DNA of 38,635 bases from an uncultured Caryophanales bacterium (lineage in GTDB: Bacteria > Bacillota_I > Bacilli_A > RFN20 > CAG-449). Position 1 is the stretch's first letter; each line of letters starts with the position of its first letter. The notes beneath the pieces are model-generated. The model had not been told where the DNA came from. It did not search any database and was given only the letters and a program-made list of their open reading frames with translations. This document shows positions 1 to 38,635 of the stretch, one piece after another. The DNA is taken from the NCBI GenBank assembly GCA_945873815.1, contig CAMCEE010000016.1, positions 1-38,635 on the forward strand. Reading direction: 5' to 3'. A program made the position numbers and the translations under genes.

Positions 1-47
1 ACCCAGTGAGTAGAACACTTTTTTATTAAGTGTCCATTCCACTGGGT
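1..47. other. Two-tier hairpin of unknown role
   Basis: An 8-bp outer stem (ACCCAGTG, 1-8, with CACTGGGT, 40-47) encloses a symmetric 6+6 nt internal loop and a 6-bp inner stem (ACACTT, 15-20, with AAGTGT, 28-33) capped by a 7-nt loop. No T-run follows on the + strand, so it is not a simple terminator in that direction; the other side lies outside the window. It could be a structured RNA element, a protein site, or the far end of something upstream. I do not recognise a known riboswitch. Confidence 0.45.
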
Positions 48-120
48 ACATTTTAAATCAATTCTCCTGCATGACTCTTTTTTTATACTCTAAATATAGG
101 CTTATACTATAAGTAAATCC

Positions 121-148
121 TTACTTAATCATTCATTCGTGTTATAAT
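121..148 (+). promoter_or_regulatory. Predicted promoter of the RNA methyltransferase gene
   Basis: TTACTT (121-126), a 16-bp spacer and an extended -10 (TGT followed by TATAAT, 143-148) lie just before the gene at 172. The -35 is weak but the TGn extension compensates. Confidence 0.55.
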
Positions 149-171
149 AACTCTTGACGAGGTGAAATCAT

Positions 172-891
172 ATGGAAATCAAATCATATAAAAAAGATAC
201 ATTCTACTCATACACTCTTGGAGCATTCCCTACTATTGAACTATTAAAAAATCATCCACATCATGTAATAAAAATTTTAATTCATACTTCTTTTACAAAT
301 AAAGAAGTCATTAATTTAATTCTTTCTTTAAAGGGAAATGCAGAAATTGAATATAATGATAAATTGATCAATAAGTTATCTCCAAAAGGAAATTGCTATA
401 TTGTAGGAGTATTCAAAAAATATGCTTCATCACTAGATTCATCAAAAGATCACGTTGTATTAGTCAATCCCTCGGACATGGGAAATCTTGGAACAATAAT
501 TCGATCATCCTTAGGATTTGGAATAGAAAATATAGCACTTATTCGTCCTGGAGTAGATATATTTGATCCTAAGGTCTTACGCGCATCAATGGGAGCGATT
601 TTTTCCCTAAATATCCAATATTTTGATACTTATGACGATTATAAAAAGGCATTCCCAAATCATATAAAAAGAACATTTATGCTTCAAGCAAAAAAGACAC
701 TTCAAGAAACAAAATTCGATAAAGATTCCCTTACATCACTCGTTTTTGGGAATGAAGCCACAGGGTTAGATCATTCATTGCTCGATGAGAATAGTATCAT
801 TATTAGTCATAGTGATAAAATTGATTCACTCAACCTTCCTTCTTCTCTTGCAATTGCTTTATACGAATTCACAAAGCAAAAAAAGATATAA
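172..891 (+). CDS. TrmH/SpoU-family RNA 2'-O-methyltransferase
   Basis: This 239-residue protein belongs to the SPOUT (TrmH/SpoU) class, which methylates ribose 2'-OH groups in rRNA or tRNA with S-adenosylmethionine. The three SpoU motifs are visible in order: motif 1 around residues 99-115 (NPSDMGNLGTIIRSS), motif 2 near 190-197 (FGNEATGLD), and motif 3 near the end (SLNLPSSLAIALYEF). The first 85 or so residues form the substrate-binding extension seen in the RlmB/TsnR type. The ATG at 172 is preceded by GAGGTG at a suitable distance. It is transcribed alone. Which RNA position it modifies cannot be read from the sequence. Confidence 0.88.
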   Translation: MEIKSYKKDTFYSYTLGAFPTIELLKNHPHHVIKILIHTSFTNKEVINLILSLKGNAEIEYNDKLINKLSPKGNCYIVGVFKKYASSLDSSKDHVVLVNPSDMGNLGTIIRSSLGFGIENIALIRPGVDIFDPKVLRASMGAIFSLNIQYFDTYDDYKKAFPNHIKRTFMLQAKKTLQETKFDKDSLTSLVFGNEATGLDHSLLDENSIIISHSDKIDSLNLPSSLAIALYEFTKQKKI

Positions 892-940
892 ATTATTAAT
901 ATAATTAATAACCCATTATCGGTTATATAGTTTATTTTTG

Positions 941-969
941 TTGAAAAGCTACATTAATTAATATATTAT
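941..969 (+). promoter_or_regulatory. Predicted promoter of the membrane protein gene
   Basis: TTGAAA (941-946), a 17-bp spacer and TATTAT (964-969), followed by the ribosome site GAAAGGAAAA just ahead of the ATG at 992. Confidence 0.6.
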
Positions 970-991
970 TTGAAAGAAAGGAAAAATATAC

Positions 992-2023
992 ATGAAAAAG
1001 TTTTTTAAATTCTTATTTAAAGGTTTGATTTCAAACCAAGAAGTTATTGATACATCAAATGACTATCCAAAGTGGGCTGGTATTATTGCTCTAGTCTTCT
1101 CCGCGGTAGTTGCAGTTATCCCAGCATTTACTAGCATTGCAAAAACGCAAGGTTCATCCATCGTATCTAGTTCAAGCAATGCTTCCCTTGATACAAGTCT
1201 TGTATTACTCAGTAAGTATTTAGGAGATAACGATATTGATATTACAATTAAAGATGATGGAAAATTGGATGTTACAAAAGAAATCAATCCATCTGGAGAA
1301 GACAAATTCGAATATTTAGTCAAAGCTCAAGATAGAACTCTTCTTGCAGTAAGAGTAATCACTACTAAAGATGATCCTTCAACAGTTGAAAATGAAGAAG
1401 TAAAAGCAATTGAGAAATATAGAACAATGTATGCAAGTGGACAAGCAAAATTAGATTCGGAAGTTACTGTTCGTCCAGTATCAAACATTATCTTCTCTGA
1501 AACATATGTTTACGTAACTACATATCTCTATACAGATTCAGTAGTAAACACCATCGAAGAAGGAGTAGTAAAGACATTTGCTCAAACAAACTCAACATTC
1601 GCCGGATTAACAAAAGATGCACCTAAAACAAGCATTAAATCATTCTACAATAAAACAAATGATAAACCAATCGATGTTTGTGTTTCGAAATGGAAAACAT
1701 TATTTAACGATTTATATTCATCAAGTAAAACGCAATACTTATGGACATATTCAGGAATCATTGTTGGAATTAATGCTTCCGTTGCATTATTAGTATCTCT
1801 ATTAGTGATGATACTAACAAGATTAAAATCTTCAACAGGTACAAAACTCAACTACTTAGAAGCAATGAATATAGTCGGATTTGCTTCTATATGTCCAGCA
1901 ATTCTATCTGTGCTAATAGGATTCTTAATCCCTCAATTAACACAAATCGGATTCATTCTTACGTTAGGTTTAAGAACTACATTCCTCGGAATGAAGGCTT
2001 CTAACCCTCAACCTAGACAATAA
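992..2023 (+). CDS. Multi-pass membrane protein of unknown function
   Basis: This 343-residue protein has a basic, Phe/Lys-rich N terminus, a membrane segment at about residues 29-47, a long polar region (about 50-250) that would lie outside the membrane, and three further hydrophobic segments in the last 95 residues. The layout (short cytoplasmic start, one helix, external domain, helix bundle) resembles DUF1189-type membrane proteins, but I cannot identify signature residues and do not assign it. Its own promoter and a strong terminator (2031-2072) make it monocistronic. No neighbour suggests a role. Confidence 0.7.
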   Translation: MKKFFKFLFKGLISNQEVIDTSNDYPKWAGIIALVFSAVVAVIPAFTSIAKTQGSSIVSSSSNASLDTSLVLLSKYLGDNDIDITIKDDGKLDVTKEINPSGEDKFEYLVKAQDRTLLAVRVITTKDDPSTVENEEVKAIEKYRTMYASGQAKLDSEVTVRPVSNIIFSETYVYVTTYLYTDSVVNTIEEGVVKTFAQTNSTFAGLTKDAPKTSIKSFYNKTNDKPIDVCVSKWKTLFNDLYSSSKTQYLWTYSGIIVGINASVALLVSLLVMILTRLKSSTGTKLNYLEAMNIVGFASICPAILSVLIGFLIPQLTQIGFILTLGLRTTFLGMKASNPQPRQ

Positions 2024-2030
2024 TCCATAA

Positions 2031-2072
2031 AAACCTACACTATGAAAATACATCATTTGTGTAGGTTTTTTT
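2031..2072 (+). terminator. Rho-independent terminator
   Basis: A 10-bp stem, AAACCTACAC (2031-2040) with GTGTAGGTTT (2059-2068), runs into a T-tract. It follows the stop of the membrane protein by 7 nt. Confidence 0.85.
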
Positions 2073-2167
2073 GTGAAAAATAAGATAAGCTTCATAAAGT
2101 GCCTAATACATTATGATAGAAACAAAATCTTATTATTATATAGTTTTTCCTATTTTCATTATTCATA

Positions 2168-2200
2168 AAAAATCGCCTCCCATTTCTAGGATAGCGATTT
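2168..2200 (-). terminator. Rho-independent terminator of the hypB-hypA operon
   Basis: Read on the - strand, AAATCGC and GCGATTT (2194-2200 and 2170-2176) form the stem, followed by a run of T. It lies about 65 nt beyond the hypA stop. Confidence 0.75.
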
Positions 2201-2264
2201 ATTCGATTTATTATGAGATGTTTATTTTTGACGTATAAATAGTCGTATAAAATGTTTTCTTAAT

Positions 2265-2612
2265 TTAAAATACTTCTATTTCCTTTATCATTACTTCGTT
2301 TCCACGTATAAGAAATGTTTTATCACTTCCACAATGAGGACATATTTTTCCGTGCTCTACCGTACTATATTCCGCATTGCAATTCTCACATTTAGTTACG
2401 CCTTTTATTATATTAATGATTAGTTTGCATCCTTTCATTCTTTCACTACGGTTATCAACTGCCCATTTCCAACAATCCTCAAAATAAGAAGGGACAATCA
2501 TCGATACCTCACCTATTTCCAGCGTAACAGAATTAACGTGTTCAACTTTATTCTCACTAGCAATCTTATCAACTTTTTTTATTATATGGAAAACAACTCC
2601 TAATTCATGCAT
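2265..2612 (-). CDS. hypA: HypA, nickel-delivery/zinc protein for [NiFe] hydrogenase maturation
   Basis: HypA hands Ni(II) to the hydrogenase large subunit together with HypB. This 115-residue protein has the family's invariant MHE start, with His2 as nickel ligand, and a two-CxxC zinc-binding loop (CENC and CPHC) near residues 75-95. Length is typical. Its ATG overlaps the stop of the upstream oxidoreductase gene by one base (TAATG), so translation is probably coupled. No hydrogenase structural genes or hypCDEF are in the window, so the client protein is not evident; a hydrogenase elsewhere in the genome, or another nickel enzyme, is possible. Confidence 0.93.
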   Translation of the reverse strand: MHELGVVFHIIKKVDKIASENKVEHVNSVTLEIGEVSMIVPSYFEDCWKWAVDNRSERMKGCKLIINIIKGVTKCENCNAEYSTVEHGKICPHCGSDKTFLIRGNEVMIKEIEVF

Positions 2613-5539
2613 TACTTATTTTCCTTTTTTGCCTTAGCAACTCTTCTTTGATAAGCCTTATACTTCTTATCATATTCTTTTTCTTCTTTAGTTTTTTTAT
2701 TAAGAACAATCTTAACTGCACGTTTTGCTTGATATGGAAGAATATGTTTAAATTTATCCTCAGCAACAACCATATTCGTACATTCAGGATGATCACGAAC
2801 TAAATGAATAGCATCAAACTCACATTTTGTTGTACATACACCACATCCAATACACTTATTAGGATCAACGATTGATGCTCCACAACCTAAGCAACGAGCT
2901 GTTTCTTTCTTAATTTGTTCTTCGCTTAATGTATTATGATGATCACGGAATGAATTATGATAATCTCCCTCTTTCATACCAGCTTCTTGACGTTTACACG
3001 TATCATATTGCTCAATGAAAAGATTATTCTTATCTAATTCAATGAAATCATTTCTGTTTCTACCAATCGTTAATGAAGTATTTGGTTGAACAAATCTATG
3101 GATGGATATTGCAGCTTCTTTACCTTGAGCAATCGCATGAATTACAAACTTAGGTCCAGTATATACATCTCCACCAACGAAAATATCTGGTTCATTTGTT
3201 TGGAAAGTTAATACATCTGCAATTGGATAATTTCCATGCCAGAATTCAACTTTTGTTCCTTTTAATAAATCGCCCCAAACAATTGATTGACCAATTGCAC
3301 ATACAACATGCTTACAAGGAACGGTAAGCGTTACATTTTCATCGTATAAAGGAGAGAATTTCTTTGTTTCTGGATCTATTGTTCTTAGGCATTTTTTAAA
3401 CACTACTCCTGAAACATTACCATTCTCATCTTTTAAGATTTCCTTAGGTCCCCAAGAATTATTTATCTCAATATTTTCTAAAAGTGATTCCTCAATTCCA
3501 TCACTAGAAGCTAGCATATTATCTTTATCTTCCAAACAATACATTGATACCTTTGGAGCTTTGAATCTATGAGCAGTTCTTGCACAGTCAATTGCAACAT
3601 TACCCCCACCGATAATTACTACATCACCATCTAATTTACGATTTTCATCTTCAATAGCATCGTGTAAGAAATCTACTGCAATCTCTACTCCCTTAGCATC
3701 TTCTCCTTTTACTCCAGGAAGTTTACCGCCTTGGCATCCAATTGCAATATAGAATGCTTTATATCCTTGTTTTCTCAATTCATCGATTGTGATATCTTTA
3801 CCTACTTCAACTCCGCATTTAATATCTACTCCTAAAGCCTTAATGACATCGATTTCAGCATCGACAACATTCTTTTCAAGTTTAAATGATGGAATACCAT
3901 AAGTCATCATTCCACCTGGGCGTTTATTCTTTTCAAATACGGTTGGTTTATATCCTTTTGTTGCAAGATAATAAGCACAAGTTAATCCTGCAGGGCCTGC
4001 ACCAATGATTGCAATCTTTTCTTTCCATTCTGTTAATGGAACTTGTCTTGCAGGAGAAACAGGCATTACTATTTCTGGAATATATCTCGTTTCAGCATTT
4101 AAATCTTGTTCAGCGACAAATTTCTTAATCGCATCAATTGAAACAGCTTTATCAATAGTACCACGCGTACAAGCATCCTCACATGGATGATAGCATATGT
4201 GTCCACAAATTGAAGGGAATGGATTATTACGTTTAATAAGCGCTAAAGCTTCCTTATATCTACCTTGAGAAGCCATCTTTACATATCCTTGAACAGCAAC
4301 GTGTGCTGGACAGGATGTCTTACAAGGAGCAGTACCAGTATCATAGCAATTCTTACGGTTATTATCTCTATAATCTGGATCCCATTTATCAACGCCCCAA
4401 ACCTTATGATCAGGTAATTCATGACGAGGATATACGATTTCCCCTTGTTTTGTACATAATTTTTGTCCTAATTTAACTGCACCAGCTGGGCAATATTCTA
4501 CGCATCTTCCACAAGCTACACAATTCTTCGTTTCAACTTTTGCCGTATATGCACTTCTTGATAGATTTGGAGTATTGAATAATTGGCTAGTTCTTAATGC
4601 ATTGCAAATATTGACATTACAATTACAAATACCAAAAATCTTGTTTTCTCCATCGATATTAGTGATTTGATGAACAAAGCCATTCTCCTCTGCTTTTTTA
4701 AGAATTTCCATTGCTTCTTCATATGTGATGTCATGTCCTTTACCTGTTTCACGACAGTAATCAGCAAAGTCACCTACTCCAATACACCATCCATAATTAT
4801 CATCTCCACATCCTTCTCCTAGAGCCTGACGAGATGCACGGCATGAGCATTGCCCAACACCAATCTTATCCTTATATTTCTTCAACCAATAAGAAAGATG
4901 TTCTAAATCCACCGACTCATTTTCCATAGAGATTGCAGATTCAACTGGAATAACGTGCATTCCAACTCCTGCGCCTCCTGGAGGAACCATTTGAGTAACG
5001 CCAGCAAGAGGAACATAAGTCATTCTTTCAAAGAAAGACGCTACTGCAGGATGATCTTTCAATCTATTATTCTCACACTTATCATTTTCTTCCATATTAA
5101 ACATTTCTGCTGAACCTGGAACAAACATTGCTAAAATGTATCTTTTTTCCGATTGAGGTGCAGTTCTTCCATTATGGTCATAATGATTACCATAATCGAA
5201 CTCTAACAATCCAATATATAACATTTCATCAAGAAGTTTACGAAATTTTTCTCTATCTTTTGCTTTATCAGGATTTAACTCACACATTTCATCAAAAGTA
5301 TATGGCGTTCTTAGTTTCATTGAAAGACCAACTTCTGCCATTTCTTCCGTTAAAATTTCTGCAAGTCCCCAATATTCTGGGTCCTCTACTTTTACCCCAA
5401 ATAACTTATGATCTAAAACATCAGTTATCTTTTTACCTAATGCAATAATTTTATCACTTGGTTTTTTATCAAACATATGAGGTGGTATTACACTATCATA
5501 CATTTTTACAATATTCTTTTTATTTTTCTTTTCTTTCAT
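2612..5539 (-). CDS. Large Fe-S/FAD oxidoreductase with GltD-like core and terminal ferredoxin domains
   Basis: This 975-residue protein looks like a cytoplasmic electron-transfer flavoenzyme. Domains in order: a Cys-rich N-terminal region (cysteines at about 231-263 and 305-312), a ferredoxin-type cluster at 340-350 (CVACGRCVEYC), a GltD-type Fe-S region at about 398-457, an FAD Rossmann fold (IIGAGPAG, 511-518), a nested NAD(P) Rossmann fold (IIGGGNVA, 642-649), a second FAD motif (FVGGDV, 787-792), and a C-terminal double cluster (CLGCG; CIGCGVCTTKC, 883-906). It ends in a Lys-rich tail. The core matches the small subunit of glutamate synthase and NfnB-like flavoproteins, but no GltB partner is nearby. 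It lies between hypB (4 nt gap) and hypA (1 nt overlap). Exact electron donor and acceptor are unknown. Confidence 0.85.
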   Translation of the reverse strand: MKEKKNKKNIVKMYDSVIPPHMFDKKPSDKIIALGKKITDVLDHKLFGVKVEDPEYWGLAEILTEEMAEVGLSMKLRTPYTFDEMCELNPDKAKDREKFRKLLDEMLYIGLLEFDYGNHYDHNGRTAPQSEKRYILAMFVPGSAEMFNMEENDKCENNRLKDHPAVASFFERMTYVPLAGVTQMVPPGGAGVGMHVIPVESAISMENESVDLEHLSYWLKKYKDKIGVGQCSCRASRQALGEGCGDDNYGWCIGVGDFADYCRETGKGHDITYEEAMEILKKAEENGFVHQITNIDGENKIFGICNCNVNICNALRTSQLFNTPNLSRSAYTAKVETKNCVACGRCVEYCPAGAVKLGQKLCTKQGEIVYPRHELPDHKVWGVDKWDPDYRDNNRKNCYDTGTAPCKTSCPAHVAVQGYVKMASQGRYKEALALIKRNNPFPSICGHICYHPCEDACTRGTIDKAVSIDAIKKFVAEQDLNAETRYIPEIVMPVSPARQVPLTEWKEKIAIIGAGPAGLTCAYYLATKGYKPTVFEKNKRPGGMMTYGIPSFKLEKNVVDAEIDVIKALGVDIKCGVEVGKDITIDELRKQGYKAFYIAIGCQGGKLPGVKGEDAKGVEIAVDFLHDAIEDENRKLDGDVVIIGGGNVAIDCARTAHRFKAPKVSMYCLEDKDNMLASSDGIEESLLENIEINNSWGPKEILKDENGNVSGVVFKKCLRTIDPETKKFSPLYDENVTLTVPCKHVVCAIGQSIVWGDLLKGTKVEFWHGNYPIADVLTFQTNEPDIFVGGDVYTGPKFVIHAIAQGKEAAISIHRFVQPNTSLTIGRNRNDFIELDKNNLFIEQYDTCKRQEAGMKEGDYHNSFRDHHNTLSEEQIKKETARCLGCGASIVDPNKCIGCGVCTTKCEFDAIHLVRDHPECTNMVVAEDKFKHILPYQAKRAVKIVLNKKTKEEKEYDKKYKAYQRRVAKAKKENK

Positions 5540-5543
5540 ACTA

Positions 5544-6215
5544 CTATCCCTTCAATGAATGTATCTCATTTCTCAACCAATCGACAAACACTTCAATACC
5601 ATCTCCATTCTTCGCAGAAATTGGCATTACTAATGCATTTGGATTACGCATATGAACATTTCTCTTACATTCTTCTAAATCGAAATCAAAATAAGGAATT
5701 ACATCAATTTTATTAACTAATACCACATCGCATACGGAATACATAAGAGGATATTTTAGCGGTTTATCCGCACCTTCTGGAACGGATAAGATGGTAATAC
5801 TCTTTATCGCTCCTGTATCAAATTCTGCCGGACAAACTAGATTACCAACATTTTCTAAAATCACAAGATCCACATTATTTAAGTCTAAATTATCGATTCC
5901 TTGTCTTGTCATTCCCGCGTCAAGATGACACATTCCACCAGTATGCAATTGAATTGATTCTACTCCAGTAGCTTCTTTAATCTTTTTAGCGTCTATATCC
6001 GAATCGATATCCGCTTCCATTACTGCAATTTTAAATTCGTCTTTAAGAAGATTGATAACTCTTGATAAAGTTGTAGTTTTCCCACTTCCTGGAGAAGACA
6101 TAACATTAAGTAAATAAACTCCCTTACTTCTTAAATATTCTCTTAGTTCGTCAGCTTCTTTATTATTATCTTCAAAAACGCTTGCTTTGATTTCTATAAT
6201 TCGAACGTCTTCCAT
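5544..6215 (-). CDS. hypB: HypB, GTPase for nickel insertion into hydrogenase
   Basis: HypB is a SIMIBI-class GTPase that acts with HypA in loading nickel. The 223-residue protein shows the P-loop SSPGSGKTTT (about residues 41-50), the metal-site region with CHLD near 116, the family signature ENVGNLVCPAEFD (about 140-152), VPEGADKPLKYP (about 164-175) and the guanine motif NKID (about 188-191). The N terminus lacks both the CxxCGC nickel site and the His-rich stretch present in some HypB proteins. It opens an operon with the oxidoreductase and hypA and has a strong ribosome site (AAGGGGG) 7 nt before the ATG. Confidence 0.94.
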   Translation of the reverse strand: MEDVRIIEIKASVFEDNNKEADELREYLRSKGVYLLNVMSSPGSGKTTTLSRVINLLKDEFKIAVMEADIDSDIDAKKIKEATGVESIQLHTGGMCHLDAGMTRQGIDNLDLNNVDLVILENVGNLVCPAEFDTGAIKSITILSVPEGADKPLKYPLMYSVCDVVLVNKIDVIPYFDFDLEECKRNVHMRNPNALVMPISAKNGDGIEVFVDWLRNEIHSLKG

Positions 6216-6239
6216 TGATGTCCCCCTTTTCTCTTACAC

Positions 6240-6256
6240 TTTATGTATAACATAAA
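6240..6256. promoter_or_regulatory. Palindrome in the hypB promoter region
   Basis: TTTATG, a 5-nt spacer and CATAAA form a perfect inverted repeat about 25 nt upstream of the hypB start. On the - strand its centre reads like a -10 (GTTATACAT). It may be an operator overlapping the promoter; which regulator would bind is unknown. Confidence 0.35.
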
Positions 6257-6357
6257 ATCGAAAAAAATGAAATATAACAATTCATATCTAGAAATAAAAA
6301 CAATTTATTTAAACGTTTTGCCGAATTATCTCCATAGAGTAAAATATTCCTATCATA

Positions 6358-6390
6358 CTAAAAAAACGACTAGATACCATCTAATCGTTT
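6358..6390 (-). terminator. Rho-independent terminator of the ugd-like gene
   Basis: Read on the - strand, AAACGATTAGAT and ATCTAGTCGTTT pair with one mismatch around a 3-nt loop, followed by T residues. It starts about 12 nt past the stop. Confidence 0.8.
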
Positions 6391-6402
6391 CAATATAATA
6401 AA

Positions 6403-7707
6403 TTATTTTCTTACTTTCTTACCGATTGCATAATATGTTACACCTTGTAATTGATATGGATTCAATACAGCTTTACCATCAAATACAATTGGGTGCTTCA
6501 TAAACTCAATGATTTCTTCTGCTTTTAATGATTTGAATTCTTCACTTTCATTTAAGAAGATTGCATAATCGCTAGTTCTTAATGCTTCCTCTAATGTATT
6601 TGCATAAACAAGATGTTGATCGCTCTTCATCTTCTTTCTAAATGCATTAGTTGAATTTGAATCATAAGCGATAACTTTAGCATCTTCCTTAAGTAAATTC
6701 TCAATTACCTTAAATGCAGGAGATTCTCTAATATCATCCGTATTTCCTTTATATGCTAAACCAAGAACTGCGAACTTTTTTCCTGCGCAACTTCCAATGA
6801 TGGATTTAATTTTCTTAATGAGCGCTAAAGGACGAGAACTATTAACTCTAACCGCAGCATTTAAAATTTGTAAATCTACATTATTTTCTTGAGCCATTTC
6901 TCTCATAACGTTAGTATCTTGTGGAAGAGAAGGTCCTCCAAATCCAACGCCAGAAGCTAAATATTTATTTCCAATACGTGGATCTAAACCGATACCGAAA
7001 CTTACTTCTTTAATATCTGCTCCTACAGCATCACATAAATCAGCAATTTCATTAATGTATGATAATTTGACTGCCAAATAACAGTTTGAAGCATATTTAA
7101 TTAATTCAGCACTTTCTGGTGAAACGAACAATAATGGTGAATCAAATCCAGCATATAATTCTTTCATCACTTTTTGTGCTTCTTTAGTGGAAACACCAAC
7201 AACAATTCTTGAAGGAGAAAGCATATCCTTAATCGCAGTACCTTGTGATAAGAAATCTGGGTTTGAAACTACATCAATCTTAAATTTATGTCCGACACAC
7301 TCTTCAACAAATTCTTTAAAATGCTTGTTCGTTCCAACAGGGACCGTAGTTCTAATAATCAATGTAACATCTTGATTAATGAATCTTGCGCACTCTTTTG
7401 CAACGCTATATAAAGGAGTTAAATCTAATACTCCTGGTTCTTTCTCTTTTTCTTTTGTCTCAATGCAGAACATAATAACATTTGAATCATAAATTGCATC
7501 TCTATATTCTGATGTGAATCTAATATTAACATCGTTTTTTGCAAGGATATCTTCTAACTTGTATTCATTTCTAAATACTTCATTTCTTCTAAATGCAGCA
7601 ATCTTTTTCTTATCTGAGTCTAAAGCAAAAACTTGATGACCTTTTTCTGCAAAGCCAACAGCGTTAACTAGCCCAACAAAATCCATTCCTACAATTGTTA
7701 TTTTCAT
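6403..7707 (-). CDS. UDP-glucose 6-dehydrogenase family protein lacking the catalytic Cys
   Basis: This 434-residue protein aligns along the whole length of UDP-glucose/UDP-ManNAc dehydrogenases, which oxidise a nucleotide sugar with NAD+ to the uronate. Retained: RTTVPVGT (119-126), the Lys and Asn of the central motif (K204, N208), Asp264, and the C-terminal NTDDIRESPA. Changed: the active-site motif, normally GGSCxPKD, reads GGPSLPQD (258-264), so the nucleophilic Cys is Ser260 and the Lys is Gln; the first Gly-rich motif GxGxxG reads GMDFVG with Asp at the second Gly; and NPEFLREG reads NPDFLSQG. It may be a weak or altered enzyme, or a regulatory paralogue. A cre-like site lies upstream, and the ribosome site is GGAGG. 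Confidence 0.8.
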   Translation of the reverse strand: MKITIVGMDFVGLVNAVGFAEKGHQVFALDSDKKKIAAFRRNEVFRNEYKLEDILAKNDVNIRFTSEYRDAIYDSNVIMFCIETKEKEKEPGVLDLTPLYSVAKECARFINQDVTLIIRTTVPVGTNKHFKEFVEECVGHKFKIDVVSNPDFLSQGTAIKDMLSPSRIVVGVSTKEAQKVMKELYAGFDSPLLFVSPESAELIKYASNCYLAVKLSYINEIADLCDAVGADIKEVSFGIGLDPRIGNKYLASGVGFGGPSLPQDTNVMREMAQENNVDLQILNAAVRVNSSRPLALIKKIKSIIGSCAGKKFAVLGLAYKGNTDDIRESPAFKVIENLLKEDAKVIAYDSNSTNAFRKKMKSDQHLVYANTLEEALRTSDYAIFLNESEEFKSLKAEEIIEFMKHPIVFDGKAVLNPYQLQGVTYYAIGKKVRK

Positions 7708-7770
7708 ATACTACCTCCGCTAAGTAATCGTGCAAAATAATTATTACATAAAAATTCATTTTTTACTAAA

Positions 7771-7784
7771 TGTGAACGCTTACA
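7771..7784 (-). promoter_or_regulatory. Consensus cre (CcpA) site upstream of the ugd-like gene
   Basis: On the - strand the sequence is TGTAAGCGTTCACA, which fits the cre consensus TGWAANCGNTNWCA at every defined position. It lies 64-77 nt before the ugd-like start and just beyond the hydrolase stop. Carbon-catabolite control of the dehydrogenase-like gene is the natural inference. Confidence 0.65.
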
Positions 7785-7791
7785 ATAAGAA

Positions 7792-8697
7792 TTATTTCTC
7801 CAAGAATTTTAAAACGTCATTCATAACATCTTCTTTATTATCTTCATTTAATAATTCATGTCTCATTTTTGGATATACGATGAGATTCGATTCGATTCCC
7901 AATCCCTTATATATATCATTCAATTTGAACAATGATTTTGAATAATTGCCAACTGGATCATCTTGTCCAACAATAAGTAGAACCTTTTGATTTTTATCAA
8001 TCTTTTTAATATTCTTCTTTTTATGAGTCTTACTTATTCCATCCGCCATAAACGATTTAAAGAAGGCAAGAGATGGAATAAATCCGCAATAGGAATCCTT
8101 ATTGTATTTATCAACATTCTCTTTATTACGGCTTAACCACGCATTCTTTGTTTTTTCTTCAGTTTTCGATAAATAAGATCCAAAAGCAACACTATTTAAG
8201 AATTTAGAAGGCTTTGTTTTCTTTTTTCCAAGAACGTGCAAGGAGATTACAATTTTCCCCATTTTATGAATAAATTGAGGTCCGGAAGAACCACAAAGAA
8301 CAATCTTTTTTACTTTTCCTGGATAACGTTCCATAAACGATTGCCCCATAAATGAGCCCATCGAATGAGCAAATACATATACTTCTTTCCCATCCTTTTG
8401 TAACGAATCAACGACATCAGTGAAATTATCAACACATCTATCAAATCCATCAAGTGGCCAAATACCTAACGTTTTAGGATTTGGGCAATTACGTCCGTGT
8501 CCGATATGGTCTAAAGCATAAACATCATAATTATTATCATTTAAAAAGCGAGCAAATTCATCATATCTAAAAGCATATTCCGCCATACCATGGACTAAGA
8601 CAATAGAAGCTTTCGAAGCCTTATTTTCCACTAGCCACTTATCACCGAATACTTTTTCGCCATTTCGATTAACAAATTCAAAAACATCATGTGCCAT
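7792..8697 (-). CDS. Alpha/beta hydrolase, lysophospholipase/monoacylglycerol lipase-like
   Basis: A 301-residue serine hydrolase of the family that includes monoacylglycerol lipases and lysophospholipases. The oxyanion region is VHGMAEY, the nucleophile elbow is AHSMGS with Ser112, the acid is the Asp in GQDDPVG and the base is the His of MRHELL near the C terminus. An ALDHIGHG motif (residues 61-68) matches the YtpA/PldB group. I start at the ATG at 8697, preceded by AAAGGAAAA; a longer reading to 8760 would run through the promoter and the upstream gene's terminator. It probably acts in lipid turnover; its substrate is not known. No signal peptide is seen. Confidence 0.83.
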   Translation of the reverse strand: MAHDVFEFVNRNGEKVFGDKWLVENKASKASIVLVHGMAEYAFRYDEFARFLNDNNYDVYALDHIGHGRNCPNPKTLGIWPLDGFDRCVDNFTDVVDSLQKDGKEVYVFAHSMGSFMGQSFMERYPGKVKKIVLCGSSGPQFIHKMGKIVISLHVLGKKKTKPSKFLNSVAFGSYLSKTEEKTKNAWLSRNKENVDKYNKDSYCGFIPSLAFFKSFMADGISKTHKKKNIKKIDKNQKVLLIVGQDDPVGNYSKSLFKLNDIYKGLGIESNLIVYPKMRHELLNEDNKEDVMNDVLKFLEK

Positions 8698-8731
8698 ATT
8701 ATGTTTTCCTTTCTTTACATTTATTAATTTC

Positions 8732-8760
8732 ATTGTAAAATAAAAAAACGTATTTGACAA
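8732..8760 (-). promoter_or_regulatory. Promoter of the hydrolase gene overlapping a terminator
   Basis: On the - strand TTGTCA (8760-8755), a 17-bp spacer and TACAAT (8737-8732). The -35 lies within the hairpin of the preceding gene's terminator and the T-tract fills the spacer. Confidence 0.55.
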
Positions 8761-8774
8761 GATGTCAAATTACG
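8742..8774 (-). terminator. Rho-independent terminator of the small unknown gene
   Basis: Read on the - strand, CGTAATTTGACA pairs with TGTCAAATACG (one bulged base) around a 3-nt loop, followed by seven T. It ends the transcript of the gene at 8801-9142. Confidence 0.8.
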
Positions 8775-8800
8775 CATTTTCTCCTAAAAATAGGATTATT

Positions 8801-9142
8801 TTAATCACCGTAATCAGATCCACGAGACTTATCTTCGACATAAATTTGAAGTGGATTTGTTATATCTTGAACAGTTAAATAAATCGCTCCATTAACATCG
8901 GTTATTTCCTCATCGTCATCTCCTATAAAAACAACTAAATGGTTGCGTTTGACTATTCTTTCCATTTCCTCTATAATATTCGAATAGCGATCCTCGTAAT
9001 GGAGTTTGAACGCTTGAAGTTTCAAATAGAATACTGGTTCAATATAAAATGTATCTCCATTATCATAAACAAATTTTGCAGTGTAAGGATTTTGAGGATC
9101 AATCTCTTGTCTTAAATCCTTCCATTCATAATATTTTTCCAT
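8801..9142 (-). CDS. Small acidic protein of unknown function
   Basis: I do not recognise this 113-residue protein. It is rich in Asp, Glu, Tyr and aromatic residues, has no membrane segment or signal peptide, and looks like a soluble mixed alpha/beta protein: an amphipathic stretch at about 42-66 and a DDDEE cluster near residue 75. I place the start at the ATG at 9142 because AGGTG lies 6 nt before it; the GTG three codons upstream would put the ribosome site inside the gene. It is divergent from the HAD phosphatase and has its own terminator. Confidence 0.65.
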   Translation of the reverse strand: MEKYYEWKDLRQEIDPQNPYTAKFVYDNGDTFYIEPVFYLKLQAFKLHYEDRYSNIIEEMERIVKRNHLVVFIGDDDEEITDVNGAIYLTVQDITNPLQIYVEDKSRGSDYGD

Positions 9143-9209
9143 TTTTGTCACCTATAATCAATTATAGAAGAGAAAAATAAAAAATCAACTAGGAAAAAAA
9201 GGAGAGAAT

Positions 9210-10040
9210 ATGAAGGAAAAATACTTAATTAGTTCAGATATGGATGCAACATTCTTACGAAATGATCAATCAATCAGTGATAGAACTGTTTCATATATTT
9301 CATCATTAGTTAATAAAGGTCATCATTTTATTATCAATACAGGAAGACCCCATCAAGGAGCAGTCAAATTTTTAAAGCGCCTTTCAATCCACGAACCGAT
9401 GATAGTAAATAATGGAACTGCAATTGTATGGTACGATCAAGACTATGAAAAAGTTGAAAAATACATAACTTTTCATATGAATATCGATATTTTAAAATCA
9501 TTGATCAAAGAAACAAAACATGCATTTGGAAGCGTATTTGTTACTAGTATTTTTGACGAATATACAAATTCTTACGATTCTCTTCCATTCTTTGTCAAAC
9601 ATCCTAGTCCATTAGTAAATATCCATGAAGGAGATGTGGAAGAATTACTAAAAACTCCTCCAATTAAAGTTGAATTTAGGATTAAAGAAGAATATAAAGA
9701 TGAATTCATCAAAAGACTAAATGAAGCTAAATATAAAGACGAATTCGATTATATCTATTGGGGAGATTACGATAATATATCATCATTTGAACTATCAAAA
9801 AAAGGAGTGAACAAAGGTTCAGCAATGGAATACTTATTATCTCTATATTCAATAAAAAAAGAAAACTCCTTTAGTTTTGGAGATCAATTAAACGACCTTC
9901 CAATGATAGAAAAATCCTCATATGGAGTTGCAATGATATCTTCAAGAAGTGAAGTTATTTCAAAAGCGAAATATATTTCTTCATACGACAACAATAATGA
10001 TGGAGTAATAATGTTTTTAAAAGATATTATTAAAGAATAG
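9210..10040 (+). CDS. HAD-superfamily Cof-type phosphatase
   Basis: This 276-residue protein belongs to HAD subfamily IIB, whose members dephosphorylate sugar phosphates, flavin or pyridoxal phosphates. Motif I is DMDAT (residues 10-14; the usual Gly is Ala), motif II is NTGRP (about 48-52), the motif III Lys is in KKGVNKG (about 203-209), and motif IV is FGDQLND (about 228-234). The large type-C2 cap lies between motifs II and III. The ribosome site AAAGGAGAG precedes the ATG. Its end overlaps the convergent cyclodeaminase gene by 11 bp. The physiological substrate cannot be told. Confidence 0.87.
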   Translation: MKEKYLISSDMDATFLRNDQSISDRTVSYISSLVNKGHHFIINTGRPHQGAVKFLKRLSIHEPMIVNNGTAIVWYDQDYEKVEKYITFHMNIDILKSLIKETKHAFGSVFVTSIFDEYTNSYDSLPFFVKHPSPLVNIHEGDVEELLKTPPIKVEFRIKEEYKDEFIKRLNEAKYKDEFDYIYWGDYDNISSFELSKKGVNKGSAMEYLLSLYSIKKENSFSFGDQLNDLPMIEKSSYGVAMISSRSEVISKAKYISSYDNNNDGVIMFLKDIIKE

Positions 10041-10563
10041 AAGAATACTTTTTGATAAATTCTTCTTTTTTTATACTCTTAATATTTGCTTTTATATTTA
10101 ATCTACAGCCAGGATAAATCGCTTTACATAAATCTTCAGCAATCTTTGCATCTGAAATCACATTCTTATTTCCCTTTTCAAATAATCTTGATGCTAAAAC
10201 TTCTGTTTCTTTTGCTGCGACAAACAATCGATAAGGAACTTCGCATGCTTCAATCGAAGAAGAAGCAATTCTATCTTCATCTTTTGATTTGTAAGCATCC
10301 ATCAATGCTAAAAAAGAATCACTATCTGCATTCAATAAATAATATGCTTCCTTTAATAGAATATTAACTCTTTCTTCAATCGTTAGAACTTCGTTTCTAA
10401 AATCTTCATACCCTACTTTATCTTTAGTAAATTTACATACCATTTGGCATAACGAAAGAGCATTAATTAATATAAGTGCTAAACTAGAACCACCACCAGG
10501 AGTAGATTTTTTACTTCCTAGTATATTAGCGTATTCTTCAATTGTCATCTTTTCAAATTTCAT
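10030..10563 (-). CDS. Cyclodeaminase/cyclohydrolase (FchA/FTCD C-domain) family protein
   Basis: A 177-residue, mostly helical protein of the formiminotransferase-cyclodeaminase family, which converts formimino- or methenyl-tetrahydrofolate in one-carbon metabolism. The signature STPGGGSSLAL is at about residues 20-30, and the family's conserved Asp/Glu-rich helix (LLNADSDSF) is present. It is slightly shorter than the usual 200-210 residues. No folate genes adjoin it, so methenyl-THF cyclohydrolase versus cyclodeaminase cannot be decided. The start ATG at 10563 has a GGGAAA-type site. The last residues carry the HAD gene's terminator on the opposite strand. Confidence 0.85.
   Translation of the reverse strand: MKFEKMTIEEYANILGSKKSTPGGGSSLALILINALSLCQMVCKFTKDKVGYEDFRNEVLTIEERVNILLKEAYYLLNADSDSFLALMDAYKSKDEDRIASSSIEACEVPYRLFVAAKETEVLASRLFEKGNKNVISDAKIAEDLCKAIYPGCRLNIKANIKSIKKEEFIKKYSSIL
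10040..10072 (+). terminator. Terminator inside the opposing gene's 3' end
   Basis: GAAGAAT (10040-10046) and ATTCTTC (10059-10065) form the stem, followed by seven T. It begins at the last base of the HAD stop codon and lies within the coding end of the convergent cyclodeaminase gene. Confidence 0.75.
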
Positions 10564-10707
10564 ACTTTTCCCTCATTTATCATTTATAAAATGATATCTT
10601 TTTTTTGGTAAAAATACAATATACCATTCTCAACAAGGATATTACGAGTTTCCTCGTTTTTTAAATTATATATCTTTTTTAACAATTGTAATTTACCTTT
10701 ATAATTT

Positions 10708-10890
10708 TCAAATTATGGTCCATGGAATTTGGACAGACGGCGTCTGGCCAATTTCAACATCACAATATTCTCTATAAAATTTAGCCATATTTTTTAAATT
10801 AGAAACTGAAAAACCTCTAGCGGATGGAAATTCTTTTGTAATCTCTTTAGATAAATTTCTTAAAAATTTACTTCCCCATGTACTGCATAC
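10708..10890 (-). pseudogene. N-terminal fragment of a YhcG/DUF1016-family protein
   Basis: Read on the - strand from 10878, about 56 open codons encode WGSKFLRNLSKEITKEF, then SARGFSVSNLKNMAKFYREY, ending near QIPW before a TGA at 10710-10708. This matches the DUF1016 N-terminal domain pattern (Gly-Phe-Ser, Asn-Leu, Met, Phe-Tyr, then Pro-Trp) of PDDEXK-type YhcG proteins. A stop lies four codons upstream and the nuclease domain is missing. A further 40-codon open stretch towards 10564 is unrecognised. It is a remnant, not an active gene. Confidence 0.7.
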
Positions 10891-10911
10891 TTACAGAAGG
10901 TAGTGGAATTC

Positions 10912-11320
10912 TTAGGATGTAATGTTAAATAAGCCGTCTCGAACAAAATTGTAATCTATTCCAGCCTCAATCATCGTAGCCACGCCATTGATTCCAGTAA
11001 GCACTCCAGTCCAAAGAGTAACACCTGCGACTATAGACATAGCCAAAGGTATACCTGCTCCAAAAGTTGTTACAGATAATGCAATAGCAGTAATGGCAGT
11101 CTCTACCATAAATAATCCTGTCCATCCACTCCCAATCTTGTCCAGTCGTATCAAATCGATTTACAGGGTCATTATCGCAGTACGCATATAAGTTTAATCC
11201 TTTGATACTTTCTGGATCTAGATATTAAATTGAATTTGGCGAAATCCATCTACATAATTCAGGCGGATAGTAAAGTGAGGATATCCAATAAAGCCGAGTT
11301 TCTTCAATCTTATAAAACTC
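10912..11320 (-). pseudogene. RHS-repeat polymorphic toxin C-terminal remnant
   Basis: On the - strand the frame reads IEETRLYW, then YYPPELCRWISPNSI, a TAA (11227-11225), then YLDPESIKGLNLYAYC followed by NDPVNRFD. This is the conserved end of the RHS core that precedes a variable toxin tip. After a frame change the tip continues as an 80-codon open stretch (11154-10912) with two hydrophobic, Gly/Ala-rich segments. The internal stop, frameshift and lack of the repeat body make it a pseudogene. Intact relatives are large secreted or wall-anchored toxins of contact-dependent competition. Confidence 0.8.
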
Positions 11321-11667
11321 TCACACCGCTTTAAGATTAGAATTAATTGTATAATCATTTATTGAAAATAGTAGATTTTTTATTATTGCTAATGAATGGA
11401 TAAAATGATGGAAAGTAAAACATTGAGCCAATTCTTGGGTGGGTTTTTCTTGCACCAGAATTATTGCAATAAGAATAAATTCCAATTAGGGACCATCAAA
11501 AGCTAGTTTAGATTCTATAAAAAATAAAAGAATAATATAAATTATTATAGTTTATCATTTTGGATTTGAAGGATAGTTTACATTCGCTAGTTTCTTTATC
11601 TATAGGAAGCTAATACTAATTTACGTTAATTATAATCGCTACCTGACTAATACAAGCATAATCAAAA
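11321..11667. other. Intergenic stretch, probably eroded
   Basis: I find no supported gene here. Both strands hold only short open stretches, for example a 30-codon one near 11410 on the + strand, none with a recognisable product. It separates the RHS remnant from the repeats ahead of the ATPase gene and is likely part of the same scar. Confidence 0.5.
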
Positions 11668-11766
11668 AGTATTGCGAAAAATGTAAAAAACATATATTTT
11701 AGTGTTGCGAAAATTGCATATTTTATATTTTCTAGTATTGAAAAAATGTAGTTTTCTTCATATAAT
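11668..11766 (+). repeat. Three direct repeats with an exact 33-bp period
   Basis: AGTATTGCGAAAAATGTA (11668), AGTGTTGCGAAAATTGCATA (11701) and AGTATTGAAAAAATGTAG (11734) start exactly 33 bp apart, three helical turns. The conserved core is AGTrTTGmrAAAAwTG. The third copy supplies the -35 box of the following gene. Regulator-binding sites (iterons) are the simplest reading. Confidence 0.65.
11738..11766 (+). promoter_or_regulatory. Promoter of the AAA/DUF4143 ATPase gene
   Basis: TTGAAA (11738-11743), a 17-bp spacer and a perfect TATAAT (11761-11766). The start codon follows 28 nt later with an AAAAGGTG ribosome site. Confidence 0.75.
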
Positions 11767-11794
11767 TATTATTGATAAGGAAAAGGTGATACTA

Positions 11795-13132
11795 ATGTTC
11801 GAAAGAAAAGTAACAGAAAAATTAAAGGAGTGGAAAGAAAAATATAGTAGAAAATATGCTGTTTTACTTCAAGGAGCTAGACGTGTAGGGAAAAGCACTA
11901 TTGCAGAAAATTTTGCAAAAAAAAATTATAAATCATACATATTAATCGATTTTTCCAATGTAAAAAAAAAAGTTTTGCAAATATTTGATGACATATCAGA
12001 TTTAGACATATTCTTTTTGCAACTTCAGTCTATTACATCTACTAAATTATATGAACATAACTCTGTAATAATTTTTGACGAAATTCAACTTGCACCGAAA
12101 GTAAGACAAGCCATAAAGCATTTAGTAAAGGACGGAAGATATGATTATATTGAAACCGGATCATTGATAAGTATAAAGAAAAATGTCAAAGGAATTGTAA
12201 TTCCATCAGAGGAAATGAAAATAAATGTTTATCCTATGGATTATGAAGAATTTTGTTGGGCAACGGGTAAAGATTATTCAATTCTAAAGCAAATAGATGA
12301 ACATAATAAAGAAATAGGACAAGCTGCAAATCGTATATTAATGAGAGATTTTAGAATATATATGGCTGTTGGAGGTATGCCTCAAGCGGTCGAAGCTTAT
12401 ATTAATAAAAATACATTTCAAGAAATTGATGTTATAAAAAAAACCATTATTGAATTATATAAGGATGATTTTAGGAAAATAGATCCTTATGGTAGATTAT
12501 CCATGATGTATGATGCAATACCATCTCAATTAGCATTAGGTAAAAGTAAGTATTATTTAAGCAACGCATTGAATAAAAGAATAAGTAAAAGAGATGAGGA
12601 ATTACTTTTTGAATTAATTGATTCTAAAACAGTTCTTATATGTAACAATGTATCAGATCCTAATATATCATTAAATTTAACAAAAAATATAAATAATTTT
12701 AAACTATATCTTTCAGATATTGGATTGTTTACAACAATGCTATTCAATAACAAATCACTAATATCTGAAAACATATATAATAAACTTCTAAGTGATAAAT
12801 TGGAGGCGAACTTAGGATATCTATATGAAAATGTTGTCGCTCAAATCATTAAATCCAATAACTTTGATCTATACTATCATACATGGGTTGCAAAAGATAA
12901 AAGTCATTCATATGAAATCGATTTTTTGGTTTCAAACGGCAGTAAAATTATTCCAATTGAAGTAAAATCATCTAATATAAATAATCATAAGTCAATTGTT
13001 GAATTTTCAAAGAAATACTCTTCATGCATTTCAAGAAGAATCCTATTTTCCCAACATGATATATCAAACGATGGTATGTTAGAATTGAAACCATTGTATC
13101 TAGCTCCAATAATTATAGATAAACTAAAGTAG
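11795..13132 (+). CDS. AAA_14/DUF4143 ATP-binding protein
   Basis: A 445-residue protein of the large, poorly understood ATPase family with an N-terminal AAA_14 domain and a C-terminal DUF4143 domain. The Walker A region is QGARRVGKST (about residues 27-36), the Walker B is SVIIFDEIQLAP (about 90-101), and a sensor-like ETGSLIS follows near 120. The C-terminal half has the DUF4143 pattern ending with a restriction-fold-like EIDFLVSNGSKIIPIEVKSS (about 374-393), typical of a PDDEXK-type nuclease fold. I start at the ATG at 11795 because AAAAGGTG precedes it and the promoter overlaps any longer start. Members are often found in mobile or defence neighbourhoods; here it follows a scar of toxin remnants. 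Confidence 0.88.
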   Translation: MFERKVTEKLKEWKEKYSRKYAVLLQGARRVGKSTIAENFAKKNYKSYILIDFSNVKKKVLQIFDDISDLDIFFLQLQSITSTKLYEHNSVIIFDEIQLAPKVRQAIKHLVKDGRYDYIETGSLISIKKNVKGIVIPSEEMKINVYPMDYEEFCWATGKDYSILKQIDEHNKEIGQAANRILMRDFRIYMAVGGMPQAVEAYINKNTFQEIDVIKKTIIELYKDDFRKIDPYGRLSMMYDAIPSQLALGKSKYYLSNALNKRISKRDEELLFELIDSKTVLICNNVSDPNISLNLTKNINNFKLYLSDIGLFTTMLFNNKSLISENIYNKLLSDKLEANLGYLYENVVAQIIKSNNFDLYYHTWVAKDKSHSYEIDFLVSNGSKIIPIEVKSSNINNHKSIVEFSKKYSSCISRRILFSQHDISNDGMLELKPLYLAPIIIDKLK

Positions 13133-13530
13133 AAGTAGTATTTTCTTTAAATTCATAGGAATGTCCTTATAAATGCCAGTTAGAGGATTATATTAAGTAA
13201 TACCTTATCAAACGAATGGCTAAGAAGTATTCAAGAAAAATAGAATGAAACATAGAAGCATAAATAAAGATAAGATATATAGTAGATAGTTTTTTTGTTT
13301 TTATCTAAAGTATCCAGTATAAATGGACAAAATATTTGATTACTAAATAAACTTTTATATGTTATTTATTATAAGTTTTCTCATTACTCCATTTTATTAA
13401 TCAACAAACTAATGAAATCTCATAATCATATTATCATCAAATATCGAATGAAAATATTCGCTATGGATAGTATTATTTAGAGATTTACCTACTTTTTTCC
13501 CTTTTCAAATACAATATAATATTTTTTTGA
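13133..13530. other. Intergenic stretch without a recognised gene
   Basis: About 400 very AT-rich bases after the ATPase gene. I see no open frame with a ribosome site, no RNA gene and no clear terminator. The next feature is the promoter at 13531. Confidence 0.5.
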
Positions 13531-13559
13531 TTGTAAATTATATATTTTAAATATATAAT
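13531..13559 (+). promoter_or_regulatory. Promoter of the small membrane protein gene
   Basis: TTGTAA (13531-13536), a 17-bp spacer and TATAAT (13554-13559), followed by a strong AGGAGG ribosome site at 13572-13577. Confidence 0.65.
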
Positions 13560-13585
13560 GAAAAGCGATACAGGAGGTTTTCCTT

Positions 13586-14068
13586 ATGAAGAAATTTACA
13601 AAAAGATCAATTAGTGTAGCAACAATTGGGTTCTTAACTGCAGTATTAGCTCTAGTACTACCTTCACTCTACCTTACTAAAGATAATTCAACAGTCATGG
13701 GATTTATCACAACTTTTGGTGGAACAATCAAATATAATAGTTATGATGCAAGAATCGGATTCTCTGTCCCATTATTCATCGCTTGGTTATTACCACTTAT
13801 CGGAGGAGGAATCTCCCTTGCATTTGGTAAAAATCAAAAATCTGCATTTTTCTTCTCTATGATTTGTTTCATTGCATCTGGAATTCTCTATGCATTAACA
13901 ATGAAATACGTTCTATCAATCAATGTCGCAGGTTCAATCAGTGGCTTCCAATCTGCAGAAATGTGTGCTCAACCATACGTTGCAATCACATTAAATGCAA
14001 TCGGAGTTATCGCATGCTTATTTGGTATATTCTATAAACCAAGCACTAGATATTCAAGATATAGATAA
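13586..14068 (+). CDS. Small four-helix membrane protein, function unknown
   Basis: A 160-residue protein with four predicted membrane segments (about residues 10-30, 60-78, 85-107 and 130-151), Lys-rich N terminus and Arg/Tyr-rich C terminus, so both ends are probably cytoplasmic. I do not recognise a family. The perfect AGGAGG site and consensus promoter suggest good expression. It is monocistronic, ending in a strong terminator. Confidence 0.72.
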   Translation: MKKFTKRSISVATIGFLTAVLALVLPSLYLTKDNSTVMGFITTFGGTIKYNSYDARIGFSVPLFIAWLLPLIGGGISLAFGKNQKSAFFFSMICFIASGILYALTMKYVLSINVAGSISGFQSAEMCAQPYVAITLNAIGVIACLFGIFYKPSTRYSRYR

Positions 14069-14071
14069 TTA

Positions 14072-14485
14072 CTAGCGTAGCAATGAAGCTACGCTTTTTA
14101 ATTGCATAATCAAAATATTTAGTTCATTTATTATATCCATCATTATTGTTTTATTTTGTATATTTCCTTTAACCCTCATAAATGCATTATTCGCATCCAT
14201 TAAATATACAATACTCCTTTCAAAATATTTATTGTTGATAATATTAATTGAAGCAAAAGAATCCTTAGATGAATAGTACACATTATTAAAACATTTCCTT
14301 CCTTCAAGAAATAGTTTCTTTGCTCTTTTATAAGAACCTTTAATCTTTGAAAACATCTCAAAAGGAATATTATTAATCTCATTTATTTCGATTTTAGCAA
14401 ATTGATTTGATAATCGGCAAAATAATTCAAAAGAAGCATTAATATGCCATAACGCTTTATTCAATTTTTTATCCAAAGAGATCAT
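14072..14485 (-). CDS. Small helical protein of unknown function
   Basis: A 137-residue protein, predicted to be almost all helix, rich in Asn, Ile, Lys and Ser, with no signal peptide or clear membrane segment. I do not recognise a family. Its start overlaps the end of the lipoprotein gene by 17 nt, so it belongs to the murA-lipoprotein operon and may work with the envelope. Its final codons double as the terminator of the convergent gene. Confidence 0.6.
   Translation of the reverse strand: MISLDKKLNKALWHINASFELFCRLSNQFAKIEINEINNIPFEMFSKIKGSYKRAKKLFLEGRKCFNNVYYSSKDSFASINIINNKYFERSIVYLMDANNAFMRVKGNIQNKTIMMDIINELNILIMQLKSVASLLR
14074..14099 (+). terminator. Terminator encoded within the opposing gene's last codons
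   Basis: AGCGTAGC (14074-14081) and GCTACGCT (14088-14095) form a GC-rich stem with a T-tract. On the other strand the same bases encode the last residues (SVASLLR) of the gene at 14072-14485. Confidence 0.85.
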
Positions 14486-15017
14486 AGAAACTCCTTTTTA
14501 TATCTTCAAAAGAATTAACATCGATATAATTCACTTTAGTTTCCTCACACACACTAAATATCTCCTTATTGAACAAAGTATAGATACTACTATTTTTCTC
14601 ATTATCAATAAGCAAAGAAGAGACGTAAATATTCTTATTTATATCCTTAATGATGTTGATCATCTCATATAAATAATAATGAAATAAATCAATTTCACTA
14701 TTTAATAAATCCATGGCGATATTATCAATAACATTACGTGTATTGTAATATCCAATACTAATAAATATTTTCTTTGATTGTTTTATCACTTCTATAATAG
14801 ATTCTTGATTATTGATCCTACCATTACTATCCACAATCTTATATAAATCTCGAATAGGGAAATCACTAAAAGAGAAAGAATCATTCACTTTACTTCCATT
14901 AGGAAAAAAGGAAACTAGATTATACTCTCCTAAATACGCAATATCATTTTTCTTAAATCCACAGCTAGTACAAAGAATAATGCAAAAGCAAATAAACAAT
15001 TTTTTAATCATCCTCAT
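14469..15017 (-). CDS. Lipoprotein with SGNH-hydrolase-like features
   Basis: A 182-residue protein with a lipoprotein signal: basic MRMIKKL, hydrophobic core, and lipobox LCTSC with the lipid-modified Cys at residue 19. The mature part alternates strands and helices in the way of SGNH/GDSL hydrolases: FISIGYYNTRN where GxND is expected, then a helix-rich stretch YLYEMINIIKDINKNIYVSSL. A clear nucleophile block GDS is not visible, so activity is doubtful. It overlaps the murA stop by 14 nt and the next gene by 17 nt, suggesting translational coupling and a role at the cell surface. Confidence 0.65.
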   Translation of the reverse strand: MRMIKKLFICFCIILCTSCGFKKNDIAYLGEYNLVSFFPNGSKVNDSFSFSDFPIRDLYKIVDSNGRINNQESIIEVIKQSKKIFISIGYYNTRNVIDNIAMDLLNSEIDLFHYYLYEMINIIKDINKNIYVSSLLIDNEKNSSIYTLFNKEIFSVCEETKVNYIDVNSFEDIKRSFYDLFG

Positions 15018-16257
15018 AGATCCCTACCTCATTATTTAAACTGCATAATTTATCGATAACATCTTCATATCCACGGTATAGATATTCTAGCCCATAAATC
15101 TTCGTTTTAATTGGATTTAGAAAAGCATAAAGAACATAAGCCATCGTTTCCCTTAAGTTGTGCCCAATCAGTTTAAAATGCGCTCTATGATGATTTCTAG
15201 GATTAATCAATACCTTATCATTTTTAAAATAACAAGCCTTACCGAATTCCTTCATAAAAAGGATTCTTTTCTTATATATTAGATCATTAACTAAAGACAT
15301 CTTTTTATTATTTAGTAGAAGATAGACTAATAATAATGGTTCGATATCGGTAGAGACATCCTCCTCATTTCCAAAGGATAAAACAATACCTTTATCAATC
15401 ATCTTCTTTTGAAAATATCCAACCTTTTCTCCAATATCATATGTAGCTTCTATATGATCTAGAAAAGATAGGAATGGAATATGGTGGATTTTATTAATAT
15501 CTACTAGAATCATTCTTCCATATGTTAAAGCAAATATCATAAATGTTTCTGCTTCTATACGATCTGAAATAATTGTATATTCAATAGGTTTAAAATCATT
15601 TGTACCTTCAATAACTATCTTCTTATCATCATATTCAATATTAACTCCCATCATTCTTAACACATTGATTACTTCAATCACTTCAACTTCGTGTGAATAA
15701 TTATAAAGAATGGATCTACCCTTAATATAAGAAGCTAAAAGAATAGCATTGATACTTCCTCCAACACTCTTTTTCTTAAATCTATATTCGTTTGGATGTA
15801 AATCATTCTTTCTAAAAATATAGCCCATTCCATCCCTTTTACAATCCACACCAAAAGAGGAAAAAACATCAATATGAATATCGATAGGTCTCTTTTCAAA
15901 ATCGCATCCTCCAATAGAAGAGATTTGAACTTCATCATTATAGTAAAGAAGTACTGGGATTAAGTAATAAGAAGCGCGAAGTAACCCTACTTCCTCCATC
16001 GTTAAAGGAACATACTCTATTGAAGATGAATCGATTATTAAATCATTATTAATAAAAGATGATCTAACATTCAATAAATCAAAAATCTTTAATAGATTTG
16101 TAATATCACTTATCCGTGGAACATTATGTATAAGAGATTTATTTTTGCATAATAAAACACTTGAAATGATTGGTAAGGAAGCATTCTTAGAACCAGATAT
16201 TTTAATGATTCCTTCTATTTCCTTATTACCATAGCATTCCAAGTGTCTAGTATTCAT
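15004..16257 (-). CDS. murA: UDP-N-acetylglucosamine 1-carboxyvinyltransferase (MurA family)
   Basis: MurA transfers enolpyruvate from PEP to UDP-GlcNAc, the first committed step of peptidoglycan synthesis. This 417-residue protein keeps the key residues: K24-N25 in SGSKNASLP, the catalytic Cys118 and Arg123 in GGCDFEKRP, Asp304 in STDIEP, and Arg395 in YRGYEDV. The surrounding motifs are unusually divergent (the C-terminal DLRAGAA motif reads NLRETMA), so this may be a second MurA (MurZ-type) paralogue. It is followed by an overlapping lipoprotein gene. I choose the ATG at 16257; a TTG two codons earlier is possible, and neither has a strong ribosome site. The intact Cys predicts fosfomycin sensitivity. 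Confidence 0.85.
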   Translation of the reverse strand: MNTRHLECYGNKEIEGIIKISGSKNASLPIISSVLLCKNKSLIHNVPRISDITNLLKIFDLLNVRSSFINNDLIIDSSSIEYVPLTMEEVGLLRASYYLIPVLLYYNDEVQISSIGGCDFEKRPIDIHIDVFSSFGVDCKRDGMGYIFRKNDLHPNEYRFKKKSVGGSINAILLASYIKGRSILYNYSHEVEVIEVINVLRMMGVNIEYDDKKIVIEGTNDFKPIEYTIISDRIEAETFMIFALTYGRMILVDINKIHHIPFLSFLDHIEATYDIGEKVGYFQKKMIDKGIVLSFGNEEDVSTDIEPLLLVYLLLNNKKMSLVNDLIYKKRILFMKEFGKACYFKNDKVLINPRNHHRAHFKLIGHNLRETMAYVLYAFLNPIKTKIYGLEYLYRGYEDVIDKLCSLNNEVGIYEDD

Positions 16258-16291
16258 AATCAATATTATGAACTCATAAAAATTCTTATTA

Positions 16292-17242
16292 CTATTTTAT
16301 ATCCTCTTTAACAATATAAACAGGGCGATCCTGAGCTTCAACCATAATGCGAGACAAATACATTCCAAATATTCCAAGAATAATCATCATAATTCCAAGG
16401 ACAAACATCGGAACAATAATTATGAATAAAACAAGACTAGGATACGATGGAAGAAATGTTATATCATTCATTTGACAGGAATATAAGATAATATTGATTA
16501 ATAATGCAATAGCGTTAAATAATGTTACAAATATTCCCCATTTGAATGGCCAAACAAGGGGAGCAACACTACTTGAAGTAATTGAATCTCCTGCAAGCTT
16601 AAACATATTCTTATAATTATAATGGGTTTTTCCCTTAGGTCTTTCTGCTCTTACAAATCCAACATCAGTAGTCTTATATCCAACAAATGGAACTTCGACT
16701 CTAAAAACACGATTTCTCTCACTTAATGCATTGATTTCATCAACTACTTTACGATCTAATAAGCGATAATTCCCTACATTTTCAGGAACTTTAATCTTTC
16801 CAGAAAGTTTTGCAATTACCTTATAAAATGCTTGAGCTGTAAATCTCTTCATAAAAGGATCCTTCATACGATCGATTCTTTTAGCATTTACAACTTCATA
16901 CCCTTCTTCATATTTCTCAATTAATTGTAAGATAACTTCAGGTGGATCTTGTAAATCTGCATCCATAACGATCATTACATCACCACTTGCATACTTAAAT
17001 CCTGCAGCTACCGCAGCTTCATGACCAAAATTTCTAGAAAAAGAAACAATATGAATATTCCCTTGTTCTTCTTTTTTCTTTTTTAATAATTCTAATGTAC
17101 GATCTCTACTACCATCATCAACAGTAACAAATTCAAATGTATAATTAGTAATTTTACTCAATGTTTTATTCATCTTCTCAAAGAATAGATCTATCATTTC
17201 TTCTTCATTATACATAGGTACAATAATTGATATTTTTTTCAT
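16292..17242 (-). CDS. GtrB/DPM1-like polyprenyl-phosphate glycosyltransferase (GT2)
   Basis: A 316-residue membrane-bound family 2 glycosyltransferase that moves a sugar from a nucleotide donor onto a polyprenyl phosphate carrier. IIVPMYNEEE begins the GT-A fold, VDDGSRDRT follows, and the DxD metal motif is in MDADLQDPP (about residues 92-100). Two hydrophobic segments close the protein (about 230-255 and 268-300), as in GtrB. The start is the ATG at 17242, preceded by AGAGGAAA. The gene lies just upstream of murA on the same strand, so envelope glycosylation is likely; the sugar is unknown. Confidence 0.88.
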   Translation of the reverse strand: MKKISIIVPMYNEEEMIDLFFEKMNKTLSKITNYTFEFVTVDDGSRDRTLELLKKKKEEQGNIHIVSFSRNFGHEAAVAAGFKYASGDVMIVMDADLQDPPEVILQLIEKYEEGYEVVNAKRIDRMKDPFMKRFTAQAFYKVIAKLSGKIKVPENVGNYRLLDRKVVDEINALSERNRVFRVEVPFVGYKTTDVGFVRAERPKGKTHYNYKNMFKLAGDSITSSSVAPLVWPFKWGIFVTLFNAIALLINIILYSCQMNDITFLPSYPSLVLFIIIVPMFVLGIMMIILGIFGMYLSRIMVEAQDRPVYIVKEDIK

Positions 17243-17426
17243 ATAATTTCCTCTATTTTTATTCATGAAATGATTATAACACATATGATAATTATTTATA
17301 ACCTATTGAAATCACATATTTTAGGCTATTATTTAGAATATAAAATAATGGTTTCAAAAATTAATTATTCAAAAAGTATGACTATATTCTATTTCAGTAA
17401 ATAAGATATTTGAATGATTCGTTTAC

Positions 17427-17455
17427 TTGACAAATACCCCCTACGGGTATATAAC
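17427..17455 (+). promoter_or_regulatory. csoR-copA promoter with a CsoR operator in its spacer
   Basis: TTGACA (17427-17432), 17-bp spacer, TATAAC (17450-17455). The spacer is almost filled by ATACCCCCTACGGGTAT (17434-17450), whose TACCC/GGGTA arms match known CsoR sites. Apo-CsoR bound here would cover the RNA polymerase contact region, and Cu(I) would release it. Confidence 0.85.
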
Positions 17456-17492
17456 AGAAGTATCATACGGTATAGTTAAGGAGAAAATAATA

Positions 17493-17801
17493 ATGGAAAA
17501 TTGTAATAAATGTGGATGCTCAATTAAAAAAACTGCTCGTTCAGAAGAAGAACGTAAAAAATTAATTAATCGCCTAAATAGAATCGAAGGACAAATACGT
17601 GGAATCTGTAAAATGGTAGAAAAAGATACATATTGTACCGATATATTAGTTCAATCTGCTGCAGTTAAAGCTGCGATTAATGCATTTAATAAAGAATTAC
17701 TGGCAAATCATATTCGTAATTGTGTATTAAAAGGTGTTCAAGAAGGTAATAATGAAGTAATAGATGAATTAGTTTCCACTTTACAAGGTTTAATGAAGTA
17801 A
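17493..17801 (+). CDS. csoR: CsoR-family copper-sensing repressor
   Basis: A 102-residue all-helical DNA-binding repressor that leaves its operator when Cu(I) binds. The Cu ligands of the family are all present: Cys in TYCTDIL, and the His and Cys of ANHIRNC. The N terminus has an extra Cys pair (NCNKCGC), which is not part of the core site. The RLNRIEGQIRGI motif of the DUF156 family is intact. The start is the ATG at 17493 with an AAGGAG site; a start at 17427 would lie in the promoter. It is followed by copA after 15 nt and probably autoregulates through the operator at 17434-17450. Confidence 0.93.
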   Translation: MENCNKCGCSIKKTARSEEERKKLINRLNRIEGQIRGICKMVEKDTYCTDILVQSAAVKAAINAFNKELLANHIRNCVLKGVQEGNNEVIDELVSTLQGLMK

Positions 17802-17816
17802 TGGGAGGTTATAACT

Positions 17817-20342
17817 ATGAAACAATTTACAGTAACTGGCATGAGTTGTGCTTCTTGTGCTAGTCGAGTAGAAAAGGCTGTTACAAATGTTAAAGGTGTT
17901 ACTTCTTGTTCAGTAAATTTACTTACTAACACGATGGGTGTAGAAGGAAATGTAAATGAAGAAGAAATAATTGAATCCGTTCGTAAAGCTGGATACGATG
18001 CTAAACTTAAAACAAGAGAAAAAGATAAAAATCATTCTACCTATATTGAAGATGAAATAAAAGACAAAGAAACTCCAAAACTTAAAAAGAGACTCTTTGC
18101 TTCATTATTCTTTTTGCTTCCTCTTATGTATATCTCTATGGGACATATGATGTGGGATTGGCCTCTACCATCTTTTCTTTCCTCTAATCATATAGCTATG
18201 GGACTAATACAATTATTATTGACCTCAATAATTATGATTATTAATCAAAAATTTTTCATTAATGGTTTCAAGAGTTTATTTCATCGTTCACCAAATATGG
18301 ATACGCTAGTTGCTTTAGGTGCAACGGCTGCTTTTATTTATAGCACATTCGCTTTATTTGCAATGACCGATGCTGAGGTAAAGGGGGAAATCGAAAAAGT
18401 ACTTTCTTATATGCACGAGTTTTATTTCGAATCCGCAGCTATGATACTTACTCTTATTACCCTTGGAAAAATGCTCGAATCATATTCAAAAGGTAAAACG
18501 ACAAATGCACTGAAAGGACTTATGAAGTTAGCACCCAAAAATGCAACACTCGAAAGGGATAATAAAGAAATAATAGTCCCAATAGAAGAAGTCAAAAAAG
18601 GAGATATATTTGTCATACGACCAGGAGAAAGTATCCCAGTAGATGGAATAATACTAGAAGGCAATTCCGTAATAGATGAATCTACTCTTACTGGTGAAAG
18701 TATTCCTGTAGATAAAACTATTGGTAGCTCCGTTTCTGCAGGAACTATGAATATATCGGGATTCATCCGTTGTGAAGCAACAAGAGTTGGAGAAGATACA
18801 ACTCTATCACAGATCATCCAAATGGTAAGCGACGCATCTATAACAAAAGCACCAATTGCCAAAGTCGCAGATAAAGTATCTGGTGTATTTGTTCCAACTG
18901 TTATTGCAATTGCAATTATAACTACAATAGTATGGCTCATAATCACTAAAAATGTAGGTCTTTCACTATCTAGAGGAATATCCGTATTAGTAATCAGTTG
19001 TCCTTGTGCACTTGGACTAGCGACTCCAGTAGCGATTATGGTTGGAAGCGGAATGGGAGCTAAAAACGGTATTCTATTTAAAACGGCTGTATCTTTAGAA
19101 AAAACAGGCAAAGCACAAATTGTAGTTCTAGATAAAACTGGAACAATCACTAAGGGAGAACCTAAAGTTACCGATATAATTCCAATGAATGATATAAATG
19201 AAAAAGAGCTTCTTTCTCTTGCCTATGCTTTAGAGAAAAAAAGCGAGCATCCATTAGCTCGCGCTATAGTTCAAAAAGCAGAACAAGAAGGTTTAATTGC
19301 TTCTGAAGTGGATAGTTTTCTATCTTTAACAGGAAATGGAGTTACTGCATTTCTTAATGAAACAGTTCTATATGGAGGAAGCTATAAATTCATTAGTGAA
19401 AAAATTTCAATTACCGATGACATTAAAAACAAATATGAAACTCTATCAGAAGAAGGAAAAACACCGATATTTTTCATAAAAAACAATTCGCTTTGCGGTA
19501 TTATAGCTGTAGCAGATACTATTAAACAAGATAGTCCACAAGCAATAAAAGAAATGCAAAATATGGGAATGCATGTTGTAATGTTAACAGGTGATAATGA
19601 ACGTACTGCTAAAGCAATTGGCTTAAAAGTTAATGTTAATGAAGTAATCGCAGGAGTCTTACCAAATGACAAAGAGAACGTAATTAGTAAACTTAAAGAA
19701 AAAGGAACTGTAATCATGGTTGGTGATGGTATCAACGATGCTCCTGCACTTACTAGTGCTGATATAGGAATCGCAATTGGAGCTGGATCAGATATCGCTC
19801 TTGATGCAGCAGACGTTGTACTTATGAAAAGTAGTCTAAGTGATGTTCCTTCTGCAATCAGGTTAAGTCGTGCAACTCTAAGAAATATCCACGAAAATCT
19901 ATTTTGGGCATTCATTTATAATATAATCGGCATTCCTTTAGCTTCTGGAATATTCATCAATATATTTGGATGGCAACTTAATCCAATGTTTGCAGCAGCT
20001 GCCATGAGTTTATCAAGTTTTTGTGTAGTTGCTAACGCTTTACGCTTAAATCTCTTTAAAATGCATGATACTAGTAAGGATCATAGAATCATAAAAAAAA
20101 TGAAAAGCAATGAAATAAAGGAGGAAAAGAATATGGAAAAAACATTGTCAATTGAAGGTATGATGTGTGCACATTGTGAAATGCATGTAAAAAAAGCTCT
20201 TGAATCACTTGATGAAGTTAATGAGGTTGAAGTCAGTTATAAAAAAGGAGAAGCTCATATCAAATTAAAAAAAGATATATCAAATGACATATTGATAAAA
20301 GCTATAACTGATCAAGGTTATACAGTAACAGATATAAAATAA
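17817..20342 (+). CDS. copA: Copper-exporting P1B-type ATPase with N- and C-terminal metal domains
   Basis: An 841-residue membrane pump that exports Cu(I). An N-terminal HMA domain has the CxxC of GMSCASC (8-14). Helices with the ion motif CPC (395-397) match the Cu(I) class, together with YN (701-702) and MSLSS (730-734). The catalytic set is TGES (292-295), DKTGT with phosphorylated Asp439, HP (478-479) and GDGIND (636-641). Unusually, after the last helix and a Lys/Glu-rich linker (751-772) a second HMA domain follows (773-841, with MCAHC at 783-787). A perfect internal ribosome site precedes Met773. It is the second gene of the csoR operon and ends in a strong terminator. Confidence 0.95.
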   Translation: MKQFTVTGMSCASCASRVEKAVTNVKGVTSCSVNLLTNTMGVEGNVNEEEIIESVRKAGYDAKLKTREKDKNHSTYIEDEIKDKETPKLKKRLFASLFFLLPLMYISMGHMMWDWPLPSFLSSNHIAMGLIQLLLTSIIMIINQKFFINGFKSLFHRSPNMDTLVALGATAAFIYSTFALFAMTDAEVKGEIEKVLSYMHEFYFESAAMILTLITLGKMLESYSKGKTTNALKGLMKLAPKNATLERDNKEIIVPIEEVKKGDIFVIRPGESIPVDGIILEGNSVIDESTLTGESIPVDKTIGSSVSAGTMNISGFIRCEATRVGEDTTLSQIIQMVSDASITKAPIAKVADKVSGVFVPTVIAIAIITTIVWLIITKNVGLSLSRGISVLVISCPCALGLATPVAIMVGSGMGAKNGILFKTAVSLEKTGKAQIVVLDKTGTITKGEPKVTDIIPMNDINEKELLSLAYALEKKSEHPLARAIVQKAEQEGLIASEVDSFLSLTGNGVTAFLNETVLYGGSYKFISEKISITDDIKNKYETLSEEGKTPIFFIKNNSLCGIIAVADTIKQDSPQAIKEMQNMGMHVVMLTGDNERTAKAIGLKVNVNEVIAGVLPNDKENVISKLKEKGTVIMVGDGINDAPALTSADIGIAIGAGSDIALDAADVVLMKSSLSDVPSAIRLSRATLRNIHENLFWAFIYNIIGIPLASGIFINIFGWQLNPMFAAAAMSLSSFCVVANALRLNLFKMHDTSKDHRIIKKMKSNEIKEEKNMEKTLSIEGMMCAHCEMHVKKALESLDEVNEVEVSYKKGEAHIKLKKDISNDILIKAITDQGYTVTDIK
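20117..20124 (+). promoter_or_regulatory. Internal ribosome-binding site inside copA
   Basis: AAAGGAGG, a full-strength Shine-Dalgarno sequence, lies inside copA 8 nt before the in-frame ATG at 20133. It encodes only linker residues (KEE), so its strength is not required for protein function. Confidence 0.7.
20133..20342 (+). CDS. copZ: CopZ-like copper chaperone read in frame from within copA
   Basis: From the ATG at 20133 the copA frame gives a 69-residue HMA protein that has the size and fold pattern of CopZ, the soluble Cu(I) chaperone that feeds CopA. The Cu-binding CxxC is in GMMCAHC (residues 9-15), and the usual beta-alpha-beta-beta-alpha-beta order is followed. It starts after an AAAGGAGG site 8 nt upstream. 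The two products would be a CopA with tethered chaperone and a free CopZ. Alternatively, the site may be a relic of a fusion between copA and a downstream copZ that still works. Confidence 0.6.
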   Translation: MEKTLSIEGMMCAHCEMHVKKALESLDEVNEVEVSYKKGEAHIKLKKDISNDILIKAITDQGYTVTDIK

Positions 20343-20347
20343 AATAG

Positions 20348-20383
20348 AGGCATCGAGATTCACAATAATTCGATGCCTTTTTC
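20348..20383 (+). terminator. Rho-independent terminator of the csoR-copA operon
   Basis: AGGCATCGA (20348-20356) and TCGATGCCT (20370-20378) form a 9-bp stem followed by T residues, 6 nt after the copA stop. Confidence 0.9.
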
Positions 20384-20450
20384 TATTCTATGATTCATTA
20401 ACAAAATTACATATATTCTAATCTATTACGTATCATGTTTTTTTTTACAG

Positions 20451-20585
20451 TCAACTCATCAATCTTTCAACTCCCCTCAGTTCAGTAACTGCATATACCG
20501 CAATCTGAAAGGTACCAATAACAGATAAATTGGCTAAAGGATCTGTTATGTAAGAATTCACCCTATCTGTTTTAGTTAACTCCAT
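20451..20585 (-). CDS. Small ORF (44 residues), perhaps the N-terminal fragment of a longer gene
   Basis: A 44-codon frame on the - strand, with TTGGAGAA about 10 nt before the ATG and a TGA stop. It begins MELTKTDRVNSY and continues as ITDPLANLSVIGTFQIAVYA. The amphipathic pattern looks like the start of a larger enzyme; I have a weak impression of the N terminus of a thioesterase-like protein but cannot support it. It lies 60 nt beyond the XRE regulator stop and could be a truncated remnant. It is the only frame here ending in TGA. Confidence 0.3.
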   Translation of the reverse strand: MELTKTDRVNSYITDPLANLSVIGTFQIAVYAVTELRGVERLMS

Positions 20586-20644
20586 AATGATATTCTCCAA
20601 TAAGTAATAATAAATGTAATGATAAACTTTTTTTCTAATTTCGA

Positions 20645-21460
20645 TTATTCATCATCTTCATCATCTTCATCATCTTCATCATCTTCATCATCTTCATCAT
20701 CATCTTTATCTTTATTAAAGATACCGACAAACATGTAATAAATAGGTAATGTGATAAATAAGACCCATAATGGATGCCATAAACCTAAGAAAATACCTAA
20801 TGCACAATATAATGACGTAATAAGGAATGGATATGCAAAATGCTTAGCATTTCTCATTTTAATTGATTTATAAATAGATCCAGGAATTGGTATTGCGATA
20901 AACATGAACCAATATGCATTGAATCCAAATCCTAATGGATTAAGAACTCCTAATACAATATAAGCAATAACAATTAATAGAGCTGTAATAGCAGTAATAA
21001 CTCCCGATACACTATCTACTTTGCTTTCTTTTCTATTAAAGAAAGCTTCTTTTCCTAATACTTTAACTTTTCCATTTTTATCAGTAACAGTCGCTTTACC
21101 TTTTTGAAGAATAACTGTGTTACCTTCATCGTCTTTGAATGTTACCCTACCTTTATCTGCACTGACGCTTGTTCCATCGTCATCCTCAAAGATTACATCT
21201 GCATTAATTTTTTCTTGAGTATCAGATTCCTTATTTTCTTCAATAATATCAATTGCATCTTCTCCATTTAATAATTCATCTAATGAAATACCATATAGAT
21301 TTGCTAATTGGATAAGATTATCTGTATCTGGAGAAGATTCACTTCTTTCCCATTTAGATACTGCTTGTCTTGATACTCCTAATTTGTCTGCTAAATCCTC
21401 TTGTGATAAATTGTGTTTTTTTCTTAATTCACATAATCTGTTTGCTGTTTTAATATTCAT
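20645..21460 (-). CDS. XRE-type regulator with four membrane helices and an acidic tail
   Basis: A 271-residue protein with a clear N-terminal XRE helix-turn-helix (residues about 5-60: LSQEDLADKLGVSRQAVSKW), a charged middle region with short repeated strands (FEDDDG, FKDDEG), four hydrophobic helices (about 152-248) and a C-terminal tail of Asp/Glu (251-271). This is a membrane-tethered regulator of a type common in gut Firmicutes; its ligand and targets are unknown. The AGGAGG site sits 7 nt before the ATG. The upstream region holds two palindromes with GCAAC/GTTGC half-sites (21499-21552), likely its own operator. Confidence 0.83.
   Translation of the reverse strand: MNIKTANRLCELRKKHNLSQEDLADKLGVSRQAVSKWERSESSPDTDNLIQLANLYGISLDELLNGEDAIDIIEENKESDTQEKINADVIFEDDDGTSVSADKGRVTFKDDEGNTVILQKGKATVTDKNGKVKVLGKEAFFNRKESKVDSVSGVITAITALLIVIAYIVLGVLNPLGFGFNAYWFMFIAIPIPGSIYKSIKMRNAKHFAYPFLITSLYCALGIFLGLWHPLWVLFITLPIYYMFVGIFNKDKDDDEDDEDDEDDEDDEDDE
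20648..20701 (-). repeat. Coding 9-bp microsatellite, six units
   Basis: Six perfect copies of TTCATCATC (+ strand) encode Asp-Asp-Glu units at the C terminus of the XRE regulator. Copy-number change would lengthen or shorten the acidic tail by three residues without breaking the frame. Confidence 0.85.
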
Positions 21461-21498
21461 TGTTTTTACCTCCTAACAACCCCATTATTAAACCAGTA

Positions 21499-21552
21499 GC
21501 AACCGCGGTTGCACTACCTATTCTAGTTTGAAAGAACGCAACTTTAGGTTGC
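21499..21552. promoter_or_regulatory. Paired palindromic operators upstream of the XRE regulator
   Basis: GCAACCGCGGTTGC (21499-21512) is a perfect 14-bp palindrome, and GCAAC-N5-GTTGC (21538-21552) repeats the same half-sites with a 5-nt gap. The centres are about 40 bp apart. They lie 39-92 nt before the XRE start and suit dimer binding. I could not define the -35 and -10 with confidence. Confidence 0.6.
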
Positions 21553-21623
21553 AAATGCCTATTTCTCCTTAATTTTATTACATTATTTTTATTTTTTGTA
21601 TATTTTCTTACTATCTTACTTAG

Positions 21624-21657
21624 AAAAAAAAGAATGTACTCAAATCGAATACATTCT
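21624..21657 (-). terminator. Rho-independent terminator of nifJ
   Basis: Read on the - strand, AGAATGTA and TACATTCT (21657-21650 and 21638-21631) pair, followed by eight T residues. Confidence 0.85.
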
Positions 21658-21680
21658 CTTAAATTAATTTATAGAATATC

Positions 21681-24600
21681 TTATTTATTTAAGAATTTTT
21701 TAAGTCTATTCCATCTATCTTCAGCACATTTTTGTGATTTTTGTAAGAGTTCTTCACAATGTTCTGGGTTAACCTTTGGTAATTGTGAGTAACGTGTTTC
21801 GCACATTACAAAGTCTCTAAATTTGCTGAAATCAGGTTCTTGGCAATCTAATTGCATTGCATCTTCACCCTTACGTGGATCGTATCTGAAGATTGGGAAG
21901 TAACCACATTCAACAGCTTTCTTTTCTGTTAATTGTGCATTAGCTAAGCCACCCTTGATACCATGGTTTGCACATGGTGAATAGCAAATGATAATTGAAG
22001 GACCTTCATATGATTCTGCTTCTTTCATAGCTTTAATTGCTTGCATCTTATTTGCACCCATTGAAATTTGTGCAACATAGACATTTCCATAAGCAATAGC
22101 CATCATTGCTAAGAACTTCTTAGAAGTTGTTTTACCTGAAGCTGTGAATTTAGCAATAGAACCAGTTTGAGATGATTTTGATGATTGACCACCAGTATTT
22201 GAATATACTTCTGTATCAAGAACCATAACATTAACATCATCTTCACTAGCTAAAACATGATCTAATCCGCCGTAGCCAATATCGTATGCCCATCCGTCAC
22301 CACCGACAATCCATACTGATTTATCAACTAAGTCTCTCTTATAGCCTTTTAATTCTTCTAAATTATTGTCATCAATTGCTTTTTCAAGATCAGCTTTAAT
22401 ATCTCTTACATGGTCACGGTTCTTAATGTTATCCATGTAATCTTTGAATAATGCTTTAGTTTCTTCTGGAACTAAGTTTTCATCAATTGCTTTAGTCATT
22501 AATCTACAGATTTCTGCGAGTTTGTAGTTTGTTGCAACTCTCATACCAAATCCGTATTCAGCATTATCTTCAAATAATGAGTTAGCCCAAGCGATACCTT
22601 CGCCATTCTTATCTGTACAGAATGGAGTTAATGGTGTAGAACCATTGTAGATTGATGAACAACCTGTTGCGTTAGCAATTAACATATCCTTACCAAATAG
22701 TTGAGATGCTAATCTGTAATATGGAGTTTCTCCACATCCAGCACATGCACCAGATACTTCATGATATGGATATAAGAATGCTGCACCTTTAACTGTTAAT
22801 GGGTTATTACCACCTAATTTATATTCAACATTCTTGTACAAATAGTTTGCAGCATCTTCTTGTGGGAATTGTGATTTTGCTTCAACCATCTTGAGAGCTT
22901 TTACTTTTGTAACTTCGCCAGTTACTGGATCCTTAACAGGTTTACCTGGACATTCGTTAACACAAACACCACATCCAACACAGTTTCTTGGTGAAACTTG
23001 AATTCTGAATTTCAATCCTTTTGATTGTGGTCCACCCATTGCATCAAGGACATCACCTTTTGCAATTTCTGGAAGTCCAGCTACTTCTTTTTCATCTAAT
23101 AAGAATGGTCTAATAGTTGCATGTGGACATACGAATGCACATTGATTACATTGAATACAATTTTCTTTTGCCCATACTGGAACTCTATCAGCAATAGAAC
23201 GTTTTTCATTGAATGTGATATCGTTTCTCATTGAACCATCTAATAATTCATATTCTAAGAATTTTGATGTTGGTAAATCATATCCATCAAGTGAACCGAT
23301 AACATTGACGTATGAATCGAAGTATTCGTCACCTGTTTTTGCATATACTCTAGCTTTTGGTAAATCACTCCATGCTGGATCTACTGGAACTTCAACTAAG
23401 CCTTCTGCGCCAGCATCAATTGCATCCCAGTTCATCTTAACGATATCGTCACCTTTTTTACCATAAGCCTTCTTAGCGAATTTCTTCATCCAATCTTGTG
23501 CTTCTGCATATGGCATGATAGTTGGGTTTAAATAGAAGAATGCTGATTGTAAAATTGTATTTGTTCTACGACCTAAACCAATCTTTTGAGCTAATGCATT
23601 TGCATCAATAATATAGAATTTAGCATGTTTGTCAGCTAATTGTTTCTTCATTCTATTTGGCATCTTCTCAACTAATGTCTTTGCATCCATATCTGTATTG
23701 AGTAAGAATGTACCATTTTCTTTTAAGCACTTGATCATATCAAATTTGAACATATATGAGTCAAGTGAGCATGATAAGAAGTTTGCATGTTCAACGTAAT
23801 ATGTTGAACGAATTGGTTCTTTACCGAATCTTAAGTGTGAACGAGTAACACCACCAGCTTTTCTTGAGTCATATGCAAAATATGCTTGTGCGTATTGTCC
23901 TGTTGCATCACCGATAATCTTAATTGATGATTTATTTGCAGAAACAGTACCATCTGAACCTAATCCATAGAATAAGCAAGATGTATAATTTCCAACAACG
24001 TGGAATGAATCATCAACAGGGATTGATAAATGTGTAACATCATCAACGATACCAACAGTAAATCCGTTAAATGGTTTATTATCTAAGAAGTCATAAACTG
24101 CTTTAACGTGTTTTGGTTGTGTATCTTTTGAAGATAATCCATAACGTCCACCGACGATAACATCAAATTTACGTCCCATTTGTGCGCAAGCTGCAACTAC
24201 ATCAAGATATAATGGTTCGCCTGTTGCACCTGTTTCTTTTGTTCTATCAAGTACAGCAACTTTCTTAACCGTTGAAGGGATAACATCAACTAAGTGTTTT
24301 GCTGAGAATGGTCTATATAAGTGAACTTTTACTAAACCGACTTTTTCGCCTTTTGCTAATAATGCATCAACGACTTCTTTAGCACATTCAGTAACAGAAC
24401 CCATTGCAACGATTACTTTTGTTGCATCATCTGCACCATAATATGTAAATGGAGCATAATGTCTGCCTGATAATCTCGATGCTTCTTCAAAGTACTTTTC
24501 AGCGATTTCTAATACTTTATTAAAGTGTGCGTTTTGTGCTTCTCTACCTTGGAAGTAGATATCATCGTTTTCTGCACCACCCTTTGTAACTGGATGAGTA

Positions 24601-25241
24601 TGTGGATTTAAAGCTGAAGCTCTAAATGTTTCTAATGAATCTTTATCCATTAATTTGACCCATTCATTTTCATCAACGAATTCAACGTTTTGAATTTCGT
24701 GTGAAGTTCTGAATCCATCAAAGAAATGAACAACTGGAACACGTGAAGCAATTGCAGTCAAATGAGCAACATTAGCTAAATCAGCACATTCTTGAACAGA
24801 ATGAGAGCAAATCATTGTTGCACCTGTTTGTCTAACTGCATAAATATCTTGGTGATCACCAAAGATTGAAAGTGAACGAGTTGCAAGAGATCTTGCTGAA
24901 ACGTGTAATACTGCTGGTAAACATTCTCCAACCCATTTATAAATGTTTGGAATCATTAAGAGTAATCCTTGTGATGCAGTATATGTAGTTGCAAGAGCAC
25001 CTGCTTGTAATGCACCATGGACTGTACCTGAAGCACCTGCTTCAGATTGCATTTCAACAACTTTAGCTCTAGTTCCAAACGCATTTAGTTTTCCTTCTGC
25101 TGCGTATTGTTCAACAAGTTCAGCCATTGTTGATGAAGGTGTGATTGGGTAAATACTAGCAACTTCTGTAAAAGTATATGAACTTAATGCAGTAGCAGTA
25201 TTACCATCAACTGAAAGAAATGATTTTTTAATTTCGGACAT
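21681..25241 (-). CDS. nifJ: Pyruvate:ferredoxin (flavodoxin) oxidoreductase
   Basis: A 1186-residue single-chain PFOR, which splits pyruvate to acetyl-CoA and CO2 and passes electrons to ferredoxin or flavodoxin; typical of strict anaerobes. Domain I starts with FLSVDGNTATA and contains YPITPSSTMAE. The ferredoxin-like domain VI has two 4Fe-4S motifs (CIQCNQCAFVCPHA and CVGCGVCVNECPGKP, about residues 690-760). The proximal cluster uses Cys of CAGCGETPY and a C-terminal Cys (CYSPCANHGI). The TPP site is GDGWAYDIGYGG (near 980). I start at the ATG at 25241 (AAAGGGG site); an ATG nine codons earlier would put this site inside the gene. It is monocistronic. Confidence 0.96.
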   Translation of the reverse strand: MSEIKKSFLSVDGNTATALSSYTFTEVASIYPITPSSTMAELVEQYAAEGKLNAFGTRAKVVEMQSEAGASGTVHGALQAGALATTYTASQGLLLMIPNIYKWVGECLPAVLHVSARSLATRSLSIFGDHQDIYAVRQTGATMICSHSVQECADLANVAHLTAIASRVPVVHFFDGFRTSHEIQNVEFVDENEWVKLMDKDSLETFRASALNPHTHPVTKGGAENDDIYFQGREAQNAHFNKVLEIAEKYFEEASRLSGRHYAPFTYYGADDATKVIVAMGSVTECAKEVVDALLAKGEKVGLVKVHLYRPFSAKHLVDVIPSTVKKVAVLDRTKETGATGEPLYLDVVAACAQMGRKFDVIVGGRYGLSSKDTQPKHVKAVYDFLDNKPFNGFTVGIVDDVTHLSIPVDDSFHVVGNYTSCLFYGLGSDGTVSANKSSIKIIGDATGQYAQAYFAYDSRKAGGVTRSHLRFGKEPIRSTYYVEHANFLSCSLDSYMFKFDMIKCLKENGTFLLNTDMDAKTLVEKMPNRMKKQLADKHAKFYIIDANALAQKIGLGRRTNTILQSAFFYLNPTIMPYAEAQDWMKKFAKKAYGKKGDDIVKMNWDAIDAGAEGLVEVPVDPAWSDLPKARVYAKTGDEYFDSYVNVIGSLDGYDLPTSKFLEYELLDGSMRNDITFNEKRSIADRVPVWAKENCIQCNQCAFVCPHATIRPFLLDEKEVAGLPEIAKGDVLDAMGGPQSKGLKFRIQVSPRNCVGCGVCVNECPGKPVKDPVTGEVTKVKALKMVEAKSQFPQEDAANYLYKNVEYKLGGNNPLTVKGAAFLYPYHEVSGACAGCGETPYYRLASQLFGKDMLIANATGCSSIYNGSTPLTPFCTDKNGEGIAWANSLFEDNAEYGFGMRVATNYKLAEICRLMTKAIDENLVPEETKALFKDYMDNIKNRDHVRDIKADLEKAIDDNNLEELKGYKRDLVDKSVWIVGGDGWAYDIGYGGLDHVLASEDDVNVMVLDTEVYSNTGGQSSKSSQTGSIAKFTASGKTTSKKFLAMMAIAYGNVYVAQISMGANKMQAIKAMKEAESYEGPSIIICYSPCANHGIKGGLANAQLTEKKAVECGYFPIFRYDPRKGEDAMQLDCQEPDFSKFRDFVMCETRYSQLPKVNPEHCEELLQKSQKCAEDRWNRLKKFLNK

Positions 25242-25373
25242 ATATATAGTAACCCCTTTCTTGATCATATTTTTTCATCAAAATATATTGTAATATATTT
25301 ATATAAGCATTTCCATAACAAATAAAAATATTAAAATAATATTTTATCGAATTGGTATTTTTTTCCTAATCCA

Positions 25374-25416
25374 CTAAAAAAAGATACTCCCATTACATGA
25401 TAAGAAAAGTATCTTT
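25374..25416 (-). terminator. Rho-independent terminator of galU
   Basis: Read on the - strand, AAGATACT and AGTATCTT pair around a 19-nt loop and run into seven T, 14 nt past the galU stop. Confidence 0.8.
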
Positions 25417-25429
25417 CTATATAGGATTG

Positions 25430-26302
25430 TTATTTAACTAATGAATTAATATATTCTTGTACTTTATCCTTTAATTCATCTCTTCTTAAACTAAAATCAA
25501 TAATAGCCTTAACAAAACCGAATTTATCTCCTACATCGTATCTTGTTCCTTCAAAATCATATGCATAGACTCCCTCGATATCCATAAGTCTTTTAATCGA
25601 ATCTGTAAGTTGAATTTCTCCTCCCTTTCCAGGAGTTTGAGTTTTTAATAATTCAAAGATTTTAGGAGTCAAGATATATCTACCTAATCCCGCATAACAA
25701 GAAGGAGCTTCTTCTGTCTTTGGTTTTTCAACAAAGTCAGATATCTTAATTAGTCTTCCATCAATACTAACTGGTTTAACTACACCATATTTATGAACTA
25801 CTTCTCTTGCAACTTCTTGTACCCCTAGAATTGAAGAACCAACCTTATCATAAGCATCAATCATTTGTTTTAAAACTGGAGTTCCTCCAACATTAGACAT
25901 TAAATCATCTCCAAGAAGAATTGCAAATGGCTCATCGCCTACAAACTCTTCAGCAAGAGAAACAGCATGTCCTAATCCTTTAGGATCATTTTGTTGAACG
26001 TAACTAATCTTGCACATAGTACCTATATGATGAACTAAATCATATTCATCCTTTTTATTTGTTTCTAATAATTTATTCTCTAATTTTTCATCAACAGAAA
26101 AATATTTATGAATTATAGTTTTATCAACATTATCAATAATTAAAATCTCTTCAATACCTGAATCTATTGCTTCTTCAATAATATATTGAACTGTTGGAAT
26201 ATCAATAATAGGCAACATCTCTTTTGGTAACCCTTTTGTAACCGGTAAAAATCTAGTTCCTAATCCCGCAGCAGGAATAATTGCTTTTCTAATTTTTTTC
26301 AT
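25430..26302 (-). CDS. galU: UTP-glucose-1-phosphate uridylyltransferase
   Basis: GalU makes UDP-glucose from UTP and glucose-1-phosphate. The 290-residue protein has the signature PAAGLGTRFLPVTKGLPKEM (residues 10-29), the metal region LLGDDLM, and FVEKPK, with the C-terminal RYDVGDKFGF motif of bacterial GalU. Length is normal. UDP-glucose is the precursor for the Ugd-like protein and for surface polysaccharide, which fits the polysaccharide locus further right. It has its own promoter and terminator and a GGGG ribosome site. Confidence 0.95.
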   Translation of the reverse strand: MKKIRKAIIPAAGLGTRFLPVTKGLPKEMLPIIDIPTVQYIIEEAIDSGIEEILIIDNVDKTIIHKYFSVDEKLENKLLETNKKDEYDLVHHIGTMCKISYVQQNDPKGLGHAVSLAEEFVGDEPFAILLGDDLMSNVGGTPVLKQMIDAYDKVGSSILGVQEVAREVVHKYGVVKPVSIDGRLIKISDFVEKPKTEEAPSCYAGLGRYILTPKIFELLKTQTPGKGGEIQLTDSIKRLMDIEGVYAYDFEGTRYDVGDKFGFVKAIIDFSLRRDELKDKVQEYINSLVK

Positions 26303-26331
26303 AATAAACCCCTTTTTTGTGTCACTTGTAT

Positions 26332-26359
26332 ATTATAACATTAAAAAATTAGTTGACAA
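26332..26359 (-). promoter_or_regulatory. Promoter of galU
   Basis: On the - strand TTGTCA (26359-26354), a 16-bp spacer and a perfect TATAAT (26337-26332), 30 nt before the galU start. Confidence 0.75.
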
Positions 26360-26570
26360 TCCCTTGTAAGCACAAAGATTGGTTATTCAGTAATTAACAA
26401 GAGAACTAACAAAAGAAATAATATTCTATCTAATATATTCTTATGTTACACTTAATTATTTATTAAGCCTTATAACGGTAAAATAACGTATATTCTGTAA
26501 CAAATTTCCATTTTTATTGAAATATCATTTTTCATATTATAAAATGAAATTGTCTTGGAGGATTATTATT

Positions 26571-26840
26571 ATGGTAAAAATCTTTGGTCAAGTAAATCAT
26601 CAACAAGGTTTAACATCAAGAATGTGTGCAGAATTAGTTGCAGAAGCTAATCGTGCATCTTCTTGCAATCTTACATTATACTCAAATGATGAAGAGGCAG
26701 ATTTAAAATCAATAATGAATATGATGTCATTACCAATGCATCATGAACAAGAATTCACTATTGAAATTGTTGGTGCAGATGAAGAAGCAGTAAAAACAAA
26801 ATTTGAAGAGCTTCTTAGAAAACTAAATTTATTAATTTAA
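26571..26840 (+). CDS. HPr-like protein without the active-site His (Crh-like)
   Basis: An 89-residue protein of the HPr fold. The C-terminal half reads like HPr, with the regulatory motif DLKSIMNMMSL in which Ser47 corresponds to Ser46 of HPr, the HPr kinase target. The catalytic region, normally GLHARP with the phospho-accepting His15, reads GLTSRM (residues 13-18), so His15 is Thr and PEP-dependent phosphotransfer is not expected. Bacillus Crh has the same logic with Gln at this site and acts as a CcpA co-regulator. A GGAGG site precedes the ATG at 26571. It is a single gene with its own terminator. Confidence 0.85.
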   Translation: MVKIFGQVNHQQGLTSRMCAELVAEANRASSCNLTLYSNDEEADLKSIMNMMSLPMHHEQEFTIEIVGADEEAVKTKFEELLRKLNLLI

Positions 26841-26863
26841 GCTCACACGAGCTTATTTTTTTT
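26839..26863 (+). terminator. Rho-independent terminator of the HPr-like gene
   Basis: AAGCTC (26839-26844) and GAGCTT (26849-26854) form the stem, followed by a long T-tract. It overlaps the last two bases of the stop codon. Confidence 0.85.
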
Positions 26864-26872
26864 GTTCCTGCA

Positions 26873-26878
26873 TATAAT
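26873..26878 (+). promoter_or_regulatory. Possible -10 box of alanine racemase
   Basis: TATAAT lies only 5 nt before the ATG at 26884. A start at the usual 6-8 nt beyond it would fall on the start codon, giving a leaderless message. No convincing -35 is seen. Confidence 0.4.
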
Positions 26879-26883
26879 TGAAT

Positions 26884-27891
26884 ATGCGTGGAACAATAGA
26901 AATCAATTTAAACAAATTAAAATCGAATTACCTTAAAGTTAAAGAGTATGCAAATAAGGATGTTATTGCTGTTATTAAATCAAATGCCTATGGACACGGG
27001 CTTATTCCTATTGCAACTGCATTATATAACTCAGGTTGCAACTCATTTTTAGTTGCAACTTTAGAAGAAGCATTACTATTACGATCTAGTAATATTAATG
27101 CACGTATTATCGTCTTAGAGAAAACGAAGAATTATTTCGTTATCTATCGTAATAATCTAAGTCTATCGATTTCATCAATGGAAGAATTAAAGGACGTTAT
27201 ATCATTCAATCATCCTTTAAAATTACAAATCAAAATAGATACAGGACTAAATAGATTAGGTTTATTACCAAAAGAAATAGACGAAGTTATTCTTCTATTA
27301 TCAAAATCAAAGCATATTATCGAAGGAATATACACTCATATACAAGATGAAGCAACATACGATATTCAAGAAAGATTATTCTATGAAACAATTAATAAAT
27401 TTGATCTATCAAAGATCAAAATGATTCATATTAATTCTAGTTCATACCTCAATCATCATCTAGAATATACAACTCATGTAAGGTGTGGATTATGTTTATA
27501 TGGCTATTCATCATTAATTGATGTAGAACCGATATTGACATTCCAAGTTCCAATATATCGCAAAATAAAAGTGAATAAAGGAGAATATATTGGATATCAT
27601 AAACATGCTTCTACTCCAGAAAATGGATATTTATATACAGTTCCACTAGGCTATGCAGATGGATGGAATAAGAACTATATTACCTTAGCCTTTTCAAATG
27701 AAATAATGCAAGAAATCGGAGATACATGTATGGACCATATGATGTTTTTCTCTACTAAAGACTACAATGGAGATAGTTTAGAAATAATAGGTCCAAATAT
27801 GCCATTAGCCACATTAAATAAATATAATTTCTCTTCTCCTTATGAAGTACTATCCTCATTATCTCCTCGTATAATTAGAAAATATATCTAA
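26884..27891 (+). CDS. alr: Alanine racemase
   Basis: A PLP-dependent enzyme that makes D-alanine for peptidoglycan. The 335-residue protein has the PLP-lysine motif AVIKSNAYGHG near residue 32, the PLP-phosphate/His region KIDTGLNRLG, and the second catalytic region with VPLGYADGW and GDTCMDHMM (family GxxxMDQ; the Gln is His). It is slightly shorter than the usual 360-380 residues, with a brief C-terminal domain. The ATG at 26884 follows TATAAT by 5 nt and has no ribosome site, so the transcript may be leaderless; a TTG two codons earlier overlaps that box. Confidence 0.9.
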   Translation: MRGTIEINLNKLKSNYLKVKEYANKDVIAVIKSNAYGHGLIPIATALYNSGCNSFLVATLEEALLLRSSNINARIIVLEKTKNYFVIYRNNLSLSISSMEELKDVISFNHPLKLQIKIDTGLNRLGLLPKEIDEVILLLSKSKHIIEGIYTHIQDEATYDIQERLFYETINKFDLSKIKMIHINSSSYLNHHLEYTTHVRCGLCLYGYSSLIDVEPILTFQVPIYRKIKVNKGEYIGYHKHASTPENGYLYTVPLGYADGWNKNYITLAFSNEIMQEIGDTCMDHMMFFSTKDYNGDSLEIIGPNMPLATLNKYNFSSPYEVLSSLSPRIIRKYI

Positions 27892-27904
27892 AATCAATAA
27901 TCTA

Positions 27905-27913
27905 TGATATACT
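27905..27913 (+). promoter_or_regulatory. Extended -10 promoter of the lamin-tail lipoprotein
   Basis: TGATATACT fits the extended -10 form (TGn followed by TATACT). It lies 22 nt before the ATG with AAAGGAG in between. No obvious -35 is present. Confidence 0.5.
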
Positions 27914-27935
27914 TTCAAAAGGAGAATTTTATCGT

Positions 27936-29156
27936 ATGAAAAAGAAAATATTAGCATTAAGCTTATTAAGCGTATTAATAATAACAGGTTGTAAAAAAAA
28001 TTCCATTTCATCATCGAGTGAAACACCGTCAATTAATGTAACATCAAACGTAGAAGTTTCTAGTAACGAAGCATCTAATAATGTATCTTCAAGCAATGTA
28101 GTGTCAAGTAACGTAACATCAAGCAATGAAACTTCGAGTAGTTTAGCATCAAATGTTACTTCTAGTACTGTAACATCAAATAATGAAACGTCAAATACTG
28201 TATCATATACTTCTCAATCAAGTAATGAAATCAGTTCTAACATAGAATCGAGTAGTAACCTTAGTGATATTTCTTCTAATATCAGTAGTGAAGAAACAAG
28301 TAGTATTACTCCTCTTAAAACAAATGACTTATTCATTTCAGAATTCTTCAATCTCACATATAAAAATGGTGTATATGAAGCATATAATTCAAATAATGAT
28401 AAAGCATTAGAATTATATAATCCATTAGATACATCAATCGATTTATCCTCATATAGAATTGAAATCTATAGTTCAGGACTTGATGAAGTAAAGAATAACG
28501 ATTACATTATTAATTTATCCGGAACAGTAGAAGCAAATAAAACATATACTATCGTTAATTCAGCAGCACGTGATGTTCTAAAAGAAAAAGCAGATTTAAT
28601 ATCTAAAGTTTATATAGGTCCAAAATCTGCAGTGGGATTATATAAGAATAATGTATTAATAGATGTATTTGGAAAAATTGGTAAATCATATGGCTCCAAT
28701 TTAGATTTTGTAATAAACGATATTGAAGGAGCAGCAGATACTCATAATATCATTAGAAAAGCAGGATATGCTGCGAATAATACTTTCACTGAAAATGAAT
28801 GGGAAGTAAAATTCGACACTAACTTATCAACCTTAGGAAATCATGATTACACATCAAATAATGATAATGATGAATTTAATATAGAATTAGGCAAGATTGC
28901 GCTTGAATTACTAATCGAAGAACATTATAACTATGAATCAACATTATTCAATGGAGATATAACATTAATCGAAGAATATGAAGGATATAAATTCCAATGT
29001 AGCGTTCCATATAGTACTGATTATTATTCTATTGATGGCAAATTAATTAAAGCTCCAGAAGATGGCTTCTATATCACTATAGAAGTAAACCTATTAGATA
29101 ATAATGGCAATGTGGTTGAAACAAGATATGGTGGAGGTTCTTACATTAATCTATAG
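27936..29156 (+). CDS. Lipoprotein with Ser/Asn/Thr-rich linker and lamin-tail domain
   Basis: A 406-residue surface lipoprotein. A signal with lipobox ITGC puts the lipidated Cys at residue 19. Residues about 24-127 are a low-complexity Ser/Asn/Thr/Val/Glu linker made from degenerate repeats such as SSNVTSSNETSS, suited to span the wall. Next comes a lamin-tail (LTD) domain at about 131-300 (LFISEFFN, KALELYNPLDTSIDLSSYRI, then a NAD-like strand), a beta-sandwich found in extracellular nucleases and adhesins. The C-terminal 100 residues are a second small domain of unknown type. Promoter and terminator mark it as monocistronic. Confidence 0.8.
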   Translation: MKKKILALSLLSVLIITGCKKNSISSSSETPSINVTSNVEVSSNEASNNVSSSNVVSSNVTSSNETSSSLASNVTSSTVTSNNETSNTVSYTSQSSNEISSNIESSSNLSDISSNISSEETSSITPLKTNDLFISEFFNLTYKNGVYEAYNSNNDKALELYNPLDTSIDLSSYRIEIYSSGLDEVKNNDYIINLSGTVEANKTYTIVNSAARDVLKEKADLISKVYIGPKSAVGLYKNNVLIDVFGKIGKSYGSNLDFVINDIEGAADTHNIIRKAGYAANNTFTENEWEVKFDTNLSTLGNHDYTSNNDNDEFNIELGKIALELLIEEHYNYESTLFNGDITLIEEYEGYKFQCSVPYSTDYYSIDGKLIKAPEDGFYITIEVNLLDNNGNVVETRYGGGSYINL

Positions 29157-29162
29157 CATCTA

Positions 29163-29187
29163 AAAAGAAGGTCAACGCCTTCTTTTA
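29163..29187. terminator. Bidirectional terminator
   Basis: AAAAGAAGG (29163-29171) and CCTTCTTTT (29178-29186) form the stem with T-rich flanks on both sides. It separates the lipoprotein from the convergent Wzz-like gene. Confidence 0.8.
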
Positions 29188-29198
29188 ATTTTCTAATT

Positions 29199-30488
29199 TT
29201 ATTCTGCAGCAGCTTCTTTTTTCTTTTTATCAGGTTTTGCAGGGAAATCTTCATGTAAATATTTGTAATCAAGAATTAAGTTAACTACACAACCAATAAC
29301 AATACCAACAACGAAAGTTAACGCTGCGCCAGCAAGAGTGGAAATACCACCGTCTTCTTCAATTACATTTGTGTTAATGAAGAATACTTCAGTTCCCTCT
29401 TCCATTACTTCTTTTTCAATTGCTTTATATTTGTCTGTCTCATCTTCTAATTTCTCTCTATAGCCATTTAATCTAACAGTAAATGATTCAGGAGTAGTTT
29501 GACCATTATTTATTTGTTCATCTAGGTCATCTACTTTCTTTTGAAGATTAACATTTTCAGCAAGTAATTCAGCAATCTTAGCATTATAACTACTTAAGTC
29601 AAAGCTTTGTGAAGTACTTGAACCAGCAAGTAATCCTTTAATTTGTTTATTCAAACTTTCAATTGTTTTTTCGTTATACTCAATTGTTTTCTTATATGAA
29701 TCTTGTCTTAATTTCAATGTTTCAACATGAGTTGTATAATCCTTAACATATCCTTTTTGATTTGCTTCAATTCGTAAATCATTAATAGAATAGTTTGTAA
29801 AATACATACTTAATTCATTTCTTAATGTACTTATTTTCTTTCCACCATTCTCTTGAGATACTATTACATCACCATATGTAGATATCAACCCATCATATTT
29901 AGTTAGAATATAATCTAATTGATTCTCTAAATATGAGAATTGATTTTCAAAAAACTCAACTTGATCAAATCTTTCAAGATTCACTTTATAGTTAATGTTC
30001 TTTTGTATTTCATTATTATGAGTAATTGGATAATTAATCAATGATGAAATAAAACTCTTTGCTTGATCTTTACTTGTGAAATATGATTGATTAACACTTA
30101 ATGTAAAATATGTGTCTATTGGATCCTTATTTACATCATATGTTTTATTTAATTCAAGTTCAATTGCATTTTTCTCAATCATCTTATCAACGTCAATAGA
30201 AGCATATTCTTCATTATTACCTTTAACACTTTGAAGAACCTTTTGAGTAGTTAAACTATTAAAGTAAAAACTCGATCCATCTATATACTTACCATTACCA
30301 TTAAAGTCTGAAATATTATATTTGAATTCTGATTTATATGTTTCTACTCCTTTATTATAAATAAAATTTATTCCTAAACATCCAACTAACATTGTTCCAA
30401 GTGTAATTGCGATTAAAGGAATCTTTCTATTAAACATTACTTTAAATAATCTACCTAGTGATACTTCTTTTTCCTCATTATTTTCCAT
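29199..30488 (-). CDS. Wzz-type polysaccharide chain-length/co-polymerase protein
   Basis: A 429-residue membrane protein with a short cytoplasmic N terminus, one membrane helix (about residues 24-44), a long extracytoplasmic part rich in coiled coil (about 150-350), a second membrane helix (about 380-402) and a Lys-rich cytoplasmic tail ending EAAAE. This is the layout of polysaccharide co-polymerase/Wzz-like proteins, which set chain length in Wzy-dependent pathways. No kinase domain is attached. It is the last gene of the polysaccharide block, 96 nt after wzx, with a strong AAGGAGGGG site. Confidence 0.75.
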   Translation of the reverse strand: MENNEEKEVSLGRLFKVMFNRKIPLIAITLGTMLVGCLGINFIYNKGVETYKSEFKYNISDFNGNGKYIDGSSFYFNSLTTQKVLQSVKGNNEEYASIDVDKMIEKNAIELELNKTYDVNKDPIDTYFTLSVNQSYFTSKDQAKSFISSLINYPITHNNEIQKNINYKVNLERFDQVEFFENQFSYLENQLDYILTKYDGLISTYGDVIVSQENGGKKISTLRNELSMYFTNYSINDLRIEANQKGYVKDYTTHVETLKLRQDSYKKTIEYNEKTIESLNKQIKGLLAGSSTSQSFDLSSYNAKIAELLAENVNLQKKVDDLDEQINNGQTTPESFTVRLNGYREKLEDETDKYKAIEKEVMEEGTEVFFINTNVIEEDGGISTLAGAALTFVVGIVIGCVVNLILDYKYLHEDFPAKPDKKKKEAAAE

Positions 30489-30584
30489 TTTACCCCTCCT
30501 TAGGATTCCTTTACATTATAAAATAAATATAGAAACTCGTAAAGTTTTAAACAAAACATTTTAACCAACATATTAAATAATCAT

Positions 30585-32114
30585 TTAATTGTTTTTTACA
30601 TTATTTTTTTTATGAATAAGCTTATTTTTAACCCTTATTAAAAAAGAATTAACAATTTTTTCTTTCATAAAAACTAGAATTACAAAATAAATAATCATTC
30701 CTAATATAATTAAAATAAATGTATGTATTATTGTCGATCTCATATAAAATGATAGAAACTTAATCACTAATAACATTATAAATCCGGAGATCCAATATTT
30801 CCAAGACATAACTACTATTTTCTTCAAATCGATTTCTTTTCTTACTGATATTGCCATACAAAATGTAACACACAACTCAGCAATTATAGAAGCAATGGCT
30901 GCTCCAATACTCCACCATAATTTAATGAAAATCAAATTTAAGATTAAATTAACTAATGCTCCAATTAATAATGGAATATTATACTTCCAATCTCTTCCAC
31001 ATGGCAATAAATACTGTAGACCAAAAACATTTGAAAATCCAATAATAATTGTTAAACAACTAAACAAGCATAACAATGTCTCACATTTTTCATAACCATC
31101 TCCATAGAACCATGGGACAATGTTCGATGATATCGCCATTAGTCCAAACATAATTGGAATTCCGAGAAACCATACCATCCTAGAAGATAAATAAATATTT
31201 TGTTTGACTAAATCTATATTTCCATTTGCATATTCTTGTGTATTTCTTGGTATCATAACTGAACCAATACAAGTAATAACAGTCATTGCAAGTTTAATCA
31301 GTTTTTCAGATTGTTCGTAAAATCCATTTTCTAAATCAGAATACTTCTTAATTATTTCAATTCCTTCATCGTTAATAACCGAATATGTATCTTTTATAAG
31401 TAATCCAATAAGAGTTTTGTCCAATATTGTGTATATTGAAATAGCAACAGTAGGCAAAAATAGAATAAATGATGGCTTAATATGTCTAAATGGTTGCAAA
31501 CTTTTAATATCAACTTTTTTTAGTGAACCAGGAAGATATATCCAAAGAGATAAATACCCTAAAAAAAGGATTAATCCTTGTATCATTGTGTATTTCCACA
31601 CATCATTTTCATTTTTAATAAAGATAAAAATTGAACAAACTCCTAATATTCTAATGATTGAATTAGCAATAACTATTTTTCCAAACTGCTCATTCCCTTG
31701 AAAGAAAAATGCAATATCAAATGCTAAAGAAACAATGTTAATACTCATAATTAATAGTAGATTAGAATAATCACCATATACTTTCAAAACAGCCAAAACA
31801 ACATTAATGCATAATGCTATTAATACAGAAAACAATCTACAAATAATTATTTCCCAAAATATAGATGACTGTTTTTTATTATCTCCTTGATACTTTGCAA
31901 TCTCTCTCTGAGAATAAGTTCCAAATCCCAATGATGCAAAAATCGTAAAATATGATATGATAGAAAAACTAAAACTATATTGTCCTACACCTCCTGGAGT
32001 TAGTCTTCTAGATACATATGGTGTAACGATTAACGGGACAATTATTAATAAAATTTGATACATAACATTATATATATAATTTTTTTTTATCTTCTTGTTA
32101 TTTTCTTTTTTCAT
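30585..32114 (-). CDS. Wzx-type polysaccharide flippase (MATE/MVF-like)
   Basis: A 509-residue transporter with about 12-14 hydrophobic segments. The family's N-terminal signature is visible: PYVSRRLTPGGVGQYSFSFS, then FGTYSQREIAKY (residues about 32-75). Such proteins flip polyprenol-linked repeat units across the membrane. The Arg/Lys-rich N terminus (KKENNKKIKKN) and C terminus are cytoplasmic. It is followed by the Wzz-like gene and preceded by the DUF4422 gene. A Wzy polymerase is not visible in this window and should be beyond it or lost. Confidence 0.85.
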   Translation of the reverse strand: MKKENNKKIKKNYIYNVMYQILLIIVPLIVTPYVSRRLTPGGVGQYSFSFSIISYFTIFASLGFGTYSQREIAKYQGDNKKQSSIFWEIIICRLFSVLIALCINVVLAVLKVYGDYSNLLLIMSINIVSLAFDIAFFFQGNEQFGKIVIANSIIRILGVCSIFIFIKNENDVWKYTMIQGLILFLGYLSLWIYLPGSLKKVDIKSLQPFRHIKPSFILFLPTVAISIYTILDKTLIGLLIKDTYSVINDEGIEIIKKYSDLENGFYEQSEKLIKLAMTVITCIGSVMIPRNTQEYANGNIDLVKQNIYLSSRMVWFLGIPIMFGLMAISSNIVPWFYGDGYEKCETLLCLFSCLTIIIGFSNVFGLQYLLPCGRDWKYNIPLLIGALVNLILNLIFIKLWWSIGAAIASIIAELCVTFCMAISVRKEIDLKKIVVMSWKYWISGFIMLLVIKFLSFYMRSTIIHTFILIILGMIIYFVILVFMKEKIVNSFLIRVKNKLIHKKNNVKNN

Positions 32115-32250
32115 AATAATATAATGACCTCAGTGATTATCTTTTAATTATTCCAACATATTTAGTAATAAAATTAAATAAACTATTGTAAAATGAGGAA
32201 AAATCATCTTATTTGACTCATCTCATCATCCAAAAAGAGAAAGATGAAAA

Positions 32251-33030
32251 CTATATATCATATTCTTTTTTCAACAATTTATTGACATAATTTCTTATAT
32301 TATTGATAAAACAATTTTGATCTAAGCGTCCTACGGAACAATAATAGATTTGTTTTTCATCAAAATTGTATCTTACCCAGACATTAAATAAGCGTTCTGC
32401 TAAAAATCCTATTACTCTTTGTTGATATGAATTTCTACATTCAATCTTATCTTTTATTTCAGCAAAAACATCATCTAATATATCAAAAGCAAAAGAACAA
32501 TATTCATTGAATTTATCTTTTTTCATTATGCACATATTACATAAGGTTGATTCATTTTGCATGAAATACTCATCAAAAGTAGGGAGATATTTATTATGCT
32601 TTTTTTCGATTATTCTTCTAACTATATCAATATCTTCAATATAATGGCAATCAGCGTATTGTTTATACATATTTTTTAAAAAGTGATGTTTCCTTGGAAG
32701 TATTATGCTATAACTACTAAAGATTTTTGAAATTTTTTTATCACTTAGTGCTGAATAAAAGAATAAACTTGTTCCTTTATTTACAAAGACTCTCCTATAG
32801 TGCTCAATTGAAACATAATCAATATCCTGGACGTTTTTCCATACCCAGTACATCGCAGTAAGCTCACAATAAAACTTATTCAAATAATCTATGTTATCAT
32901 CTTTCCAAGTAACACAACCATCAGAAATATCCTTTTTTTTCTCCTTAGCCACAAAAAGAGGTGTTCTATTTTTTAGTAATTTATTTTTCCAATCACAATG
33001 ACAAACAACATATTGCATAATTTTTTTCAT
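32251..33030 (-). CDS. DUF4422 family glycosyltransferase-like protein
   Basis: A 259-residue soluble protein matching DUF4422, found in capsule and O-antigen clusters and thought to be a glycosyltransferase. The motif YCELTAMYWVWKN (about residues 53-65), followed by DYVSIEHYRRVF, is diagnostic. There is no signal peptide. The ribosome site AAAGGAG precedes the ATG at 33030. It lies next to the insertion that cut the locus, so it may depend on a weak promoter about 55 nt upstream (TATAAT on the - strand at 33089-33084) or on IS-borne transcription. The transferred sugar is unknown. Confidence 0.85.
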   Translation of the reverse strand: MKKIMQYVVCHCDWKNKLLKNRTPLFVAKEKKKDISDGCVTWKDDNIDYLNKFYCELTAMYWVWKNVQDIDYVSIEHYRRVFVNKGTSLFFYSALSDKKISKIFSSYSIILPRKHHFLKNMYKQYADCHYIEDIDIVRRIIEKKHNKYLPTFDEYFMQNESTLCNMCIMKKDKFNEYCSFAFDILDDVFAEIKDKIECRNSYQQRVIGFLAERLFNVWVRYNFDEKQIYYCSVGRLDQNCFINNIRNYVNKLLKKEYDI

Positions 33031-33293
33031 AAGATAATCTCCTTTGCTTCTATATTGGTATTAAATCTTATTTAAATTAATGCATTATATTAGTATATAT
33101 TTTAATTTAAACGAATAATACCTAATCATTTTATTCCAATCATTATTCTCTCTATCCAAAAAAATAGAGTACCTAAAATAAAAACAAAACGCTTTATATA
33201 ATTTTATATTATATAACAATTAATAGCAATAAAAAAGGAAAACATATGTTTTATATTTACTAGTTCCCGTTTTTCTCCAATAACACTATAAAT
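33031..33293. other. Intergenic stretch beside the insertion
   Basis: About 260 AT-rich bases between DUF4422 and the predicted left end of the IS1634-like element. I see only the possible -10 box at 33084-33089 and no gene. Confidence 0.45.
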
Positions 33294-35138
33294 CTTTCGA
33301 CTAAAATTTAAGAGTTTTAAATTTTAATATTATAAATAATATTAATTTTTCAAATAAACTCTTTTTTTATGTTATAATTCTAGCGTTATCTAATGTTATA
33401 CAAAAGAAGATGTTTTTATAGCTTACTTTCTTAAAGTTTCTCATTAAAAAAAAGGTGATTATTTACAAATCTATGATTCTTTTCATGATAAAGAAAAAAA
33501 GCATTCTGTTCATAAATCTTATAAGGCTTTAGGTTATCTTGATGATCTTATTGCTTCTGGCATTGATGATCCTATTTCTTTTTACAAAGCTGAAGTTGAT
33601 AAGTTGAACAAAAAGGCTAAAATAGAAAAAGAAGAACTCGCGATTAGAAAGATTGATGAATCCCCAGTTAAGAATTTAGGTTATTTTCTAATAAAAGGTA
33701 TTTTTAATAGATTAGGTGTTAAGTTCCATCTTGATTTACTAGATAAGATTGAAAAAGAAGCAATATCTACTTATGATTACTTACTAAATATGGTTTCCGC
33801 TAGAATCATTAATCCTTGTTCAAAGATTAAGACATATGAAGAAGTATTACCCACTTTATTTGAGCCATATAACATTTCTAAAGATCAAATGTATGGTAAA
33901 TTAGATTTTATTGGTGATAATTATTCTCGAATACTTGAAGTGTTTAATGAATTCTATAACAAAAAATACATTCGTAAAACTGGTAATGTATATTTTGACT
34001 GTACTAACTATTATTTTGAAATCGATTCTGAAGACGATTTCAGAAAAAAAGGTCCTTCAAAAGAAAATAGAAAAGATCCTATTGTCGGAATGGGTTTGTT
34101 GCTTGATGAAGATCAAATTCCTTTAACTATGAAACTATATCCTGGTAACGAATCTGAAAAACCAATTATTAGAGAGTGTATCAATGATATGAAAGAACGT
34201 TTTCATATGAATGGTAAAACCATTCAAGTCGCAGATAAAGGGTTGAATTGTTCTAAAAATATTTATGAAGCTTTAAAAAATGGAGATGGATATATATATT
34301 CTCAATCAGTTAAAAAGCTTGAAGAAAAAGAACAAAACTGGGTTTTATTAGATAATGATTACGTTGAAGTAAAAGATGATTTAGGCAACGTTGAATTTAA
34401 ATATAAGAAATGTATCGACGACTTCACATATAAACTTGATAATTCTAAATTCACAGTTAAACAAATTAGAGTCGCTTCTTTTAATCCATCTTTAGCTAGA
34501 AAACAAAAAGCCGAAATACTTAAACAAGTTGATAAAATCAAATCTCTTTCTACTTCTCAAGCTAAAAGAAAAGAATATGGTGATGCTTCAAAATATGTTA
34601 CTTTTACTCCTATTGATTCTAAAGGTGAAGTTGATGATGAAACAATTGTTATTGCTTCTTTAAATAACGAAAAAATCAATAAAGATCTAGCTTTATGTGG
34701 ATATAACTTAATTATCTCTTCTGAAATAAAAATGCAACCAATTGAAATTTATCATATCTACCATCGCTTATGGAGAATTGAAGAAACTTTTAGAATTCTA
34801 AAATCAGAACTAGATGCTAGACCAGTTTATTGTCATAAGCAAAACACTATTTATGGTCATTTCTTGATTTGCTACTTATCTGTTTTCCTATTAAGGATAC
34901 TTCAAATAAAGAAATTTAAAGATAAAATACATACAAATAATATCATTAATTTTATTAGATCATTCATTGTCTTAAAAGAAAAAGATAGAATCATTAATCT
35001 CTCTTCTAAAGATAATATTCTGCCTCTTTCTAATGTTCTAAATTTGAATATCGATAACTATGTTTTTAAACCAAATGATGTCGAAAAATTACTTAATTTA
35101 AAGGTTTAACACTAGATTTTTCTTTGATTTGTCGAAAG
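33294..35138 (+). mobile_element. IS1634-like (IS4-superfamily) insertion sequence
   Basis: The element carries one DDE transposase gene. Likely terminal inverted repeats begin CTTTCGACTAA (33294) on the left and CTTTCGACAAA on the right (reverse complement, ending 35138), so the length is about 1.85 kb, normal for this family. No target duplication is obvious. The right end abuts the 3' end of an older IS3-family remnant, so this is a nested insertion in a damaged polysaccharide locus. Confidence 0.7.
33604..35109 (+). CDS. IS1634-type DDE transposase, 5' end damaged
   Basis: A transposase of the IS4 superfamily, IS1634 group. DDE residues are in FDCTNYYFE, VADKGLN and the YREK-like YHRLWRIEETFRILK. 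The frame is open from 33448, giving GDYLQIYDS and LGYLDDL that belong to the family's N terminus, but no start codon exists before the TTG at 33604. Further upstream a TAA (33445-33447) lies just before an A8 run, and a candidate ATG at 33410 is in another frame and soon hits TAG. Hence the N-terminal 60-70 residues are probably cut off or need a frameshift. The catalytic domain (501 codons from 33604) is intact. Confidence 0.85.
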   Translation: MNKKAKIEKEELAIRKIDESPVKNLGYFLIKGIFNRLGVKFHLDLLDKIEKEAISTYDYLLNMVSARIINPCSKIKTYEEVLPTLFEPYNISKDQMYGKLDFIGDNYSRILEVFNEFYNKKYIRKTGNVYFDCTNYYFEIDSEDDFRKKGPSKENRKDPIVGMGLLLDEDQIPLTMKLYPGNESEKPIIRECINDMKERFHMNGKTIQVADKGLNCSKNIYEALKNGDGYIYSQSVKKLEEKEQNWVLLDNDYVEVKDDLGNVEFKYKKCIDDFTYKLDNSKFTVKQIRVASFNPSLARKQKAEILKQVDKIKSLSTSQAKRKEYGDASKYVTFTPIDSKGEVDDETIVIASLNNEKINKDLALCGYNLIISSEIKMQPIEIYHIYHRLWRIEETFRILKSELDARPVYCHKQNTIYGHFLICYLSVFLLRILQIKKFKDKIHTNNIINFIRSFIVLKEKDRIINLSSKDNILPLSNVLNLNIDNYVFKPNDVEKLLNLKV

Positions 35139-35147
35139 TCAGGTATT

Positions 35148-35640
35148 CTAAATAATAGTTTTACTCAATCTATATTTTATTCTTTTAAATTTAAACCAAT
35201 TTAAATATTTATCCAGTTCAATAATAAAATCATCATATTTGCATTTTGACCAATCTCTTGAATAGAAGAATTCATTTTTTATTGTACCAAAGAATCATTC
35301 ACCCATTAAATTATCAAGGGAACACCCTTTTTACTCATTGATCTAATGTATTTATATTCATCCATTCTATCAATCCATGCAGGAGCTCTATAATGGGATT
35401 CCCTATCACTATGAATAATTATCTTTTCATATCAAATTATTTAATGGGCTCTAACATTATGTTAGTAAGTATGGTATTTGGAGATTTACCCTAATGTCCA
35501 TGTAATAGGTAATCCATCATAACAGTCGATAAGATGTGATAGATATACTTTGCCATTACACATAGGGAATTCTGATATATCAGTTAAGGCTTTTTATAAA
35601 TTTTTGTAGACAAAGGAATAAATTTACGTATCACTTTATC
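35148..35640 (-). pseudogene. IS3-family transposase (OrfB) remnant
   Basis: On the - strand a broken frame reads KALTDISEFPMCNGKVYLSH, then LIDCYDGLPITW, later IIIHSDRESHYRAPAWI, then DRMDEYKYIRSMSKKG, FFGTIKNEFFYS and FIIELDKYLNW. This is the rve/DDE core of an IS150-like IS3 transposase, broken by several stops and frameshifts. It joins the truncated GT2 gene directly, so an IS3 copy interrupted that gene before it decayed. Its right end, in the reading sense, is close to the newer IS. Confidence 0.8.
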
Positions 35641-36039
35641 TTAAGTAAAAAAGCAATTAGAAGCAAATAAGTCAGGATTCAAAGGAAAAGATGGTTTATA
35701 AATATTTAAGACATTATCACCACAAAAATAATCACCAGGAGAAATTGTTTTAATATATTTTCCATTTGAATTCAAAATACCACTTAAACAGTTTTTTACA
35801 GTTCCTTCATTTCGTTCATTAAAACATTATCTGAAAGTAATGTTATGTATATTAACAATTTCTATATATTCTTTTAATTCATCAAATATTTATTTGTTGA
35901 TCCATCATCACATATAATTGCTTCATAATTCAAAATATTTTGTATTATAATTGAATAAATTGTCTTTTTTTAGTTTTAGCAAATTTGGATTATAACATAA
36001 AACAAATATGCTATATTCAATATTGTTAATATCAAGCAT
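35641..36039 (-). pseudogene. Truncated, frameshifted GT2 glycosyltransferase
   Basis: From the ATG at 36039 the - strand reads YSIFVLCYNPNLLKLKK, then after a one-base shift IYSIIIQNILNYEAIICDDG, and, after further breaks, NEGTVKNCLSGILNSNGKYI followed by KTISPGDYFC. It ends in a stop next to the IS3 remnant. This is the N-terminal half of a family 2 glycosyltransferase (DDGS nucleotide motif, then the acceptor region). The 3' half is gone. It lies 24 nt after the preceding GT2 gene, so it was once part of the same operon. Confidence 0.75.
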
Positions 36040-36063
36040 ATTCTCATATTTCCTTCACAATTT

Positions 36064-36783
36064 TTAAATTTTTAATAATCTTTTTAGAAGTAACTTTGTT
36101 TTACGATAAAAACAATAAAATGGTAATAAACAATTGTTTTTAAAATAACCGCAGCATGTTCTAATTAATTTAATATCTTTATTTTGTTTTGCATATAACA
36201 ACAATGTATCAAAATAACTAAAATTAAGTGACTTGGCGTCAGAAGCATGGTACAGAGGAATTGGAAATAATAAAACTTTATCTCCATTTTTATGACAACG
36301 ATACGAATACTCTACGCCATAAAAATGCCATGTATTTCCATAATTATTGAATCCAACAAAAGTATCTTTTTTAACAATCAAAAGAACTTCGTCAAGTGCA
36401 AAACATTCGCAAACACAATTCAGTTTTTCTCCTGCCTGTCTTCTGTCAATTCCCATCAAAACAGATGAAAAAACACTAAATTTATCGGTCCCTGTTGCAC
36501 CAGCAACACCAGCAATACCAAAATCATTTTCGTGACAATATCTAATTAACAAATCAACAAAATCATTACCAATCAATTCTACATCTTGATGAACGAAAGC
36601 AACATACTCCCCTTTTGCCTTTGAAAATCCATAGTTTAGTGTTTCAGAAGCACTAGTAAAATTTTCTTTTTGAGCATCAACAATAATCAGTTCATAGTTT
36701 TGATTGTTTTGAGCCTTCAATGACTTAATTAACATATTATTGCATACTTCTCTATTATTGCATGCACATACAAAAGTAATCAT
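36064..36783 (-). CDS. GT2-family glycosyltransferase
   Basis: A 239-residue glycosyltransferase-like protein: ITFVCACNNREV start, LIIVDAQ, then EYVAFVHQDVELIG, where HQDVE takes the place of the DxD metal motif, and WHFYGVEYSYRC near residue 175. The type (GT2 with HQD) occurs in capsule loci. I use the ATG at 36783 because GGAGG lies 5 nt before it; an ATG four codons upstream would overlap this site. It follows the epimerase-RmlD fusion by 37 nt. The sugar is unknown. The C terminus is Lys-rich and may contact the membrane. Confidence 0.8.
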   Translation of the reverse strand: MITFVCACNNREVCNNMLIKSLKAQNNQNYELIIVDAQKENFTSASETLNYGFSKAKGEYVAFVHQDVELIGNDFVDLLIRYCHENDFGIAGVAGATGTDKFSVFSSVLMGIDRRQAGEKLNCVCECFALDEVLLIVKKDTFVGFNNYGNTWHFYGVEYSYRCHKNGDKVLLFPIPLYHASDAKSLNFSYFDTLLLYAKQNKDIKLIRTCCGYFKNNCLLPFYCFYRKTKLLLKRLLKI

Positions 36784-36820
36784 AAAATCCTCCATTACAA
36801 AAAAATAAAAAATAAGTATA

Positions 36821-38509
36821 CTATTTCATTTCATCAAGGTATCTTTTTAAAGCATCTTCCCATTTAGGCAATCTATTGAAACCTGCTTCGTCTAGTGAAG
36901 ATTTAGATAGTCTAGAATTAAGAGGCCTTTTTGCTTGTTGTGGAAACATATTTAGATATTCATTAGTTGAAATCGGTATAACTTTAACATTTTTCTTAGA
37001 TAATTCAAATATTTTTTTTGCAAAATCTGCCCATGATAAAAATCCTTCATTTGTAGCGTGATAGATTCCATATTTATCAGTTTCAATCATATCACAAAGC
37101 AATTTTGCTAAATCACGTGTATAAGTTACGCTTCCTATTTGATCAGAAACAACTTTAACCTCGTTTTTTCCTTCGTCAGCAATTTTAAGCATTGTTTTAA
37201 CGAAATTATTTCCATTTTTACCAAATGCCCATGAAATTCTCACAATAAAATATTTATTGTGGCTAGAAACAATATAATCTTCACCAAGAGATTTTGTCCT
37301 ACCATATACAGACAAGCCACACTTAGAATCATCTATTTCAAACGGAGTATTCCCAAGACCATCAAAAACATAATCTGTAGAAATGTATATCATCTTTGCA
37401 CCTAATACGTTGCAAGCTTCAGCAATAAACTTAGGAGCCAATGAATTAATCTGATATACTTTTTCCTCATTTTCTTCTGCAATATCAACCGAAGTCCATG
37501 CAGCATTATGAATAACAATATCTGGTTTATAATTAAACAAAAAAGCTTTTGTATCGCTTTCGTTAGTTAAATCTAGATCTTCAATATCTATTCCTCTAAC
37601 ATTTATATATTCACGATTACTAAGTTCTCTCATGCAATCAAATCCAAGTTGGCCTTTACATCCCGTTACAAGAATTCTTTTTGATTTTAAAACAATATTC
37701 CTTATTTTCGAATTATCACCATATATACATGGCGAATCATATGGTCTATCTGGATAGACACCATACTTTAATTCAATTGGTAATTTATTATACGAAATAT
37801 ACCATTCAACTTGTTCTGCTAATGACACTGCTTTACCTGAGCAAACATTAATTATTCCCAACACTTTATCTTGCATTACACACATTGAAATTTGCTTTGC
37901 CAAATCATCTATATGAATAAAATCATATTTATTCTTACCAGTAGTGAAAGGAAATGTCTTCTCTCCTCGCTCAACTGCTTGCCTAATCTTACAGAAAATA
38001 GAATTTCCAAACGTATCATCACCAAAAATATAATATGCTCTTAGCCATTGAAATTTACATCCTTTTTGTAAAGAATATAATTCAATAGATTTTCTTAATG
38101 CATTTTTAGCAATTCCATATTGTGATAGTGGATTGCAAGGAGTATTTTCGTCGATTACGCCTTCCCAATACCCAATTTCATGCATTGTGCCCATAACAGC
38201 TATTTGATTGATGCCTTCATCAATGAGTTTTGTTAAAAAACGATAATGATTTGATAAGTCAAGCATGTGTTTATTTGAATTATGAACAAATCCATTTCTC
38301 CAAGCTAAATGTAAGCATACATCCGGATTCTTAAAAAAAGATTTCCATTCTTCTCTTTCTTCAAAAATATTAGCTTCAATAAAGCAAGCTCTTTTGTCAA
38401 TATTTGTGCAACTTAAATCAGTAGCAATAACTTCTACCCCAAAATCACAAAGTTTTTTTACTACTTTAGATCCTATGTATCCATTAGCACCTGTCACTAA
38501 TATTTTCAT
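36821..38509 (-). CDS. Fused NAD-dependent epimerase/dehydratase and dTDP-4-dehydrorhamnose reductase
   Basis: A 562-residue two-domain protein. The first domain (about 1-275) is an extended SDR epimerase/dehydratase with the NAD motif GANGYIG (7-13) and the YxxxK pair Y131/K135. The second (about 278-562) is RmlD-like, with GCKGQLG (283-289), STDYVFDG (377-384) and Y402/K406; RmlD makes dTDP-L-rhamnose with NAD(P)H. The upstream rfbC end and the overlap of signals (stop TAA 1 nt before this ATG) show a dTDP-rhamnose operon. What the first domain does, perhaps another nucleotide-sugar step, is unknown. Such fusions occur in some Firmicutes, but separate genes are usual. Confidence 0.85.
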   Translation of the reverse strand: MKILVTGANGYIGSKVVKKLCDFGVEVIATDLSCTNIDKRACFIEANIFEEREEWKSFFKNPDVCLHLAWRNGFVHNSNKHMLDLSNHYRFLTKLIDEGINQIAVMGTMHEIGYWEGVIDENTPCNPLSQYGIAKNALRKSIELYSLQKGCKFQWLRAYYIFGDDTFGNSIFCKIRQAVERGEKTFPFTTGKNKYDFIHIDDLAKQISMCVMQDKVLGIINVCSGKAVSLAEQVEWYISYNKLPIELKYGVYPDRPYDSPCIYGDNSKIRNIVLKSKRILVTGCKGQLGFDCMRELSNREYINVRGIDIEDLDLTNESDTKAFLFNYKPDIVIHNAAWTSVDIAEENEEKVYQINSLAPKFIAEACNVLGAKMIYISTDYVFDGLGNTPFEIDDSKCGLSVYGRTKSLGEDYIVSSHNKYFIVRISWAFGKNGNNFVKTMLKIADEGKNEVKVVSDQIGSVTYTRDLAKLLCDMIETDKYGIYHATNEGFLSWADFAKKIFELSKKNVKVIPISTNEYLNMFPQQAKRPLNSRLSKSSLDEAGFNRLPKWEDALKRYLDEMK

Positions 38510-38510
38510 A

Positions 38511-38635
38511 TTAAAATCTCTCCTTCAATTCCTTAATACTAGAATGTAATTTGTCCTTTTCGGATAACAAAATCTCTCCTTCATATGGCCATTCTATACC
38601 AATATTAGGATCATTCCACATTAATCCACCTTCAT
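38511..38635 (-). CDS. rfbC: dTDP-4-dehydrorhamnose 3,5-epimerase, C-terminal end (partial)
   Basis: Only the last 41 or so codons are inside the window. They read EGGLMWNDPNIGIEWPYEGE and then ILLSEKDK, the typical end of RmlC (WNDP, IEWP, LSEKD). RmlC makes the 3,5-epimer that RmlD reduces. The stop TAA is one base before the ATG of the fused gene, and AAGGAG near its end serves as the fused gene's ribosome site. Confidence 0.85.
   Translation of the reverse strand, partial: EGGLMWNDPNIGIEWPYEGEILLSEKDKLHSSIKELKERF

Follow-up and report, generated by a model that had tools for sequence, protein, structure and literature searches.

A UDP-glucose dehydrogenase homologue lacking the catalytic cysteine is conserved throughout a family of Bacilli and is a candidate UDP-sugar-binding pseudoenzyme

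Results

A member of the UDP-glucose dehydrogenase family at the locus

The window, by which we mean the whole stretch of 38,635 nucleotides that was analysed, carries on its minus strand a gene of the UDP-glucose dehydrogenase (UGD) family, which runs from an ATG at 7707 to a stop at 6403 and has no internal stop in its 434 codons (Table 1). The product matched Pfam PF03721, PF00984 and PF03720 with 142, 110 and 95 bits, all far above the cut-offs, and an AlphaFold model (mean pLDDT 80, alignment of 13 sequences) showed the UGDH fold, with BceC and other UGDHs as the top PDB matches at a TM of about 0.75. By domains and fold, the protein is therefore a homologue within the NDP-sugar dehydrogenase superfamily. 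It also matched the NCBIfam subfamily model TIGR03026, and its score against the TuaD equivalog, 359 bits, was about half the cut-off of 700. A domain search of the window's own genome found no second protein with the central domain PF00984. The model was weak in the loop of residues 257-260, and this was considered as a mark of a changed loop; however, a canonical ortholog modelled from a similarly shallow alignment was weaker there, and the idea was dropped.

Table 1. Features of the UGD gene and of its surroundings in the window
Feature	Position	Strand	Remark
Putative pseudo-UDP-glucose dehydrogenase gene	6403..7707	-	434 aa; full three-domain NDP-sugar dehydrogenase architecture; orthologs in 18/18 family genomes
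GGAGG, predicted ribosome-binding site	7714..7718	-	6 nt before the UGD ATG; from sequence
NAD-binding loop GMDFVG, residues 7-12	7672..7689	-	Gly9 to Asp, Tyr10 to Phe; in the family Gly9 10/18, Tyr10 0/18
Residues 61-75 (NIRFTSEYRDAIYDS)	7483..7527	-	newly constrained in f1: divergence 0.18 vs 0.64 canonical; candidate new interface
Degenerate VGTP loop, IETK, residues 82-85	7453..7464	-	Thr83 in 5/18; nicotinamide-ribose contact of active enzymes
K204...N208 (KYASN)	7084..7098	-	retained, 18/18
Arg244	6976..6978	-	retained, 18/18; in active UGDHs, extends to the sugar of the partner subunit (PMC4794789)
Former nucleophile loop GGPSLPQD, residues 257-264	6916..6939	-	Cys260 to Ser, Lys263 to Gln, Asp264 retained
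Lys320	6748..6750	-	retained, 18/18; binds the UDP-sugar diphosphate in active UGDHs (PMC4794789)
Residues 361-375 (KSDQHLVYANTLEEA)	6583..6627	-	newly constrained in f1: divergence 0.20 vs 0.74 canonical; candidate new interface
Lys412 in place of the invariant Arg of the C-terminal DGR motif	6472..6474	-	Lys 18/18; Arg in 43/43 canonical
HypA, HypB and GltD-like genes	2265..6215	-	downstream of UGD; HypA and HypB flank a 975-aa iron-sulfur GltD-like flavoprotein; string not seen beside UGD in the other f1 loci compared
116-aa orphan	8801..9151	-	no Pfam or PDB match; near-invariant C-terminal tail EDKSRGSDYGD; in f4 located in the rplI-dnaB-rlmH region
MurA-like gene	15004..16263	-	very fast evolution in f1 (mean pairwise identity 37%); no second MurA copy detected in the window's genome
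GalU gene	25430..26302		in the same window as UGD
Epimerase-RmlD fusion	36821..38509	-	562 aa; NAD-dependent epimerase domain and RmlD (dTDP-4-dehydrorhamnose reductase) domain

Catalytic residues are replaced in every member of the family

A sequence-only reading of this DNA had reported a full-length, well-kept gene in which the nucleophilic Cys of the GGxCxxKD loop is replaced by Ser260, the Lys of the same loop by Gln263, and a Gly of the NAD-binding motif by Asp9. These replacements were all confirmed, but the list was incomplete: Tyr10 is changed to Phe, VGTP to IETK, Glu151 (Sp Glu141) to Asp and Arg412 to Lys. In the following, the ligand roles of residues are taken from cited papers on distant homologs and mapped onto the window protein by alignment. 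Eighteen residues, the nucleophilic Cys included, are invariant across 229 NDP-sugar dehydrogenases, for which their roles have been listed (PMC4794789); the window protein is without four of them, Gly9, Ser117, Glu141 and Cys260. Neither the GxGxxG nor the VGTP motif for NAD binding is intact, and Cys260, the mark of a functional UDP-glucose 6-dehydrogenase, is absent. The Gln at residue 155 (Sp Glu145) was considered as a further component of the loss and rejected, since it is also found in many Cys-bearing UGDs of Bacilli.

The window belongs to a GTDB family (here f1) represented by 18 genomes in four genera, all of them drafts in about 20-200 contigs, and those with a stated source are metagenome-assembled Bacilli, several from gut samples. 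Each of the 18 has one full-length UGD ortholog, the other 17 being 62-80% identical to the window protein. No other PF00984 protein was found in 16 of these genomes, while the remaining two encode, in addition to the Cys-less protein, a capsule-type enzyme whose loop has the usual sequence GGYCLPKD. Position 260 is occupied by Ala in nine orthologs, by Ser in six and by Trp in three (genus g2), and never by Cys, which is found in 43/43 canonical comparison sequences. In our first motif table, Cys was likewise kept by all sequences outside f1, which are of the UGD or capsule type with GGxC..KD except for one of the UDP-ManNAc type (L032, GGHCISVD). A sequencing error at this codon, which had been named as a possible refutation, is thus rejected because the Cys is missing throughout the family. 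In one ortholog (L011 of genome G007), two one-residue insertions in the region of the NAD loop, at residues 7-8 and 30-33 (VGGMDFIG and LDSSDKKK), may be real or may be assembly errors.

Other positions changed with the Cys. The Tyr of thioester hydrolysis at position 10, 98% conserved in the survey of NDP-sugar dehydrogenases (PMC4794789) and found in 42 of 43 canonical sequences, is Phe in 17 orthologs and Leu in one. Besides Gly9 and Thr83 (Table 1), Ser117 (10/18), Glu141 (13/18) and Thr118 (15/18) are partly kept. From these losses we strongly infer that the f1 proteins would no longer carry out the four-electron reaction. A normal four-electron dehydrogenase in which Ser260 substitutes for Cys appears very improbable: Ser is isosteric, and the fold and most pocket residues are preserved, but Ala or Trp stands at this position in 12/18 orthologs, Tyr10 and Lys263 are also gone, and the human Cys276Ser enzyme accumulates a covalent adduct (PMC3184952). 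Because the site varies among Ala, Ser and Trp, alignment identifies Ser260 as one state of a drifting position and not as a replacement nucleophile.

The UDP-sugar pocket is retained

The claim that K204, N208 and D264 remain held for the window protein and for all 18 orthologs. The same is true of Gly7, Gly12, Pro140, Glu201, Asn219, Gly257, Gly258, Asn287 and Lys320, and the predicted UDP-sugar contacts K204, N208, L211, R244, G257 and K320 are each invariant in f1, so that the substrate and base residues of a functional UGDH (K204, N208, D264, R244, K320) are all present. On the adenosine side of NAD, Asp30 (18/18) and Arg327 (17/18) are kept. Since these two residues and the general base Asp264 persist, NAD binding is weakened on paper only, and a first oxidation step is conceivable. 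The Arg of the DGR motif is Lys in all orthologs, and the affinity for UDP may therefore have changed.

The chief rival to a non-catalytic role is a two-electron enzyme, because Cys260 serves the second oxidation (PMC4794789). Such an enzyme would oxidise a UDP-sugar to its C6 aldehyde, or reduce the aldehyde again, by means of K204, N208 and D264 and without a thioester, and would either yield UDP-6-aldehydo-glucose or be redox-neutral with tightly bound NAD. The conservation of these three residues, of Asp30 and of the first and third Gly of GxGxxG in 18/18 orthologs is in agreement with this proposal, as is the failure of human Cys276 mutants to carry the reaction to its end when they start from UDP-glucose (PMC3184952); according to the title of Sommer et al. 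2004, as given in the reference list of PMC4794789, the second of the two oxidations requires Cys276. However, Thr83 (5/18), Lys263 (0/18), which contacts the nicotinamide ribose, and Gly9 (10/18), all residues that contact or accommodate NAD, vary among the orthologs, Trp at the Cys position in g2 should crowd the C6 site, and no gene for an aldehyde-using partner adjoins UGD. Although it is the chief rival, we disfavour this reading and regard it as unlikely. More generally, the drift of the Cys site among Ala, Ser and Trp, and the loss or variability of the nicotinamide-side NAD contacts Gly9, Thr83 and Lys263, speak against a Ser-dependent reaction or a half-reaction shared by the whole family.

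An active dehydrogenase or other enzyme that acts on a different substrate with other catalytic residues could account for the strong constraint on the gene (see below), for the kept pocket residues and for several residues that are fixed specifically in f1 (P259, V195, Y210, K412, N416 and Y418). The alignment of the 18 orthologs nevertheless contains no new invariant Cys, His or Glu at the active site, and the former nucleophile site tolerates Ala, Ser and Trp, unlike a catalytic position. Another sugar substrate is not indicated, because the contacts Leu211 and Arg244 are invariant and remain of the UDP-glucose type. We therefore consider this alternative quite improbable. Among the three options that the sequence-only reading had offered, the half-reaction and the other sugar substrate thus lose ground, and a non-enzymatic role is the best fit.

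The gene descends vertically from a Cys-bearing UGD, and Cys was lost more than once

Most Cys-bearing orthologs are found in a sister family (f4), in which UGD of this type is present in 31 of 224 genomes (E <= 1e-60). The usual gene order in f4 is gdpP - rplI - dnaB - MBL hydrolase - rlmH - HAD hydrolase - 116-aa orphan - UGD - membrane protein, and the last four genes of this string, from the HAD hydrolase to the membrane protein, are still together in f1. Because this order is common to the Cys-bearing orthologs, the Cys-less gene of f1 is the positional ortholog of the normal enzyme and not an import, and horizontal gain of an odd UGD was rejected. The locus comparison establishes vertical descent from a Cys-bearing UGD that is still present in f4. 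One genome (G132) has a second UGD-like gene elsewhere, with 33% identity to the canonical query.

Five of the 31 UGDs in f4, all from one genus (g37), also lack the Cys, with loops reading GGTFYPKD (L129), GG-VMEET (L131) and GG[SP][MV]LP[IF]S (L135, L137 and L139). The last three proteins carry the further changes Thr118 to Phe, Asp264 to Ser and Tyr10 to His, while all five retain Lys204, Arg244, Lys320, Gly257 and Gly258. The Cys-less genes of g37 occupy the same locus as the Cys-bearing ones. In the tree, all f1 sequences group together with an SH-aLRT support of 100 and are set off by a long stem of 0.68 changes per site, which places the f1 loss early, and the f4 losses nest inside Cys-bearing f4 sequences; parsimony gives three changes, two of which are forced by supported branches. 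Constraining all Cys-less proteins to a single clade was rejected by the AU test (p = 3.8e-5), a value that is to be taken as a guide and not as an exact probability, since the group was named after inspection of the tree and the tree came from a quick search. The tree and alignment of Ugd-like proteins from relatives, which had been proposed as a check, thus show a Cys loss that spans all of f1 and a second one in f4, and we conclude that the Cys was lost independently in the two families.

The Cys-less gene is under strong constraint in f1

We compared the selection on UGD with that on its neighbours by Nei-Gojobori counts, in which dS is saturated in distant pairs. In three close pairs of f1 genomes, the dN/dS of UGD was 0.011, 0.014 and 0.013, the lowest among the locus genes compared; values for the FTCD-like, HAD, orphan and lipase genes in the same pairs were 0.038-0.138. 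Mean pairwise identity across f1 was 70% for UGD and 32-66% for eight other locus genes. Relative to the orphan gene, the divergence of UGD was 0.60 in f1, 0.82 in canonical f4 and 1.11 in Cys-less f4, and the Cys-less f4 genes had dN/dS values of 0.05-0.07 at saturated dS. By these values, purifying selection on the f1 gene is extreme, while after the f4 losses it seems to have eased without ceasing. Because of this faster evolution, the Cys-less proteins of f4 may be the product of relaxation and not of a new role that is shared.

A gene decaying on its way out would have lost active-site residues as this one has, UGD of this type is confined to a minority of f4 genomes, and the Cys-less f4 copies evolve faster than the canonical ones. 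For the window's own family, however, decay is already contradicted by the low dN/dS, by the presence of full-length copies in all 18 genomes, which span four genera, and by the highest conservation of any locus gene compared, and we regard it as extremely improbable. The earlier preference for a changed activity over decay is upheld by the same values.

Constraint is unevenly distributed along the protein. Within f1, the NAD domain evolves under weaker constraint than the other two (ratio of ratios 1.24, 95% interval 1.04-1.49), and residues 76-90, which include the VGTP segment, are the sole 15-residue block in which f1 shows more divergence than the canonical sequences do. Two blocks show the opposite behaviour and are candidates for a new interface (Table 1).

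Discussion

We judge it a little better than even that the f1 protein is a pseudo-dehydrogenase that has been exapted as a UDP-sugar-binding regulator or scaffold and that does not produce UDP-glucuronic acid. The gene would have come down vertically from an ordinary UDP-glucose 6-dehydrogenase that occupied this chromosomal locus. On the f1 stem, the residues of covalent catalysis and thioester hydrolysis (Cys260 and Tyr10) would have been lost, and the contacts on the nicotinamide side of NAD would have become free to drift, with no change in the UDP-sugar pocket or in the intersubunit Arg. Given these losses and the drifting NAD contacts, UDP-glucuronic acid should not be made. The folded and probably dimeric protein most likely binds UDP-glucose or a similar UDP-sugar, and its bound state may control or scaffold a partner by way of residues 61-75 and 361-375. 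UDP-glucose is a plausible ligand because a GalU gene lies in the window and because UDP-glucose-responsive regulators occur elsewhere. As a counterpoint, the Trp260 of one genus might fill the sugar pocket.

It also counts against this reading that no gene neighbour was tied to UGD. A functional link with the adjacent orphan was rejected, for 240 of the 279 genomes of the order carry the orphan, with or without UGD. A bolder version, in which the dead UGD became a lineage-wide UDP-sugar receptor, that is, a UDP-glucose-gated regulator that is near-essential in f1, with f4 as a second independent path to Cys-less forms, is put forward tentatively, and we think it possible rather than probable.

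The Cys is reported invariant in 229 NDP-sugar dehydrogenases, yet it is gone in every f1 member, and the sister clade lost it separately. Among the papers accessible to our literature search, none described a UGDH pseudoenzyme or a Cys-less NDP-sugar dehydrogenase. Together with the active-looking orthologs at the same locus, these proteins form a natural set of pseudoenzymes that offers a handle on non-catalytic roles of UDP-sugar dehydrogenases. Automatic annotation as UDP-glucose 6-dehydrogenase would wrongly assign UDP-glucuronic acid synthesis to these gut bacteria.

The closest known system is UDP-glucose 6-dehydrogenase itself (TuaD/BceC/UgdG, EC 1.1.1.22), with which the window protein shares the three domains, 33-34% identity and the fold of 4a7p and 2y0c, synteny with Cys-bearing orthologs and invariant UDP-sugar contacts. 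Unlike that enzyme, it has lost Cys260, Tyr10, Lys263 and VGTP throughout f1, and its TuaD score is far under the cut-off. The GDP-mannose and UDP-ManNAc dehydrogenases (AlgD and WecC/Cap5O) belong to the same superfamily, but both retain the catalytic Cys (PMC4794789) and carry His or Arg where the window protein has the UDPGDH-type Leu211. As a working analogy only, UgtP of B. subtilis and OpgH of E. coli, UDP-glucose-responsive moonlighting glucosyltransferases that inhibit FtsZ (PMC3723540), illustrate how a UDP-glucose binder may report sugar status to another machine; contact with FtsZ and an effect on division are known for these two and not for the f1 protein, their folds are unrelated to that of UGD, and both are active enzymes.

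Follow-up and report, generated by a model that had tools for sequence, protein, structure and literature searches.

Gene content of the locus and the HPr-family protein

The window, i.e. the whole stretch of 38,635 nucleotides that was analysed, from an uncultured Caryophanales bacterium, carries an HPr-family gene at positions 26571-26840. The features used in this study are the following.

7770-7785, plus strand: cre-like site ATGTGAACGCTTACAA, an exact 16-mer, tentative CcpA operator
25430-26302, minus strand: galU-like nucleotidyltransferase gene, divergent, conserved next to HPr in many relatives
26557-26561, plus strand: GGAGG ribosome-binding site, read directly from the sequence
26571-26840, plus strand: HPr-family gene, 89 aa, without His15, Ser46 site present, the only HPr of the genome
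26613-26615, plus strand: codon ACA, Thr15, in place of the phosphorylatable His15, adjoining helix 16-28 of the structural model
26709-26711, plus strand: codon TCA, Ser47, which corresponds to Ser46 and is the target site of HPr kinase, from the translation and the relatives' sequences
26839-26863, plus strand: apparent intrinsic terminator overlapping the HPr stop codon, seen by eye
26878-27891, plus strand: alanine racemase gene, conserved downstream neighbour of HPr

The GGAGG motif lies 10 nt upstream of the HPr ATG. Read directly from the sequence, the apparent terminator is made up of AAGCTC-ACAC-GAGCTT, then one A and eight T, and overlaps the stop codon, so the HPr gene is probably transcribed alone. 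In many relatives, HPr has pyruvate:ferredoxin oxidoreductase, galU and alanine racemase genes as its neighbours. The order seen in the window at 21681-27891 (pyruvate:ferredoxin oxidoreductase, galU, HPr, alanine racemase) is conserved in several families of the taxonomic order.

In the open frame of 89 codons, GLTSRM occupies residues 13-18 and DLKSIMNMMSL residues 44-54. Residues 44-50 (DLKSIMN) form an intact HPr-kinase target, the Ser46 equivalent being shifted to residue 47 by a one-residue insertion. The protein matched the Pfam family PTS-HPr (PF00381) with 57.2 bits for a cut-off of 23, and TIGR01003 with 49.4 for a cut-off of 47.9. It did not reach the equivalog model NF010354/PRK13782 (39 bits, cut-off 123), which we take to be the Crh-type model and which is titled "HPr family phosphocarrier protein". 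The solved structures nearest in sequence were HPr and Crh entries. An AlphaFold model, built on 18 aligned sequences, had a mean pLDDT of 92.3 and superposed on HPr 1ptf with a TM-score of 0.91 and an rmsd of 1.1, Crh entries coming further down the list. In this model, Thr15 directly precedes helix 16-28, at the spot of the phosphorylated His15 of HPr. Translation, profile matches and model thus bear out the original prediction that the protein has Thr at position 15 and retains the Ser46 motif. The fold is ordinary, and the chemistry probably is too; position 15 would no longer carry phosphate, and Thr15 may cap helix 1 as a structural replacement. A sequencing error at the His15 of an ordinary HPr is ruled out, as Thr15 was found order-wide (see below).

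A sole HPr and an HPr kinase in the genome, and their counterparts in the order

The genome of the window is 1.80 Mb long and 96.5% complete. Searching all of it with PF00381 gave one HPr match only, which rules out a normal HPr elsewhere of which the window gene would be a paralogue. It had been described as a paralogue, and on this point the prediction has to be revised: there is no second HPr, and the tree presented below indicates that HPr was replaced across a whole clade. No match to enzyme I (PF05524) or EIIC (PF02378) was found anywhere in the genome, PTS absence being judged by these two profiles. An HPr kinase is present (G000:C25:7329-7832), with both domains, the Walker A motif GESGIGKSE and an E value of 2e-56 against solved HprK. 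Its gene adjoins uvrA-, lgt-, trxB- and whiA-like frames, named by inspection. Among the components proposed as a check on the gene (a normal HPr, EI/EIIs and hprK), hprK was therefore found, while the second HPr, enzyme I and EIIC were absent.

Three LacI-family regulators are encoded in the same genome. One ends in YEVGSIAMRMVTK, which aligns with YDIGAVAMRLLTK of solved CcpA (1zvv, 1rzr), and the other two lack this ending. By alignment, the genome holds a CcpA with the Ser46-P pocket. The likeness to Crh that had been proposed thus stands for the retained parts, namely the Ser46 site and, elsewhere in the genome, HprK and a CcpA whose Ser-P pocket is present.

The analysis was extended to an order set of 98 genomes, made of this genome and its relatives. 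HPr was found in 46 of them and HprK in 41. Enzyme I was detected in 2, namely G001 and, as a partial match, G069. Both HPr and HprK were present in 40 genomes, HPr only in 6, HprK only in 1, and neither in 51. Among the six HPr-bearing genomes (of 46) in which HprK was not detected, G005 and G018 are about 95% complete, and the other four 69-84%.

Residue 15 was read in 47 HPrs from the 46 genomes: 39 have Thr, two each have His, Asn or Ser, and one each has Gly or Val. The Ser46-equivalent serine is present in 46 of the 47. One of the two His15 cases is a copy in G001, where a canonical GIHARP HPr (L002/L040/L276), enzyme I and EIIC lie together on contig C80 and the Thr15 HPr on another contig. 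Contig C80 is probably contamination, the bin being 5% contaminated; G001 was kept in the counts as an enzyme-I-positive genome. The other is the odd HPr-like protein of G039 (L009, family f8), with GLHAKK and DVKSILG; HprK and enzyme I were not found in this genome, and its CcpA homologue lacks the pocket.

Forty-four of the HPrs form an order clade (see below) with Thr15 in 39/44, His15 in 0/44 and the serine in 44/44. Invariant in this clade are G13, R17, V23, A26, N27, K46, S47, I48, G68 and E71; S16 is found in 42/44 and E25 is near-invariant. Position 18 is free (L, S, I and others), compared with Pro in the His15 rows, which were picked by the letters HARP and are invariant at 15-18 by construction. 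Among seven same-genus HPr genes, dN/dS was 0.04-0.38 in the 20 computable pairs out of 21, and the gene is under purifying selection.

A family-alignment scan of GTDB contigs, which used short peptide patterns on 84,980 species according to the tool's description and would miss distant members, returned 41 loci, 39 of order type and 2 Izimaplasma-like with His15. Their titles name uncultured Bacilli, Bacillales, Erysipelotrichaceae, Candidatus Scatoplasma and others. Roe deer omasum figures in one title, and further isolate names point to animal guts.

Enzyme I, His15 and the CcpA pocket across genomes

In an evenly drawn sample of 149 genomes of the class, enzyme I was found in 81, HPr in 93 and HprK in 92. 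Residue 15 was read in fetched stretches, some extra HPr copies and a weak HPr match in G121 being left out, and joining the order set gave 134 genomes. All 79 of those with enzyme I have a His15 HPr (79/79). By contrast, 50 of the 55 without enzyme I have no His15 in any HPr read: 44 belong to the order, and the rest are three Gln15 genomes from family f28, one Asp15 and one Asn15 in f23, and one Asp15 in f12. His15 is kept despite the absence of enzyme I in G039, G104, G137, G182 and G209. The serine is retained in 55/55 genomes without enzyme I. The Izimaplasma HPr (L174) was left out of the enzyme I count, its genome being outside the enzyme I search. Outside the order, HprK accompanies HPr in 9/10 class genomes without enzyme I, the exception being G137, which is 62% complete. 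Fisher values on such counts ignore the kinship among genomes, and so overstate their independence.

A tree of 147 HPrs, computed on 88 columns and with many forks unresolved, groups the 44 order HPrs into one clade (support 100/99) and nests the three Gln15 HPrs among His15 HPrs from the same family (96/87, 97/96). From these two placements, the His was lost at least twice; the f23 and f12 forms make a third or fourth loss likely, i.e. some three or four independent losses. The only Crh-like row in the tree, G148 with Gln15, falls outside the order clade (100/99), as would fit the separate origin that had been proposed. In family f28 (g104; L212, L213, L214), the sole HPr has Gln15 and enzyme I is absent, which constitutes an independent Crh-like state.

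In canonical HPr structures, position 15 is exposed where helix 1 begins, and Thr15 or Ser16 could in principle have become a site for another kinase, making a two-site Ser/Thr switch. The frequency of both residues in the clade (39/44 and 42/44) would fit such a switch. However, S, N, G and V also occur at position 15 in the clade, and the other lineages without enzyme I have Gln, Asp or Asn, as expected from purely structural demands. We consider this switch very unlikely. Nor did phosphorylation on the Thr, which had been raised in the original prediction, find support: enzyme I, which would phosphorylate position 15, is absent, and four other residues substitute for Thr in the clade.

The partner side was examined on CcpA. 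HPr-Ser46-P contacts Arg303 of CcpA and displaces Thr306 (PMC6155242), and in B. subtilis CcpA it is Arg304 that contacts the Ser46 phosphate (PMC4591507). Orthologues of CcpA, assigned by best match, were found 75 times in the 98 genomes of the order set, and 73 of the 75, with full tails, were aligned; partial ones without the tail (G035, G078) were left out. Of the 41 aligned genomes that have HPr, 40 retain Arg303, Thr306 and Lys307 (B. megaterium numbering), versus 2 of the 32 that lack HPr. Where HPr is missing, the most frequent replacements are Tyr for Arg (22) and Asp for Lys (26). The only HPr-bearing genome without an intact pocket is G039. Conversely, the pocket is intact without HPr in G025 and in G072; the latter has HprK, and its HPr may simply be missing from an assembly that is 74% complete. 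HPr and an intact pocket have thus been co-lost in the order. Genomes of family f4 (e.g. L099, L100, L104) have neither HPr nor HprK but still encode a CcpA orthologue, in whose pocket R is changed to Y and K to D; judging from its sequence, this CcpA is apparently an HPr-independent descendant.

We take CcpA residue 296 to face HPr residues 15 and 17. The solved CcpAs compared here have Asp at this position. In genomes with HPr it is E in 21, K in 12, D in 3, R in 2, and Q, M and G in 1 each, and in those without HPr it is E in 25/32. Co-change of CcpA 296 with His15 is a lead rather than a result.

These data bear on two further explanations. One is that the main partner of HPr is an enzyme, as methylglyoxal synthase is for Crh, the CcpA contact being secondary. 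Unphosphorylated B. subtilis Crh inhibits MgsA (PMC9631020, PMC13130090), and the invariant A26 and N27 of helix 1, with the near-invariant E25, might form a new contact in the clade. Yet the CcpA pocket is altered in 30/32 aligned genomes without HPr, which ties HPr to CcpA, so that an enzyme as main partner seems unlikely. The other is that HPr is a decaying leftover of the lost PTS, devoid of present function. Enzyme I and EIIC are indeed gone, the large family f4 has dispensed with HPr and HprK altogether, and dN/dS values against the copy of the window are on the higher side (0.19-0.38). Decay is nevertheless most improbable in view of a kinase site invariant in 44/44 sequences, purifying selection, a conserved gene neighbourhood and a CcpA pocket retained where HPr is retained.

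A proposed PTS-free role for HPr

In model Firmicutes, HPr serves both sugar import, through His15, and carbon signalling, through Ser46, roles that are difficult to uncouple by mutation. Our two comparative tests, between enzyme I and His15 and between HPr and the CcpA pocket, support a Crh-like, PTS-free role for the window protein. We infer, with good though not full confidence and from comparison of sequences, that it is a purely regulatory HPr, descended from a PTS HPr whose import machinery was lost and whose kinase branch was left. Sugar would be taken up through non-PTS transporters. When glycolytic intermediates are plentiful, HPr kinase would phosphorylate Ser47, and HPr-Ser47-P would bind the CcpA orthologue via Arg303, Thr306 and Lys307. 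CcpA with bound HPr-Ser-P would then repress or activate carbon genes at cre-like sites, and when the intermediates drop, HPrK/P would dephosphorylate HPr.

Candidate targets were looked for with the pattern WTGNNARCGNWWWCAW, which we take to be the cre consensus. Exact matches occur at 5 places in the genome of the window (8 strand matches, three places matching on both strands). This number is not above controls, as the backwards pattern gave 16 and a scramble 9, and an abundance of cre sites over the genome was not found. All five places are intergenic (5/5, versus 3/9 for the scrambled pattern; Fisher 0.03) and lie about 59-165 nt before a frame. The one in the window, at 7770-7785, precedes a UDP-glucose/GDP-mannose dehydrogenase gene (6403-7707, minus strand) by 63 nt, and another lies in front of a frame resembling a solute-binding lipoprotein (L282, by inspection). 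Their placement is weakly suggestive of CcpA targets.

Several known systems resemble this one in part. Crh has no His15; HprK phosphorylates it on Ser46, and it acts together with CcpA (PMC9631020, PMC13130090). Like Crh of Bacillus and Geobacillus, the window protein has an HPr fold, a replaced His15 and a Ser46 site, with HprK and CcpA in the genome. Crh, however, is a second HPr that accompanies the canonical one in PTS-containing cells, and in P. thermoglucosidasius it has Gln15 (PMC9631020). The window protein, by contrast, is its genome's only HPr, carries Thr15, occurs in a cell without enzyme I and is encoded between galU and alr. On our best reading of the sequences, it would work like Crh; yet we do not class it as Crh, since one defining feature of Crh is to be the paralogue of a PTS HPr in the same cell. 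In Geobacillus, repression by ribose and xylose is reported to be mediated by Crh rather than HPr (PMC13130090), which by analogy suggests that a Crh-type protein can do the repression job alone. With canonical Gram-positive HPr (PtsH), the protein shares the fold, the Ser46 region and Arg17; it differs in lacking His15 and Pro18, and in belonging to a genome without enzyme I or EIIC.

A ptsH without ptsI was described by Comas et al. 2008 as rare and confined to few species, e.g. Bartonella and Ureaplasma urealyticum (PMC2405797). The window genome resembles these in having ptsH without ptsI; but what is a rare exception there (PMC2405797) is the rule among the HPr-bearers of the order, where it is coupled to HprK and a pocket-intact CcpA. 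Brucella, Xanthomonas and others have an incomplete, regulatory PTS, in which an HPr-type protein and HprK likewise occur but sugar is not imported by the PTS (PMC2937029, PMC6916182). Brucella has an enzyme I (EI-Ntr), and the window genome lacks both enzyme I and His15. PTS loss, together with predicted sugar uptake by ABC transporters, has been published for gut and environmental Tenericutes/Bacilli, including RF39 and RFN20 (PMC7301438); by word search, "HPr" is absent from the main text of that paper. In the open-access literature, subscription papers being mostly outside our scope, we found no account of a PTS-less clade whose only HPr lacks His15. On our best reading, the mechanism is the one known from Crh; what is new is that a relay without a PTS has become fixed throughout an order and has been arrived at more than once.

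On this reading, evolution has split the two jobs of HPr in many species, removing import and keeping the signalling parts. Sister lineages lost the signalling parts too, and the Ser-P pocket of their CcpA changed, which offers a natural test of the HPr and CcpA residues needed for signalling only. Catabolite control is also predicted in bacteria that import sugar without a PTS, to which the usual explanation by glucose entering through the PTS is inapplicable.

A broader proposal, to which we give somewhat less than an even chance, is that loss of enzyme I repeatedly makes HPr a dedicated carbon messenger reported by its kinase. In the order, HPr would then have been rebuilt around a new helix-1 surface shared order-wide (Thr15-Ser16-Arg17, E25-A26-N27). 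This surface would fit a CcpA that has co-evolved with it, residue 296 having moved away from Asp, and perhaps another partner too. If this is true, catabolite control by HPr-Ser-P is separable from the PTS, and can outlive it as a stable system at the level of an order.

Three other frames of the window were recorded. A membrane-protein-like frame of 343 aa at 992-2023 gave no Pfam match at 1e-5. A DDE transposase (PF01609) lies at 33604-35109, within a run of polysaccharide-type genes (neighbours named by inspection). At 36821-38509, an NAD-dependent epimerase domain and an RmlD (dTDP-4-dehydrorhamnose reductase) domain are fused in one frame.
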